64,000 nt of DNA from Burkholderiales bacterium Ga0077547 (GTDB lineage: Bacteria; Pseudomonadota; Gammaproteobacteria; Burkholderiales; Burkholderiaceae_C). A program made the position numbers and the translations under genes. The stretch spans positions 37,392 through 101,391 of the forward strand of contig LNEY01000002.1 in assembly GCA_001464195.1 (NCBI GenBank), in the 5' to 3' direction. A model generated the notes under the pieces. The model was not told the origin of the DNA. It searched no databases and saw only the letters and a program-made list of their open reading frames with translations. Position 1 is the first letter of the stretch. Each line of letters opens with the position of its first letter. This document shows, one piece after another, positions 1 to 64,000 of this stretch.

Positions 1-252
1 GGCACAGTTGGCTGACTTTCTGGACACCACTGCAGCTTGAAACCACGCCAATCGGTCAAAATAGAATGTTGCAGTCAACTGCAGCGTGGCCTGAATTGGC
101 GTTTTCCGCAACATGTTGTGCCAACCATGACAGTTTGATTGCATCGCAGACGCGCTCAAATTACATTTCCAGCGGCTGAACGCTTGCAGTACGAAAGGGT
201 GAGGGTTGAAAGATTACTTGCGAGGCCAGCATGGCCGTCAGGGGTGTTTCCA

Positions 253-2064
253 GTGAATGCTGCGGCACCTTTCCACGCCAGTGTGACCCCAACCGCGAGC
301 GGCATCGAACTGCGCAGCGCGGACTTTCCGACCCTTGCTGCGGCACTGGACTACGCAGCGGGTGGCGACTCAGGCTTCAACTACTACGATGGCCGCGGTG
401 CGTTGATCGCCACGCTGCCCTACAAGGAACTCCGAGCGCAAGCTCTCGAAATGGCACGCCGCTTGGCGCCTCTGGGCCGAGGCGCTCGCCTTGCGCTCGT
501 CGCCCACACCCACCCCGACTTTGCGGTCATGTTTTACGCGTGCCAGTACGCGGGGTTGGTGCCTGTGCCACTGCCCGCGGCGGTGCATCTTGGTGGGCGG
601 GAAGCTTACATCCGCCACCTGCGTCAGTTGGTGCGGGACTGCCGAGCCGTGGCAGCGTTTGCACCTCCGGAGTTTGTTGGCTTCCTGCGCGAGGCCAGCG
701 AAGGTTTGTCGCTGACGCTGGTCGGAACAGCGCAAGATTTCTCAGCCCTGCCAGCACTGGACACGACACCACGGCCGCCAGAGCCCAGTGAACTGGCCTA
801 CCTGCAGTACACCTCAGGGAGCACCCGCTTCCCCCGCGGCACGATGATCACCCAGTCGGCGGTCATGGCCAACCTGAGCGCGATCTTCAATCACGGCTTC
901 CAGTTGACATCGGCAGATCGCTTTTGCTCTTGGTTGCCCTACTACCACGACATGGGTCTGGTCGGCATCGTGCTCGGCTGCGTCGCCACCCAGCGCTCGG
1001 TCGATTACCTTCCTACGCGAGATTTCGCGATGCGGCCGCGGCTGTGGCTGAAGCTGATGTCGCTGAACCGTTGCACGATCTCGTTCAGCCCGCCGTTTGG
1101 GTACACCTTGTGCGCACGGCGCTTGCGGCCCTCTGACACTGAGGCGCTGGATCTGTCGGCATGGCGAGTGGCCGGCGTCGGCGCTGAGATGATTCATCCC
1201 GAAACCCTGCACGAGTTTGCCGCGGTGCTGGCCTCTGCGGGCTTCAATGAAAAGTCTTTTCTGCCGTGCTACGGGATGGCCGAATGCTCGCTGGCAGTCA
1301 GCTTTGCGCCGCTTGAAGTCGGCGCCCACAGTGATGTGGTGGATATCGATCGGCTCGCGCATCACGGCGAGGCCATTCCGGTGGGTCCCGGTGAAACGGG
1401 CATCAAGGGCAAGGCCTTCATCAATTGCGGCAAGCCGCTACCAGGCTACGAGATGGAGATTCGCGATGAGCGCGGCCGGCCGCTGCCGGAACGTCGTTGC
1501 GGCCGCATCCACCTGCGCGGCGCCAGTTTGATGTCGGGCTACTTCGGCAACGCCGACGCATCGCGCGAAGTGCTCTCTGCCGATGGCTGGCTGGACACTG
1601 GTGACATCGGCTACCAGGCCGATGGTTCGCTGTACATCACGGGTCGAGCCAAGGACCTGATGATCATCAAGGGCCGCAACATCTGGCCACAGGATCTGGA
1701 GCACCTCGCCGAGCAGGAGCCAGAAGTTCGGCCCACCGACGCGTCCGCGTTTTCGATCACTGACGACGAAGGCGGTGAATCAGCCGTGCTGGTCGTGCAG
1801 TGCCGGGAAGCCGATCCGCGCAAACTGGCCAGCTTGGCCGAACGGATTCAGCAGGCCATTCATGCCGAGTTCGGCATTCACTGCGTGATTGAATTGGTGC
1901 CTCCGCACACCTTGCCTCGGACGTCGTCGGGCAAGCTGTCACGCAGCACGGCCCGCAAGGAGTTCATCGAACGGCGTGGCGCCGAGGAGCCATCCGAGTC
2001 TCGTGGGCGATTCGTCGGTCATCCCAAGCGCGTGCCGGCCGAAATCGAGAGCGCGGCGTCGTGA
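253..2064 (+). CDS. Fatty-acyl-AMP ligase / acyl-ACP synthetase (AMP-binding family)
   Basis: AMP-binding motif YLQYTSGSTRFPRG, then WLPYYHDMGLVG, YGMAECSLAVSF, GRAKDLMIIKGRNIWPQDLE and C-terminal PRTSSGKLSR, typical of FAAL proteins. ORF is open from 139 (TTG); GTG at 253 is the more plausible start. Confidence 0.88.
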   Translation: MNAAAPFHASVTPTASGIELRSADFPTLAAALDYAAGGDSGFNYYDGRGALIATLPYKELRAQALEMARRLAPLGRGARLALVAHTHPDFAVMFYACQYAGLVPVPLPAAVHLGGREAYIRHLRQLVRDCRAVAAFAPPEFVGFLREASEGLSLTLVGTAQDFSALPALDTTPRPPEPSELAYLQYTSGSTRFPRGTMITQSAVMANLSAIFNHGFQLTSADRFCSWLPYYHDMGLVGIVLGCVATQRSVDYLPTRDFAMRPRLWLKLMSLNRCTISFSPPFGYTLCARRLRPSDTEALDLSAWRVAGVGAEMIHPETLHEFAAVLASAGFNEKSFLPCYGMAECSLAVSFAPLEVGAHSDVVDIDRLAHHGEAIPVGPGETGIKGKAFINCGKPLPGYEMEIRDERGRPLPERRCGRIHLRGASLMSGYFGNADASREVLSADGWLDTGDIGYQADGSLYITGRAKDLMIIKGRNIWPQDLEHLAEQEPEVRPTDASAFSITDDEGGESAVLVVQCREADPRKLASLAERIQQAIHAEFGIHCVIELVPPHTLPRTSSGKLSRSTARKEFIERRGAEEPSESRGRFVGHPKRVPAEIESAAS

Positions 2065-2354
2065 GCTTGTTGTCCAGCCCTGCCGTGGAACCCTCCTCCT
2101 TGAGCGAAGCAACGGCATCCGTCGAATCGACCATTCGTGAAGCTCTGAGTGTGATCCGCCCCGGCGCGGCCCGCATTCGAGGCGACGCAGACCTGGCTCA
2201 GGAAGCCGACCTCGATTCCGCTGAAGTCATGGATCTGGTCATGGAAATCGAAGACCGCCTCGACCTGTCGATCCCGGTGGAAACCATGGCACAGGCGCGC
2301 ACCATCGATGAGCTCTGTGCTGGCATCGTCCAACTCAAGCATGGGGCTGTGTGA
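2061..2354 (+). CDS. Acyl carrier protein
   Basis: 97 aa with phosphopantetheine-type motif DLAQEADLDSAEVMDLVMEIEDRLDLSIP; overlaps the FAAL stop by 4 nt. Confidence 0.85.
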   Translation: MSLLSSPAVEPSSLSEATASVESTIREALSVIRPGAARIRGDADLAQEADLDSAEVMDLVMEIEDRLDLSIPVETMAQARTIDELCAGIVQLKHGAV

Positions 2355-3556
2355 GCCTGCTCGATAAATTCGCTGTCCAGCGCGGCCTGGCGGCCAGTCT
2401 GGCCGAAAACAGCCGTGTGGCTCCGATCGCCACGCCGATGGACGAGGTGCACTCGGCCACCTCCGCCACGATCAATGGTCGTCGCGTGATCCTTGCTGGC
2501 ACCAACAATTACCTCGGCCTGACCTACGACGCCGACTGTCGCGCGGCAGCGATCTCGGCCATCGAATCCCTGGGGACGGGCACCACCGGCTCGCGCATGG
2601 CCAGCGGCAACTATGCCGGCCACCGGGCACTGGAGCATTCGCTCGCAAGCGCATTCGGCTGGCCCGCTGCCATCGTCTTCTCCACCGGCTACCAAGCCAA
2701 TCTCGGCACCTTGTCGGCCCTGGCAGGTGAAGGCGATACCCTGCTCGTGGATGCCGACAGCCATGCGAGCATTCACGACGGCTGCCGACTCAGCCATGCG
2801 ACAACGATCCGTTTTCGCCACAACGATCCAGAGAACCTCGATCGACGGCTGGAGCGCCTGGGCGAGGCAGCCAGCCGCACGCTGATCGTCGTCGAAAGTC
2901 TCTACAGCACGCTCGGCGACCGCGCACCCTTGCGCGAGATCGTCGAGATCAAGAAGCGCCACGGAGCCTGGCTGCTGGTTGATGAAGCCCATTCGTTTGG
3001 CGTGTTCGGCCCGCGTGGCTTGGGTCTGTGCGAAGCCGAGGATCTGCTGGGCGATGTCGACTTCATTGTCGGCACCTTCTCAAAGAGCCTGGGCGGCGTT
3101 GGCGGCTTCTGTCTTGGCCGTCATGCCGAGGTGGAATTCATGCGCATGGTCAGCCGACCGTACATCTTCACCGCGTCACCGCCCCCACCCGTGATCGCCG
3201 CAACCCATCAGGCCCTGCGCAAGGTGTTGCAGGGACATGATTTGCGCGCACGTCTGTGGCGCCATGCGGAACGCGTGTACGGTGAATTGAGCAAGATGGG
3301 CTACCGACTCGGCACGGCATCTCCGGGCCCGGTGGCCGCGATCGTCTTCGACACGCGCGACGCAGCGCTGGCCTTGTGGCAAAGCTTGCTCGACGCGGGC
3401 ATCTACACCAACCTGATGATCCCGCCGGCTACACCGTCTGGCCTGAGCCTCGTGCGCATCAGCCTGAGCGCTGCGCAAAGCGACGACGACATCACGCAGA
3501 TCATTGCCGCGCTCGCGGCGCATGCGCTGCGAGCCCGTCCTCCGCTCGCCGCCTGA
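2351..3556 (+). CDS. Alpha-oxoamine synthase, serine palmitoyltransferase-like (PLP dependent)
   Basis: NYLGLTYD, GTGTTGSRMASGNYAGHRALE, VFSTGYQANLGTLSALAG, DADSHASIHDG, VDEAHSFGVFG, GTFSKSLGGVGGF (PLP lysine); closely resembles bacterial SPT as I recall it. Overlaps the ACP gene by 4 nt. Confidence 0.85.
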   Translation: MSLLDKFAVQRGLAASLAENSRVAPIATPMDEVHSATSATINGRRVILAGTNNYLGLTYDADCRAAAISAIESLGTGTTGSRMASGNYAGHRALEHSLASAFGWPAAIVFSTGYQANLGTLSALAGEGDTLLVDADSHASIHDGCRLSHATTIRFRHNDPENLDRRLERLGEAASRTLIVVESLYSTLGDRAPLREIVEIKKRHGAWLLVDEAHSFGVFGPRGLGLCEAEDLLGDVDFIVGTFSKSLGGVGGFCLGRHAEVEFMRMVSRPYIFTASPPPPVIAATHQALRKVLQGHDLRARLWRHAERVYGELSKMGYRLGTASPGPVAAIVFDTRDAALALWQSLLDAGIYTNLMIPPATPSGLSLVRISLSAAQSDDDITQIIAALAAHALRARPPLAA

Positions 3557-3734
3557 TCGCTCGTCAACCGCCCAGCCGCGTTTCGACACGCGCTGGCCCG
3601 GGCCGACCGGTTTGGGTGCTGGTCCGCAGTTCCCCCTAGGAACCTTCTGTTTGGCTGGAGAATCCAGCCATCAGCACGCCACCTGAAGAAGCGACAGCGT
3701 CTTCGCCTGAGCACTTTCCAGCCGGACGCCCACC

Positions 3735-4718
3735 ATGACCTCGCCTTCTGTCGCCAGCACGCATCAAGCCTTTGACAGACTGCGCAGTTACCTTGAGGGC
3801 CAGGTCCTGGGTCAGCCCGCGCTGGTCGAGCGCCTGTTGGTGGCGCTACTCGCCGATGGCCACCTGCTGGTGGAGGGCCCACCCGGCCTCGCCAAGACGC
3901 GTGCGGTGAAGGCCATGGCTCATGCGGTCGAATGCGATTTTCAGCGGGTGCAGTTCACGCCCGACATGCTGCCGGCCGACCTCACCGGTTCTGACATTTA
4001 CCGGCCCGAGGAAGGCAGCTTCCGCTTTCAGCGTGGCCCGCTGTTCCACAACCTGATCCTCGCCGACGAGATCAATCGTGCGCCGGCCAAGGTGCAGTCG
4101 GCACTGCTTGAAGCGATGGCCGAGCGGCAGATCACCGTGGGCGTGACCACCTATCAACTGCCGCACCTGTTCATGGTGATGGCGACCCAGAACCCGATCG
4201 AGCAAGAAGGCACCTACCCCCTGCCCGAAGCCCAGCTTGACCGTTTCATGCTGCACACCCGCGTCGACTACCCCGACCGCGCGACCACCCGATTGATCAT
4301 GGCGCTGGCCCGTCAGGAAGCGGTGTCTGAGGTCGAGATGCCGCCGCCGCCTCACAAACTGCCACAGGCCGATGTGTTTGCCGCGCGGCACGAGGTGCTG
4401 GCGCTGACCCTGGCCGATTCGGTGGCCGACTACATCGCCGCGTTGGTCGATGCGACCCGCCACCCGGCCCCCTACAGCGCGCTGTTGGCTGGCTGGTTGC
4501 GTTGGGGCGCGAGCCCGCGGGCCGCCATCGCCATCGAACGCGGCGCACGTGCCCTGGCCTGGCTGGATGGTCGCGATTACGTGAGCCCGGAAGACGTGCA
4601 GGCGATCGCCCCCGATGCCCTGCGCCATCGGCTGCTGCTCGACTACAGCGCGCAGGCCGCACGGGTCACCGCGCAGGACTGCGTCGTCGAGCTGCTGCGC
4701 ACAGTCCCGGCCCCCTGA
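3735..4718 (+). CDS. MoxR family AAA+ ATPase
   Basis: LVEGPPGLAKTRAVKAMA (Walker A), LADEINRAPAKVQSALLEAM, MATQNPIEQEGTYPLPEAQLDRFM. Confidence 0.93.
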   Translation: MTSPSVASTHQAFDRLRSYLEGQVLGQPALVERLLVALLADGHLLVEGPPGLAKTRAVKAMAHAVECDFQRVQFTPDMLPADLTGSDIYRPEEGSFRFQRGPLFHNLILADEINRAPAKVQSALLEAMAERQITVGVTTYQLPHLFMVMATQNPIEQEGTYPLPEAQLDRFMLHTRVDYPDRATTRLIMALARQEAVSEVEMPPPPHKLPQADVFAARHEVLALTLADSVADYIAALVDATRHPAPYSALLAGWLRWGASPRAAIAIERGARALAWLDGRDYVSPEDVQAIAPDALRHRLLLDYSAQAARVTAQDCVVELLRTVPAP

Positions 4719-4731
4719 CCCCGGGCCGGTG

Positions 4732-5628
4732 ATGGGACTGCTGCCGGACCTCGACGAACTGGTTGCGCTGCGTGGCGCCGCGCACGGGCTGGAGATGCAC
4801 CTGCGCCATCCGGCGGCGGCGCAGTTGCAGGGTGGACACCGCAGTGCCCACCGCGGCCGCGGTCTCGAATTCGACGAAGTGCGTGCCTATGCCCAGGGCG
4901 ACGACGCTCGTACCATCGACTGGCGCGTCACGGCCCGGCGCGGCCGGCCTCACACCAAGCTGTTCCGCGAGGAGCGCGAGCGCGTGGTGTGGCTCCTCGC
5001 GGATCTGCATCCTGGCCTGTATTTCGGCAGCCGCCAGCAGCTCAAATCAGCCTTGTTGTTGCGCGCGGCCGCCTGGCTGGCCTGGGTCACCATCAGCGCC
5101 GGCGATCGCTTGGGAGCCGTCCTGACCCAAGGCGCTGCGTCGCCGCAGCTGTTGCCGCCACGCTCGCGTGATATCGGCGCGCTGGCCACGCTGCAGGCGC
5201 TGGTACAGAGCCAACCCCAGGCGCCGGGCATGCCCGCGGCCGACGGGCTGGCGGTGGCGCTCAGCACCTTGCGACCGCTGCTTCGTTCGGGCAGCACGGT
5301 GTTCGTGCTCAGCGACTTCTGCACACTCGACGCGGCCGCTGAAACCGCGCTGTTGACCATCGGCTTGCGCGCCGAATGTCGGTTGCTCTGGCTCACGGAT
5401 CCGCTGGAGCGTGATGGCCTGCCCGACGGTGCTTTTCGCGTCGGACTGCCTGGCCAAAGCTGGTCGATCGACGGTGCCAGCAGCCGATCCGCCTGGGTGG
5501 CCGCCTGGGCCCAACGCGAGCAGCGCCTCGCCGACCTCAGCCGCAACCACCGGCTGCCCTTGCTGCGGCTCGACACCGCTGGCGATCTGGCGCAAGCGCT
5601 GCCGCGCTTCATCAGCGAGTCGCGATGA
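4732..5628 (+). CDS. DUF58 domain-containing protein
   Basis: Motif HRGRGLEFDEVRAYAQGDDARTIDWRVTARRGRPHTKLFREERER; follows moxR. Confidence 0.9.
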   Translation: MGLLPDLDELVALRGAAHGLEMHLRHPAAAQLQGGHRSAHRGRGLEFDEVRAYAQGDDARTIDWRVTARRGRPHTKLFREERERVVWLLADLHPGLYFGSRQQLKSALLLRAAAWLAWVTISAGDRLGAVLTQGAASPQLLPPRSRDIGALATLQALVQSQPQAPGMPAADGLAVALSTLRPLLRSGSTVFVLSDFCTLDAAAETALLTIGLRAECRLLWLTDPLERDGLPDGAFRVGLPGQSWSIDGASSRSAWVAAWAQREQRLADLSRNHRLPLLRLDTAGDLAQALPRFISESR

Positions 5629-6134
5629 ACACCGCCTTGCTGGCGCAGCTGGCCCCCGATCGTGCACCGCCGCCGCTGGGCTGGTGGCCGCTCGCGCCGG
5701 GGTGGTGGGGCCTGATGGCCTTGTTGCTGCTGGCCCTCGCGCTGGCCGCGTGGCTGCGCAAGAGAGCGCGGCAGCCCTCGGTCAAACGTTGGCAGCGCGC
5801 GGCCCTGCGCGAACTGGCGCAACTGCAGGCGATGTCCACCCAAGCGGGCAGCGTCGATGCCGACCTCGCCCGCGGCGTGCAGCAGTTGCTGCGCCGCTAT
5901 GCCATGGCCCGATACGGACGCGACGCCGTGGCCACGCTCAGCGGCGACGCCTGGCTGGCCTTCGTCGTGCGCCATGGCGGGCGCGACTGGGCTGGTGAGA
6001 GTGGTCAGGCGCTGCTGCGCTGCGCCTACGGCAGCGCAGCCACCTCGACGAGTCAGCCGGCCTCAGCCGCCGATCGTGCGCGCTGGCTCAGTGGCGCTCG
6101 CACCTTCATCATGTGCAAGAAGGTGGGCCCGTGA
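5625..6134 (+). CDS. DUF4381 domain-containing protein
   Basis: PLGWWPLAPGWWGLMALLLLALALAAWL membrane segment; position between DUF58 and BatA-like genes. Confidence 0.78.
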   Translation: MNTALLAQLAPDRAPPPLGWWPLAPGWWGLMALLLLALALAAWLRKRARQPSVKRWQRAALRELAQLQAMSTQAGSVDADLARGVQQLLRRYAMARYGRDAVATLSGDAWLAFVVRHGGRDWAGESGQALLRCAYGSAATSTSQPASAADRARWLSGARTFIMCKKVGP

Positions 6135-7087
6135 TCCACTTCGAATGGCCGTGGATGCTGCTGGCCGCGCCACTGCCGTGGCTGTTCGCGCGCTGGCTGC
6201 CTCCGGCTCGACCGCTCGGCGCCGCGTTGTTCCTGCCCTTTGCGGCACAGGTCGGGCCTCGCCTGGCGCCGGCGACACCCCGCGCACCGCGCTGGCGGCT
6301 GCTGTTGTTCATGCTGGTCTGGGCGCTGATGTTGCTGGCCGCTGCTCGGCCGCAATGGCTGGGTGAGCCGCAGCCGGTGGAGACGACCGGGCGTCGCCTG
6401 CTGCTGGCCGTCGACACCTCGGGCTCGATGGCGGCACAAGACATGGCCGGGCGCATGAGCCGGCTGCAGGTTGTGAAAGCGGTGGCGGGTGACTTCATTC
6501 GGCGCCGCCACGGTGACCAGGTCGGGCTGATCATGTTCGGCACCCGGCCCTACCTACAGGCCCCGCTGAGCACCGATCTCGACACCATCGGCCAATTCCT
6601 GGAAGAAGCGTCGATCGGCATGGCGGGCCCGGCCACGGCACTGGGCGACGCCATCGGGCTCGCGTTGAAGCGTCTGCAGGCCGAGCGCAACGCAGAGGGC
6701 GCCGCACCGGACGCCCAGCGCGAGACGGTGCTGGTGCTGCTGACCGACGGCAGCAGCAATGCGGGCGAGATGCCCCCGCTGCCTGCCGCGCGGCTGGCCG
6801 CTGCGCAGCGGCTGCGCATCTACACGATCGGCGTGGGCAGTGAGGAGGACAGCGACCTCGACGAAGACACCTTGAAAGCCATCGCCAACGATACCGGTGG
6901 CGCCTACTTTCGCGCGACCGATGCGGCCGCATTGCAGCAGGCCTACGCGCTCATGGACCAGCTCGAACCGGCTGCCGCGCAGGACCGGTGGGTGCGACCC
7001 AGCGACGAGTGGTTCGCGTGGCCACTGGCGCTGGCCTTGCTGCTGAGCGTGCCAACGGTGACTCTGCGGGAGCCACGATGGCGCTGA
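6131..7087 (+). CDS. VWA domain-containing protein (BatA-like)
   Basis: MIDAS-type LLAVDTSGSMAAQDM, LLTDGSSNAGEM; N- and C-terminal TM segments. Confidence 0.88.
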   Translation: MIHFEWPWMLLAAPLPWLFARWLPPARPLGAALFLPFAAQVGPRLAPATPRAPRWRLLLFMLVWALMLLAAARPQWLGEPQPVETTGRRLLLAVDTSGSMAAQDMAGRMSRLQVVKAVAGDFIRRRHGDQVGLIMFGTRPYLQAPLSTDLDTIGQFLEEASIGMAGPATALGDAIGLALKRLQAERNAEGAAPDAQRETVLVLLTDGSSNAGEMPPLPAARLAAAQRLRIYTIGVGSEEDSDLDEDTLKAIANDTGGAYFRATDAAALQQAYALMDQLEPAAAQDRWVRPSDEWFAWPLALALLLSVPTVTLREPRWR

Positions 7088-8121
7088 TCAGTGAATGGCA
7101 AGCCGCACTGGCCCGCTTCCACTTCGAGCGTCCCTGGTGGCTGCTCGCGGTGCCGCTGCTGCTCGCGCTGACCGCCTGGTTGGCGCGGCGCAGTGCGTCG
7201 GGTGGTGGCTGGGCCACGCTGGTGGATGCGCCGCTGCTGGACGCGCTGCGCCTGCCCGAGCCCCAAACGGCCAGCCGGGCCTCACCCTGGCCCTGGTTGG
7301 CGTTGGCCTGGACGCTGGCAGTGCTGGCACTGGCCGGCCCCACCTGGCAACGCGAGCCCGCCGCTGCGAATTCCATCCCCGATGGCTGGGTGCTGGTGCT
7401 CGACCTGTCGCCCTCGATGCTGGCGCCCGATGCTGCGCCGAACCGCGTCAGCCGGGCCCGCTATGCCATCGAAGACGTGCTGCGCGCAGCCCAGGGCGCG
7501 CGCATCGGTCTGGTGGTGTTCAGTGCCGAGCCCTACACCGTGACGCCGCTGACCGACGACGTCGCGACGGTGCGTGGTCTGACTGGTCCGCTGTCACCCG
7601 ACTTGATGCCCAGCAGCGGCAACAAGCTCGGCCCGGCATTGGCGATGGCTCAGCAGCTGCTGGAACGGTCGACGACGCAGGGCGGCCACGTGGTGGTGCT
7701 GACCGACGGCTACGCCGATCCGGATCAGGCGAGCGCCGCCGCCGAGTCCTTGCGTGAGCGCAGCACCACGGTCGATGTGCTGGCCATTGGCGGCGCAGGC
7801 TCAACAGCCAGTGGCGGATCGAGCCCTTCCGCAAGCCCTGCCCTGCCCCTCCCTGCCGACGGCAACGCAGCGGCAGCGGGCCTCGCAACGGCCGAGCCGG
7901 TGGACCGCGCGCTGCTTCAGCAACTGGCCCGCGCAGGCGGAGGCCGCGTCTTCGAGCTCACCGAGATACCCGCGCTGCTGACGCAATTGCAGACGAAGGT
8001 CCCTCGCAGCGCCACTGCATTGAGCGACGTGGAAGCAGAGCGCTGGCGCGATGCGGGCGTCTGGCTGCTGCCGCCGTTGCTGCTGCTGGTGGCTGGGCTG
8101 GCGCGAAGGGGGTGGTGGTGA
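7078..8121 (+). CDS. VWA domain-containing protein (BatB-like)
   Basis: FHFERPWWLLAVPLLLALTAWL, VLVLDLSPSMLAPD, HVVVLTDGYADPDQ; ATG at 7078 within the longer ORF. Confidence 0.86.
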   Translation: MALISEWQAALARFHFERPWWLLAVPLLLALTAWLARRSASGGGWATLVDAPLLDALRLPEPQTASRASPWPWLALAWTLAVLALAGPTWQREPAAANSIPDGWVLVLDLSPSMLAPDAAPNRVSRARYAIEDVLRAAQGARIGLVVFSAEPYTVTPLTDDVATVRGLTGPLSPDLMPSSGNKLGPALAMAQQLLERSTTQGGHVVVLTDGYADPDQASAAAESLRERSTTVDVLAIGGAGSTASGGSSPSASPALPLPADGNAAAAGLATAEPVDRALLQQLARAGGGRVFELTEIPALLTQLQTKVPRSATALSDVEAERWRDAGVWLLPPLLLLVAGLARRGWW

Positions 8122-8996
8122 AAGCGCGCTGGTGCGTCGCCCTGCTCCTGCTCTGCGCGACCGCAGCGCAGGCGGAGGGCGGCTGGGACTCCCTGTGGCG
8201 CACACCCGACCAGCGCGGCGAGGCCGAGCTGCGTGCCGGCCGCGCTGCGATCGCGGCGCAAACTTACATCGACCCTCGCCGCAAGGCCTGGGCGCAGCTG
8301 AAAGCCGGCGATGCCCGCGCGGCAGCCAACAGCTATGGCCGCCTCGACGCGCCCGAGGCCCCCTACAACCGCGGCAACGCGCTGGTGCGCGCCGGCGCCC
8401 TGCAGCAGGCCCTGCAGGCCTACGATGAAGCGCTGGCCCAGAACCCCAACGACCGCGACGCGCAGCACAACCGCGACCTGGTCGCCAAGGCATTGCAGCC
8501 CCAGCAGCAACCTTCTTCACAGCAGGGGCGGACGGCATCGAACACCGCCGGCGGCGCCGGTGCCCAGCCCACACCCCAACCGGCGTCGGGCCCGCTCGGC
8601 CAGGCGCCACAGGGCTCACCCATGCCCGATGCCGCCGGGGGTCAAGCAGCGCCGCAGCCCCAACCGGGCCAGGCCAGCGGCCCGGGTCAGGCCGCGCCGA
8701 ATGGCGGCGTCGGGACCAATCCCAATGCGCTAGGCGGCGCCGAGGGCAAAGAAACGGGCGCAGACGGCCGCATCGACCCCGGCAGCCCGGACACCGCCGC
8801 ACAAGCCGAACGCGATGTGCTGGGTGCGACCCGCTCGCGCTCGGGGCTGCGCACCGATCGCAACACGCCGCCACCGCGCACTGAACAGCAATTGGCAGAA
8901 GACCAGTGGCTGCGCCGTCTGCCTGATGATTCCAGTGGCCTGCTGCGGCGCAAGTTCCTCATCCAGCACCTGACCCGCCAGGGAAATGCCCCATGA
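8112..8996 (+). CDS. Tetratricopeptide-repeat protein (BatC-like)
   Basis: YNRGNALVRAGALQQALQAYDEALAQNPNDRDAQHNRDLV TPR signature, followed by a Gln/Pro/Gly-rich tail. Confidence 0.84.
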   Translation: MVVKARWCVALLLLCATAAQAEGGWDSLWRTPDQRGEAELRAGRAAIAAQTYIDPRRKAWAQLKAGDARAAANSYGRLDAPEAPYNRGNALVRAGALQQALQAYDEALAQNPNDRDAQHNRDLVAKALQPQQQPSSQQGRTASNTAGGAGAQPTPQPASGPLGQAPQGSPMPDAAGGQAAPQPQPGQASGPGQAAPNGGVGTNPNALGGAEGKETGADGRIDPGSPDTAAQAERDVLGATRSRSGLRTDRNTPPPRTEQQLAEDQWLRRLPDDSSGLLRRKFLIQHLTRQGNAP

Positions 8997-10840
8997 CACA
9001 CGGATGGCGCCTCGTCCGCAGCCTGCTCGCCAGTGGCCTCCTCATCATGGGCGGCCTGCTGTGCCACCCGGCCTGGGCGGCCTTCACCGCATCGGTCGAC
9101 CGGACCCAGCTCGCGGCGGGCGAATCGGTGCAGTTGACGCTGCAAAGCGATCGCCGCGGTGACAGCGATCCTGACCTCGCGCCGCTGGAGAAGAACTTCG
9201 AGATTCTCAGCCGCAGCACCAGCAAGAGCCTGCAGATCCTCAACGGCAGCATGTCTTCGCAGCGCCAGGTCAAGCTGGCGCTGGCGCCGCGTCGCAGCGG
9301 CCTGGTCGAGGTGCCTCGGCTGACCTGGGACGGTGAGTCTTCCGCTGCCATCGACCTGAACATCGCCGCCAACGGCGCCGGAGCCGGCGGCACCGGTGCA
9401 TCAGGCGCGGCCACGAAGGCGGCTGCCAATTCAGCTGCGCACGTGTTCCTGACCACCAGCCTGGACTCGTTGCAGCCGTACGTGCAGTCCGCGGTGAGCC
9501 TGAAGGTGCAGCTGTACAGCGACAAGAAGCTGTTCCAGGCCTCGCTCGATCTGCCAGGCACGGCCGACCTGCTGGTGCGGCGGCTCGGCGAGGATGTGAC
9601 CACCCAGGAAACCCGCAACGGCCGCACGTATCAGGTGATCACACGCCACTACCTGCTGGTGCCGCAGCGCAGCGGCGAGCTCCAGCTCGATGGGCCGGTG
9701 CTCAACGCGCAGGTCGCCGACGTCAACAGCCGAGTCGATCCGTTCCTCGCGCGGTTGTTCGGCCAGTTGCAGATCGAAGGGGGGCTTGGCGGCACCCGTC
9801 CGCTGCGACTGCGTGGCGACCCGGTGAAGCTCATGGCGCAACCGCGCCCACCGGCCCAGCGCACCGGCGACTGGTTGCCTGCGCAGCAGCTGACCCTCGA
9901 AGACGCCTGGCGCCCTGCCGACAGGACGATCGCGGTCGGCGAGCCGCTGACGCGGCGGTTGCGGATCGCGGCAGTGGGTCAGAGTGCCAGCCAACTGCCC
10001 GACCTGAGCGCTGCCACGCCGATGCCCCCCGGACTCAAGGCGCATGCAGAAGAAGCGGCGCTGAGCGACCAGCTGCTGGACGGCCATGTCGTCGGCCAGC
10101 GCGACCAGGACATCGTGCTGCTGGCCGACCAGCCCGGGCGCTACGAACTGCCCGAGTTGCGTCTGGCGTGGTGGGATGTGGTGAGCAATCAGCGCCGCGA
10201 AGCAGTGCTGCCCGCCGTGACGGTGGAGGTGGTGGCGGCGGCCGGTTCGACATCCGCCAGCGCCAGTGCGGGCGGGCCCGTTCCAGGGCAGGCGCTGCCC
10301 GGCATCCCGAGCACCGCATCTTCACCCGCGGCCTCGCCCAGCGCGCCGGTCGCCGACGCCGAGCCCGGCATGCCGAACGCATCTGGCAGCGCCACGGTGG
10401 ACTGGGCCTGGGTCAGCCTGGCCTTCGCGCTGCTGTGGCTGGCCACGCTTGCCGCATGGGCATGGGCACACCATCGCCGCCACCGCGCCACTGACAGCGG
10501 CCCGTCAGTGCCTATGCCGCCGGTACCTGTCGCATCCGTCAGCGCGGCTCGCACAGCCTTCCAGCAGGCTTGCCATGCCCACGCCGCCCGTGCGGCGCGC
10601 GATGCGCTGATCGGCTGGGGCCGCGCCACCTGGCCGCACGACGCACCGGTCGGCCTGAACGCCCTCGCGCGCCGGCTCGACAACCCCACGCTGACCCCGT
10701 TGCTGCGCGAGCTCGACCGTGCCTGCATCGCAGACAGCCACTGGAATGGTGACGCACTGTGCCGCGCGCTGACTGAGCTGCAGAGCCGTGTGATGCCCAT
10801 GCCCAGCCGTCCACAGCTGCCTGGCCTGTACGACGGCTAG
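8993..10840 (+). CDS. BatD family protein (oxygen-tolerance type)
   Basis: Signal peptide, TASVDRTQLAAGESVQLTLQ start typical of BatD, C-terminal TM; end of the Bat operon. Confidence 0.87.
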   Translation: MTHGWRLVRSLLASGLLIMGGLLCHPAWAAFTASVDRTQLAAGESVQLTLQSDRRGDSDPDLAPLEKNFEILSRSTSKSLQILNGSMSSQRQVKLALAPRRSGLVEVPRLTWDGESSAAIDLNIAANGAGAGGTGASGAATKAAANSAAHVFLTTSLDSLQPYVQSAVSLKVQLYSDKKLFQASLDLPGTADLLVRRLGEDVTTQETRNGRTYQVITRHYLLVPQRSGELQLDGPVLNAQVADVNSRVDPFLARLFGQLQIEGGLGGTRPLRLRGDPVKLMAQPRPPAQRTGDWLPAQQLTLEDAWRPADRTIAVGEPLTRRLRIAAVGQSASQLPDLSAATPMPPGLKAHAEEAALSDQLLDGHVVGQRDQDIVLLADQPGRYELPELRLAWWDVVSNQRREAVLPAVTVEVVAAAGSTSASASAGGPVPGQALPGIPSTASSPAASPSAPVADAEPGMPNASGSATVDWAWVSLAFALLWLATLAAWAWAHHRRHRATDSGPSVPMPPVPVASVSAARTAFQQACHAHAARAARDALIGWGRATWPHDAPVGLNALARRLDNPTLTPLLRELDRACIADSHWNGDALCRALTELQSRVMPMPSRPQLPGLYDG

Positions 10841-10933
10841 GACCATGCCGCACGGCCTGGATTTGTCATTCTTTGTCCAGCGGTTGCAGCCAGGGGTGCC
10901 GATTACGGTGGGAGTTGCGAGCGGTCGGCCTGA

Positions 10934-12040
10934 TCAGTAAAGGACCACCGAGCGAATGCTCTCGCCGCGTTCCATCAGCTCGAAGCCGTGGTTGATGTCT
11001 TCGAGCTTGAGCGTGTGCGTGATCAGCGGGTCGATGCTGATCTTGCCTTCCATGTACCAGTCGACGATCTTGGGCACGTCGGTGCGGCCGCGCGCACCGC
11101 CGAAGGCGCTGCCTTCCCACTTGCGGCCCGTCACGAGTTGGAAGGGCCGCGTGGCGATCTCCTGCCCGGCTGCAGCGACGCCGATGATGATGCTGCGCCC
11201 CCAGCCCTTGTGACAGCACTCCAGCGCCTGCCGCATCGTGGTGGTGTTGCCGATGCACTCGAAGCTGTAATCGGCCCCGCCATCGGTCAACTGCACGATG
11301 GCGTCGACCACGTTGTCGACGTTCTTCGGGTTGATGAAGTGCGTCATGCCGAACTGCCGCGCCATCGCCTCGCGCGCCGGGTTCAGGTCGATGCCGATGA
11401 TCTTGTCAGCGCCCACCATCTTCGCCCCCTGGATCACGTTCAGGCCGATGCCGCCCAGCCCGAACACCACCACATTGGCGCCTGCTTCCACCCCCGCTGT
11501 GAAGATGACTGCGCCCACGCCGGTGGTGACACCGCAGCCGATGTAGCAGACCTTGTCGAATGGGGCGTCGGGCCGGATCTTGGCCAGCGCGATCTCGGGT
11601 GCCACGATGTGGTTGGCGAAGGTGCTGGTGCCCATGTAGTGCAGGATCGGTTGCCCGTTCAAGCTGAACCGGCTGCTGCCGTCGGGCATCAGCCCCTTGC
11701 CCTGAGTGCCGCGGATCAGCTGGCACAGATTGGTCTTGCGGCTCAGGCAGAACTTGCACTGCCGACACTCGGGCGTGTACAGCGGAATGACGTGATCGCC
11801 CGGCTTCAGGCTGGTCACGCCCGCACCCACTTCCAGCACCACGCCCGCGCCTTCGTGGCCGAGGATGGCCGGGAACAGCCCTTCAGGGTCGGCACCCGAG
11901 AGCGTGTAGTGATCGGTGTGGCAGATGCCGGTGGCCTTGATCTCCACAAGCACCTCCCCGGCGCGAGGGCCTTCGAGGTCGACGGTTTCGATGGTCAGTG
12001 GGGCGCCGGCCTTCCAGGCCACGGCTGCGCGAGTTTTCAT
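10934..12040 (-). CDS. frmA: S-(hydroxymethyl)glutathione dehydrogenase / class III alcohol dehydrogenase
   Basis: MKTRAAVAWKAGAPLTIETVDLEGPRAGEVLVEIKATGICHTDHYTLSGADPEGLFPAILGHEGAG; zinc cluster CRQCKFCLSRKTNLC; 368 aa. Confidence 0.96.
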   Translation of the reverse strand: MKTRAAVAWKAGAPLTIETVDLEGPRAGEVLVEIKATGICHTDHYTLSGADPEGLFPAILGHEGAGVVLEVGAGVTSLKPGDHVIPLYTPECRQCKFCLSRKTNLCQLIRGTQGKGLMPDGSSRFSLNGQPILHYMGTSTFANHIVAPEIALAKIRPDAPFDKVCYIGCGVTTGVGAVIFTAGVEAGANVVVFGLGGIGLNVIQGAKMVGADKIIGIDLNPAREAMARQFGMTHFINPKNVDNVVDAIVQLTDGGADYSFECIGNTTTMRQALECCHKGWGRSIIIGVAAAGQEIATRPFQLVTGRKWEGSAFGGARGRTDVPKIVDWYMEGKISIDPLITHTLKLEDINHGFELMERGESIRSVVLY

Positions 12041-12165
12041 GCGGGCTCCTCAAGAGGGGAATGCGGCTCTGCGCCAGTGGGTCGTGCGCTGCCAGACATC
12101 AGCGGTCGTGGCATGGTATCCGCCACGATAGCGCACCATGTGTCAACGCCCACCCTGATCCGAAT

Positions 12166-12534
12166 TCAGTCGCCACTGCGCATGCGGCTGATGATCCAAC
12201 ACGCCAGTGCGATCAACAGGATCGCGCCGCTTTCGTAAATGAGTGCCACGGCATTGGCCTCTTTGCCCTGCAGGATGATCAATCGGCTGAGCGCGGTCAT
12301 GGCAATGAACAGCGGCAGCAGGATGACGTTGCGCTGCCGGCTGTAGAACGCCGCCAGCATGCCCAGCACCTCGGCATAAATGAACATCATCAGCAAGTCC
12401 TTCAGCTCTACCCTGCGGTTCTCGACGAGCAGCCAGATCTCTTGCGCCATGGCGATCACGGTGAATCCCGCGATCAGCATCAGGAAGATTTTTTCAGTGG
12501 TGTCTATCGCGCGCTTGACCATGGATGTGTGCAT
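12166..12534 (-). CDS. Phosphate-starvation-inducible PsiE family protein
   Basis: Small membrane protein with KDLLMMFIYAEVLGMLAAFYSRQRNVILLPLFIAMTALSRLIIL, characteristic of PsiE. Confidence 0.82.
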   Translation of the reverse strand: MHTSMVKRAIDTTEKIFLMLIAGFTVIAMAQEIWLLVENRRVELKDLLMMFIYAEVLGMLAAFYSRQRNVILLPLFIAMTALSRLIILQGKEANAVALIYESGAILLIALACWIISRMRSGD

Positions 12535-12541
12535 TCGAAAT

Positions 12542-13147
12542 TCAAAAACCGATGGCCTGCGTCACCGTCTCTCCCAAGGATGCCCAGGCCGCAACTCCCA
12601 GCGCCAGCGGCCAGACGGCGCCCAGTACCCCACAACCCGCGCCCAATAGCAACGACAGGCCATCTCGACGCAGCAAGCCGAGCCCCGCCAGTATCAGTGC
12701 GAGCCCTGGCAAGAAGTTCCCCAACGGGATAGGCAGCGCAATCAGTACCCCCATCAGCGCGGCAGCGCCTGCCATCACGCGGTCGGGCAGCCGATCGACG
12801 AGTGCCCGCCAGCGCGGCTGGTGCGTGCGCTCGGCCACCTCGTGTATGCGTGCGAGCGTCCGCAACACCCGCGTCGCACGCACCCGCGACAAGCCGAAAT
12901 CGCCGAATCGAGACGGAAGACTCGCGTCGCCAAGACCGCGCCAGCTCATCACGGCCATGGCGAAGATGGCTGTACCCACCACCGTGCCCACACCCGGCAC
13001 CGGACACAGGCACAGGGTCCCAAGCAGCACCAGCAGTGCCTCGCGCACCTGCGGGCGGTGAGCATCGACCAGGAACTGCAGGTTGGTCTGATCGCACCGC
13101 AGCTCGTCAGCGGCGGCGTGCAGTCGCTGGGAGATCGACAACGTCAT
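12542..13147 (-). CDS. ExoD family exopolysaccharide synthesis protein
   Basis: LLVLLGTLCLCPVPGVGTVVGTAIFAMAVMSWRG and multiple TM segments; ATG at 13147 (MTLSISQRLHAA). Confidence 0.78.
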   Translation of the reverse strand: MTLSISQRLHAAADELRCDQTNLQFLVDAHRPQVREALLVLLGTLCLCPVPGVGTVVGTAIFAMAVMSWRGLGDASLPSRFGDFGLSRVRATRVLRTLARIHEVAERTHQPRWRALVDRLPDRVMAGAAALMGVLIALPIPLGNFLPGLALILAGLGLLRRDGLSLLLGAGCGVLGAVWPLALGVAAWASLGETVTQAIGF

Positions 13148-13208
13148 GGAACCGTCGCCAGAACGCCGTCTGGAGGGTGCGGCCATTTCATGTCGAGCTC
13201 CGGTCACG

Positions 13209-13910
13209 TCACTCTTCAGTACCACCCAGCCCGAAGAGGCTGAGCAGGCTGGTGAACAGATTGAAGATCGAAACATACAAACCCACGGTCGCAAGCACGT
13301 AGTTCGACTCCCCGCCATGCACGATGCGGCTGGTCTCTACCAAGATCAGCCCGGCCGACAACAAGGCCACCATCGCGCTCACGGCCAGTCCCAGCGCCGG
13401 AATCTGCAGGAACACCGCAGCGAGACCGGCCAGCAGTGCCACGACCATGCCGGCAAACAGGAACCCGCCCATGAAGCTGAAGTCGCGCCGAGTCGTCAGG
13501 ACCCAGGCCGACAAAGCGAGGAAAACCGAACCGGTTGCCGCCAGGGCCATCGCGATCACCTGCCCACCGCCGGGCAAGGTCATCACCTTGGAGAGCAGCG
13601 GACCGAGCGTGTAGCCCATGAATCCGGTCAAGCCGAAGACCGCAAGAAGCGCCCAGCCGGAATTCTTCAGCCGGTAGACCGCGAACAGCAGGCCAAAGTA
13701 GCCAGCCAGCGTCAGCAAAATTCCAGGCGCAGCCCACTGCGCCGCTGCACTCACTGCAGCGACGCCGGCACTGAACAGCAGCGTCAGCGACAGCAGCGCA
13801 TAAGTGTTGCGCAGCACACGCGAGGCGCCAGCCGCGCCAGCAATGGGAGACGTGACCACCGGCGAATGCATCGTTGCCACAGGGGTTGATTGGGTAACGC
13901 GAGAGTCCAT
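13209..13910 (-). CDS. Bax inhibitor-1/YccA family membrane protein
   Basis: VLRNTYALLSLTLLFSA, GLTGFMGYTLGP, ETSRIVHGGESNYVLATVGLYVSIFNLFTSLL. Confidence 0.92.
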   Translation of the reverse strand: MDSRVTQSTPVATMHSPVVTSPIAGAAGASRVLRNTYALLSLTLLFSAGVAAVSAAAQWAAPGILLTLAGYFGLLFAVYRLKNSGWALLAVFGLTGFMGYTLGPLLSKVMTLPGGGQVIAMALAATGSVFLALSAWVLTTRRDFSFMGGFLFAGMVVALLAGLAAVFLQIPALGLAVSAMVALLSAGLILVETSRIVHGGESNYVLATVGLYVSIFNLFTSLLSLFGLGGTEE

Positions 13911-14107
13911 GATGAGTTGCTCCTAGTCATGCGGAATCAATACCGGAAATCGACGCGAGGCGCCCACGACGCCCACCGGCGGTTGCGCAACGGATGCGCC
14001 GGGGCACAACTGCATCGAATCCATGCTTCAACAGGCCGCGAGGATAGAGCGCCGATTAATCCTTAAAAATCAGACAATCATGAACGCTGACTTCTGTAAA
14101 GACTGAC

Positions 14108-14989
14108 ATGAGTCTCGACTTCAACTATCGCCATCTCTACTACTTCTGGGTGGTCGGCAAAGAAGGTGGCATCACGCGTGCTGCGGATCGGCTGGGCATG
14201 GCCGTGCAGACCGTGAGCACCCAGGTACGCGAGCTGGAGCGGTCCCTGGGTCATGCCCTGCTCAGGCCTGAAGGCCGCGGCCTGGCGCTCACGCAAGCGG
14301 GTGAAGCCACCATGCGTCAGGCCGACCAGATCTTTGCACTCGGGGAACAGTTGCCTGCGATCGTGCGAGAGACCGCCAGCACGCCCAGCGTGCGACTCGC
14401 AGTCGGCATCTCCGACGGCGTGCCGAAGCTGGTCGTGAGATCCCTGCTGCAGCCCATGCTTGCGGAGCCGCAGCTTCGGCTGCTGTGCCACGAAGGTGAG
14501 TTCGGCGATCTTCTGGCCGACCTTGCACTTCATCGGCTGGATGTCGTGTTGTCGGACCGGGTGGCTGCGCCGAGCCCCACGTTCAAGGTTCACAGTCACC
14601 TGCTCGGCGCCTCGGAACTCGCGTGGTACGCCCCACCGGCACTCGCTGCCGCCGCCCGAAAGGGATTCCCACAGTCGCTTTCCAAGGTGCCCGTACTCCT
14701 GCCCACCACGCACGCGGCCGCTCGTGGTTTGCTGGATCACTGGTTCGAGCGGCAGGGCATCCGCCCGAACATCGTGGGCGAGTTCGAGGACAGTGCGCTG
14801 CTGAAGACCTTCGGATCGGGCGGCATGGGCGCTTTCCCGGCAGTGAGCCGCGTCGGCGATGACCTCATCCGGGCTGACGGGGTTAAATTCGTCGGCCGAT
14901 GTGTGGGCGTCGAAGAACGCTTCTACGCGATCGCAGCACAGCGCAAGATCCAACACCCCTTGGTGCTGCGCTTGATCAAGGGCTGCTGA
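14108..14989 (+). CDS. nhaR: LysR family transcriptional activator, NhaR-like
   Basis: LNYRHLYYFWVVGKEGGITRAADRLGMAVQTVSTQVRELERSLGHALLRPEGRGLALTQAGE-type N-terminus; whole-length match to the NhaR pattern. Confidence 0.86.
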   Translation: MSLDFNYRHLYYFWVVGKEGGITRAADRLGMAVQTVSTQVRELERSLGHALLRPEGRGLALTQAGEATMRQADQIFALGEQLPAIVRETASTPSVRLAVGISDGVPKLVVRSLLQPMLAEPQLRLLCHEGEFGDLLADLALHRLDVVLSDRVAAPSPTFKVHSHLLGASELAWYAPPALAAAARKGFPQSLSKVPVLLPTTHAAARGLLDHWFERQGIRPNIVGEFEDSALLKTFGSGGMGAFPAVSRVGDDLIRADGVKFVGRCVGVEERFYAIAAQRKIQHPLVLRLIKGC

Positions 14990-15033
14990 GGCGCCCGTTG
15001 GTGGCTGGGCTCAGCCGCAGTCGCCGCTGGCGG

Positions 15034-18000
15034 TCATGAGGGCATCGGCAGCTCGTACACCACGCGCGCCTTCCTGCCCTCCGCCGCTGCCCGCCAGCGC
15101 TCGATCGCCTCGTCGCTCGGGTAGAAGCGTGCCTGGTCGCCCAGGTCCAGATCGCCAGTGACAACGCCTTGTGCCGCACGGCGGTGCAAACACAGGCGCA
15201 CGGACAGGCCCTGAGGCACATCGCCATGTTCGGTCGCCAGATGGCGCACCGGGAACTCACGCAGCAGTTCGGCCACGGGCGGCACGGCGCCGTTGACGTG
15301 CACGCTCAGGTACTTGCCGAAGCGGCAGCGCGCTTCGGCCAGGCCCCACACCTGCTGCACCGTCAGCCGCAGCCCGCCCGAGAAGCGATCGGGCTGCACC
15401 TTGCCCTGCACGATCACGAGCTCGTCATCTTTCAACAGCTCGCGATTCGCATTGACCAGCTCCTCGCTGGCCACCGCTTCGATCGCTTCGGTCTTGTCGT
15501 CGAGCTTGAAGATGGCCACTCGGCCGCGCTGGCCGTTGACCATGCGCAAATCGCCCACGATGCCGGCGAGCAGCTGCGGTTCGCGCGTGTCCAGCACATC
15601 GACATTGGCGCGCTTGGCGAACTGGCGAACCTCGTCCACGCTCTGATCGAACAGGTGGCCCGACAGATAGAAGCCCAGCGCAGCCTTCTCGGCCATCAGC
15701 CGCTCCTTGATGCTCCACGGCAAGGCCTCGACCAGCGGTGGCTCCTGCGTCGAGGCGCCGTGCGCATCGTCGAAGTCGAACAGGCCGCCCTGATTGGCGT
15801 GCGCCGCCTGCGAGTCGGCGTAGTCGAAGGCGAGGCCGACGCTGGCGAGCAGCGCGGATCGTTCCTGGCCCCAGCCATCAAACGCGCCCGCCTTGATCAA
15901 CGCCTCGACAGTGCGTTTGTTGATGCGCGCCCGATCGACACGGGCGCAGAAATCGAACAGGCTGGTGAACGGGCCCCCCTCGGTGCGTGCGGCCACGATC
16001 GCCTCGATCGCGCCCTGCCCCGTGCCCTTGATCGCACCCAGGCCGTAGCGCACGCGACCGCGCTCGCCCTTCTGCTTCGCTGCGGGATCCGGCGTGATCG
16101 GCTCGAAGCGATAGCTGCCAGCGTTGATATCGGGCGGCTCGAACACCACACCCAGCGCCTTCGCGTCGTCGTGGAAGATCTTCAGCTTGTCGGTGTCGTC
16201 GAGCGCCACGCTCATGTTGGCGGCGGTGAACTCGGCAAGGTAATGCACCTTCAGCCAGGCCGTGTGGTACGCCAGAAGCGCGTAAGCAGCAGCGTGCGAC
16301 TTGTTGAAGCCGTAGCCCGCGAACTTCTCCATCAGGTCGAAGATCTCGTTGGCCTTGGGCTCCGCAATGCCCTTCTTCGCCGCGCCTTCGGCAAAGATGG
16401 CGCGGTGCTTCATCATCTCTTCGAGCTTCTTCTTGCCCATGGCGCGGCGCAGCAGGTCGGCGCCGCCCAGCGTGTAGCCGCCGACGATCTGGGCCACCTG
16501 CATCACCTGCTCCTGGTAGACCATGATCCCGTAGGTCTCTTCCAGCACCCCCTGCATCAGCGGGTGCGGGTACTCGACTTCCTCGCGGCCGTGCTTGCGC
16601 GCGCAGAAGCTCGGGATCAGGTCCATCGGGCCCGGGCGGTAGAGCGCCACCAGTGCGATCACGTCCTCGAATACGCTGGGCTTGGCGTCGCGCAGCATGC
16701 GCTGCATGCCCGAGCTTTCAAGCTGGAACACCGCAACCGTCTTGCCCTCGCTCATCAGGCGGTAGGCGCCGGGGTCGTCAAGTGCGATGTTCTCCAGCGC
16801 GAAATCACGCTGATCGGGGTAGCGCGCTCGGATGAACTCCTTGGCCATCTCCAGGATGGTCAGCGTGGCCAGGCCCAGAAAGTCGAACTTCACCAGGCCG
16901 ATCGATTCGACGTCGTCCTTGTCGAACTGGCTCACCGCGCTGTCGCTGCCGGGCTGCATGTACAGCGGGCAGAAGTCGGTGATCTTGCCCGGCGCGATCA
17001 ACACGCCACCGGCATGCATGCCGACGTTGCGCACGATGCCTTCAACCCGCTCGGCGAGTGCCAGCAGCTCGGCAACCTCTTCTTCCTTCTGCTCGCGCTC
17101 CTCGATTTCGGGCGCTTCGCGGCGCGCGTAGATGACGCTCGTGTCGGTGTCGTTCGGCGGTCTGCGCAAGGTCACCACCTTGCCCGGTGGCGCGGGCACC
17201 AGCTTCGCAATGCTGTCCACATGGCCGTAACCCATGCCCAGCACGCGGCCGATGTCGCGCAGCGCGGCCTTGGCGGCCATCGTGCCGAAGGTGACGATCT
17301 GGCTCACCGCCTCGCGGCCGTACTTGTCCTTGACGTAGTCGATGACGCGGTCGCGGTTCGCTTGGCAGAAGTCGATGTCGAAGTCGGGCATCGACACGCG
17401 ATCGGGGTTCAGGAAGCGCTCGAACAGCAGGTTGTACTGCAGCGGGTCAAGGTCGGTGATCTTCAGTGCGTAGGCCACCAGCGAACCGGCGCCGGAGCCG
17501 CGCCCTGGTCCGACCGGGCAGCCGTGGGACTTGGCCCAGTTGATGAAGTCGGCCACGATCAGGAAGTAGCCGGGGAAGCCCATCTTCAGGATGGTGGCGA
17601 TCTCGAATTCAAGGCGCTCGACATAGCGCGGGCGCTCGGCCTCGCGCTTCGCAGCATCGGGATAGAGCTGAACCAGCCGCTCGTTCAGCCCCTCGTGCGA
17701 CGAGTGGCGAAAGAACTCTTCCGGCGCCATGCGCGCGCCGAGGACCTCGGGCGTCGGAAAGGCCGGCAGCTGCGGCTTGCCGAGCACCAGACTCAGGCTG
17801 CAACGCTTGGCGATCTCGACACTGTTGGCCAAGGCACTGGGCACATCGGCGAACAGCGCTTTCATCTCCGCCTGCGACTTGAAATACTGCTGCGCATTGA
17901 AGCGCTTGACGCGGCGCGGGTTGGTCAGCGTTTCGCCTTCAGCCACGCAGACACGCGCCTCGTGCGCCTCGAAGTCGTCATTGGTCAGAAACTGCACCGG

Positions 18001-18591
18001 GTGCGTCGCGACCACCGGCAGTTGCAGCGTTGCGGCCAACCGCACCGCGGCCTGCACCTGGGCTTCCTGGCCCGGCAGGCCCGCCCGCTGCAGCTCCAGG
18101 TAGTAGCGGTTCGGAAACAGTTCAGCAAAGCGCAGCGCGAGGGATCTCGCACGGGCAGCGTCGCCCGCTACCAGCGCCTGGCCGACCAGACCCAGCTCCG
18201 CACCCGACAGCGCAATCAAGCCACCGTTCAGCTCTGCCAGCGCCGCCCAGGTCGTCCAGGGCTGCGCCTGCGTCGCCGGGCCCATCCAGCAGCGCGTCAG
18301 CAGCTCGCACAAGTTAAGGTAGCCAACGCGGTTCTGCACCAGCAGCAAAAGCCGCGTCGGCGCGCGGTCGCTGCCTTCCGGCTCCAGCCACACGTCGGCG
18401 CCGATCAGCGGCTTGACGCCTTTCGACCGCGCGGCGCCGTAGAACTTGATCGCACCGAACAGGTTGCCCAGGTCGGTGATGGCCAGTGCCGGCTGCTGAT
18501 CGGCGGCAGCCGCCGCCACCAGGTCGTCAATGCGCAAGGTGCCATCGACGACGGAGTATTCGGTGTGGGTACGCAGGTGGACAAAGGTCAT
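15034..18591 (-). CDS. dnaE: DNA polymerase III subunit alpha
   Basis: 1185 aa; FVHLRTHTEYSVVDGTLRIDDLV, PVGPGRGSGAGSLVAYAL, FERFLNPDRVSMPDFDIDFC, MVYQEQVMQVAQIVGGYTLGGADLLRRAMGKKK. Confidence 0.98.
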   Translation of the reverse strand: MTFVHLRTHTEYSVVDGTLRIDDLVAAAAADQQPALAITDLGNLFGAIKFYGAARSKGVKPLIGADVWLEPEGSDRAPTRLLLLVQNRVGYLNLCELLTRCWMGPATQAQPWTTWAALAELNGGLIALSGAELGLVGQALVAGDAARARSLALRFAELFPNRYYLELQRAGLPGQEAQVQAAVRLAATLQLPVVATHPVQFLTNDDFEAHEARVCVAEGETLTNPRRVKRFNAQQYFKSQAEMKALFADVPSALANSVEIAKRCSLSLVLGKPQLPAFPTPEVLGARMAPEEFFRHSSHEGLNERLVQLYPDAAKREAERPRYVERLEFEIATILKMGFPGYFLIVADFINWAKSHGCPVGPGRGSGAGSLVAYALKITDLDPLQYNLLFERFLNPDRVSMPDFDIDFCQANRDRVIDYVKDKYGREAVSQIVTFGTMAAKAALRDIGRVLGMGYGHVDSIAKLVPAPPGKVVTLRRPPNDTDTSVIYARREAPEIEEREQKEEEVAELLALAERVEGIVRNVGMHAGGVLIAPGKITDFCPLYMQPGSDSAVSQFDKDDVESIGLVKFDFLGLATLTILEMAKEFIRARYPDQRDFALENIALDDPGAYRLMSEGKTVAVFQLESSGMQRMLRDAKPSVFEDVIALVALYRPGPMDLIPSFCARKHGREEVEYPHPLMQGVLEETYGIMVYQEQVMQVAQIVGGYTLGGADLLRRAMGKKKLEEMMKHRAIFAEGAAKKGIAEPKANEIFDLMEKFAGYGFNKSHAAAYALLAYHTAWLKVHYLAEFTAANMSVALDDTDKLKIFHDDAKALGVVFEPPDINAGSYRFEPITPDPAAKQKGERGRVRYGLGAIKGTGQGAIEAIVAARTEGGPFTSLFDFCARVDRARINKRTVEALIKAGAFDGWGQERSALLASVGLAFDYADSQAAHANQGGLFDFDDAHGASTQEPPLVEALPWSIKERLMAEKAALGFYLSGHLFDQSVDEVRQFAKRANVDVLDTREPQLLAGIVGDLRMVNGQRGRVAIFKLDDKTEAIEAVASEELVNANRELLKDDELVIVQGKVQPDRFSGGLRLTVQQVWGLAEARCRFGKYLSVHVNGAVPPVAELLREFPVRHLATEHGDVPQGLSVRLCLHRRAAQGVVTGDLDLGDQARFYPSDEAIERWRAAAEGRKARVVYELPMPS

Positions 18592-18657
18592 GCGATCGAT
18601 TCTAGAGATCGCCCCAGTTGGGCCTTCTGCGTGGGCTGAGGAGCGTGCTGGGCAGGG

Positions 18658-18885
18658 GTTGCACTCATGTCCTCCGAATCCGCCTTCGGCGTCTTCTCCC
18701 CCTTTTACTTCGCTCCACCCCTACCCAACACCCTCCTCAGCGGCAACCGCAGTGACTCTTGAACGAACAACGAATTCCGAAACCAAGCGCTGCGGCGGTG
18801 GTTCGAGCGACGGTCAGGGCCGCCGGGTGGAGCGAAGTCAAGGAGGAGGGCCTGTCTCTTCAGGCCCGGGGGACATGAGCGCAAC
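18658..18885. repeat. Inverted pair of about 62-bp intergenic repeat units
   Basis: Unit 1 (18658-18720) GTTGCaCTCATGTCCtCCG...ACTTCGCTCCACCC; unit 2 (18825-18885) is its reverse complement GGGTGGAGCGAAGT...CGGgGGACATGAGcGCAAC. 14-bp arm exact, 19-bp arm 17/19. Confidence 0.8.
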
Positions 18886-18958
18886 CCGGTGGCCCTGGCC
18901 GTCGCTCGCCGCACGACTCCTCCGACGCTCCACCAACGGCATCCGTACACTGCGCGCC

Positions 18959-19753
18959 GTGCCGCCAGTTCTGAACATCTCCGCCTACCGCTTCATCGTG
19001 CTCGACGATGTCGATGCGCTGCGCGCGCAGATTCATGCGCAGGCGGCAGCCCGGCATCTGAAAGGCACGGTGCTGCTGGCCGAGGAAGGCATCAACCTGT
19101 TCCTGGCTGGGCCGCCGGAGGCCGTGCGTGACTTCATTGCCTGGCTGCGCGGTGATGCGCGGTTTGCAGCGCTCGAAGTCAAGGAGAGCCCGTCGCCCTC
19201 GGTGCCGTTCGGCAAGTTGCTGGTGAAGGTGAAGCGCGAAATCATCCGGATGAACCACCCGGCGATCCGCCCGCAGGCCGAGCGCGCACCCGCGGTCAGT
19301 GCGCAAACGCTTGCGCGCTGGCTGGCTCAAGGCCACGACGACGAAGGGCGAGAAGTCGTCACGCTGGACACGCGTAATGCCTTCGAGGTCGATGCCGGGC
19401 GCTTTCGCGGGGCGATCGACTGGCGCATCGAAAAATTCAGCGACTTCCCGGCTGCTGTGCTCGAACATCGCGAGGAATTGCGCGGCAAGACGGTGGTGAG
19501 CTACTGCACCGGCGGCATCCGTTGCGAGAAGGCGGCGCTGTTCATGGCCGACGCCGGCGTCGATCGGGTGATGCAGCTCGACGGCGGCATCCTGAAGTAC
19601 TTCGAGGAGACCGGCGGCGCGCATTTCGAGGGCCATTGCTTCGTGTTCGACGCGCGACGCGAGGTCGCCAGCGACTTGCAACCGGTCACCGTTGAAGTTC
19701 CTCCCGATCACGACCGCGTCGGCCAAGATGTCATTGATGAACCAGCCGCCTGA
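18959..19753 (+). CDS. trhO: tRNA uridine(34) hydroxylase / rhodanese-related sulfurtransferase
   Basis: LNISAYRFIVLDDVDALRAQIHAQAAARHLKGTVLLAEEGINLFLAG; VSYCTGGIRCEKAALFMADAG rhodanese loop. GTG start inferred at 18959. Confidence 0.9.
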   Translation: MPPVLNISAYRFIVLDDVDALRAQIHAQAAARHLKGTVLLAEEGINLFLAGPPEAVRDFIAWLRGDARFAALEVKESPSPSVPFGKLLVKVKREIIRMNHPAIRPQAERAPAVSAQTLARWLAQGHDDEGREVVTLDTRNAFEVDAGRFRGAIDWRIEKFSDFPAAVLEHREELRGKTVVSYCTGGIRCEKAALFMADAGVDRVMQLDGGILKYFEETGGAHFEGHCFVFDARREVASDLQPVTVEVPPDHDRVGQDVIDEPAA

Positions 19754-21086
19754 CCAATCCCGCGAGTGCCAACACCTGGGCACCGCAGCCGCCGACCAGC
19801 CGGGCGTGCTGGCGACACATTACCGATCGGTGCGCGACACCACCATGCGGCTGGCCGAGCCACTCAGCGACGAAGACTGCCAGGTGCAGTCCATGCCCGA
19901 CGCCAGCCCGACCAAGTGGCATCTGGCGCACCTGACGTGGTTCTTCGAGACCTTTGTTCTCGAACGCCACGAGCCCGATTTCAAGCCCTTCGACCCACAC
20001 TTCCGGGTGCTGTTCAACAGCTACTACCAGGGCGTCGGCGCACAGTTCCCGCGTGCGCAACGCGGACTGCTCAGCCGGCCGAGCCTGGCCACGGTCAAGC
20101 GCTACCGGGCGAACGTCGATGAGCGGATGCAAGCCCTGCTGGCGCGTGCACCCTCGAACGGCAGTGACAGCACGGCGCTGCACACACTGATCACGCTCGG
20201 CCTGCACCATGAGCAGCAGCACCAGGAACTGCTGCTGACCGACATCAAGCATGTGCTGTCGTTCGGTGCCGCGGGATCCCCGCACCCCGTCGACGCGGTA
20301 CAGGGTCTACCGCTGCGCTGGACCGCGTATGGCGGCGGGCTGTTCGATCTGGGGCACGACCCGAACCTCGATGGCGATTTCTGTTTCGACAACGAAACGC
20401 CTCGCCACCGCAGCTACACCGCGCCCTTCCAACTGGCCTCGCGCCCCATCAATCAGGGCGAGTGGCTGGCATTCATGCAAGATGGCGGCTACCAGCGGCC
20501 AGAACTTTGGCTGTCCATGGGCTGGGCGTGGGTGAACGACGGGCCCGGCGGCCAACCTCGCCGCGCCCCGCTGTACTGGCAACCACACGGTCCAGGAAAT
20601 GCTGGCGCCTGGTGCACGCACACCCTGCAAGGTACGCTCGAGATCGATCCGCACACGCCGATGTGTCACCTCAGCTACTTCGAGGCCGACGCCTATGCAC
20701 GTTGGGCTGGCGCACGCCTGCCCACAGAGACCGAGTGGGAGTTTGCGGCTCGCGCACTCAGCGCACGCGCTGTGGACCATGCCCACTTCGCCGACCGCGG
20801 CGTCTTCCACCCACTGCCACCGATCACAGAGGCCAGCGACGAACCGCTGCAGATGTTCGGCGACGTGTGGGAATGGACGCAGTCGAACTACAACGCCTAC
20901 CCCGGCTACCGGCCGCTGCCAGGCGCGGTCGGCGAATACAACGGCAAGTTCATGTGCAACCAGTTCGTGCTGCGCGGCGGCTCCTGCGCCACGCCAGCGG
21001 GCCATGTGCGCGCCAGCTACCGCAACTTCTTTCCGCCCGAGGCCCAGTGGCAGTTCAGCGGGCTGCGGCTGGCGCGCGACGCTTGA
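19737..21086 (+). CDS. egtB: Ergothioneine biosynthesis protein EgtB
   Basis: DinB-like region DASPTKWHLAHLTWFFETFVLERHEPDFKPFDPHFRVLFNSYYQGVGAQFPRAQRGLLSRPS; FGE-sulfatase domain FGDVWEWTQSNYNAYPGYRPLPGAVGEYNGKFMCNQFVLRGGSCATP. Confidence 0.93.
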   Translation: MNQPPDQSRECQHLGTAAADQPGVLATHYRSVRDTTMRLAEPLSDEDCQVQSMPDASPTKWHLAHLTWFFETFVLERHEPDFKPFDPHFRVLFNSYYQGVGAQFPRAQRGLLSRPSLATVKRYRANVDERMQALLARAPSNGSDSTALHTLITLGLHHEQQHQELLLTDIKHVLSFGAAGSPHPVDAVQGLPLRWTAYGGGLFDLGHDPNLDGDFCFDNETPRHRSYTAPFQLASRPINQGEWLAFMQDGGYQRPELWLSMGWAWVNDGPGGQPRRAPLYWQPHGPGNAGAWCTHTLQGTLEIDPHTPMCHLSYFEADAYARWAGARLPTETEWEFAARALSARAVDHAHFADRGVFHPLPPITEASDEPLQMFGDVWEWTQSNYNAYPGYRPLPGAVGEYNGKFMCNQFVLRGGSCATPAGHVRASYRNFFPPEAQWQFSGLRLARDA

Positions 21087-21095
21087 GGCAACGCA

Positions 21096-21800
21096 TCAGG
21101 CGTTCAGCACTGCCAGCACATCGGAGTGAAACTCCCGCTGGTAGAGGATGTAGATGACCCCCATCGTCGCCAGCACGAAAGCCAACGGCGACAGCAACCA
21201 GCTGACTGCAGCGAATGCGAAGTAGTAAGCACGCAGCCCGTCGTTGAAGGTCTCGGCCGCCATGCCGACCACCCGACCCGCCCTGTCGGCGAACTCGTCG
21301 CGCGAGATCGCCTGCTGCTCGAACTGCGTGGACTCGGGCGCCGACGCCACCAGCAGGGCGCCAAAGGTGTACTGCCGCATCGACCAGGTGAAGCGGAAGA
21401 ACGCATAGACGAAGATGGCCAGCAGCAGCACGATCTTCATGTCGAGCACCAGCACCGAGGTGCGCACCGCAAACGGGATCTCACGCACCAACTCGCCGGC
21501 GTTGTTCGATCCCAGTACGGCGAGCAGGCCGCCGATGATCAGGATGGTCGTCGAGGCGAAGAACGACGGGCTGGTCGACAGGTTCTGGATCACGACACCG
21601 TCGACCACGCGCACTTCCCGATAGGTCGTCTGAAGCATCCACTGCCGCCGGATGCGGTTGGTCGACGCCAGGATCGACGGCTGCCGGTGGACCAGGCTGC
21701 GGGCGAACCAGGCGTAACCCACCCAGCCCGCGAAGAAGACGACCAGCGCCACCCAGTCATGCCAAGGCAGCAGCCGCAATACCGTCAACGCAATGTCCAT
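21096..21800 (-). CDS. DUF599 domain-containing membrane protein
   Basis: Membrane protein with MLQTTYREVRVVDGVVIQNLSTSPSFFASTTILIIGGLLAVLGS, typical of DUF599. Confidence 0.8.
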   Translation of the reverse strand: MDIALTVLRLLPWHDWVALVVFFAGWVGYAWFARSLVHRQPSILASTNRIRRQWMLQTTYREVRVVDGVVIQNLSTSPSFFASTTILIIGGLLAVLGSNNAGELVREIPFAVRTSVLVLDMKIVLLLAIFVYAFFRFTWSMRQYTFGALLVASAPESTQFEQQAISRDEFADRAGRVVGMAAETFNDGLRAYYFAFAAVSWLLSPLAFVLATMGVIYILYQREFHSDVLAVLNA

Positions 21801-21814
21801 GTCGCAATGTAGCA

Positions 21815-21843
21815 AGCGGCGCGGGCACGAAGCCCGCGCCGCT
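21815..21843 (-). terminator. Strong GC-rich hairpin between flavodoxin and DUF599 genes
   Basis: AGCGGCGCGGGC-acgaa-GCCCGCGCCGCT, perfect 12-bp stem, just downstream of the flavodoxin stop; no T-tract, so terminator role is tentative. Confidence 0.5.
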
Positions 21844-21854
21844 GCGCAGCCTGC

Positions 21855-22415
21855 TTACTTGTTGAAGCGCGCCGTCACCGCCGCAACGCGTTCGCCGAAC
21901 AAGCGCGCGGTTTCGAGATCGCCCGGCAACATTTCGTCGACGCTGGCATCCGACGGCGTGGACGCCATCGCACCCGAGAACGACGCGACATAGTTGATGT
22001 CGTTGCGCGTGGCCGCCTTCGAGTTGCTCGGCATCAAGCCCGTGCCGACCCACACCATGCCGTGCTGCTGGCTCAGCGTGAAGAAGTAGTGCAGCGTGGA
22101 CAGCTTGTCGCCGTTCATCGACGCCGAGTTGGTGAAGCCGGCAGCGATCTTGTCCTTCCAGGCCTGGGTGAACCAGGGCTTGCTGGAGGCGTCGGCGAAC
22201 TTCTTGAACTGCCACGACACGCTGCCCATGTAGGTCGGCGAGCCGAACACGATGGCGTCAGCCGCATTCAAGGTGGCCCATTGCTCGGGCGTGAGGTTGC
22301 CCTCGGCATCGATGGACACCAGCTCGCCGCCGGCACCCGCCGCCACCGACTCGGCCATCTTCCGGGTGTGGCCGTAGCCGCTGTGAAAAACAATCGCGAT
22401 CTTGGACATGTTCAT
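21855..22415 (-). CDS. Flavodoxin family protein / NAD(P)H:quinone oxidoreductase-like
   Basis: KIAIVFHSGYGHTRKMAESVA FMN loop; ADAIVFGSPTYMGSVSWQFKKF; WbrA/flavodoxin-like fold motifs. Confidence 0.87.
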   Translation of the reverse strand: MNMSKIAIVFHSGYGHTRKMAESVAAGAGGELVSIDAEGNLTPEQWATLNAADAIVFGSPTYMGSVSWQFKKFADASSKPWFTQAWKDKIAAGFTNSASMNGDKLSTLHYFFTLSQQHGMVWVGTGLMPSNSKAATRNDINYVASFSGAMASTPSDASVDEMLPGDLETARLFGERVAAVTARFNK

Positions 22416-22463
22416 CTCCTCAAAAATGAGTCAAAAAAGGGGGGCAAAGCGCCTGCCGGATCA

Positions 22464-23165
22464 TCAGGCGGCAAGGTCGAACACCAGCACCTCGGCGTCG
22501 TGGCCGTCGCTCAGCACCAGCTGGCTTTCGCCACTGAGCTTCGCCGCATCGCCACCGGCCAGCACCTGACCGTTGACGCTCAGCTGGCCGCGCACCAGGT
22601 GCACATAGGCCTTGCGTTGCGGGTCGAGCGCCAGCTCGGCGCGTTCACCAGCATCGAACAGTCCGGCACGGATCGAGGCGTCGGCATGCACCGTCACCGA
22701 CCCATCGCGGCCATCGGGGCTGGCGACCAGGCGCAGGCGGCCGCGCTTGTCCGCCGCATCGAACTGCTTCTGCTCGTAGCTGGGCTCGATGCCCTGGATG
22801 CGAGGCAGGATCCAGATCTGCAGCAGGTGCGTGGTGGCATCGGGCGCATGGTTGAACTCGCTGTGCTGCACGCCACGGCCAGCGCTCATGCGCTGCACGT
22901 CGCCGGGCAAGATGACCGCGCCGGTGCCCAGGCTGTCCTTGTGGGCCAGCGCGCCACTGAGCACGTAGGTCACGATCTCCATGTCGCGGTGACCGTGCGT
23001 GCCGAAGCCGGTACCCGGCGCGACGTAGTCATCGTTGATGACACGCAGATTGCCGAACCCCATGTGCGCAGGATCGCGGTAGTCGGCGAACGAGAAACTG
23101 TGGTGACTCTGGAGCCAACCGTGATCGGCATGTCCGCGGTCTTGGGCTTTGCGCAGTGTGAGCAT
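22464..23165 (-). CDS. Pirin family protein
   Basis: HHSFSFADYRDPAHMGFGNLRVINDDYVAPGTGFGTHGHRDMEIVTYVLSGALAHKDSLG. Confidence 0.95.
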   Translation of the reverse strand: MLTLRKAQDRGHADHGWLQSHHSFSFADYRDPAHMGFGNLRVINDDYVAPGTGFGTHGHRDMEIVTYVLSGALAHKDSLGTGAVILPGDVQRMSAGRGVQHSEFNHAPDATTHLLQIWILPRIQGIEPSYEQKQFDAADKRGRLRLVASPDGRDGSVTVHADASIRAGLFDAGERAELALDPQRKAYVHLVRGQLSVNGQVLAGGDAAKLSGESQLVLSDGHDAEVLVFDLAA

Positions 23166-23278
23166 GGGAACCTCCTGTGTGAGGCTTCAATGTAGGACCG
23201 TGGGCCCCGAGCGACGTGCAGGCGGACTTGACGCGAACGTTCAAATAACATGAAGCCTTATCCATTTCCCGGCCTGCC

Positions 23279-24364
23279 ATGCCTCGCAATCTCCTGACCC
23301 CCGACGCGCTGACGATGATGGATGTCATCGCCCGCACCGGCAGCTTTGCCGCCGCCGCCCGTGAGATGGGCAAGGTGCCTTCTGCGCTGACCTACAGCGT
23401 GCGGCAGCTCGAAGACGCGCTCGACGTCTTGCTGTTCGACCGGCGTTCCGGCCAGGCCAAGCTGACTGCGGCGGGCATCGAGTTGTTGCACGAAGGACGG
23501 CGTCTGCTCGAACAGCTGGATGCGGTGGCCAACCGGGTCAAGCGCGTGGCCACGGGCTGGGAAACGCAGCTGACGATCGCCGTGGACGATGCGCTGTCGC
23601 GGCTGACGGTGTTCGAGCTGTGCGAGGACTTCTATGCGCTGCGCCCCCCCGCGCCGTTGGGTGCAGTGTCCGCGCCTGCGGGCGCTGGCACACGGCTGCG
23701 GCTGCGCACCGAAGTGCTCGCCGGCACCTGGGAGGCGCTGGTCGGCGGCCAGGCCGATCTGGCGATCGGCGTCACCCTCGACCACGCCCCGCCGGCGGGC
23801 GTGAAGGTCGAGCCGCTGGGCACGATGGAGTTCGTGTTCGTGGTCGCGCCGCACCATCCGCTGGCCGCGTTCGAAGAGGCGATCACCGACGCGGTGCTGG
23901 TGCGCCATCGCGCGGTGGCCGTGGCCGACTCGGCGCACCGCCTCGCGCCGGTCACGGTGAACCTGTTGCCCGGCCAGGACGTCTTCACCGTGCCGACGAT
24001 GCAGGCCAAGCTCGAAGCCCAGCTGCGCTGCCTGGGTTGCGGCTTTCTGCCCGAGCCGATTGCCCGTGAACACATCGCCGCAGGCCGGCTGGTGGTGAAG
24101 ACCGTCGAGCGCAGCCGCGCACCAGCGACCTTCAGCTACGCTTGGCGGGTGCCTTCATCCCGACAGCCGATCGGGGATCCGCGTGCGATGGACGCCGGCA
24201 TGATTGGCGGCTCCGCGGTGGCCGGCAGCAGCGGCAAGAAGGGCAGCAGCCGCAGCGCACCGGTCGGGCTGGCACTGCGCTGGTGGCTGGATCGGCTGGC
24301 GCATCCGGAAACACGCTTGGCACTGCTGGAGCGGCACGCCGGCCCGCGGATGCAGGGGTTCTGA
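23279..24364 (+). CDS. LysR family transcriptional regulator
   Basis: LTPDALTMMDVIARTGSFAAAAREMGKVPSALTYSVRQLEDALDVLLFDR HTH; divergent from pirin gene. Confidence 0.9.
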   Translation: MPRNLLTPDALTMMDVIARTGSFAAAAREMGKVPSALTYSVRQLEDALDVLLFDRRSGQAKLTAAGIELLHEGRRLLEQLDAVANRVKRVATGWETQLTIAVDDALSRLTVFELCEDFYALRPPAPLGAVSAPAGAGTRLRLRTEVLAGTWEALVGGQADLAIGVTLDHAPPAGVKVEPLGTMEFVFVVAPHHPLAAFEEAITDAVLVRHRAVAVADSAHRLAPVTVNLLPGQDVFTVPTMQAKLEAQLRCLGCGFLPEPIAREHIAAGRLVVKTVERSRAPATFSYAWRVPSSRQPIGDPRAMDAGMIGGSAVAGSSGKKGSSRSAPVGLALRWWLDRLAHPETRLALLERHAGPRMQGF

Positions 24365-24384
24365 GCGCACGCTGAGAGCCTGCG

Positions 24385-25371
24385 ATGCCCCGCCCGGTCG
24401 GCCGCTTTGCGCCCTCGCCCACCGGCCCGCTGCACGCGGGCTCGCTGGTGGCCGCTCTGGCCAGCTGGCTCGACGCACACGCGATGAACGGCCGCTGGCT
24501 GGTGCGCATCGAAGACGTGGACACGCCACGCTGCGTGGCGGGCGCGGACACCGTGATCCTTGCGCAGCTCGCGGCCTGCGGCCTGCACCCCGACGGGCCG
24601 GTGGTGTGGCAATCGCAGCGCAGTGCGGCGTACCGCGCGGCCCTACAGCAGTTGCAACAGCGTGGGTTGGCTTTTGCGTGTGCCTGCTCGCGGCGCGACA
24701 TCGAAACGGCGTGGCAGGCCCTCGGGCAGGTGCGCAGTCGACATGGTGAACTGGTCTACCCCGGCACCTGCCGCCACGGCTTGAAAGGCAAGTCAGCGCG
24801 AGCGCAGCGCCTGCGCTGCGTGCAGGCCGATGGCAGCGATGTGGTCATAGCCTGGGCCGACCGCAGGCTGGGCCCGCAGACCCAGAACGTCACCCAGGCC
24901 ATCGGCGACGTCGTGCTGCAGCGTGCCGATGGCCTGTGGGCCTACCAGCTCGCGGTGGTCGTCGACGATGCCGCGCAGGGCATCACGCACGTGGTGCGCG
25001 GCGAGGACATCGCCGACAACACCGCGCGCCAGATCCACCTGCAGTATCAGCTCGACCTGCCCACGCCGCAGTACCTGCACACGCCGTTGGTACTGGCGGC
25101 CGACGGCCAGAAGCTGTCGAAGCAAAACGGCGCCAGCGCCTTCGATGCCAGCGACCCGCTGACCGCGCTGCGCGCAGCGGGCAAAGTGCTCGGCATCGAG
25201 GCGCATGGCGTCACGGTGGCCGACTGGCTGGCCAGTGCGGTGCAGTTCTGGGGGGCGGCATTCGTGCCGGCATTCGTGGCTTCGGTACCCGCCCTCTCGG
25301 GCGCGGCCACTCAGTCGGCTGGCGACACAACCCCTGGCGACATCAGCGGGCTGGCCAAACCCTTGGCGTGA
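24385..25371 (+). CDS. gluQRS: Glutamyl-Q tRNA(Asp) synthetase
   Basis: [26 protein letters not shown] and KLSKQNGA class-I motifs; short GluRS-like length. Confidence 0.93.
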
Positions 25372-25754
25372 AGAGGCAAAGCCTGAAGCTGGCCCAGCCA
25401 AGGCATGGCGGATACACCCCACATTTGTTTTTGGGGCACCAGCTCGGCCCGCTCGTTCACGCAGCCCAGCCTCAGGTTCAACACCTTCGGCGCGTCTGCT
25501 TCGGTGGCATAGAGCTGAGTGCCGCAGTCAGCGCAGAACGCCTGCGCTCGGCGGTTGCCACTCTCCGCGACCTTGACGTAATGCTTCGCGGTACCGGACA
25601 CCACCACGTCCTCCACTGGCGTCGGCAGCACCGCTCTGAAGGGTGCGCCCGAGATCTGCTGGCAATCCGCGCAATGGCAGAGCAGCACCTTACTGGGGTC
25701 CACGGTCGCCTTGAATGTGATGGCGCCGCAGTGACACTGACCGGTGATTTGCAT
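25311..25754 (-). CDS. GFA (CENP-V/GFA-type zinc) family protein
   Basis: [38 protein letters not shown]. Confidence 0.9.
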
Positions 25755-25781
25755 GAGAGGTCCTGATGGAGGGTTTTGTGC

Positions 25782-25803
25782 GGCCTAAGGTTTGAATTAG
25801 GCC
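25782..25803. repeat. Perfect palindrome GGCCTAA-ggtttgaa-TTAGGCC
   Basis: 7-bp perfect inverted repeat, 8-nt spacer, just beyond the 3' end of the AT-rich ORF 25830-26174. Confidence 0.75.
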
Positions 25804-25829
25804 TCACTGACTTTGATATAAAAACAGGA

Positions 25830-26174
25830 CTATTTCTTACGCCCTATTAATAAGTCGTCATAGCTTAGTGCTCGAACCCCAATCATCGGGGCAAACACTC
25901 GGGTTTGTTCGACTATTGCCTTTGCCAGACGCAAAGTTGGGTTTGGTACCTGCCTGTTCGTCATCTGATACAAATATATATTGGTTACCGGCTTTCCATA
26001 TATCGGCTCAAGAGACATGCGAAATTTTTCGTGTAGAGCTGTGTCATGGTCCTTATCGTGAGCCTTTATCGCGCGGATAAAGTCCAAAAGAGGAGGCGTG
26101 CCGAAACTACCTTCGGGAGCCTCTTCCAAAGTCCTGATGGATCTCGGCTTCTTTGACTTTGTTGCTTCAGGCAT
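25830..26174 (-). CDS. Hypothetical protein, 114 aa, in a locally AT-rich segment
   Basis: MPEATKSKKPRSIRTLEEAPEGSFGTPPLLDFIRAIKAHDKDHD...LLIGRKK; no family recognised. AT-rich relative to neighbours. Confidence 0.6.
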   Translation of the reverse strand: MPEATKSKKPRSIRTLEEAPEGSFGTPPLLDFIRAIKAHDKDHDTALHEKFRMSLEPIYGKPVTNIYLYQMTNRQVPNPTLRLAKAIVEQTRVFAPMIGVRALSYDDLLIGRKK

Positions 26175-26233
26175 GGGACATTATGAACAGTGAGTTTTCA
26201 GATCGATAGCAGAGCAAGAGCGTTTGTTGTGCC

Positions 26234-26294
26234 GCCTGACTACTGGCTTTCCCAGTATGCAGTGCTGCTTAACTCTGCGGGTTGCAGCTTAGCC
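26234..26294 (-). repeat. 61-bp attC-like element, copy A
   Basis: Minus strand ggctaagctgcaacccgcagagttaagcagcactgcatactgggaaagccagtagtcaggc; 46/61 ungapped matches to copy B at 62049-62109. Confidence 0.75.
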
Positions 26295-26422
26295 GGCGCA
26301 ACAGTGGGAATGGGTCTACTGGATGCGCTAAAAAAAGCGGTAGCCACTGTCAAGCTGATCTTGGCACGCTGCCGCATCTGCCGGCATCGTGAGCTCGATT
26401 CGGCGCTTCGGCGCCCCGGCAG

Positions 26423-27790
26423 TCAGCCGCGAGCGCCCGCCCCCACCGGCAGGCTCAACACAAAGCAGCTGCCGCCGCCTTCGCGCGGCTCGCAGCGCAC
26501 GCGGCCGCGGTGGCGTTCAGCGATCTGCTTGACGAGGCTCAGGCCGAGGCCGACGCCTCCTGCGGTTTCGGCATGGCCGGGCAGGCGGTAGAACGGCTCG
26601 AAGATCCGCTCGCGCAAGGCATCCGGCACGCCACCTCCGCGGTCACACACCCGCACCTCGACCGCTTGCGCGGGGGTCTTCAGCATGATCTCAATGGGGC
26701 TTCCGCCGCCATAACGCTGCGCGTTTTCGATCAGGTTGCGCACCGCGCGGCGCAGCAGCCGCTCGTCGCCTTGCACGCTGGTGGCGCTGCCATCGACGGT
26801 CGCGCCGACGCGTGCGGCTTCCTCGGCAACGAGCCCAAGCACATCGACCGTCTCGTGGCGGTCGATGTCGCGCGCCGCGTCGAGGCGGCTGGCCAGCAGC
26901 ACCTCTTCGACCAGCGCATCGAGTTCGGCGACGTTCTGGTCGATCTCGCGCTTGAGCCGCTCACGCTGCGCAGGGTCGGCGTCTTCGAGCATCGACACCG
27001 CCATGCGCATGCGGGCGAGCGGTGAACGCAACTCGTGGCTGGCGTTGGCGAGCAGCGACTGGTGCGAACGCACCAGCGTCTCGATGCGCGACGCGGCCTG
27101 ATTGAAGCTGGCCGCCACCGCCGCCACCTCGTCGCTGCCACTCACCGCGACCCGGTGACTCAACTCGCCCGCGCCGAACTGCTCGACGCCTTGCCTCAGG
27201 CTTTGCAGGCGACGGGTGAGGCGGCTGACCACCGGCCAGGCCGCAGCCGACACCGCAGCGAACAGCAAGCCAAGCAGCAGCACCAAGCCCGCGCCACCTT
27301 GCCACGTGGGCGACAGAAAAGGCAGTGGCGGCGCACCCGGTGACCCCCGACCATCGCTGGGCCCCTTGCCGCGCCACGGCCGCATCACCCACAGGGTGCG
27401 CCCGTCTGCCAGCGGCACCGCATAGGCACGGTCGCGCGGGTCCGGGGGGGCGGTGGCGTCGTGCGGCTTCGCAGTGGCTGACTTTTGGCGTTCGGCGAAC
27501 AAGGCAGAGGTGGCAATGCGCGCGCCATGCTGGTCGTCGAGGGCCAGCGGCAGACGCAGGCGCTGTGACCAGTCGAGCAGCGCGGTGGCTTGCTCCTCGG
27601 TTGGGGCCTCGTCGCCAGGGATTGAGCGCTCGATCAAGTCGCCCCAGGCCGCCATGCGCTCGGCCAGCACCGAATCGGCACGAATGCGCTCGCCTTCGAT
27701 CTCCCGCTGAAACAGCCAGCCCGATGCGGTAGCGAACAACAACAGCACGAGCACGACCGTGAGGTAGATGCGCAGCGTGAGGGTTTTCAT
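26423..27790 (-). CDS. HAMP domain sensor histidine kinase
   Basis: SLLANASHELRSPLARMRMAVSML H-box; NLIENAQRYGGG N-box; GGVGLGLSLVKQIAERHRG G-box. Confidence 0.93.
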   Translation of the reverse strand: MKTLTLRIYLTVVLVLLLFATASGWLFQREIEGERIRADSVLAERMAAWGDLIERSIPGDEAPTEEQATALLDWSQRLRLPLALDDQHGARIATSALFAERQKSATAKPHDATAPPDPRDRAYAVPLADGRTLWVMRPWRGKGPSDGRGSPGAPPLPFLSPTWQGGAGLVLLLGLLFAAVSAAAWPVVSRLTRRLQSLRQGVEQFGAGELSHRVAVSGSDEVAAVAASFNQAASRIETLVRSHQSLLANASHELRSPLARMRMAVSMLEDADPAQRERLKREIDQNVAELDALVEEVLLASRLDAARDIDRHETVDVLGLVAEEAARVGATVDGSATSVQGDERLLRRAVRNLIENAQRYGGGSPIEIMLKTPAQAVEVRVCDRGGGVPDALRERIFEPFYRLPGHAETAGGVGLGLSLVKQIAERHRGRVRCEPREGGGSCFVLSLPVGAGARG

Positions 27791-27817
27791 GCGGCCTCGG
27801 GCGCGTTCAGTGTGACC

Positions 27818-28546
27818 TCAATCTGCATCTTGTTTCTTGGCGAACACATAGCCTGCCCCACGCACCGTCAACACCCGGCGCGGCTCTTTCGGGTCGTCTT
27901 CGATCAGCGCACGAATGCGCGAGATGTGCACATCAATCGATCGGTCGAAGGCCTCCATCGGGTGACCCTTCAGCGCGTCCATGATCTGGTCGCGCGACAA
28001 CACGCGGCCCGGGCTTTGCGCCAGCACCACCAGCAGCTCGAACTGATGGCTGGTGAGGTCGCAGGGCTTGCCATCCACCCTCGCCACGCGGGCGCCAAGA
28101 TCCACCTCCAGCCGACCAAAGCGCAGCACCTCGTCGGCACCTGGGGGCACTGGCGCGGCGCGACGCAACAAGGCCTTGATGCGGGCCAGCAGCTCGCGCG
28201 GCTCAAAAGGTTTGGGTAGGTAGTCGTCCGCGCCGAGTTCGAGGCCGACGATGCGGTCCATCGGCTCGCCGCGCGCGGTGAGCATCAGCAGCGGCAACGC
28301 GCGGGTGCGCACATCGGCACGCAGCTCACGGCAAAGGTCAAGGCCGTCGCCATCGGGCAGCATCAGGTCGAGCACCACGGCATCGAAGGCCGTTGACGAC
28401 GCAAGCGCAGGCCCTGCCAGCAACTGCTGGCGGCCGGCCGCCAGCGTGCCGGCGACCTCGACCTCGAAGCCCGCCGCACGCAGGTAATCGCCCACCATCG
28501 CCGACAGGCGGGTGTCGTCATCGATCATCAACAGGCGTACGGGCAT
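27818..28546 (-). CDS. OmpR-family response regulator
   Basis: MPVRLLMIDDDTRLSAMVGDYLRAAGFEVEVA; VLDLMLPDGDG; LGADDYLPKPFEPRELLARI; winged-helix C-terminus. Confidence 0.95.
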   Translation of the reverse strand: MPVRLLMIDDDTRLSAMVGDYLRAAGFEVEVAGTLAAGRQQLLAGPALASSTAFDAVVLDLMLPDGDGLDLCRELRADVRTRALPLLMLTARGEPMDRIVGLELGADDYLPKPFEPRELLARIKALLRRAAPVPPGADEVLRFGRLEVDLGARVARVDGKPCDLTSHQFELLVVLAQSPGRVLSRDQIMDALKGHPMEAFDRSIDVHISRIRALIEDDPKEPRRVLTVRGAGYVFAKKQDAD

Positions 28547-28561
28547 CGCAGTGCAACGGCG

Positions 28562-29137
28562 TTAACTGGCAGGCCGCTGGCCGTCGTGGGCAGGGCCCCC
28601 GTGCCAGCGATGGCTTTTCATCCGCTGCGCCAGTGTCGCACGCTGCTCCGGCGTCAATACGCGGCTGATCTCCAGCATCGCCTGCAGGGTGCGGCGGCTG
28701 GTCTGATCGTGCTGTGCCAGCATCTCCTGGCGCAGTTGCTCAGCGGCGTTCGCATCCACCACCGGTGCGGTGAACAACTGCCGGCTGCGCTCGAACAAGC
28801 CACGCCCTGCCGCACGCTGCGCCTGCAGGTCCTTGGAGGCGGCCACAGCGATCTGCTTTACCTGCACCCGCTGCGCATCGGTGGCCTGCAGCTTGCCGAG
28901 GATGCGATCGACTCGACGCTCAATGCGCTCGGGCGAGCCCCCGAAGAGCCCTGGCCCGAAGGGTCCCGAGCCGGACATGGCCGCGTGATGTCCCGAGCGT
29001 CCGCCGTGCGGACCGTCGGCCCAGGCGGCCGCGCCGAATGCCGTGGCCGCCATGGCGATCAGCCCGACCATCGCCCATCGTCCGGCGCTCTGCTGAAGCA
29101 CTACTGATTTGAATTTGCCGTTTTGTGCCTGTGCCAT
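28562..29137 (-). CDS. Spy/CpxP-like periplasmic protein
   Basis: LTPEQRATLAQRM (LTxxQ) motif near C-terminus, signal-type N-terminus, Gly/His-rich segment; downstream of no kinase but adjacent to RR/HK genes. Confidence 0.8.
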   Translation of the reverse strand: MAQAQNGKFKSVVLQQSAGRWAMVGLIAMAATAFGAAAWADGPHGGRSGHHAAMSGSGPFGPGLFGGSPERIERRVDRILGKLQATDAQRVQVKQIAVAASKDLQAQRAAGRGLFERSRQLFTAPVVDANAAEQLRQEMLAQHDQTSRRTLQAMLEISRVLTPEQRATLAQRMKSHRWHGGPAHDGQRPAS

Positions 29138-29275
29138 GACATGCTCCTGTTCAACCTGGTTCGAACGCCGAACGGCATCGATACCTGAGGCCATGCTGGT
29201 CGGCTCGGGTGAAGTGGCGGTGGCTGGGCGGTAAAGATCTGTGAACGCCGCCGGCAGCGGCGCGCTTGCCGGGGG

Positions 29276-32143
29276 CTATTTGGTCGAGACCGGCGGCTCG
29301 TGGTGGCCCGAGAAAAAGGCGCGCAGGTGCTTCAGGATCAGGTTCAGATCCAGCGGCTTGGTCCAGTAGCCATCGACACCGCTCTGCTTGGCCAGCTCCT
29401 GCTGCTGCGGCAGCGCGTCGGCCGTGACGGCAATCACATGCATCAGGCGCGTGCCGGGGCTCTGGCGGATCTGCCGCACGATGTCCAGGCCCGACATGTC
29501 GGGCAGGTTCATGTCGGTGAGCAGCAGTTCGGGCTGTTCTGCACGTGCGAGCTTCAGCCCCTCGGCTCCGGTGGACGCTTCGAGCAGGCGCCAGTTACCG
29601 AGCCGCGCGAACACCTCACGCATCAGCATGGCGTTCACCGGGTCGTCTTCGATGTAGAGCGCGGTGCCGCCCACGGCCTCGATCCAGTCGGTCTGGGCCG
29701 GCATCGCGTCGGTCGAATCCGGCCCGCGCCGCGAGCCCTTCGCCTGAGGCAGCGTGACGGTGAAGCACGAACCGGTGTGCGGTGTGGAGGTGACATCGAT
29801 GGTGCCACTCATGCCCTGGGTCAGCTCACGGGCGATGACCAGCCCCAGTCCGGTGCCCTCGATCTGTGTCTTCTCGGCGCCCACGCGATTGAAGGGCTGG
29901 AACAGCTGATCGAGTTGCGACGGCGTCATGCCCACGCCCGTGTCCTCGATGCGGAGCTGCACCTTGGTGTTCCCCAACGGCTCGACGGCGATGGTCACCT
30001 GCCCGCCAGTGCGGTTGTACTTGATGGCGTTGGACAGCAGGTTGATGAACAGCTGGTCCATGCCGCGGCGATCGGCCTTGGCATACAGCCCCATCTCGTG
30101 CCCGACGAATTCGACCCGTACCGCGCGCTCCAAAGCCAGCGGCTGCAGCAGCGAGATGCCGTTGGACACCACTTGATTGATCGACACCGCCTCGCGCTGC
30201 AACGAGAACATGTGCTGCTCGATGCGCGAGAGCTCCAGCACGTCGTTGACCAGGCTGAGCAGCCGAGTGCCCGAGGTGCGTATGGTTTGCACGCGCTGCT
30301 TCTGGATGCCGGTCAGCGGCTCCTTGCGGTCGCCTTCGAGCAGTTGCGCGAATCCGAGGATGCCATTGAGCGGCGTGCGCAACTCATGGCTGATGCGCGA
30401 CAGCAGTTCACTCTTGCCGCGATTGGCTTCCCGGGTTTCGGCCATTTCTTGGCGCAGCAGTTCCAGCGCCCGCTCTTCGGTGATGTCGCGGCAGACGCCG
30501 ATCAGCACCGGCGTGCGGGTCCGCTCCCGTGTGGCCTGCGCGCGGGTGACAAATTCGATCTGACGTGAGTCGCCGCCCGGGGTGACCACGCCCAGCACCT
30601 CACGCTGGATGCCGCCCGACACCGCCGCCAGGCTGATGAACGCCTGCGCGCGCTCGCGCTCTGCCGGAGCCAGCATGTCCAGCCATTGTCCGAGCACGAA
30701 CGAAGTCGATGAATCGACAGCCAGGCCGTGGACGGCGCAGGCATTGCGGTCCAGCGTGATGGTGGCGGTCGACAGGCTCAACTCGAAGATGCCGATGCCA
30801 GCCGCCTGCGAGGCCAGCTCCCATTGCTGGCCAGCGCGCGCGATCTCGGCCGCGGCGCGCTCCGACTCGGTCACGTCGGCGGCGAAGCCATGCCACAGCA
30901 CACTGCCATCGGGCATTCGCCGCGGGCTTGCGAATCCACTGACCACCCGCTGCCCAGCCTGCGGGAGCTGCACGCGGAAGGTCTGCGACCAGGGCTGATT
31001 AGCGGCCGCCGCCGCCTCGATCTGCATCGCGAAGCTTTTGCGATCGTCCGGGTGCACGCGCGCGACCAGCGCCTGGCCGTCCTGGGCCAGCTCCTCGGGC
31101 GTCAGCTCAAACAGCTGGCGGATGCTCTCGCTGGTGTAGGGGAAGTAGCCAGTGCCGTCGGGGCGGGTCAGGTACTGGTACAGCACCCCCGGCACGTGCT
31201 GCGCCAGAAGTCGCAGCGTGTCGGACACCTCGCGCTCGTGGCGCTCGACACCAATGCGATGCGTGACATCCTGCGCCGTTCCCCGGTAGCCCTTGAATTG
31301 CCCATCGCTGCGGAACTTGGCGATCGCGCTGTAGGAAATCAATCGATCCCCCAGCGGCGTGGGCTTCAACACCACGACGCGCGCAAAGGACTGCATGCGG
31401 TCAAGCACCTGAAGGAAGCTCAGCGTCGGCTCGACCACGCGGCCGGCACCGTCGCGTATCGGAGAGTCCGGCGGTTGACGGCCCAGATGGCCGGCCGCCG
31501 TCAGGCCCGTCAGGTCTTCAAATCGGTCAGACAGCCAGGTGTAGCGATGGGCGGAATCGGTTTCCCAGAGCCAGTCGCTGGACGCCGAGGCGAAATCGAG
31601 CAGCCTGCGCTCGCTGATCTGCAGCTTGAACACGATCTCATGGCTGGCTGCCGCTTCGGTGGCGCCCAGGGCCAGATCCCTCAGCCACTGCTGTTGTTCG
31701 GGGCTCAGTGAACGCGGCCGCTGGCTCATCACGAGCAACATGCCCAGCAGTTCACCCTCGAACTCGATCGGATGCCCCGCATAGCTGCGAACGGCCGGTG
31801 CGCCGCTGACCAGCGGGTGGCGCTCGAAGCGCGGGTCGGCCAACGCGTCGGGCACCTCGAAGGTTGCGCCGCCGCGCAGGCCATGCGCGCAGAACGACAG
31901 ATCGAGCGGAATGTTCAAGGACGCCATGCCCAACGGCGCCTTGAACCACTGTTGCTGCTCGCCCACCAGGCTGATGGCGGCGAACTCGCTGCCGGTGAGT
32001 TGCGCTGCGCTGCGCACGAAGAGCCCGAACACCGAATCGGGCTGCGCCGACAGCAGTTGCAGCTTCCGCCGCCGATCCGACAGTGGTGCTGCGCCAGCGT
32101 CAAAGGCGGCCTCAGGCATGAGGCCTTGCCACCTTTGAAACAC
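29276..32143 (-). CDS. Hybrid sensor histidine kinase/response regulator (GAF-PAS-HisKA-HATPase-REC)
   Basis: GAF-type N-terminus, PAS segments, LLSRISHELRTPLNGILGFAQLLEGD H-box, GTGLGLVIARELTQGMSG, C-terminal receiver LLLTDMNLPDMSGLDIVRQIR. Confidence 0.92.
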   Translation of the reverse strand: MFQRWQGLMPEAAFDAGAAPLSDRRRKLQLLSAQPDSVFGLFVRSAAQLTGSEFAAISLVGEQQQWFKAPLGMASLNIPLDLSFCAHGLRGGATFEVPDALADPRFERHPLVSGAPAVRSYAGHPIEFEGELLGMLLVMSQRPRSLSPEQQQWLRDLALGATEAAASHEIVFKLQISERRLLDFASASSDWLWETDSAHRYTWLSDRFEDLTGLTAAGHLGRQPPDSPIRDGAGRVVEPTLSFLQVLDRMQSFARVVVLKPTPLGDRLISYSAIAKFRSDGQFKGYRGTAQDVTHRIGVERHEREVSDTLRLLAQHVPGVLYQYLTRPDGTGYFPYTSESIRQLFELTPEELAQDGQALVARVHPDDRKSFAMQIEAAAAANQPWSQTFRVQLPQAGQRVVSGFASPRRMPDGSVLWHGFAADVTESERAAAEIARAGQQWELASQAAGIGIFELSLSTATITLDRNACAVHGLAVDSSTSFVLGQWLDMLAPAERERAQAFISLAAVSGGIQREVLGVVTPGGDSRQIEFVTRAQATRERTRTPVLIGVCRDITEERALELLRQEMAETREANRGKSELLSRISHELRTPLNGILGFAQLLEGDRKEPLTGIQKQRVQTIRTSGTRLLSLVNDVLELSRIEQHMFSLQREAVSINQVVSNGISLLQPLALERAVRVEFVGHEMGLYAKADRRGMDQLFINLLSNAIKYNRTGGQVTIAVEPLGNTKVQLRIEDTGVGMTPSQLDQLFQPFNRVGAEKTQIEGTGLGLVIARELTQGMSGTIDVTSTPHTGSCFTVTLPQAKGSRRGPDSTDAMPAQTDWIEAVGGTALYIEDDPVNAMLMREVFARLGNWRLLEASTGAEGLKLARAEQPELLLTDMNLPDMSGLDIVRQIRQSPGTRLMHVIAVTADALPQQQELAKQSGVDGYWTKPLDLNLILKHLRAFFSGHHEPPVSTK

Positions 32144-32310
32144 CCCTGCGATGGTTGTATCGCGCTGCCAACCGCACCATGCCTGCTCGCCTTGCGCCGA
32201 CTACCGTGGATCGGCCCGCGTCGCAGTGTAGTGGCAGCCGTGCGCACCCTCTCCGCGCGCCCGCGTGGCCGTTGGCATCCGCACCACAAGCGATGCCGGC
32301 ACAGGGCAAC

Positions 32311-32341
32311 AAAAAAGCCGCCGAGAAGAACCCGGCGGCTT
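32311..32341 (-). terminator. Rho-independent terminator downstream of csbD-like gene
   Basis: Minus strand AAGCCGCCGGGTTCTTCTCGGCGGCTTTTTT: 7-bp GC stem followed by T6. Confidence 0.85.
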
Positions 32342-32361
32342 CGACGCGACGATCTGGATCG

Positions 32362-32547
32362 TCAGACCTTGTCGATGATGTCCTTGAGCTTCTCCTTGGC
32401 ATCACCTTGGCCGGACTGGATCTTGCCGGACAGCTTGTCCAGCTTGCCTTCGACCTCCAGGCTCTTGTTGCCCGTGGCCTTGCCGGCCACTTCCTTGACA
32501 GCGCCCTTGACCTGTTCGACGCGACCCTGGATCTGATCCTTGTTCAT
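32362..32547 (-). CDS. CsbD family stress protein
   Basis: MNKDQIQGRVEQVKGAVKEVAGKATGNKSLEVEGKLDKLSGKIQSGQGDAKEKLKDIIDKV. Confidence 0.93.
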   Translation of the reverse strand: MNKDQIQGRVEQVKGAVKEVAGKATGNKSLEVEGKLDKLSGKIQSGQGDAKEKLKDIIDKV

Positions 32548-32650
32548 GTGAATCTCCTGTTCAAGTGGATGAAAGCATCGGCAGCTCCCGCCTTGCGGCT
32601 CGGGCCCCGACCGATGAATCCACTGTGCCGAAGCGGCGTTTGATGATCTG

Positions 32651-33052
32651 TCAGGGTGCGGCGTGGCCGTCTGTAGGACGACACCTGCGCCGCAGTCGCG
32701 CTGCCAGCGCACGCACCTCTGTGTCGGGTGCGGTGCCGCCGAGGTGTGAATCGCCTGCGACTGCCGCTTGCACCAGTCGCTTGAGGGTCGAGACATGCGG
32801 CGTGACCGTGCCGAAGAAAAGCACCTCGTCTCCGCGAGCGATCAGCAGCGTGGGGAAGTTCTCCACTTCCACCGCACCGACCAGTTCGGCCTGGTCCTCA
32901 ATGTCGATCCAGAGCGCTTCGATGTCAGCCCCGGCGTGCGCGCTGATCGCGCCGTCGAAGTCGGCACGGTAGCCGCGACAGCTGCCGCACCACTCGGCAC
33001 ACAGGCAGGCTACGGTGAGGCGCAGCGGCGAGGAAGGCGCGACGGCAGTCAT
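32651..33052 (-). CDS. Thioredoxin family protein
   Basis: CLCAEWCGSCRGYRADFD (WCGSC active site) and VENFPTLLIARGDEVLFFG; start codon within ORF uncertain. Confidence 0.83.
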   Translation of the reverse strand: MTAVAPSSPLRLTVACLCAEWCGSCRGYRADFDGAISAHAGADIEALWIDIEDQAELVGAVEVENFPTLLIARGDEVLFFGTVTPHVSTLKRLVQAAVAGDSHLGGTAPDTEVRALAARLRRRCRPTDGHAAP

Positions 33053-33109
33053 GCGCGGTGGCCAACGCCGCGTCGCGGACACGCGGGTGAGTAGCGATAC
33101 ACCGTCACA

Positions 33110-33472
33110 TCAACCGCCGACTCGCTTGACGGTCATGCCAACAGCCTGCAGCCGCTGCACGATCCGGTCGCGGTGCTCGCCCTGAATCTCGATGACGCCG
33201 TCCTTGACCGTGCCACCCGAGCCGCAGGCGGCCTTCAGCTCACGCCCCAGTTCAGCGAGAGCCTCCGCTTCGAGCCCGAGTCCGCGCACCACGGTGACGC
33301 CCTTGCACTTGCGGCCCTGGGTTTCGCGAGACACCCGCACGATGCCGTCGCCGGCTGCGATCGGCGCCTGCATCGTGCAGGCGCACTGGTCAATGGGCCT
33401 TCGGCAAGACGGACACATGCGCCCGCCGTCGGTCGAGTAAACCAGCCCGCCGGCGAGGGTGCGACTCTTCAT
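33110..33472 (-). CDS. SUI1/YciH-like translation initiation factor
   Basis: GGLVYSTDGGRMCPSC, RETQGRKCKGVTVVRGLGL, LGRELKAACGSGGTVKDGVIEIQGEHRDRIVQRLQAVG. Confidence 0.93.
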   Translation of the reverse strand: MKSRTLAGGLVYSTDGGRMCPSCRRPIDQCACTMQAPIAAGDGIVRVSRETQGRKCKGVTVVRGLGLEAEALAELGRELKAACGSGGTVKDGVIEIQGEHRDRIVQRLQAVGMTVKRVGG

Positions 33473-33586
33473 GGTGTGCTGTACATCCGAGATCAATACG
33501 CTGCATTGAACGCAGCGCCGGAGCGTACAACAGCTCGCCAGGGTCAGGCGCTTGCGCGAAAGCGACGCCCGACCATGCGATGGCGA

Positions 33587-34597
33587 TCAGGCGGATTTGG
33601 CCAGCCAGCGCCGAGCAAAAACGCCGACCAATCCCGCAAAAAACATGGCGTACGTTGTCGGCTCCGGAATCGAGGATGCGATCCGGTAATCGGTACCCGA
33701 AGCCGCTGTCAGCGTCAGGCCATCTTCCAGCACCAGATCGCCGATGGTGGCGGAGTTGAAGAAATCGGTGTTGACCCAGTCATCCCCATTCACAGAGAGC
33801 TCGACATCCAGCAGGTACTGCTGTCCTGCCACCATTTCGAAATCGACGATGGACAGAACTTCGTCGAACTCGCCAATCCGATCGCCGCTCGACAGTTGCC
33901 AAAATGACCTTCTGGGAGCACAAAAGGGGTTGCAGACGATGTCATCCAGTGACCACAAGTTCACACGCAATCCCCAGCTCCCGCCGCTTTCTTGGCGTTC
34001 AAAGCCAGGCTCGATCGACCCGGTTGTCACATGGCTGAGCACCCCTTCAACACGGAAGCTGGTGGATAAAAGCCCCCCGGTGTCCGCCGTCCAGAGTTCG
34101 CGCCAAGTGCTGTACGCATTGGCAGCGGTGTAAACGTAGTAGTACTCCTTGCTGTCTGGTTCTGTGGGGTCTGTGAGGTAGTAGCCGACGCCCGACCCTG
34201 TGGAGCTCGCACGCACGCCATTCACGCCGTAATCGGATCGCGCCGCTGCCTGGGCGGTGCCACTTGCAATCGGACCCAGCACAGGGCCGCCCAACTGCAT
34301 ATCTGCCGTACGTGAACCGGTCACCACAGAAGCGTCTGACGCGGAGTCCTCGAACAACTCCGTCTTGATCTGCATGCTGCCGACATCGTCGACTTGAGCG
34401 AAGACGTCTATCGAGCTCTCCAAGCCCGGCGCACAGTTGGCACGCAAACCCCCGGGGCACGGGTAACTGATGCGTTGGGACAGCGCGGACCCTGCCGTGG
34501 CCATGAGCAGCAATGCCACGCCGGCGGTCCGGGCGATCGCGAGCCCGGAAACGGAGGGAATCGATTGGTGCCAGGACGATTGCGCGCAGGTAGCCAT
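33587..34597 (-). CDS. PEP-CTERM sorting domain-containing protein
   Basis: C-terminus IPEPTTYAMFFAGLVGVFARRWLAKSA (PEP + TM + Arg cluster); N-terminal signal sequence. Confidence 0.88.
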   Translation of the reverse strand: MATCAQSSWHQSIPSVSGLAIARTAGVALLLMATAGSALSQRISYPCPGGLRANCAPGLESSIDVFAQVDDVGSMQIKTELFEDSASDASVVTGSRTADMQLGGPVLGPIASGTAQAAARSDYGVNGVRASSTGSGVGYYLTDPTEPDSKEYYYVYTAANAYSTWRELWTADTGGLLSTSFRVEGVLSHVTTGSIEPGFERQESGGSWGLRVNLWSLDDIVCNPFCAPRRSFWQLSSGDRIGEFDEVLSIVDFEMVAGQQYLLDVELSVNGDDWVNTDFFNSATIGDLVLEDGLTLTAASGTDYRIASSIPEPTTYAMFFAGLVGVFARRWLAKSA

Positions 34598-34930
34598 CTT
34601 TGTCTCCTCGTGGTCGCAAGTGAAGGTCGCACGCACACACGCCGGCTCGGCGAGAAGTGGTCAGGTTGTGATCGGCCCATTCAAAGGCCAGACATCAACG
34701 ATCCGTGAAATTTTCCCGGCCGCGTCAGAAAACGCAACCCCTTGTTTCGAGGGTGAGGTAGACACCTCGCGCGCAGACACTGGTCGGCCATCAGGCCAAG
34801 CCCAGATGGCAGCACAAGCCCGATCTCAACGCACCATAATCATGCGCTGGCGCACCGTTTATGGGCTTATTTGAGCGACCACGGCAGTCTGGTGATCGTG
34901 CTTCCACAACGACAACAACGAGAGACACGC

Positions 34931-36063
34931 ATGCATTTCAATGAGGGAACCCGTTCGGTATTACTCGCGGCGGCCTTGGCTGCCATGTCGACACAGGCCA
35001 CTGCCGGAGCCCGGTACGACTTCGGCGACGACCAGTACGTGACCTTCGGCATCGGCGCGCGCTACACGTACACCCATGCCGAACGCCCGTCCGCCGACGG
35101 TGGGGGTCATGTCAACAACCCGAACCTGGACAGTGCGCGGCTGTTCTTCGGCGCCTCGCTCAACAAGTACGTCAAGGCCACCTTCAACACCGAATGGGAC
35201 GGCACGACGGAACGAATCCGAAAGCTGGACATGTACGCCCAGTTCGAATTCGCGCCCGAATTCAACATCTGGGCCGGCCGGTTCGTGGGGCCGAGCGAAC
35301 GCGCCAACATGGCCGGGCCGTACTACTCGGTCGGCGGCGGTTACTGGCCCTGTGTGTCATCCCGCTACGGCTGCAACGGCGGCACCTACGTGGCACGTGA
35401 CGACGGTGTGGCGGTCTGGGGCAACGTGGCCGAGAGCCGTCTGGGCTACTCCATCGGTGTGTTCGAGGGCCGCAACTTCGGCATCGGCGCGCTCAACCGG
35501 TTTCAGGCCGACCGGGCCGGCCTGAAAACTTCCAACGATCTGATGTATTCAGGCCGGCTGCAATACGATTTCTGGGACCTGGAGACCGGCTACTTCAGCA
35601 CGGCCGACCACCTGGGCAAGGCGGACATTCTGGCCATCGGCATGGCGTTCAGGCACCAGAAGAACGGCGTGATCACCCTGCTCGGCACGGGAGACTACGA
35701 CAGCTACAACCTCGACTTTCAGCTGGAGAAGAACTTCAAGGGCTCTGGTGCCTTCGGGCTCGAAGCGGCCTACTACGACTACGACACCGATGGCTTGGTG
35801 CGCAGCGAGCAAGGCAAGGCTACTCGGCAGGGGTGTCGTATGTATTCGAACGCGAGGTGGGCTGGGGCCGCTTTCAGCCCTTCGTGCACTGGCAGCGATT
35901 CGATGCCGACAACGACGTCACGACCAAGCAAATCGACTTCGGTCTCAATTACGTGATCGCCGAGCAAAACGCCATGGTCACCGCCACCTACTCACGCAAC
36001 AAGGTGGATCAGGGTGGCGAAAATCTGAGCCGATTCGTCCTCGCGTTGCAGCTTCAGTACTGA
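34931..36063 (+). pseudogene. Porin (OprO/OprP-like) interrupted by a -1 frameshift near 35815-35821
   Basis: Frame 1 (34871..35956) reads porin through ...GLVRSEQGKA then loses similarity; frame +2 (35833..36063) resumes GYSAGVSYVFEREVGWGRFQPFVHWQRFD...LSRFVLALQLQY. Adding one G in aaggctac restores SEQGKGYSAGVSYVFE. Confidence 0.82.
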
Positions 36064-36074
36064 CGCAAGCGCAG

Positions 36075-36105
36075 GCGCCGCGCCCAGTCGCCTGGGCGGC
36101 GGCGC
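36075..36105. terminator. Hairpin between convergent porin and hypothetical gene
   Basis: GCGCCGCGCCCAG-tcgc-CTGGGCGGCGGCGC with one bulge; no clear T-run. Confidence 0.5.
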
Positions 36106-36109
36106 AGCG

Positions 36110-36550
36110 TCAGACGACCAGGGCGGTGGCGAGCGCCTGTGCCGTGGCGCGCGAGTCGATCATCAGGTTCAGATCGATGGCGCCCACCCGCATCACCAGG
36201 CGCCGGGTTTCACCAGTCGCATCGAGCGGCAACACGTCGAGACTGCTTGCAGGCAGTTGAACACCATCGGCGAGATCGACTTCGGCGATCGGGCGCAGGT
36301 CAGTGCGCTTGGGGGCGCAGGCTTCGGACGACTCCATCAGCGCCTGCAGCAACTGCCGCAGCATGATGTCGTCCAGTTCGAGATCGAGATCACCGTCAGG
36401 CAGTTGCAGTCGAATGGCGAAGGCCTTGCCGTCGTTCGAAGGCCACGCCATCACGATGCCCTGGAGCGGCTTGGGATTGGGTCCGGTGTTTTCCATGGGC
36501 AAGACTGCCGCGTGTTGCGTGACAGGTAGGAGTGGTTGATTGCCCAACAT
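36110..36550 (-). CDS. Hypothetical protein, 146 aa
   Basis: Intact ORF with normal coding character between convergent porin and GST genes; no domain recognised. Confidence 0.55.
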   Translation of the reverse strand: MLGNQPLLPVTQHAAVLPMENTGPNPKPLQGIVMAWPSNDGKAFAIRLQLPDGDLDLELDDIMLRQLLQALMESSEACAPKRTDLRPIAEVDLADGVQLPASSLDVLPLDATGETRRLVMRVGAIDLNLMIDSRATAQALATALVV

Positions 36551-36611
36551 CGTGCCACGATCCTCGACTGCGGGGACTCACCGTTAACCCGTGAACGAGG
36601 GCGGGCATTCG

Positions 36612-37271
36612 TCACTGGGTGACGATCTTCTTCGCGTACTCGGTGACCTCCTTCGGCACGAAAGGCTCAGGGATCTCGATGCCGCGCTGGCAGGCGGGCC
36701 GCGCTGCCATCAGATCGATCCAGCGCTTCAGATGCGGCAGGTCGTCGACGGCGACGCCGGCCCAGTCGTGCAGGTGCACCCACGACCAGTGCGCGATGTC
36801 GGCGATGCTGAAGTCATCGACCAGGTATTCATGGTCCTTCAGGCGGGTGTCGAGCACGGTGTACAGCCGTTTCGTTTCCTTCTGGTAGCGCTCGATCACC
36901 GACGGGATCTTTTCGGGGAAATAGCGGAAGAACACATTCGCCTGGCCCTGCATGGGCCCGACGCCGCCCATCTGGAACATCAGCCACTGGATCACCTGCG
37001 AGCGCGGCTTCATCGCCTGCGGCATCAACCGGCCGGTCTTCTCGGCCAAATAGATCAGGATGGCACCCGACTCGAACACCGCAAAGTCGCCCTCGTCGCG
37101 ATCGACGATGGTCGGGATGCGGCCATTCGGGTTGAGCTTCAGGTACTCGGGCTGCTTCTGCTCCTGCAGGCCCAGCTTGATTGGGTGCAGCGTGTAGGGC
37201 AGGCCAAGCTCTTCGAGCGCGATGGAGGCTTTCCAGCCGTTGGGAGTGGCAGAGGTGTAAAGGTCGATCAT
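36612..37271 (-). CDS. Glutathione S-transferase family protein (YfcG/Ure2-like)
   Basis: [57 protein letters not shown]. Confidence 0.94.
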
Positions 37272-37367
37272 GGGTGGCCTGTGGGGTTGGAACGGTAGCC
37301 GGGACAGCGGATGCCATCCGTCGAAGCGATGAACTCCTTCGTTATACCCGCCGAGGGTTCGCGTGGC

Positions 37368-38441
37368 TCAGCCGGCGGGCGCCACCTGCACCTGGTCGCG
37401 TCCGGCGCCCTTCGCGGCGTAAAGCGCCTCATCGGCGGCGATGACGAGTGAGTTCATCTCCTGGGTGGTCGTCGGCAGCGCTGTGGCCACGCCGACGCTC
37501 ACCGTGACCGCGCGCAGCGGCCAGATGGCATTGGCGACGGCGCCGCGCACGCGCTGGGCCACTGCTTCGGCGGCCGTGGCATCCGATTCAGGCAGGATCA
37601 CCGCGAATTCCTCGCCGCCATAACGCGCCAGCAGATCGTGTTCGCGCAACGCGCCGCCGATCAGCTTGACCAGACGCATCAGCACCAGGTCGCCGGCCGG
37701 GTGGCCGAAGCGGTCGTTGAAGCGCTTGAAATGATCGACGTCGATCATCAGCAGACTCAGGGGCCGCTGGTGGCGAGCCAGCCGCTTCCATTCGGCGTGC
37801 AGGCGCAGGGTGAAGGCACGGCGATTGGCCGTGGCAGTCAAGGCATCCGTCAGGTTGCGCTGCTCGGAGGCCAGCAGGTTGCGTCGCAATTCCAGCTGCA
37901 CCATGGTCTGCCGCGCCAGCGCCTGCAGGGCCGCCTGCTGGCCTTCGGTGAGCGATTGCGGCTTGCGGTCCACCACGCACAGCGTGCCGATGGCGTGCCC
38001 TTCTGGCGTGACCAGCGGTGCCCCCGCATAGAAGCGAACATTCGGCCCTCCGGTCACCAACGGGTTGTCGGCAAAGCGGCTGTCCTGCGTGGCATCGGGC
38101 ACCAGCAGCAGCTGGTCGGGGTGCAGGATGGCGTGCGGGCAAAAAGCCAGCTCGCGCGGGAGTTCCGTGGCCTCCAGGCCAACGCGCGACTTGAACCACT
38201 GTCGATCCGTCTCGATGAGCGAGATCATGGCCATCGGCGTGTTGCAGATCATCGCCGCCAGCATCGTCATGTCGTCGTAGCTCTGCTCGGACGAGGTGTC
38301 GAGCAGCTCGAACTCCATCAAGGCCGCGATGCGCTCGGCCTCGTTGGCGGGCAGGGGCGCTGCCCGCCCACCGCCCGCCCCTGCCGCGCGAGGCGCGGGC
38401 GGTGCGTCGGGGGTGCCTATGTCTTCCGTCGCCATCGCCAT
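37368..38441 (-). CDS. GAF domain-containing diguanylate cyclase
   Basis: GAF region FAMISLIETDRQWFKSRVGLEATELPRELAFCPHAI-type; GGDEF domain LMIDVDHFKRFNDRFGHPAGD and RYGGEEFAVILP. Confidence 0.93.
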   Translation of the reverse strand: MAMATEDIGTPDAPPAPRAAGAGGGRAAPLPANEAERIAALMEFELLDTSSEQSYDDMTMLAAMICNTPMAMISLIETDRQWFKSRVGLEATELPRELAFCPHAILHPDQLLLVPDATQDSRFADNPLVTGGPNVRFYAGAPLVTPEGHAIGTLCVVDRKPQSLTEGQQAALQALARQTMVQLELRRNLLASEQRNLTDALTATANRRAFTLRLHAEWKRLARHQRPLSLLMIDVDHFKRFNDRFGHPAGDLVLMRLVKLIGGALREHDLLARYGGEEFAVILPESDATAAEAVAQRVRGAVANAIWPLRAVTVSVGVATALPTTTQEMNSLVIAADEALYAAKGAGRDQVQVAPAG

Positions 38442-38543
38442 GCTCCTGGTCTGTCAAACACACTGTCGAACGCTGTTCACAGGCATCGACGGTGCCCTCC
38501 CACAACGCTGCCGGTCAGTTCACGAAGTTCATGCGCGGCCTAC

Positions 38544-39404
38544 TCAGCCGAACACGATGGTGCGGTGGCCGTTGACCAGAATGCGATCTTCCAGGTGGTT
38601 ACGCAAGCCACGCGCCAGTACCGCCTTTTCGACGTCCTTGCCGCAGCGCACCAGGTCTTCGATCGAATCGCTGTGGTCGATGCGCATCACGTCCTGCTCG
38701 ATGATCGGGCCTTCGTCCAGGTCCTCGGTCACGTAATGGCAGGTGGCGCCGATCAGCTTGACGCCTCGGTCCCAGGCCTGGTGGTAGGGCTTGGCCCCGG
38801 CGAAGCTGGGCAGAAAACTGTGGTGGATGTTGATGATCTGCCCCGGGTACTTGCGGCACAGCGACGGCGGCAGGATCTGCATGTAGCGCGCCAGGACCAT
38901 CGTATCGGCGCCGCTGGACTCGAACAACGCTTCCAGCTTGGCAAAAGCTTCGGGCTTGTTCTCCTTCGTGACCGGGATGTGGTGGAAGGCAATGCCATGC
39001 CATTCGACCAATCCGCGGAAGACCTCGTGATTCGACGCGACACCGACGATGTCGACATCGAGCTCCTTGCTCTGCCAGCGAGCCAGCAAGTCGTACAGGC
39101 AATGCTCTTGCGTCGACACCATCAGCAGCACGCGTCGCTTTACCGCGCTGTCGCTGGTGCGCCAGTCCATGTCGAACTCGGCCGCCAGCGGGGAAAAACG
39201 GTGCCGCAGCTCGGCGTGATCGAAGGGCAGCGAGTCGGCCTTGACCTCCAGGCGCATGAAATAGCGCGCCGAATCGGCATCGGCATGCTGATTGGAGCTG
39301 AGGATCCAGCCCCCCAGATCAGCGAAGAAGCCCGTGACGCGGGCGACGATGCCCACGCGGTCGGGGCAAGAGAAAGTCAGCGTGTAGTGATGGGGGCGGC
39401 TCAT
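38544..39404 (-). CDS. purU: Formyltetrahydrofolate deformylase
   Basis: HHYTLTFSCPDRVGIVARVTGFFADLGGWILSSNQHAD; LARYMQILPP; INIHHSFLPSFAGAKPYHQAWDRGVKLIGATCHYVTEDLDEGPIIEQDV. Confidence 0.96.
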   Translation of the reverse strand: MSRPHHYTLTFSCPDRVGIVARVTGFFADLGGWILSSNQHADADSARYFMRLEVKADSLPFDHAELRHRFSPLAAEFDMDWRTSDSAVKRRVLLMVSTQEHCLYDLLARWQSKELDVDIVGVASNHEVFRGLVEWHGIAFHHIPVTKENKPEAFAKLEALFESSGADTMVLARYMQILPPSLCRKYPGQIINIHHSFLPSFAGAKPYHQAWDRGVKLIGATCHYVTEDLDEGPIIEQDVMRIDHSDSIEDLVRCGKDVEKAVLARGLRNHLEDRILVNGHRTIVFG

Positions 39405-39591
39405 GGCGTCGGTGAGAATTGATTGAGTATCCTTACATGTTTTGCGCCATCGTCAACTCGCCAAGAACGGCTTGAAACCGTTGCATTTGGCGACTTGCCG
39501 GCATTCCGCTTGCATACAGGACCACCCACGGATCGGTGAAGCCCTGTTGCAACACCCACCCGCTCCTATCCATTGCAGCCAAGGCCGCCCG

Positions 39592-42500
39592 ATGACTCAC
39601 AGCCCGATCCGCTCGATCCTGATCGCCAACCGCTCGGAGATCGCGATCCGCGTGATGCGCGCCGCCTCCGAGATGCGCATCCGCACGGTGGCGATCTACT
39701 CGCAGCAGGACCGCCAGGCGCTGCACCGCTTCAAGGCCGACGAAAGCTACATGGTCGGCGAAGGCCAGAAGCCGCTGGCCGCGTACCTCGATGGCGAGGA
39801 CATCCTGCGCATCGCCAAGCACGCTGGCGCTGATGCGATCCACCCCGGCTACGGTTTCCTGTCCGAAAACCCCGAATTCGCCGACGCGGTGATTGCGGCC
39901 GGCATCCGCTGGATCGGCCCATCGCCTGACGTGATGCGCACGCTCGGCAACAAGGTCGCCGCGCGCCATGCCGCCGTGGCCGCCGGTGTACAGGTCATGC
40001 CCGCGACGCCGCCACTGCCGCTGGATGTGGCCGAATGCGCGAAGCTGGCAGCAGGCATCGGTTACCCGGTGATGCTGAAGGCGAGCTGGGGCGGCGGCGG
40101 TCGCGGCATGCGGGTCATCGAGAACGAAGGCGAGCTCGCTGCATCGCTGCAGGCCTCGCGGCGCGAGGCGCTGGCCGCCTTCGGCAACGACGAGGTGTAC
40201 TTCGAGAAGCTGATCCGCCGCGCGCGCCATGTCGAAGTGCAGATCCTCGGCGACACGCATGGCAACCTGGTGCACCTGCACGAGCGCGACTGCACCGTGC
40301 AGCGGCGTAACCAGAAGGTGGTCGAGCGTGCGCCGGCGCCGTACCTCGACGCCGCAGGGCGCGCCGCCCTGTGCGGCAGCGCGCTGCGGCTGATGCGCTC
40401 GGTCGGCTACACCCATGCGGGCACGGTCGAATTCCTGATGGATGCCGACGACGGCAAGTGCTACTTCATCGAGGTCAATCCACGCATCCAGGTCGAGCAC
40501 ACGGTGACCGAGATGATCACTGGCGTCGACATCGTCAAGGCACAGATCCGCATCACCGAAGGCGGCCACATCGGCGTGACCGAAGGTTCGGCCGAAGCAG
40601 CGACCGGCCTGCACCCGACTGGTGTGCCGCCGCAGGAGAAGATCCCGCTGAACGGCCACGCGCTGCAATGCCGCGTCACCACCGAAGACCCGGAAAACGG
40701 CTTCCTGCCCGACTACGGCCGATTGGCCGCCTACCGCAGCGCGGCGGGCTTCGGCATCCGGCTGGATGCCGGCACGGCCTACGGCGGCGCGGTCATCACG
40801 CCCTATTACGACTCGCTGCTGGTCAAGGTCACCGCCTGGGCCCCCACGCCCAATGAAACCATCCAGCGCATGGACCGCGCACTGCGCGAGTTCCGCATCC
40901 GCGGGGTGTCGACCAACCTGCAATTCCTCGAGAACCTGATCAACCACCCGACGTTCGGCAACGACGTCAAGGGCGAGCTGACCACCCGGTTCATCGAGAA
41001 CACACCGGAGTTGCTGGCCTTCGCCGCGCGGCGCGACCGCGCCACCAAGCTGCTGCGCTTCCTCGGCGAGGTGGCCGTCAACGGCAACCCCGAGGTCAAG
41101 GGCCGCACGCTGCCCGCGCTGCCGCTGCCCAAGCCGGTGCTACCGAAGATCGATGCGGCTTCGCCGATTCCGGATGGCAGCCGCCAGCGCCTGCAAGCGC
41201 TCGGCCCTGCCGGATTTGCGCAATGGATGCTGGCGCAAAAGCAGGTGCTGATCACCGACACCACGATGCGCGACGCGCACCAGTCGCTGCTGGCGACCCG
41301 CATGCGCACCGCCGACATGCTGCCGATCGCGCCGTACTACGCCCGCGAGCTGTCAGGGCTGTTCTCGCTCGAATGCTGGGGTGGCGCAACCTTCGACGTG
41401 GCCTTGCGCTTCCTGAAGGAAGACCCGTGGCAGCGCCTCGCACAACTGCGTGCGCAAGTACCGAACGTGCTGTTCCAGATGCTGCTGCGCGGTTCCAACG
41501 CAGTGGGCTACACCAACTACGCCGACAACGTGGTGCGCCACTTCGTGCAGCAGGCGGCAACGAATGGCGTCGACCTGTTCCGGGTCTTCGATTCTCTGAA
41601 CTGGGTCGAGAACATGCGGGTGGCCATCGACGCCGTCGTCGAGAACGGTGGGCTGTGTGAGGGAGCGATCTGCTACACCGGCGACCTGTTCGACGGTGCT
41701 CGGCCCAAATACGACCTGAAGTACTACCTCGGCATCGCCCGCGAGTTGCAGAAGGCCGGTGTGCACCTGCTGGCGATCAAGGACATGGCCGGCATCTGCC
41801 GCCCCCGCGCAGCGGCGGCGCTGGTGAAGGCGCTGAAGGCCGAAACCGGGCTGCCGGTGCACTTCCACACCCACGACACCAGCGGCGCGGCTGCGGCCTC
41901 GGTGCTGGCCGCGATCGAAGCCGGCTGCGATGCGGTCGATGGTGCGCTGGATGCCATGAGTGGCTTGACCTCGCAGCCCAACCTGTCGTCGATCGCGGCC
42001 GCGTTGGCCGGCACCGAGCGCGACCCGGGCCTGTCGCAAGGCGCGCTGCATGCGGCGTCGATGTACTGGGAAGGCGTGCGCCGCTTCTATTCGCCGTTCG
42101 AGTCCGAAATCCGCTCCGGCACCGCCGATGTCTACCGCCACGAGATGCCCGGCGGCCAGTACACCAACCTGCGTGAGCAGGCCCGCTCGCTCGGCATTGC
42201 GCACCGCTGGACCGAGGTATCGCAGACCTATGCCGATGTGAACCGGCTGTTCGGCGACATCGTGAAAGTGACACCCACCTCCAAGGTCGTCGGCGACATG
42301 GCGCTGATGATGGTTGCCAGCGACCTGACCCCTGCCGAGGTGACCGACCCGGCACGCGAGGTGGCTTTCCCGGAATCGGTGGTGTCACTGTTCAAGGGCG
42401 AGCTCGGCTTCCCGCCCGATGGTTTCCCGGCTGCCCTGAGCCGCAAGGTGCTGAAGCTGGCCGACAGCGACCAGCCGCCGGTGCCGTACCGGCCTGGCGA

Positions 42501-43104
42501 CCGGCTGCCACCGGTCGATCTGGAAGCGGCCCGCGCCAAGGCCGCCGCAGACTGTGAGCAGCCGATCGATGACCGCCAGCTGGCCTCGTACCTGATGTAC
42601 CCGAAGCTGATGCGCGACTTCTGCGAGTACACGAAGCTGAATGGCGACACCTCGATGCTGCCGACGCCGGTGTTCTTTTACGGCGCGCAGCCGCAGCAGG
42701 AGCTGGCGGTCGAGATCGACCCGGGCAAGACGCTGCTGGTCGCGCTGCAGTCGGTTGCGCCCGACGGCGACGTGGCACAGAAGGTCCAGTTCGAACTCAA
42801 CGGCCAGTCGCGCACGGTTCGTGTGCTGCGCCCTGACGCGGGCGACGCCGCCAAGGGCCGCCCTGTTGCCGATCCGTCCAACCCGATGCATGTCGCCGCA
42901 CCGATGCCAGGCGGGATCGTCAGCGTCGCGGTCAAGGTGGGCCAGCGTGTGAGTGCCGGCAGCACGCTGCTCGCGCTGGAGGCGATGAAGATGGAAACCC
43001 ATGTCGCTGCCGAGCGCGATGCCGAGATTGAGGCGGTGCTGGTCGCCCCGGGCGACCGGGTGCAGGCGAAGGATCTGCTGATCGTATTGAAGGCGGTGGG
43101 CTGA
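39592..43104 (+). CDS. pyc: Pyruvate carboxylase
   Basis: Biotin-carboxylase domain, DTTMRDAHQSLLATRMRTADML carboxyltransferase domain, C-terminal EAMKMETHV biotin motif in one polypeptide. Confidence 0.96.
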   Translation: MTHSPIRSILIANRSEIAIRVMRAASEMRIRTVAIYSQQDRQALHRFKADESYMVGEGQKPLAAYLDGEDILRIAKHAGADAIHPGYGFLSENPEFADAVIAAGIRWIGPSPDVMRTLGNKVAARHAAVAAGVQVMPATPPLPLDVAECAKLAAGIGYPVMLKASWGGGGRGMRVIENEGELAASLQASRREALAAFGNDEVYFEKLIRRARHVEVQILGDTHGNLVHLHERDCTVQRRNQKVVERAPAPYLDAAGRAALCGSALRLMRSVGYTHAGTVEFLMDADDGKCYFIEVNPRIQVEHTVTEMITGVDIVKAQIRITEGGHIGVTEGSAEAATGLHPTGVPPQEKIPLNGHALQCRVTTEDPENGFLPDYGRLAAYRSAAGFGIRLDAGTAYGGAVITPYYDSLLVKVTAWAPTPNETIQRMDRALREFRIRGVSTNLQFLENLINHPTFGNDVKGELTTRFIENTPELLAFAARRDRATKLLRFLGEVAVNGNPEVKGRTLPALPLPKPVLPKIDAASPIPDGSRQRLQALGPAGFAQWMLAQKQVLITDTTMRDAHQSLLATRMRTADMLPIAPYYARELSGLFSLECWGGATFDVALRFLKEDPWQRLAQLRAQVPNVLFQMLLRGSNAVGYTNYADNVVRHFVQQAATNGVDLFRVFDSLNWVENMRVAIDAVVENGGLCEGAICYTGDLFDGARPKYDLKYYLGIARELQKAGVHLLAIKDMAGICRPRAAAALVKALKAETGLPVHFHTHDTSGAAAASVLAAIEAGCDAVDGALDAMSGLTSQPNLSSIAAALAGTERDPGLSQGALHAASMYWEGVRRFYSPFESEIRSGTADVYRHEMPGGQYTNLREQARSLGIAHRWTEVSQTYADVNRLFGDIVKVTPTSKVVGDMALMMVASDLTPAEVTDPAREVAFPESVVSLFKGELGFPPDGFPAALSRKVLKLADSDQPPVPYRPGDRLPPVDLEAARAKAAADCEQPIDDRQLASYLMYPKLMRDFCEYTKLNGDTSMLPTPVFFYGAQPQQELAVEIDPGKTLLVALQSVAPDGDVAQKVQFELNGQSRTVRVLRPDAGDAAKGRPVADPSNPMHVAAPMPGGIVSVAVKVGQRVSAGSTLLALEAMKMETHVAAERDAEIEAVLVAPGDRVQAKDLLIVLKAVG

Positions 43105-43143
43105 GGCGAGCCAACTCCTCACAGCTCAAAAGCGGAGGCTTCG

Positions 43144-43593
43144 ATGAAGTACCAGATTATTTTTTTAGGTATTTCGATGTTGCTCAGTGGATGTGCGACT
43201 GTGCCGTCCACCAAGGGTGAACTCATACAGGCAAGTCCAAGCAGTCAAAAATATTGTTATTCGGAGCCATTAGCGGAAGTAACACAGCGACTTCGGTCGT
43301 ACCTTTCCGCCTGCTATCGCCCCATGACGGTGAGTGGGTCGACTTTCGCCGCCGGAGTCATCATCCCTATTCAATCCAATATCGACTGGTCTGTGGAAGA
43401 AGAAGCGATAGCCTCAGGGACGAGATTTACAGTCAAGGGTCTTGGTAAATATGTCCTGTCAGCACAAGTGACGGGGCCGGAGCCAACCTGTTCAACGACC
43501 TTGCAGGCCTTTGCAGGCAACCAAGTTTGGACCAACAGGTTCGAAACACTCGATAAGGTGGCCAGAAACGAAAAAGCGGAGTGCCCGTACTGA
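43144..43593 (+). CDS. Putative small lipoprotein, 149 aa
   Basis: MKYQIIFLGISMLLSGCATVPS lipobox LSGC; locally lower GC than neighbours. Confidence 0.68.
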   Translation: MKYQIIFLGISMLLSGCATVPSTKGELIQASPSSQKYCYSEPLAEVTQRLRSYLSACYRPMTVSGSTFAAGVIIPIQSNIDWSVEEEAIASGTRFTVKGLGKYVLSAQVTGPEPTCSTTLQAFAGNQVWTNRFETLDKVARNEKAECPY

Positions 43594-43685
43594 AAAGTCC
43601 AGACCGACGCATGGGTTGGTTTCAAATGCGTCGATGGTCAAGCCTGCGGCCTGGGGCTTTGGCCCTTGAATGAACGCCTGGTCCC

Positions 43686-44093
43686 TCAGCGCGTCCAGTC
43701 CTGCAACACCAGACCGGCCACCTGGGCGAACGCCTGGTCGCTGGACACCAGCACCGCGTCGACGCTGAGTGCATGAGCTGCGATCAACAGGTCGAGCGGA
43801 GCTAGGGTTTTGCCCTTGCTCGCCAGGTCGGCCCGAGTGGTGCCATAGCGCTCGGCCGCCTGGTGATCCCACGGGAGCACATCGACCCGATGCAACAGCT
43901 CTCGCACCACCGCGTGCAATCGTTCAGCTGTGGGGCGCCGGGCCAGTCCGAACAGCAACTCGCCCTCGGTGATGCTCGACATGCACAGCGCCGCCATCGG
44001 CACTGCGATCACCCGTTGCGACACCACCGGATGCGCTCGGACCAAGTAGCTCACGGTGTTGGTGTCGAGCATGTAGCGGGTCATTCTTGCCAA
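43686..44093 (-). CDS. vapC: PIN-domain toxin VapC-like
   Basis: [48 protein letters not shown]. Confidence 0.9.
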
Positions 44094-44347
44094 CCATCGA
44101 ACGGGTCACGCTCCTGCGCTGCTTGCTTGCGTTCCTTGGCGTCGAGGAAGCCTGACGAAGCATCTTTCGATACACGCTTTGCCGCCGCGAAGAAATCATC
44201 CCACGAGGTGGGGCGGCGCGACAGGATGATGTCGCCAGTCTCGGCGTCCCGGCGGATGAACACCTCCTTGGCGTCGAAGCGGAAGGCGACCGGCAGGCGA
44301 ACTGCCTGACTGCGTCCGTTGATGAAAAGTTTGGCAGTTTGGCTCAT
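44081..44347 (-). CDS. vapB: VapB-like antitoxin (AbrB/SpoVT fold)
   Basis: [31 protein letters not shown]; overlaps vapC by 13 nt. Confidence 0.9.
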
Positions 44348-44365
44348 GGTGACACCTTTGCTGAA

Positions 44366-44377
44366 TGATAGATATCA
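44366..44377. promoter_or_regulatory. Candidate VapB(C) operator palindrome
   Basis: TGATAgaTATCA, perfect 5-bp inverted repeat 19 nt upstream of the vapB ATG. Confidence 0.45.
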
Positions 44378-44586
44378 AAGCATATGCCAACCCACTGAAT
44401 CTCGCCAGTGCTGGCACGAAAAGACGAGCGCATCGTCGGCGTGAAGCGCAAGACCGCCAGCACGCTGAGGCCAGTGATCTTGCGCGCTCAGGCCACTGCG
44501 CGCGCACCTGGCTGCCTAGCATGGTGTGACGGATCAGCACCCTGACCGTGCGGCCTACAGCGGCCATCAACACACCGGAGACCACC

Positions 44587-45087
44587 ATGCCATTGATCGA
44601 CATCACCTACCCAAAAGGCGCCCTGGGCGTCGACGCACTGAAGACCTTGGAGGCCACGCTGTGGTCGACCGCGCTGCGATGGGAAGCCATCGAAGCGACC
44701 GCGTCCAACGCGACCGTCGCCTGGGTCTACCTCGACGAGCGCCCACGGCAAAGCGTCAGCGTCGGCGGACGTCCGCTGACGCAGAACGTCTACCGAATCA
44801 ACGTTCGCGTGATGGCTGGCTTCATGGACCAGAAGCGCATTGACGGCCTGGCGCGCGAGCTGACCGATGCGGTCCTTGCAGCCGACGGCACCCCAGGAGA
44901 CGGCAGCGGCGCGCGGGTGTTTTGCGTCATCGAGGAAATCCCGAGCGGTTGCTGGAGCATCGACGGCACCACGTGGACGACGGTGTTCACAGCGGGCCAT
45001 CTCGGCCTTGACAAGCGGCGCGTCGAAGCGATGGGCCGTGCCATTGCCGAGCGACCGCGCATCGAGGTGATCGCGGAGCCAATCTGA
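44587..45087 (+). CDS. Tautomerase family protein (tandem 4-OT/MIF-like)
   Basis: MPLIDITYPKGALGVDALKTLEATLWSTALRWEAIE with N-terminal Pro; second half with KRIDGLARELTDAVLA. Confidence 0.65.
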   Translation: MPLIDITYPKGALGVDALKTLEATLWSTALRWEAIEATASNATVAWVYLDERPRQSVSVGGRPLTQNVYRINVRVMAGFMDQKRIDGLARELTDAVLAADGTPGDGSGARVFCVIEEIPSGCWSIDGTTWTTVFTAGHLGLDKRRVEAMGRAIAERPRIEVIAEPI

Positions 45088-45162
45088 ATCCCACCAACCG
45101 ATAGATGCCACGTCGACGCGTCGCACATTCGCGAGGCGTCGACCCGGCAAGGAGACCCAGCG

Positions 45163-45600
45163 GTGCACATCAAACCGAAAGTAAAGGAAGAAGCGATTCA
45201 TCTCAGCGATCTGGCGTGGAAAGAATTTCCACCCACGCTGTCGAGCGGCGGCATCCGCTGGAAGATGCTGCACGCGTCGCCCGAAATGGGCGCGTGGACG
45301 GCCATTTTTGATTGCCCGGCCGGGTCGTCGTTCAACCCGCACTTTCACGTCGGGCCGGGCGAATACCTGCTGACGAAAGGACGCATGGATGTGCGTGGTG
45401 GCAGCGAGCACGGCGGTGACACGGTGCTCGCGCCCGCCTATGGATATGAGTCCGCCAACGCCCGTCACGACCAGACACAGTTCCCTGTCGACAGCGAGTT
45501 CTACATGACCTTTCTCGGCCCGCTGGCGTTCATCGACCCAGACGGCACGCCGATCGCGGTGGTCACCTGGGACGAAGCACAGCGGGCGTACGCGGGCTGA
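45163..45600 (+). CDS. Cupin domain-containing protein
   Basis: FDCPAGSSFNPHFHVGPGEYLLTKGRMDVRGG metal-binding cupin motif; GTG start. Confidence 0.82.
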   Translation: MHIKPKVKEEAIHLSDLAWKEFPPTLSSGGIRWKMLHASPEMGAWTAIFDCPAGSSFNPHFHVGPGEYLLTKGRMDVRGGSEHGGDTVLAPAYGYESANARHDQTQFPVDSEFYMTFLGPLAFIDPDGTPIAVVTWDEAQRAYAG

Positions 45601-46600
45601 TCGAGGCCGCCGCGCGAAGTTCGCGCGGTGACAGCCCGAACTTGTTCTTGAAGGCGCGGCTGAAATGCGGCGCCGACACGAAGCCCCAGCGGTAGGCAAT
45701 CTCGCCGATGTGGTGATGCCGGTACGCGGGGTCTAGCAACGCGTCCCGGCATCGCTGCAGGCGCTGGTCCTGGATCCAGCCCGACACCGTCAGGCCGCCA
45801 CGCTGAAACAGCAAGTGCAGATGGCGCAGCGACATCCGGTGCGCGGCAGCGATCCGTACCGGCGTCAGATCGTGATCGTGCAGGTTTTTCATCGCCTGCA
45901 TCTGCACCTGCCGCAGCATCGCGACACTGCTCGCGCGACGGCCGACCGACGGCTCTGGGGTCAGCGCAGCGGCCAGCAGATCGAGCGTCCAGCGGTTGAC
46001 GGCGTGGCACATGCCGATATCGAGCGCATCGATCTGACCCGACAGCGCCAACAGGTGCGCCGCCAGCAGCGAGCCAGCACCCGAGCGCGCTTCAAGCTTG
46101 CCGCCTGCCGGCAGGTGCTGACGTTCCGGCAGATGCTGGCGTAGCCTCGACCACGGGATGATCAAGGTCAGCTTGCGCAGCCGGTCCATCACCTCGAAAT
46201 CGATCGCCTGATCAGTCGTCCACACCACCATGTCGCCACGCTGGAGTTCCAGCTGGCCACGGGTGGTGTTGAAACGCTCGCGGCCTTCCATGACGAACTG
46301 CACGCCCACGACACTCTCCCCCTCGTGGCGCAGCTGCTGTGGCGTTCGCTGGCCGATACACGGGTCGCAGACGCAATCGACCCAGCCGATGCCGTCGAGC
46401 TCGCGGCGCTGGATCTGCGCTTGGAAGTCCGTCGGCAAGCGGCTCGGCACCTGCCAGTCGCGGTAGTGGTCGCTGAGCACCTGTTGCCAGGCGTCGGTGC
46501 GATCGCTGGCTGCGACGCTGTTCAGATTCCACCACGGACCAGACGCAACGGACGGAGCATGAGCCACCTGTGGGATGCCGAGGGTCACAGGCGCCGTCAT
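45563..46600 (-). CDS. AraC family transcriptional regulator
   Basis: C-terminal HTH IAAAHRMSLRHLHLLFQRGGLTVSGWIQDQRLQRCRDALLDPAYRHHHIGEIAYRWGFVSAPHFSRAFKNKFGLSP. Confidence 0.93.
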   Translation of the reverse strand: MTAPVTLGIPQVAHAPSVASGPWWNLNSVAASDRTDAWQQVLSDHYRDWQVPSRLPTDFQAQIQRRELDGIGWVDCVCDPCIGQRTPQQLRHEGESVVGVQFVMEGRERFNTTRGQLELQRGDMVVWTTDQAIDFEVMDRLRKLTLIIPWSRLRQHLPERQHLPAGGKLEARSGAGSLLAAHLLALSGQIDALDIGMCHAVNRWTLDLLAAALTPEPSVGRRASSVAMLRQVQMQAMKNLHDHDLTPVRIAAAHRMSLRHLHLLFQRGGLTVSGWIQDQRLQRCRDALLDPAYRHHHIGEIAYRWGFVSAPHFSRAFKNKFGLSPRELRAAASISPRTPAVLRPR

Positions 46601-46625
46601 GACGATATCCGCGTCAGCTGCGCGA

Positions 46626-47321
46626 TCAGGCCTGGTACACGCCCGGCTCGGCCGACAGCCCTTGCTTGACTTGCCGAGTCATGTCGTCTGCCAGCACTTC
46701 TTCCGCACCGGCTTCCAGTGCGTCCAGCGTGCGGCGCACCAGCTCGTCGGGCGACATTTTTTCCACTTCGAAGCCATGGGTCATGTCGGTGTCGATATAG
46801 CCCATGTGCAGACCCAGCACCTGCGTGTGCTGAGAGCGCAACTCACGACGCAAGCCGTTGGTCATCGACCAGGCTGCCGACTTGCTGGCGCTGTAGACGC
46901 CGATCATTGGCACGCAGATCCAGCTCGCCACCGACAGCACATTGACGATGGCGCCTCCGCCGTGACGTGCGAGCACCGGCGCGAAGGCCTGGGACAGGCG
47001 CAGCGGGCCAAAGAAGTTGGTTTCCATGTGCGCGCGCGCCGAGTCGATGGCATCGGCTGCCATGAAGTCCCCCAGGACGGCGATGCCAGCGTTGTTGATC
47101 AGCAGCGTCACGTCACCACAGCGCCGCGCGGCCGCGGCCACATCTTCCGGCTTGGTGACGTCGAGCTGGAGGGCTTCGACACCGGGCAGCGTGATGCTGG
47201 CAGGGTTGCGCGCCCCGGCGTAGACCTTGCGCGCACCGCGCGCCAAGGCAGCCCGGGCAAACGCGAGGCCGATGCCGCGGTTGGCGCCGGTGATCAGTAC
47301 GGTTGCATCATGGAGCTTCAT
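46626..47321 (-). CDS. SDR family NAD(P)-dependent oxidoreductase
   Basis: MKLHDATVLITGANRGIGLAFARAAL; LLINNAGIAV; YSASKSAAW. Confidence 0.94.
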   Translation of the reverse strand: MKLHDATVLITGANRGIGLAFARAALARGARKVYAGARNPASITLPGVEALQLDVTKPEDVAAAARRCGDVTLLINNAGIAVLGDFMAADAIDSARAHMETNFFGPLRLSQAFAPVLARHGGGAIVNVLSVASWICVPMIGVYSASKSAAWSMTNGLRRELRSQHTQVLGLHMGYIDTDMTHGFEVEKMSPDELVRRTLDALEAGAEEVLADDMTRQVKQGLSAEPGVYQA

Positions 47322-47441
47322 GGTGAGGGTCCTCAGGGTGGTGCTGCAATGCAGCGATGGTGAGCGATCCGGAAACACGGTGAACGCCATACTTCCGAGC
47401 GCAGAAATCAGTGTCTTGGCGGCGAACACCTCGATTCGGCT

Positions 47442-48029
47442 TCATGGCGCCGTTCGATCGAATTGCGCGAGCAGCACGTCGCGCGTGGCGGCCAGCAGTG
47501 CCTTGCCTTCGGCGTTGTCGCCCAGCGCTCGGGACAGTTGCAGCGCGCCAACCAATTGGCTAGCGATAAGCGGCGCGTTCGATGCCGGGACATCGGCCGG
47601 AAGGCTTTGCGCCACCATCGCGATCAGGCCGCGCACACGCTCTGCTGCGGCCTCGCGCACGCCGGGCGACTGCCGAGGAATCTCCGACGCCAGCGCGGCG
47701 ACGGCACACATCTTGTCGGATGCGCTGAGATGGCGTTCGGCCAGATAGCCTTCGACCAGCGCACGGAACGCACTGGCACCCTGCTCGCGCCGTGCCTCGA
47801 CCTCTTTCGCGACGCGCGCCACGCCCTCCTGGCCGGCGCGTTCGAGTGCCTCGGTCAGCAGCGCGTTGCGCGAAGCGAAATGGGCATAGAAGCCGCCGTG
47901 CGTGAGCCCCGCCTCTTTCATGATGTCGGCAACACCCACCCCATGAAAGCCGCCGCGACGGATCGCTCGCGCCGCCGTGGCGACGATGCGCTCGTGGGTC
48001 ACTTGCTTGCGGCTGGGGGCGGCGTCCAT
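47442..48029 (-). CDS. TetR/AcrR family transcriptional regulator
   Basis: RKQVTHERIVATAARAIRRGGFHGVGVADIMKEAGLTHGGFYAHFASRNALLTEAL. Confidence 0.93.
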   Translation of the reverse strand: MDAAPSRKQVTHERIVATAARAIRRGGFHGVGVADIMKEAGLTHGGFYAHFASRNALLTEALERAGQEGVARVAKEVEARREQGASAFRALVEGYLAERHLSASDKMCAVAALASEIPRQSPGVREAAAERVRGLIAMVAQSLPADVPASNAPLIASQLVGALQLSRALGDNAEGKALLAATRDVLLAQFDRTAP

Positions 48030-48048
48030 GAGGAGAGTGTATCGGCAC

Positions 48049-48066
48049 ATATGACGATCATCATAT
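48049..48066. promoter_or_regulatory. Candidate TetR operator
   Basis: ATATGA-CGATCA-TCATAT: 16/18 palindromic, 19 nt upstream of the tetR ATG and just outside polA. Confidence 0.55.
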
Positions 48067-48069
48067 ATC

Positions 48070-50916
48070 TCAGTGTGCCTCATCCCAATTCGACCCCACA
48101 CCCACCTCGGCCAGCAACGGCACCTTCAAGGCAGCGACGGACGCCATCGCGCGGGGAATCGCTTCGCGCGCCCAGGCCAGTTCGGCCTCGGGCACCTCGA
48201 ACACCAGTTCGTCGTGCACCTGCATCACGATGCGGGTGGCACGGGCTTCCGCGTCCAGCAGCTTCTGCACCGCCAGCATCGCCAGCTTGATCAGGTCGGC
48301 CGCCGTACCCTGCATCGGCGCGTTGATCGCCTGTCGTTCGGCGCCGGCCTTGCGCGGGCCGTTGCCGCCGTTGATCTCGGGCAGGTAGATACGGCGGCCG
48401 AACAGCGTCTCGACGTAGCCTTTGTCCTTTGCCGAGGCCCGCGTGTCGTCCATGTAGCGCTTGACGCCGGCGAAGCGATGGAAGTAGCGCTCGATGTACA
48501 GGGCTGCGGCGTTGCGCTCGATGCCCAGGCTCTGCGCCAGCCCGAACGCGCCCATGCCGTAGATCAGGCCGAAGTTGATCGTCTTCGCATAGCGCCGCTG
48601 CTCGGAGGTGACCGATGCCGGGTCGATCGCGAACACCTCGCTCGCAGTCGCGCGGTGCACGTCCATGCCCTCGGCGAAGGCTTTCAAGAGGCCCGGGTCC
48701 TCGCTGATGTGGGCCATGATGCGCAGCTCGATCTGCGAGTAGTCGGCACTCAGGATCACATGGCCTGCCGGCGCGATGAAGGCCTCGCGCACCTTGCGGC
48801 CTTCGGCCGTGCGGATCGGGATGTTCTGCAGGTTGGGCTCGTTGCTGGCCAGCCGGCCGGTCACGGCCACCGCTTGCGCGTAGTTGGTGTGCACGCGGCC
48901 GGTGTGCGGGTTGATCATCAGCGGCAGCTTGTCGGTGTAGGTGCCCTTCAGCTTGGCCAGGCTGCGGTGTTCGAGCAGCCGCGCGGGCAGCGGGTAGTCG
49001 GCTGCCAGCTCGGCCAGCACTTCTTCGTCGGTGCTGGGAGCGCCAGTGGCGGTCTTCTTCTTGATGGGCAGGCCGAGTTTGGTGAACAAGATCTCGCCGA
49101 TCTGCTTCGGGCTGCCCATGTTGAAAGGCTGGCCGGCCAGTTCGTACGCTTCGGCTTCGAGCGCCACCATGCGTTCACCCAGCTGCTGGCTCTGCGCCGC
49201 GAGGCGTGCCGGGTCGATCAGCACACCCGTGCGCTCGATGCGTTGCAGCAGCAGCGCGGTGGGCAGCTCGATGCGCGCATACACGTCGCGCAGGCCCACC
49301 TCGGCCTCGATCTGCGGCCACAGCGTGCGGTGCACGTCCAGCGTCATGTCACTGTCTTCGCTGGCGTACTCGGCCGCCTTCGCGATATCGACTTGGCTGA
49401 ACGGAATCTGGTGCGCGCCCTTGCCGCACAGGTCTTCGTAGCTCAGCCCTTGGCGGCCCAGGTGGCGCTGCGCCAGGCTTTCGAGGCTGTGCGGCTTGTG
49501 CGCTTCGAGCACATAGCTCTGCAGCATGGTGTCGTGCACATAGCCGCGCACCTGGATCCCGGCGTTCTGCAGCACATGGGTGTCGTACTTGATGTTCTGC
49601 CCCAGCTTGGGCGCTGCCTCGTCTTCCAGCCACGGCTTCAGGCGCGCGAGCACCTCGACCACCAGCAATTGCTCGGGCGCATCGGCATAGTCGTGCCGCA
49701 GCGGGATGTAGGCCGCTTCGCCGGGTGTCACGCTCAGCGAGATGCCGACCAGCTGCGCCTTCATCGCATCGAGCGAATCGGTCTCGGTGTCGAGCGCAGT
49801 GACCTGGCCCGCGCGCGAAGCGGCTCCAATCTTCGCAACCCAGGCATCGAGCGCGTCGCGCGTCAACACGGTGTCGTAGTGGTGCTCGACCGGGTCGGTA
49901 GACACCGGCACGGCATCCACCTTGCCGATATCCGCATCGACGCTGAACAGGTCGGGCTCGCCGGACGATGCCCGTGCCGCACGCTTGCGGGGCGCCACGG
50001 CCGACGTGGCAGCCTCGGCAACGCCCAACGACGCCTCGATCTCGCGCAGCCAGGTCTTGAAGCCGTAGCGCGCATAGAAAGCGCGCAAGGCCTCGCGATC
50101 GGCCGGCTGCAAGGCCAGCGCATCGAGTCCCGGCCAGCCTGCCACATGCCCGGCCAGATCGCAATCGAGCCGCACCGTAACCAGGCGCTGCGCCATCGGC
50201 AACCAATCGAGCGCCCGCCGCAGGTTCTCGCCGGCGGCGCCCTTGATGCTGTCGGCGGCTGCGACCACACCCTGCAGCGAACCGTGTTCGGCGATCCACT
50301 TGGCGGCGGTCTTCGGGCCGACCTTCTCGACACCGGGCACGTTGTCCACCGTGTCGCCCATCAGCGTCAGGTAGTCCACGATGCGCTCGGGCGGTACACC
50401 AAACTTGGCGCTGACCCCAGCCACGTCGAGCCGCTCGTTGCTCATCGTGTTGATCAGCGTGACCCGCTCGTTGACCAGTTGCGCCAGATCCTTGTCGCCA
50501 GTGGAGATCACGACCTGATGCCCTGACTCGGCCGCCACCCGCGCCAATGTGCCGATCGCGTCGTCGGCCTCGATGCCGGGCACCACCAGCACCGGCCAGC
50601 CCAGCAGGCGCACGACCTCGTGGATCGGCTCGATCTGCTGCACCAGCGGCTCAGGCATCGGGCTGCGGTGCGCCTTGTAGGCGGGGTACCACTCGTCGCG
50701 GAAGGTGGGTCCCTTGGCATCGAACACACACACGGCGTGTTCGGGGTTCACGTCCTTCAGCGCGCGCTGCAGCATCGCCACCATGCCGTGGATCGCCCCG
50801 GTAGGCACGCCCTCCGGGCCGCGCAGATCGGGCAGCGCGTGGTACGCGCGGTACAGGTAGCTGGATCCATCGACCAGCAACATCACACGGGAAACAGGGG
50901 CAGGCACTGAACTCAT
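48070..50916 (-). CDS. polA: DNA polymerase I
   Basis: MLLVDGSSYLYRAYHALPDLRGPEGVPTGAIHGM; DTETDSLDAMKAQLVGISLS exonuclease; DYSQIELRIMAHISEDPGLLKAF; MQVHDELVFEV. Confidence 0.98.
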   Translation of the reverse strand: MSSVPAPVSRVMLLVDGSSYLYRAYHALPDLRGPEGVPTGAIHGMVAMLQRALKDVNPEHAVCVFDAKGPTFRDEWYPAYKAHRSPMPEPLVQQIEPIHEVVRLLGWPVLVVPGIEADDAIGTLARVAAESGHQVVISTGDKDLAQLVNERVTLINTMSNERLDVAGVSAKFGVPPERIVDYLTLMGDTVDNVPGVEKVGPKTAAKWIAEHGSLQGVVAAADSIKGAAGENLRRALDWLPMAQRLVTVRLDCDLAGHVAGWPGLDALALQPADREALRAFYARYGFKTWLREIEASLGVAEAATSAVAPRKRAARASSGEPDLFSVDADIGKVDAVPVSTDPVEHHYDTVLTRDALDAWVAKIGAASRAGQVTALDTETDSLDAMKAQLVGISLSVTPGEAAYIPLRHDYADAPEQLLVVEVLARLKPWLEDEAAPKLGQNIKYDTHVLQNAGIQVRGYVHDTMLQSYVLEAHKPHSLESLAQRHLGRQGLSYEDLCGKGAHQIPFSQVDIAKAAEYASEDSDMTLDVHRTLWPQIEAEVGLRDVYARIELPTALLLQRIERTGVLIDPARLAAQSQQLGERMVALEAEAYELAGQPFNMGSPKQIGEILFTKLGLPIKKKTATGAPSTDEEVLAELAADYPLPARLLEHRSLAKLKGTYTDKLPLMINPHTGRVHTNYAQAVAVTGRLASNEPNLQNIPIRTAEGRKVREAFIAPAGHVILSADYSQIELRIMAHISEDPGLLKAFAEGMDVHRATASEVFAIDPASVTSEQRRYAKTINFGLIYGMGAFGLAQSLGIERNAAALYIERYFHRFAGVKRYMDDTRASAKDKGYVETLFGRRIYLPEINGGNGPRKAGAERQAINAPMQGTAADLIKLAMLAVQKLLDAEARATRIVMQVHDELVFEVPEAELAWAREAIPRAMASVAALKVPLLAEVGVGSNWDEAH

Positions 50917-50963
50917 CCGGCCATTGTGCTGGCACGGCCCAGCGGGATGCCTAAAATGAATCG

Positions 50964-51392
50964 ATGAGCATCCGACTGAGTGCACTCACCGTTCTTGGCA
51001 GCCTCTGCTGCGCGCTGGCCCTGTCGGCGAGCGAGCCCGTGCAGGCCGCGGGCGCGGTTCCGCCCCCGCCGGATCTGAGCAAGCTGCCCGCCCCGCCCCC
51101 CGTGGCGGCACCGACCCCGACCGAGCCGACACCTGCCGTATTGCCCCCAGAGCCCCAGGCTCAAAGCGGCCTCAGCTCGGAGCCCGGCGTCCAGGAAACG
51201 GTGGTGGAGGACGACGGCGCGCGCATCGACGAACTGAAGGTGCGCGGCCGCTCCAAGCGCATCGTCGTGAAGCCCAAGGCCGCCCCGGCTTACGAGATCA
51301 TCCCCCCCGGAACCGGCGCTGACATCAGCCAGGGCGCGCGTGGTTCCAATGGCGCCGTCGGCAAGCGGGTCTGGCCCGTGATGTCGTTCTGA
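50964..51392 (+). CDS. DUF2782-like secreted protein
   Basis: Signal peptide, Pro-rich spacer, conserved tail VRGRSKRIVVKPKAAPAYEIIPP; position between polA and thrB as DUF2782 genes often are. Confidence 0.62.
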   Translation: MSIRLSALTVLGSLCCALALSASEPVQAAGAVPPPPDLSKLPAPPPVAAPTPTEPTPAVLPPEPQAQSGLSSEPGVQETVVEDDGARIDELKVRGRSKRIVVKPKAAPAYEIIPPGTGADISQGARGSNGAVGKRVWPVMSF

Positions 51393-51440
51393 GCGCGCTG
51401 TTTTCCGGATTGCCCCACTCCTCTTCCCGTTCCTGCTGCG

Positions 51441-52454
51441 ATGGCCGTCTACACCGAAGTGCCGTTCGACGCGGCCGCTGAACTCGTCTCGCGCCTGGAC
51501 ATCGGCCAACTGACGGTGCTCGAAGGCTGTGCGGGCGGCATCGAGAACACCAACTACTTTGCCGACACCAACCAGGGCCGCTACGTGCTGACGCTGTTCG
51601 AGCGTCTGACGGCGGACCAACTTCCGTTCTACCTGCGGCTGATGAAACACCTGGCCCAGGGCGGCATCCCGGTGCCCGACCCGTGCGCCAACGCTCAGGG
51701 CGACATCCTCCACACCTTGTGCGGCAAGCCCGCTGCCGTGGTCGATCGCCTCCGGGGCAGCAGCCGCCTGGCGCCCGATGCCGGCCACTGCCAGCAAGTC
51801 GGTGACATGCTCGCCCGCATGCACCTGGCCGGCGCGGGTTTCGAGCTCCAGCAACCCAATCTGCGCGGGCTCTATTGGTGGATCGACACGGTGCCGGAGG
51901 TGATGCCGTTCCTGACGGATACGCAACGCGGTTTCATCGAATCCGAACTGGGCTTCCAGGAGCGGCTGGCCGTTTCACTGGCCTACGCCCAGTTGCCGCG
52001 CGGCCCGATCCACGCCGACCTGTTCCGCGACAACGTGATGTTCGACGACAGCGACGAACAGGCCGGTGACCGGCTCAGCGGCCTGTTCGATTTCTATTTC
52101 GCCGGCATCGACACCTTCATCTTCGACATCGCGGTGTGCGTGAACGATTGGTGCATCGACCTGGACAGCGGCCGCCTCGACGAAGACCGCGCATCGGCAC
52201 TGGTCACGGCTTACCACGCGGTGCGCCCGCTCAGCGGCGACGAGCAGCGCCTGTTCCCGGCGTTTCTGCGTGGCGCCGCCCTGCGCTTCTGGATTTCTCG
52301 CCTGTGGGATCTGCACCTGCCGCGCGACGCGACGATGCTGACCGCCCACGACCCCACCCACTTCGAGCGTGTGCTGCAGCAGCGCTCGGCGAACCCGTGG
52401 CGGCCGTCGTTGCCACCGGCCCCACCACGAGCCGCCGCGCCGGACACCCGATGA
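51441..52454 (+). CDS. thrB: Homoserine kinase
   Basis: MAVYTEVPFDAAAELVSRLDIGQLTVLEGCAGGIENTNYFADTNQGRYVLTLFERL; PRGPIHADLFRDNVMFDD. Confidence 0.96.
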   Translation: MAVYTEVPFDAAAELVSRLDIGQLTVLEGCAGGIENTNYFADTNQGRYVLTLFERLTADQLPFYLRLMKHLAQGGIPVPDPCANAQGDILHTLCGKPAAVVDRLRGSSRLAPDAGHCQQVGDMLARMHLAGAGFELQQPNLRGLYWWIDTVPEVMPFLTDTQRGFIESELGFQERLAVSLAYAQLPRGPIHADLFRDNVMFDDSDEQAGDRLSGLFDFYFAGIDTFIFDIAVCVNDWCIDLDSGRLDEDRASALVTAYHAVRPLSGDEQRLFPAFLRGAALRFWISRLWDLHLPRDATMLTAHDPTHFERVLQQRSANPWRPSLPPAPPRAAAPDTR

Positions 52455-53272
52455 AATTACTGACCGTTCCTGCTGGCCGCGGTGTGTTGTGGGTGCGCAG
52501 CGGGTTTCGCGTGTTTTTCGCGAAGCCTCTGGCGTATTCCGCACTGTTCGCCGCTTTCCTGTTCGGCGCGCTGCTGCTGTTGCTGGTCCCGCTTCTGGGC
52601 GCACTGCTGATGCTGGCAGCACTGCCCTTGGTGTCGCAGGGCTTCATGATCGCCACCAAGGGTGTGCTGGCGGGTCAGACGCCGTTGGTCAACGTGTTCA
52701 TCGAGCCGATCCGGGATCGGCGACCCCAGGCGATCATGATGCTGAAGCTGGGCCTGATCTACGCGGCGGGCAGCCTGTTCATCATGTGGTTCAGCGATTG
52801 GGCAGATGGCGGCACCTTCAATGCCTTGCAGGAAGCCATGACCAGCCAGACGGCCGACACCGAGCGGCTCGAAGTGTTGCTCGCCGACCCCCGGCTCTCG
52901 ACGGGCATGCTGCTGCGCCTGTTCCTCGCCAGCTGCCTGGCCCTGCCGTTCTGGCATGCACCCGCACTGGTGCACTGGGAAGGCCAGAGCCCTGCGCAGG
53001 CACTTTTTTCCAGCACGATCGCCTGCTGGCGCAACAAGGGAGCGTTTGCCGTCTATGCGCTGACGTGGTCCGGGGTGATCGTGCTGTTCGCCGTCCTGAT
53101 CAACAGCGTTTTTCTGCTGCTCGGCGCCGCCAAGCTGGTGCCGATCGCAGCCATGGCCGGGGGCCTGATGTTCTCGACGGTGTTCTACGCCTCCCTGTAC
53201 TTCACCTTCAGCGACTGCTTCGAGGGGCAAGCGGCGGCTGAAGTCGGTACCGACGTTCCCCCGGCGTCCTGA
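52451..53272 (+). CDS. BPSS1780-like integral membrane protein
   Basis: [38 protein letters not shown], multiple TM segments; overlaps thrB by 4 nt. Confidence 0.8.
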
Positions 53273-53273
53273 G

Positions 53274-54044
53274 GTGGCTGATTCAACGGTTCAGGCCCCG
53301 CGCATCGCGGTGGTCACCGGCGCAGGCAGTGGCATCGGACGCGCCTGCGCGCTGGCCTTGCTCGAGGCGGGTTACACCGTGGTGCTGGCCGGCCGGCGTG
53401 CGGCAACGCTGCACGATGCGGTGCATGCTGCGGGGGTCCACGCCGCGCATGCGCTTGCGGTCCCGACCGATGTGGCCGATCCGGTCTCGGTCGCGGCCCT
53501 CTTCGATCGCATCCGTGACGACTACGGGCGACTCGATCTGCTGTTCAACAACGCGGGCGTCGGCGCACCGGCGGTGCCCATGGAAGATCTGACGATCGAC
53601 CAATGGAAGGCCGTGGTCGATATCAACCTCACCGGGGCGTTCCTCTGCACGCAACAGGCCATCCGGATGATGAAAGCGCAGACGCCACGTGGGGGTCGCA
53701 TCATCAACAACGGCTCGATCTCTGCCCAGGCGCCGCGGCCGCTCACGGCCCCGTACACCGCCGCGAAGCACGCCATCACGGGTTTGACAAAAGCCACCTC
53801 GCTGGACTGCCGAGCGCACGACATCGCCTGTGGCCAGATCGACATCGGCAATGCCGCCACCGAAATGACCGAACCGATGGCGGCCGGCATCCTGCAGGCC
53901 AACGGCAGCCTGATGGCTGAACCGCGAATGGACGTGGCACATGTCGCTGCCGCGGTCGTGCACATGGCGAGCTTGCCGCTGTCGGCCAACGTGCAGTTCA
54001 TGACGATCGTGGCGACCACCATGCCCTACATCGGGCGCGGCTAG
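53274..54044 (+). CDS. SDR family oxidoreductase
   Basis: [60 protein letters not shown]. Confidence 0.93.
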
Positions 54045-54046
54045 AA

Positions 54047-54074
54047 CAAAAGGCCGACCCCGAAGGGCCGGCCT
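54047..54074 (-). terminator. Rho-independent terminator downstream of phoX
   Basis: Minus strand AGGCCGGCCCTTCGGGGTCGGCCTTTTGTT: stem AGGCCG-CCC/GGG-CGGCCT followed by TTTT. Confidence 0.75.
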
Positions 54075-54080
54075 GAACGG

Positions 54081-56501
54081 CTACGCCTGGTTCACGACCA
54101 TCGGCTTGGTCGGATCGAAACCGATCACACCGCCGTCGTTGCGCGTGATCATCACCGTGGCCGACCGTGGTCGCGCCGATGCGCCGCCTGGACCGTAGCC
54201 CGCATTGCCTGGCCAGTTGCTCTCGAACGGGCCATTCAGGGTGGTGGGCGTGAGCGCGACCGTCGCGGGCACGGCACCGGCGCGGCCGGTGTTCTCGCCC
54301 GGGTGCTGCACATTGATGAACAGTGCCTTGCCGTCCGGCGACTCGGTCAGGCCGGTGATCTCGGCACCGAGCGGGCCGACGAACAGACGTTTCAGAGTGG
54401 CATCGGTCATCTTGCGACCGGCGTAGGTGCGCTGGGTCACCGGCAAGCCCGCGGCGCGAACGGCGGCGTCGGGGCTGCCATTGGCCAGGTTCACCACATC
54501 GACCGCACCGCCATCACCGTAGCGGCCGGGGATGGCCGCGAGCAGCATGGCATTGCTCTGGTCGGTCAGCGTGTTGTCGTCGGTCTGGATGTACAGGATC
54601 CCGGTGACCGCGCTGAACCAGCAACCATCCGGCTTGGACAGGTCGTTGTTGGCTGACAGGCCCGACAGGTTGACGTTGGCCTGGTAGTTGACATCGTCGA
54701 AGCCTGCATCGGCGGCGGCTTGCGCGCCGAAGAGGAAGATGTCCCAGCGGAAGGTCAGCGCACCCGCATCGTCACGATCTTCACGGATGCGCACGATGTG
54801 GCCATTGACGTTGCCGCGCTGGTTGGCCACCGCTGCGCCCTGGCTGGTCGCGCCCTTGGGGTCGGCCCAGTAGCGGGGGTTCGAGGCATCCAGCGGTGGG
54901 TTCGGCACGTTGTTGCCGCTCACGCCCGTGTTGCCCCGGTTCGGGTTCTCGGTCATGGTGATGTAGATCTCACCATTGGCCGGGTTCACCGCCGTCCACT
55001 CGGGACGGTCCATGCGCGTGGCGCCCACGGCACCACCGGCCAGACGGGTGTTGACGCAGATGTCGGCCAAATCTGCAAACTGGTAGCCCTCTGGGTTTTG
55101 CGCCGAGACCGGGACACCGGCTTGAATCTTCGGGTTGGCCAACGTCAGGGGTTCCCACACTCCGGTGCCGTCGGCGTTGAAGACCGCCGCGTAGATGGTG
55201 CCGCGATCCAGGTACTTGTCACCCACCGCCAGGCCGCCACGGCGGGCGTCGACCGGGTTCCACTTTTCTGCAGTGACGTACTTGTAGACGTACTCGTTTT
55301 GCGAATCGCAACCGATGTAGAAAGCCAGCGGACGGCCCGGCTTGGGCAGGCTGCTCCAGGCGCCTTCGTTGGCGCGGCGACCCATCGCGGTGCGCTTCTT
55401 CGGGCGCGACAGCGGGCTGTAGGGGTCGATCTCGACCATGTAGCCAAAGGTGTTGTGCTCGTTGCGGAAGTCGTCGGTGGCGGTGGCACCCGTCACGCTG
55501 ATGTTGAACCGTGAGTACTCGGTGGAGGTCGGGTCGGCAGGGACCACGCTCGACCAGCGGCGTGAGGCAAAGCCCGCCGTGCCCGGGCGCATGCCATTGC
55601 GCAGCAGCTGGGTGTTCTCGCGCTGCGGACGGTTCAGGTCGTCACCCGCGTTGCGAACAAAGTACCCGGCCCAGTTTTCTTCACAGGCGAGGTAGGTGCC
55701 CCAGGGCGTGACGCCGTTACCGCAGTTGTTCAGGGTGCCGCGGCAGATCACGCCCGTGGGCGAGAACTTCGTCTTCACGTAGCTGGAGGCACGCGCCGGG
55801 CCGGCGATGTCCATCAGGGTGCGGCCGGTCACGCGGTGGTTGTAGCGCGAGGGCTTGTGGGTGGCGAACTGACCACCGACCTTGCGAACTTCGACCACCG
55901 AAACGCCGTGCGCATCGATCTCCTTGATGACTTCGGCTTCAGGGCGCGGGCCCGCCGATGTGCTGAGGTTCGTCTCGCCTTGCGGATGCAGGAACTGCGC
56001 CGTGCCGGTGATGTTTTCGTGGTTCACCGCGAGCAAACCGCGCTGGTTGCCATTCGGGTCGCGCACGTCGACCGTCGGGTGCAGACCGAAGTAGTTCATG
56101 CCGTCGTGGTGGTCACCTGCGCGGCGGGCATAGTTGGTCTCGCTGCCATCGCCGGCATAGGCGGGCACCAAGGGGTCGAGCGAGTCGCCGGTGGCGTAGA
56201 TCACGGTGGCGGTGTAACCGGCAGCCACTTGCACGCCGTCGGCGATCGACTTGGCGACCGGCTCGAAATCGAGCACCAGTGTCGAGCGGGCGCGGCCCGG
56301 CGGGTTCGCCTGCGCCTCTTCGCTGCTCAAGGCCAGCGAGCCGAGGCCGGCCACCGCCATCGCGCCGACACCGCTCTTGATGACCTGGCGACGGCTCAGA
56401 CGAGCGGCGACGAGTTCATTGAAGTGGGTGGTCGTGCTCGGGTTGTTGTCCTGGTCGTCGGGGTCGGCGAGTTGAATGGGGGTGTTGGGGTTCATGTCCA
56501 T
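54081..56501 (-). CDS. PhoX family phosphatase (DUF839)
   Basis: Tat-like SRRQVIKSGVGAMAVAGLGSLAL; CRGTLNNCGNGVTPWGTYLACEENWAGYF; FYIGCDSQNEYVYKYV; TEWTAV/ PEWTAVNPANGEIYITMTEN. Confidence 0.93.
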   Translation of the reverse strand: MDMNPNTPIQLADPDDQDNNPSTTTHFNELVAARLSRRQVIKSGVGAMAVAGLGSLALSSEEAQANPPGRARSTLVLDFEPVAKSIADGVQVAAGYTATVIYATGDSLDPLVPAYAGDGSETNYARRAGDHHDGMNYFGLHPTVDVRDPNGNQRGLLAVNHENITGTAQFLHPQGETNLSTSAGPRPEAEVIKEIDAHGVSVVEVRKVGGQFATHKPSRYNHRVTGRTLMDIAGPARASSYVKTKFSPTGVICRGTLNNCGNGVTPWGTYLACEENWAGYFVRNAGDDLNRPQRENTQLLRNGMRPGTAGFASRRWSSVVPADPTSTEYSRFNISVTGATATDDFRNEHNTFGYMVEIDPYSPLSRPKKRTAMGRRANEGAWSSLPKPGRPLAFYIGCDSQNEYVYKYVTAEKWNPVDARRGGLAVGDKYLDRGTIYAAVFNADGTGVWEPLTLANPKIQAGVPVSAQNPEGYQFADLADICVNTRLAGGAVGATRMDRPEWTAVNPANGEIYITMTENPNRGNTGVSGNNVPNPPLDASNPRYWADPKGATSQGAAVANQRGNVNGHIVRIREDRDDAGALTFRWDIFLFGAQAAADAGFDDVNYQANVNLSGLSANNDLSKPDGCWFSAVTGILYIQTDDNTLTDQSNAMLLAAIPGRYGDGGAVDVVNLANGSPDAAVRAAGLPVTQRTYAGRKMTDATLKRLFVGPLGAEITGLTESPDGKALFINVQHPGENTGRAGAVPATVALTPTTLNGPFESNWPGNAGYGPGGASARPRSATVMITRNDGGVIGFDPTKPMVVNQA

Positions 56502-56549
56502 GTCGTGTCCTGGGGTAAGGGTGTGTGGGGCGGTCGATGGATGGCCGCT

Positions 56550-57380
56550 TCAATCGTTCGATTGGCGGCGGGCGGCAACGAAGCCCAGCGCGCAGAGGCC
56601 GGCGAGCAACATCGCGTAGGTACTGGGCTCGGGGACGGGTGCCAGCGCCGAGGCGGAGTACACGCTGACGCCGCTGTCGAGGTAGGTGGTGATGGCAGCG
56701 TTGGTGGTGTTGGTGTAGCTCAGGGTGATCAGGTCGGCATCACTCAGGTTGTAGTTGCCGACCAAGCCCGTCGCGTCGGGGCCGCCAACCGTGTTCTCAA
56801 CCAGGCCGCCCCCGCTGACTTCGAGCAGGCCGGTCGCGAAGCCGTAGAACTCGCCGACGCTGTAATTGGCGGGGAAGGCCGGGTTGCTGCCCACCGCGGT
56901 CAGGAACAGTGCGCCCTGGAAGGTGACCGATGCGCCGGCATCGAGCGTGAAGTACGAGCGGCTGAACGCCGTCGCCGAGGAGGTGCCCGAAGTCGGCACC
57001 AGCGCGAAAGCAGAAAGGCTGCTGAAGACTTGCGACGGGCCGGTGAACGTCTGCGCATTGGCGACCGTGGTCGTGCCGGTGCTGACGGCCGCGGTCGATG
57101 GCACCGCCGTGCCAATCGCGAAGTCGTTGCCTATGCTGGCGGGGCCATAGGCCGGGTTGAACACCCCGGCCGCTTCTTCATAGCCGGTCAAGTCAGCGGC
57201 AACGATGTCGCTGCTGGCCGACGATGCCAGCTCAGGATCGACCGACCAGGCGAAGCCGCCCGTGGACAACACCGAGAACGACAAGAACGCAGAAGCCGAG
57301 CTATTGGCATGCGCCGAACTGGCGGTGAAGGAGATGGCGAGCGACAGCGCGCTGGTCAGAAGCGTTTTGGAGAATTTCAC
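56550..57380 (-). CDS. PEP-CTERM sorting domain-containing protein
   Basis: C-terminus VPEPSTYAMLLAGLCALGFVAARRQSND; signal peptide VKFSKTLLTSALSLAISFTASSAHA (GTG start inferred). Confidence 0.88.
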   Translation of the reverse strand: MKFSKTLLTSALSLAISFTASSAHANSSASAFLSFSVLSTGGFAWSVDPELASSASSDIVAADLTGYEEAAGVFNPAYGPASIGNDFAIGTAVPSTAAVSTGTTTVANAQTFTGPSQVFSSLSAFALVPTSGTSSATAFSRSYFTLDAGASVTFQGALFLTAVGSNPAFPANYSVGEFYGFATGLLEVSGGGLVENTVGGPDATGLVGNYNLSDADLITLSYTNTTNAAITTYLDSGVSVYSASALAPVPEPSTYAMLLAGLCALGFVAARRQSND

Positions 57381-57614
57381 TTTGAGTGCCTCAGGTGAAA
57401 GTGGTGGAAGACTGCTGAGGCAGAAATGCCCTGGCAACTGGCAGACGACCGTGGTCACGCGCGGCGCCCCTGTCAGATCAAGACAAGAACACGGCTGTGC
57501 AACCGATCTGCGACGGATGCTGACGGCGCTCGTTGACAGCCGTGTGTCAAGACCAGCAGCTACAACGGGAGCTGCCGCCGTATACATTCCCGTCACTTCC
57601 AACGCGAGCCCACC

Positions 57615-59204
57615 ATGTTGCCGACCCGACGCCAGTTCGTGAGCGCCACCTGCGGCGCCGCGGCACTGGGCTGTACTTCACTCGGCTGGCGCACCGCATT
57701 CGGCGCGCCGGCGGTGCTTGCATCACCAGCGACGCGCGCTGAGGTCCCGCGCTTCGACCTCGGCATCGCCTCCGGCCACCCGCAGACCGACAGCGTGGTG
57801 CTGTGGACGCGGCTGACGGGGGACGATCTTCCCGATCAGGTCGAGGTGCGTTGGGAGGTGGCGCACGACGAGGCGTTTCGGCGCATCGCCGCCCGCGGGA
57901 CCGAAACGGCGCAGGCCAGTTGGGCACACAGCGTGCACGCCGAACCGCGCGGCTTGCAGCCGGGACGCTGGTACTGGTATCGCTTCCAGGCACTCGGCGA
58001 CCGCAGCATGGCGGGCCGCACGCGCACCGCACCGTCGGCCGTTGCCGCCACGGGAGCGGCCGACCCGCTGCGCTTCGCGATTGCGAGCTGCCAGCGTTAT
58101 GAATCGGGCCACTACGCCGCCTGGCGTGATGTGGCAGAACAGTCGCTCGATCTGGTGATGTTTCTCGGCGACTACATCTACGAATCGGCGTCGCGCCCCG
58201 GCGGACCTCGACACCACGACGGCGGCGTGGCACGCACCCTGGCCGATTACCGCGCCCGCTACGCCACCTACAAGCGCGATGCCCACCTGCAGGCCGCCCA
58301 TGCCAGCGCGCCGTGGCTGATGGTGTGGGACGACCACGAGGTAGAGAACGACTACGCCGGGCTGCAGAGCCAGCACCTGGATGCCGATTTCACGACGCGC
58401 CGCGCGGCGGCCTACCAGGCCTACTGGGAACATCTGCCGTTCCCGAAGGCGGCCCGGCCACGGCTGGGCGTGCGTGGTGCCACGATGCCCATCACCGGGC
58501 GGCTGGACTGGGGCACGCTGGCCCGCATCCACCTGCTCGACAACCGCCAGTACCGCGATCCGCAAGCCTGCCCACGGGCGGGCCGCGGTGGCTCGAACAC
58601 CGTGGCGTTACAAGACTGTCCTGCCTTGCACGACCCACGGCGCAGCCTGCTCGGCGCCGAACAGGAACGCTGGCTGGCCAGCGGCTGGGACCTGCGCCGG
58701 CCGTGGAATCTGGTGGCCCAGCAAACGCTGATGGCCCGCCACGCCTGGAGCGATCCCAGCGCAGCCGCGGGCGTGGGCGCCACCTACTGGACCGACGGCT
58801 GGGACGGCTACGCCGCATCGCGCAACCGGCTGCTCGGTACCGTGGCGGCACGTCAGGCGCCAGGGGTTGTGGTGCTCGGGGGTGATGTGCATGCCCATGT
58901 GGTGGCCGACCTGAAAGCCGACTTCGACCGCCCCGACGCACCCACCGTCGCCACCGAGTTCTGCGGCAGCTCGATCGCCAGCAGCGGACTGCCGCAAGAC
59001 CGCATCGACGCGTCGCGCCCGTTCAACCCGCACATCCACTGGAGTCGCAGCGATCAGCGCGGCTGCATGTTGTTCACCCTGGACGCCAAACAGCTGCAAG
59101 CGGCGCTGAGGGTGGTTGACGACGTGAACGATCCGGCCAGTGCCGTGCGCACCGCCACCAGCTTCATGGTCGATGCCCAGAAGCCCGGCGCCGTCGCCAC
59201 ATGA
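57615..59204 (+). CDS. phoD: Alkaline phosphatase D family protein
   Basis: TRRQFVSATCGAAALGCTSLG Tat-like leader; FDLGIASGHPQTDSVVLWTRLTGDDLPDQVEVRWEVAHDEAFRRI; FLGDYIYES; WDDHEVENDYAG; VLGGDVHAHVVADL. Confidence 0.94.
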   Translation: MLPTRRQFVSATCGAAALGCTSLGWRTAFGAPAVLASPATRAEVPRFDLGIASGHPQTDSVVLWTRLTGDDLPDQVEVRWEVAHDEAFRRIAARGTETAQASWAHSVHAEPRGLQPGRWYWYRFQALGDRSMAGRTRTAPSAVAATGAADPLRFAIASCQRYESGHYAAWRDVAEQSLDLVMFLGDYIYESASRPGGPRHHDGGVARTLADYRARYATYKRDAHLQAAHASAPWLMVWDDHEVENDYAGLQSQHLDADFTTRRAAAYQAYWEHLPFPKAARPRLGVRGATMPITGRLDWGTLARIHLLDNRQYRDPQACPRAGRGGSNTVALQDCPALHDPRRSLLGAEQERWLASGWDLRRPWNLVAQQTLMARHAWSDPSAAAGVGATYWTDGWDGYAASRNRLLGTVAARQAPGVVVLGGDVHAHVVADLKADFDRPDAPTVATEFCGSSIASSGLPQDRIDASRPFNPHIHWSRSDQRGCMLFTLDAKQLQAALRVVDDVNDPASAVRTATSFMVDAQKPGAVAT

Positions 59205-59264
59205 CACGGCGGTGACATTCGCAGCCACAATCAGTGCCCTTCCTCGCAGCATGTCCCTCCCCAC

Positions 59265-61163
59265 ATGTCACCAACACCCACCCCCACGACCCGGCCGCAC
59301 CGCAACGCACCTGCCCACCTGGTGCACCTCCGCCTGAAAGCGTGGGTGGACGAGATCGCGGCGCTGACCGACGCGGCCGATGTCTACTGGTGCGACGGCT
59401 CGCAAGCCGAGTACGACCGGCTCTGCGAGCAGCTGGTGGCCGCTGGCACCATGAAAAAGCTCAACCCCGAGCTGCGCCCCCGCAGCTACCTGGCCACCAG
59501 CGACCCCAGCGATGTGGCCCGCGTCGAGGACCGCACCTACATCTGCAGCCCGCGCAAGGAAGACGCCGGCCCCACCAACAACTGGATGGCGCCGGCCGAG
59601 ATGCGCGCGCTGCTGCAGACCGGTCGTTCCGATGGAACGCCCGCGTTGTTCCGCGGCGCGATGAAGGGTCGCACGCTGTATGTGGTGCCGTTTTCCATGG
59701 GCCCGCTCGGGTCGCACATCTCGCACATCGGCGTCGAGCTGACCGACAGCCCTTATGTGGCCGTGAGCATGCGCACCATGACGCGCATGGGCCGTGCCGT
59801 GATCGACCTGCTGGGCACCGACGGCGAATTCGTGCCCTGCGTGCACACCGTCGGCGCACCGCTGGCCGCCGGCCAGAAAGACGTGCCCTGGCCGTGCAAC
59901 ACCACGAAGTACATCGTTCACTACCCCGAGACGCGCGAAATCTGGAGCTACGGCTCGGGCTACGGCGGCAATGCGCTGCTGGGCAAGAAGTGCTTTGCGC
60001 TGCGCATCGCCTCCACCATGGGGCGTGACCAGGGCTGGCTGGCCGAGCACATGCTGATCCTGGGCGTGACCAACCCGGCGGGCAAGAAGTACCACGTGGC
60101 CGCAGCCTTCCCGAGCGCCTGCGGCAAGACCAACTTCTCGATGATGGTGCCGCCGCAGGGCTACACGGGCTGGAAGGTCACCACCATCGGCGACGACATC
60201 GCGTGGATCAAGCCGGGAGCCGATGGCCGGCTCTATGCCATCAACCCGGAAGCCGGCTACTTCGGCGTGGCCCCGGGCACCAACCACCAAACCAACCCCA
60301 ACTGCATGGACTCATTGAAGTCCGATGTGGTGTTCACCAACGTCGCGCTGACCGACGATGGCGATGTGTGGTGGGAAGGCATGACCGACACCCCGCCTGC
60401 GCATCTGATCGACTGGCAAGGCCGTGACTGGACACCGGCAATCGCGAAAGAAAACGCGGTGGACGGCAAGCCCCGGCCCGCGGCCCACCCGAACGCGCGC
60501 TTCACCGTGGCCGCAGGCAACAACCCGGTGCTCGATCCGCAATGGGACAACGCCGCTGGCGTGCCGATCGACGCCTTCATCTTCGGTGGCCGCCGCTCGA
60601 CCACCGTGCCGCTGGTGACGCAGGCGCGCAGCTGGGTCGAAGGTGTCTACATGGCCGCGACCATGGGCAGCGAAACCACCGCGGCCGCAGCCGGCCAGCA
60701 GGGCGTTGTGCGGCGCGACCCGTTCGCGATGCTGCCGTTTGCCGGCTACAACATGGCCGATCACTTCCAGCACTGGCTCAACATCGGCAACAAGTTGTCG
60801 GCCAGCGGCGCCACGCTGCCGCTGATCTTCTGCGTCAACTGGTTCCGCAAGGGCGCCGATGGCAAGTTCGCCTGGCCCGGTTACGGCGACAACATGCGTG
60901 CGCTCGAATGGATGCTCGGCCGCGTCGACGGCAAAGCGGGCGGCGAAGACAACGTGTTCGGCGTCAGCCCACGCTACGACGACCTGCGCTGGGACGGCCT
61001 GAATTTCAGCCGCGAGCAGTTCGACAGCGTCACCCGCATCGACAAGGCAGACTGGAAGCGGGAACTGGTCTTGCATGCAGAGCTGTTCAAGCAGCTCGAA
61101 TACCATTTGCCGCAGGAGCTGCCGGCGACGATGGCACGCATCGAACAACGCCTCGCGGTCTGA
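59265..61163 (+). CDS. pckG: Phosphoenolpyruvate carboxykinase (GTP)
   Basis: [68 protein letters not shown]; 632 aa. Confidence 0.97.
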
Positions 61164-61184
61164 CGCTTTCTTCAAGGACCCGGC

Positions 61185-61880
61185 ATGGCCCACATTCATT
61201 TCATCGGCGGCGAAAAAGGCGGCGTCGGCAAGTCGCTGGTGTCACGCCTGGTGGCGCAGTACCTGATCGACAAGGAACTGCCTTTCCTCGGCTTCGACAC
61301 CGACCGCTCGCACGGCGCTCTGTTGCGCTTTTACTCAGGCTTTGCATCGCCAGTGCTGGTCGACCGCTATGAAGCGCTCGACTCGATCATCGAGGCGGCC
61401 ATTGAGCAACCCGAGCGCCGCATCCTGGTCGATCTGGCCGCGCAGACGCACGACCCGCTGGTGAAGTGGATGGACGAATCGGGCGTGCTCGACATGGCCG
61501 GCGAATCCGGCTTCACCATCACCTACTGGCATGTGATGGATTCGGGCCGCGACTCGGTCGATCTGCTGAAGAAGCTGCTCGACCGCTTCGGCGCGCGCCT
61601 CAACTACGTGCTGGTGCGCAACCAGATGCGCGGCGACGATTTCAGCATGCTGGAACACTCGGGCGAGCAAGATCGCGCGCTGGGCTTCGGCGCCCATGTG
61701 GTGTCGATCAAGCACCTGAGCGACAGCATCATCCAGAAGATCGATGCGTCGAGCAGCAGCTTCTGGGCCGCGCAGCACGATGCCGACAAGTCACGCACCG
61801 GCCTGGGCATGATGGACCGCCAGCGCCTGAAGATGTGGCTGCGCGACGCCTACCAGCAGATCGACAGCGCGCCGGTCTGA
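61185..61880 (+). CDS. ParA/MinD-like P-loop ATPase
   Basis: Deviant Walker A GGEKGGVGKSLVSRLVAQYL; LPFLGFDTDRSHGALLRFY; ILVDLAAQTHDPLVKWMDESG. Confidence 0.82.
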   Translation: MAHIHFIGGEKGGVGKSLVSRLVAQYLIDKELPFLGFDTDRSHGALLRFYSGFASPVLVDRYEALDSIIEAAIEQPERRILVDLAAQTHDPLVKWMDESGVLDMAGESGFTITYWHVMDSGRDSVDLLKKLLDRFGARLNYVLVRNQMRGDDFSMLEHSGEQDRALGFGAHVVSIKHLSDSIIQKIDASSSSFWAAQHDADKSRTGLGMMDRQRLKMWLRDAYQQIDSAPV

Positions 61881-62048
61881 GGGACGACGGCCAGGGCGGT
61901 GAATACCCACCGTTGCGACGGCCTGAAGCGGCTGGCAGAGTCGCATCGAGACGCGCCACCTTTTGCACGAATTTGATGGTGTTGAACCGGCGTGTGCCGG
62001 CTGGATAGTCGTTACCTGACAAAGGTTTACCGTGGTTTTTATTGACCT

Positions 62049-62109
62049 GATTAAACGGCAACGCCCAGAGTTAAGCAGCAGTGCGTGCTGCATAAACTAG
62101 TAGTTAGGC
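62049..62109 (+). repeat. 61-bp attC-like element, copy B
   Basis: gattaaacggcaacgcccagagttaagcagcagtgcgtgctgcataaactagtagttaggc; ends with GTTAGGC (GTTRRRY); inner hairpin GCAGCA-gtgcg-TGCTGC; homologous to 26234-26294 (-). Confidence 0.75.
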
Positions 62110-62114
62110 ATGGC

Positions 62115-62525
62115 ATGGACGCACTGCACCTTGGATCTCAGTCCCAGTTCGTTCGCATCTCTGTCCCCGCCTCCTTCTCCGGTGAGGGTTGGGCACAGGT
62201 CACCTTCGAGGTGGCAGACCAATGTTTCCGCGGCAGGGTGCAAGCGTTTCTCGAGCGCTCCGACTTCGAGCGCCTCTTGCAAGGCTTGGCGCCTTTGTAC
62301 GAGTCCCTCGCAGGAAGTGCCGAACTCTCACCGCTTGAGGCCCAGGTGAGCGTTGTCTTGTCCGGTAATGGCCGAGGCGCCATTGCAGTGGCGGGTTTCG
62401 CCATGGCTCACGCCGCGTTTGGTAGCAAGCTTCAGTTTGAGTTCGAGCTCGACCAGACATACTTGCCTCCCTTCATCGCCGGACTGCAAGCGCTTCTTGC
62501 CAAGAGTGAGGGCAGCCATGCCTAA
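62115..62525 (+). CDS. Hypothetical cassette-like ORF, 136 aa (weak resemblance to WapI/DUF6228-type immunity proteins)
   Basis: Starts 5 nt after GTTAGGC; stop TAA is embedded in GCCTAAC. MDALHLGSQSQFVRISVPASFSGEGWAQVTFEVADQCFRGRVQAFLERSDFERLLQGL...; family call is a guess. Confidence 0.62.
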   Translation: MDALHLGSQSQFVRISVPASFSGEGWAQVTFEVADQCFRGRVQAFLERSDFERLLQGLAPLYESLAGSAELSPLEAQVSVVLSGNGRGAIAVAGFAMAHAAFGSKLQFEFELDQTYLPPFIAGLQALLAKSEGSHA

Positions 62526-62608
62526 CCATTCGGTCAAGCGGACTTGCCTACGGCAAGCCGCTTACCTCAAACTACAAGGGCTTCCCCCGCTGTCAAGCAA
62601 AGCCAGGC
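62520..62608 (+). repeat. attC-like recombination site, degenerate 3' end
   Basis: GCCTAAC (RYYYAAC) then GGTcAAGCGGaCTTGCC-tac-GGCAAGCCGCTTACC: 15-bp stem with two bulged bases. Simple R' absent at expected spot; GCCAGGC at 62602-62608 is a possible degenerate R'. Confidence 0.6.
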
Positions 62609-62848
62609 CATGACGATTCGCGCCAGCGAATCATCATGGAGTGCATTGACTGAATACCGATCGCGTGCCGAAGGCGTTGACTATGTAGCAAGGTGCGGAC
62701 TGGCGAAACTACAAACGGTCATTGATGCAGCTTGCGTGCTGCGGACCCTGATGAAAGACGCGCGCGGGGGCCTCATTCGTTAGTCGAGGACAGCAAGCGC
62801 TGCCTCCTTGAGCTAAACAGGCACTCCCCGCGCAGGTCCAACCTTGAA

Positions 62849-63981
62849 CTCATCAACGCTGGCCGTCACGCGGCGGTGGAAATCGTTCTTTGTGGCGCGT
62901 CTCCTCAAGCGCGCGTGGTCAGGTGGTCAGCCTGCTCAGGCGGGCATCGTGAAGCGCTCACCCCGCGCTAGCACCGCCCAGGCCATGCGCGCGTTCTTCG
63001 CGGCAATCGCCACCACCGCGCGCCAGTACCCCCTGCGCTCGGCCAGCGCCACTGCCCATCGGCTGATGCCATCCGTCTTCAGCTTCGCTGTGTTCAGCAA
63101 GGCCTTCGCCCCCATCACCAGCAGAGAGCGCAGGTACGGGTCACCGGCCTTCGTGATGCGCCCCAGCCGCGCCTTGCCACCCGAGCTGTACTGCCCTGGC
63201 ACCAGCCCCAGCCAGGCAGCGAGCTGACGTCCACACTTGAACTCATGACCATTGCCGATCATCGAGACCAGCGCGGTGGCCATGGTCTCGCCGACACCGG
63301 CCAGACGCATCAGCCGCCGAGCCCGCTCGTCCTCACGGGCCATCTGCGCGATGTGGCGGTCGTACTGAGCGACCCGGTCATCGAGCCGATGCACCTCGCT
63401 GAGCAGGTCACCGATGACCAGATTCGATAAACCTGGCAAGTCTTCGAGCCGAAGCGCCGCCTCACGCCGCACCGTGGCGGCCTTCAGCGGCAGCACGATG
63501 CCGAACTCGCTGAGCAGACCACGGATGCGGTTGAGGGTGGCCGTGCGTGCTTCGACGAACGCCTGGCGGGCACGGTGCACGCACAACTGCGCTTGCTGGG
63601 CCTCGGTCTTCACCGGCACGAAACGCATGTTCGGGCGCTGCACCGCTTCGCAGATCGCAGCAGTATCGGCCGCATCGTTCTTGCCGCGCTTGCCCGAAAG
63701 CCGGTAGGGCGCGACGAACTTCGGGGCCATCAGGCGCACCGTGTGGCCGTGGGCCATGAACAGTCGCGCCCAGTGGTGCGCGCCGGAGCACGCCTCCATG
63801 CCGATCACGCACGGCGGCAGCGCAGCGATCAGCTCGTGCAGCCGAGCGCGAGGCACGCTCGGGCGTACCTGCTCGGGCTTGCCTGACTCGTTCACCCCGT
63901 GCACTGCAAAAACATTCTTGGCGAGATCGATGCCGACGTACAGAATGGCCATGGGCTTCCCCTTCCGGATGAGTTGATGAG
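62849..63981 (-). mobile_element. IS110/IS1111-family insertion sequence (approximate extent)
   Basis: Encloses the transposase; CTCATCAAC at 62849-62857 and its inverse GTTGATGAG at 63973-63981 are a 9-bp inverted pair. True ends not determined. Confidence 0.6.
62936..63952 (-). CDS. IS110 family (DEDD) transposase
   Basis: MAILYVGIDLAKNVFAVHGVNESGK; VIGMEACSGAHHWARLFMAHGHTVRLMAPKFVAPYRLSGKRGKNDAADTAAICEAV; C-terminal LAGVGETMATALVSMIGNGHEFKCGRQLAAWLGLVPGQYSSGGKARLGRITKAGDPYLRSLL. Confidence 0.95.
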   Translation of the reverse strand: MAILYVGIDLAKNVFAVHGVNESGKPEQVRPSVPRARLHELIAALPPCVIGMEACSGAHHWARLFMAHGHTVRLMAPKFVAPYRLSGKRGKNDAADTAAICEAVQRPNMRFVPVKTEAQQAQLCVHRARQAFVEARTATLNRIRGLLSEFGIVLPLKAATVRREAALRLEDLPGLSNLVIGDLLSEVHRLDDRVAQYDRHIAQMAREDERARRLMRLAGVGETMATALVSMIGNGHEFKCGRQLAAWLGLVPGQYSSGGKARLGRITKAGDPYLRSLLVMGAKALLNTAKLKTDGISRWAVALAERRGYWRAVVAIAAKNARMAWAVLARGERFTMPA

Positions 63982-64000
63982 ATTCGCACCCCCATCGTGG

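What the first reader, a model, noticed from the sequence alone, without database searches (positions are those of the whole stretch)
62049..62109. 61-bp element duplicated 36 kb apart, each copy upstream of an unrelated small ORF
Seen directly: plus-strand 62049-62109 (gattaaacggcaacgcccagagttaagcagcagtgcgtgctgcataaactagtagttaggc) aligns without gaps to minus-strand 26294-26234 (ggctaagctgcaacccgcagagttaagcagcactgcatactgggaaagccagtagtcaggc). By hand count about 46 of 61 positions match, including the 14-mer AGAGTTAAGCAGCA and the end AGTAGTYAGGC. Both precede small ORFs of unknown function, and both ORFs are followed by GCCTAA. The size (about 60 bp), the GTTAGGC end (GTTRRRY) and the internal inverted repeat resemble an integron attC site. 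Interpretation: a family of cassette recombination sites scattered in this genome without an integrase in view.
Basis: partly seen in the sequence, partly recalled or inferred. Interest (0 to 1): 0.72.

Follow-up and report, generated by a model that had tools for sequence, protein, structure and literature searches.

The report
Scattered attI sites of decayed integrons
The repeated 61-base element is the docking site (attI) of an integron, a bacterial gene-capture platform, and this uncultured Burkholderiales lineage carries several such sites around its chromosome, each still followed by a captured gene although the integrase beside them is broken or gone.

Summary
In detail: 46 of 61 positions match, and the best of 200 random window 61-mers reached 38. 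This is attI, the platform docking site, not attC. Homologues in family genomes lie next to intact intI genes in the canonical divergent layout, and one copy in this genome (contig C8) lies next to an intI piece. The true attC is at the other end of each small ORF (62520-62571, strong single-strand fold; a short remnant at 25782-25803), which explains the shared GCCTAA. The genome has four attI copies. Every intI piece I could read is incomplete, and the two 3' ends lack the second catalytic arginine. In the genus, 9 of 15 genomes carry 23 copies. Both window copies lie at positions shared with sister species, where attI is kept but the gene behind it nearly always differs. Copy 62049 has intact core boxes, a WapI-like immunity cassette, and an IS1111-type element inside its attC; copy 26234 is a fossil with mutated core boxes. 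So these are dispersed, degraded chromosomal integrons. That attI persists without intI at several fixed loci is unusual. Use by an integrase acting from elsewhere is unproven.

The parts
62049..62109 (+). attI site of integron locus A (W62); L box CATAAAC 62091-62097, R box GTTAGGC 62103-62109; core triplets intact
   Evidence: homologous to attI sites beside intact intI in G271 and G236 (0/1000 shuffles reach the score)
61907..62048 (+). remnant of the intI-attI intergenic region (starts CCCACCGTTGCG); the intI gene itself and the LexA box are gone
   Evidence: aligned with C8 and C16; C8 keeps a LexA-type box CTGTATAAAACAACAG, W62 does not
62115..62525 (+). cassette ORF, WapI-like immunity protein family (PF24716, E 7.6e-18)
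62520..62571 (+). 5' part of the cassette's attC (R'' box GCCTAAC, imperfect hairpin with one extrahelical base), cut by an IS before its R' box
   Evidence: (bottom strand z -5.2, 0 of 200 shuffles)
62572..62935 (-). conserved non-coding region of an IS1111-type insertion sequence (candidate seekRNA/bridge RNA) in the attC; contains ATTCGTTAG, also found at an attC end
   Evidence: aligned with the same IS in the attC of contig C8
62936..63952 (-). IS110/IS1111 DEDD transposase gene of that element; the contig ends at 64000
   Evidence: PF02371, PF01548; for the contig end
26234..26294 (-). degenerate attI of integron locus B (W26); both core boxes mutated (AAGC, GTCAGGC)
25830..26174 (-). 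cassette ORF of locus B, 114 aa, no Pfam family
25782..25803 (-). remnant attC (GGCCTAATTCAAACCTTAGGCC) after the locus B cassette; homologues in G006 and G009 at the same place
   Evidence: z -3.3
61185..61880 (+). ParA/MinD-like NTPase, fixed left flank of locus A
26423..27790 (-). histidine-kinase-like ORF (named by reading, not scanned), fixed left flank of locus B
25311..25754 (-). GFA-like ORF (named by reading, not scanned), fixed right flank of locus B

Best explanation
Both copies are attI sites, the docking sites of chromosomal integrons. In an integron, IntI recombines a circular gene cassette, through its folded attC, into attI at G^TTRRRY, so attI ends up directly upstream of the newest cassette. 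This lineage had several integrons at different chromosomal positions. At each window copy intI has been deleted, leaving [attI - one cassette - attC]. Locus A (62049) is structurally intact apart from the missing intI and an IS1111-type insertion in its attC. Locus B (26234) is a fossil. Shown: homology to attI beside intI, layout, cassette plus attC downstream, positions shared across species with different cassettes, broken intI. Inferred: that IntI placed these cassettes, that the copies come from duplicated intI-attI units, and that they are now inactive or depend on an integrase from elsewhere.
For: Layout: C8 has an intI N-terminus 150 bp upstream of and divergent from attI. G008 C232, G009 C27, and family genomes G271, G236 and G289 show the same layout, with an open full-length IntI in G271 and G236. 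Similarity of W62 to the G271/G236 attI is reached by 0 of 1000 shuffles. Downstream: nearly every copy is followed within about 70 bp by an ORF; many of these end in an attC, an IS-interrupted attC or an attC remnant, and the bases after the GTT vary as expected for different cassettes. The window attC folds with z -5.2. Shared positions: locus A in G000, G008, G009; locus B in G000, G006, G008, G009, G013, G014; locus C in G000 and G004, with conserved upstream genes but unrelated downstream cassettes except G006/G009. intI decay: C17 and C16 lack 67 aa including the HTLRH arginine; G008 C232 lacks 40 aa including it; G009 C21, G014 C71, G008 C278 and G043 keep fragments. The attI block is more conserved (74-85% mean pairwise) than the adjacent promoter region (55-61%).
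Against: Similarity of W62 to class 1 attI1 alone is weak (17 of 1000 shuffles reach it). My automatic attC scan found few canonical attC sites in the genus (6 in 48 kb downstream of attI against 2 in 45 kb upstream, all loci), because many are short, degenerate or IS-interrupted; those calls rest on position and on reading the sequence. G000 is a draft of 33 contigs, 88% complete, with breaks inside intI, so an intact intI could be missing. No recombination was measured.
Confidence: 0.92

Rival explanations
1. The element is an attC site, and the ORFs are cassettes scattered by off-target integration.
For: GTTAGGC end, about 60 bp length, a 6-bp internal inverted repeat, cassette-like ORFs next to it.
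Against: The element is upstream of the ORF and adjoins intI in intact relatives; no attC-like fold; sequence conserved rather than only structure; separate attC at the ORF's other end.
Confidence: 0.03
2. The intI-less attI units are working docking ports: an IntI encoded elsewhere in the cell (now or recently) inserts and removes cassettes at them in trans. (This is compatible with the best explanation and concerns present or recent activity.)
For: Locus B shares one intI-less left junction in G000, G008, G009 and G014, yet the first cassette differs in each. Core boxes are intact in W62, C16, G008 C20/C263, G013 C388, G014 C61. Family genomes G236 and G271 hold an intact IntI plus a second attI without an intact one beside it.
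Against: Different cassettes can also result from different deletions out of one long ancestral array. In this genome every visible intI is broken or incomplete. Several locus B copies have mutated core boxes.
Confidence: 0.2
3. The conserved unit (about 130 bp plus attI) is a small mobile element of its own, spread by a transposase, that happens to carry attI.
For: Units share a left limit near CCACCGTTGC with four different sequences to its left. A type-B unit is found at a second place in G003, beside a cytochrome c-like gene.
Against: The unit is exactly the intI-attI intergenic region, intI itself is present in several copies, and no terminal repeats or target duplications were identified.
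Confidence: 0.08
4. Chance similarity or a common short repeat family unrelated to integrons.
For: None beyond the small size.
Against: E 1e-6 to 1e-17 between copies in the genome, null of 200 random 61-mers, and repeated association with intI, cassettes and attC.
Confidence: 0.01

Closest known systems
Chromosomal integrons with decayed integrase and CALINs (clusters of attC lacking an integrase), e.g. Xanthomonas (PMC12444791), IntegronFinder survey (PMC9024848)
   Same: Ancestral integron platform at fixed loci, intI lost or truncated, cassettes left behind, several loci per genome, degraded-integron interpretation.
   Different: Here the attI is still recognisable at each locus, usually before one or a few cassettes. 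IntegronFinder 2 reports a CALIN only with two or more attC by default (PMC9024848), so loci like these would mostly be missed.
Multiple integrases and pseudo-integrons in one genome (PMC2426708)
   Same: 20% of intI-bearing bacteria had more than one intI, about a third were pseudogenes, some from duplication within the genome.
   Different: That survey searched intI, not attI; copies where intI is wholly gone, as in both window copies, were outside it.
attI1 of class 1 integrons (read from plasmid NZ_CP043574.1)
   Same: Docking site beside a divergent intI; GTTAAGCAGCA here against GTTACGCAGCA there, L box ...AAAC, R box GTTA...
   Different: Low overall identity; the adjacent integrases here belong to a related but different chromosomal lineage.
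IS1111-attC group insertion sequences (ISKpn4, ISPst6; PMC11187229, and PMC2447020 as cited there)
   Same: DEDD transposase, long non-coding region, inserted near one end of an attC at the same point in two loci.
   Different: Not named or typed here; guide RNA function not tested.

Membership tests
attI (integron platform site) | Lies next to an integron-integrase gene, divergently oriented | tested here: met
   Met for homologues: C8, G008 C232, G009 C27, G271, G236, G289. For W62 and W26 themselves intI is gone; G009 keeps a remnant at locus A.
attI (integron platform site) | Core site with L box (...AAC) and R box (GTTRRRY) about 5 bp apart | tested here: met
   W62 CATAAAC-TAGTA-GTTAGGC; W26 has lost it (AAGC, GTCAGGC), as a fossil would.
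attI (integron platform site) | Directly followed by a cassette whose far end is an attC | tested here: met
attI (integron platform site) | Recombined by IntI with attC | not testable with these tools
   needs a recombination assay
attC | Bottom strand folds into an imperfect hairpin pairing R''/R' and L''/L' | tested here: not met
   61-bp element: z -1.55, 16 of 200 shuffles
attC | Located at the 3' end of a cassette ORF | tested here: not met
   The element is on the 5' side of both ORFs; the 3' sides carry separate attC sequences
CALIN | At least two attC sites with no integrase nearby (IntegronFinder 2 default) | tested here: inconclusive
   Window loci show one attC (A) or one remnant (B). 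The contig ends inside the IS after locus A, so more cassettes cannot be excluded.
IS1111-attC group | IS110/IS1111 DEDD transposase and insertion at a fixed point in attC | tested here: met
   (W62 and C8 share the junction CTC(AA)ACTACAAGGGCTTCCCC)
IS1111-attC group | Subterminal inverted repeats | tested here: met
   C8 copy: GGACTTCCCC / GGGGAAGTCC; the window copy is cut by the contig end

The most novel reading that the evidence does not exclude
The chromosome carries several integrase-free attI ports at fixed loci that were loaded and unloaded in trans by one IntI, so that one integrase served a distributed set of integrons. Integrase-free attI units were also copied from one locus to another.
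Probability: 0.2. Interest if true: 0.75.

Novelty: new variant of a known kind. Interest (0 to 1): 0.5.

Why it matters
Standard integron surveys look for intI and attC. Loci that keep an attI with a single cassette and no integrase are mostly invisible to them, yet in this genus they are common. They give a comparative record of how chromosomal integrons decay into isolated accessory genes. They also make a concrete question testable: can scattered attI sites be served by one integrase in trans? The cassettes found so far include an immunity-like protein, an acetyltransferase-like protein and a methyltransferase.

Tried and rejected
Rfam scan of the window: no family. A promoter/terminator pattern scan around locus A found nothing, so a Pc promoter is not shown. 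The simple attC scanner was too strict for this genus. Direct comparison with attI1 alone is too weak to prove the point; the argument was moved to relatives with intact intI. G011 has an intact intI of another lineage (62% identical to IntI of G008) with no attI hit of this type. A search with the locus B left flank mostly hit the kinase coding end and did not settle whether the unit is mobile. A megablast of intI against plasmids found nothing. A literature search for solo, orphan or isolated attI gave no integron paper; the library is partial.

Full report
Observation. The two stretches match at 46 of 61 positions without gaps, the next best non-self match in the window is 30, and the best non-self score of 200 random window 61-mers is 38. 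The shared 14-mer is exact and otherwise absent from the window even with two mismatches. In the whole genome (2.84 Mb draft, 33 contigs, 88% complete) there are four strong copies: the two in the window, C8:457-516 and C16:664-724.

What the element is. On contig C8 the element lies 150 bp from, and divergent to, the N-terminus of an integron integrase, the standard intI-attI layout. A sequence-only model built from 17 copies (R1) was run on the genus and on 301 genomes of the family. Its hits in family genomes G271, G236 and G289 lie about 160-330 bp from intI, again divergent; IntI is open and full length in G271 and G236 and frameshifted in G289. W62 and C8 match those attI sites far beyond 1000 shuffles. 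Core features agree: L box CATAAAC, five bases, R box GTTAGGC, preceded by a GTTAAGCAGCA repeat like GTTACGCAGCA of attI1. Similarity to attI1 alone is weak for W62 (17 of 1000 shuffles) and better for C8 (1 of 1000). The element does not fold like attC. It is therefore attI.

The cassettes. Right after attI comes a small ORF, and at its stop codon an attC. For the window copy at 62049 the ORF (62115-62525) is a WapI-like immunity protein (PF24716), and the attC begins at 62520; its bottom strand folds with z -5.2 and one extrahelical base. For the copy at 26234 the ORF (25830-26174) has no Pfam match and the attC is reduced to GGCCTAATTCAAACCTTAGGCC, with close homologues at the same place in G006 and G009. 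In other genomes full attC sites follow, for example in G009 C21, G014 C71, G014 C63, G013 C388, G043, G208 and G060. The bases just after GTT differ between copies (GTTAGGC, GTTAGAG, GTTATGG, GTTGGAC, GTTATGC), as expected if they come from different cassettes.

The IS. In the window and in C8, an IS110/IS1111-type element (transposase 62936-63952) interrupts the attC at the same point, and its non-coding region is well conserved between the two. The C8 copy has subterminal inverted repeats. Targeting of attC by IS1111 elements is known (PMC11187229).

Fixed loci, changing cassettes. Comparison of upstream sequence and of flanking proteins shows that the window copies are old. Locus A (after a ParA-like gene) holds attI in G000, G008 and G009; in G009 an intI remnant (residues about 189-291) abuts the ParA stop, so intI was once there. 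Locus B (between a histidine-kinase-like and a GFA-like gene) holds attI in G000, G006, G008, G009 (twice), G013 and G014. Locus C (contig C16) holds it in G000 and G004. Downstream DNA is unrelated between genomes until the fixed right flank, except G006 and G009, which share a GNAT-like ORF.

Decay. Every visible intI piece in this genome is broken or incomplete: C17 has a frameshift and a 67-residue deletion that removes the HTLRH motif; C16 has the same deletion and LGY for LGH; C8 runs off its contig after about 96 codons. The G008 intI lacks 40 residues including that motif. In G208, G210 and G043 intI keeps about 50 N-terminal and 20-50 C-terminal residues. attI is more conserved than the promoter region before it: 74-85% against 55-61% mean pairwise identity. 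A LexA-type box CTG-N10-CAG is present in C8, G008 C232, G008 C278 and G013 C388 and lost in both window copies. W26 and several other locus B copies have mutated core boxes.

Open point. Left of a common limit near CCACCGTTGC, about 30 bp before the intI start, the copies show four kinds of junction. The locus B junction is shared by G000, G008, G009 and G014, and is also found in G003 at another place. So intI seems to have been lost from locus B before these species split, yet their first cassettes differ. This fits use in trans, but also fits different deletions from a longer ancestral array. I cannot decide between them.

Known or new. Pseudo-integrons and several integrases per genome are known (PMC2426708), as are CALINs at fixed loci (PMC12444791, PMC9024848). 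I found no report of attI kept without intI at several loci, but the paper library is partial. I rate it a new variant of a known kind.

Limits. Genomes of the genus are mostly metagenome-assembled drafts, deposited under names such as Rhizobacter sp. D1_Bin_37 and Rubrivivax sp. D8_MAG_00017, and contigs often break at these repeats. Nothing was tested experimentally.

Noticed in passing
window 62572-62935; L022 990-1340: The non-coding region of the attC-targeting IS carries ATTCGTTAG, the same letters as the attC end beside the IS in C8 (TTCATTCGTTAGGC): a candidate guide segment of a seekRNA/bridge RNA.
   Followed up: partly
L142 (G009 locus B) 4127-4204 and 4858-4938: Two attI units stand in tandem, 730 bp apart, each with its own ORF behind it; the first is more decayed.
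   Followed up: partly
L151 (G003:C15 about 306240-306494): An attI unit with the locus B type of left flank lies downstream of a cytochrome c-like gene, away from locus B, as if the intI-less unit had been copied or moved.
   Followed up: partly
L093 from 1890 on; L143 and L142 at locus B: A GNAT-like ORF that is the first cassette at locus B in G006 and G009 has a 70% identical relative as second cassette at locus C in G004.
   Followed up: no
L001, L006 (G000 contigs C17 and C16, right ends): Two intI 3' ends in different surroundings share the same 67-residue deletion, so an already broken intI may have been duplicated.
   Followed up: partly
L019 1-180, L022 2551-2600, L085: A second kind of insertion (TTACAGRGACTTCC...) sits near the start of other attC sites (C16, C8 second cassette, G013), probably another attC-targeting IS.
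   Followed up: no
L095, L205, L211: intI copies in related genera (G043, G208, G210) keep the same first 50 or so residues and a short C-terminal end, with the middle lost.
   Followed up: partly
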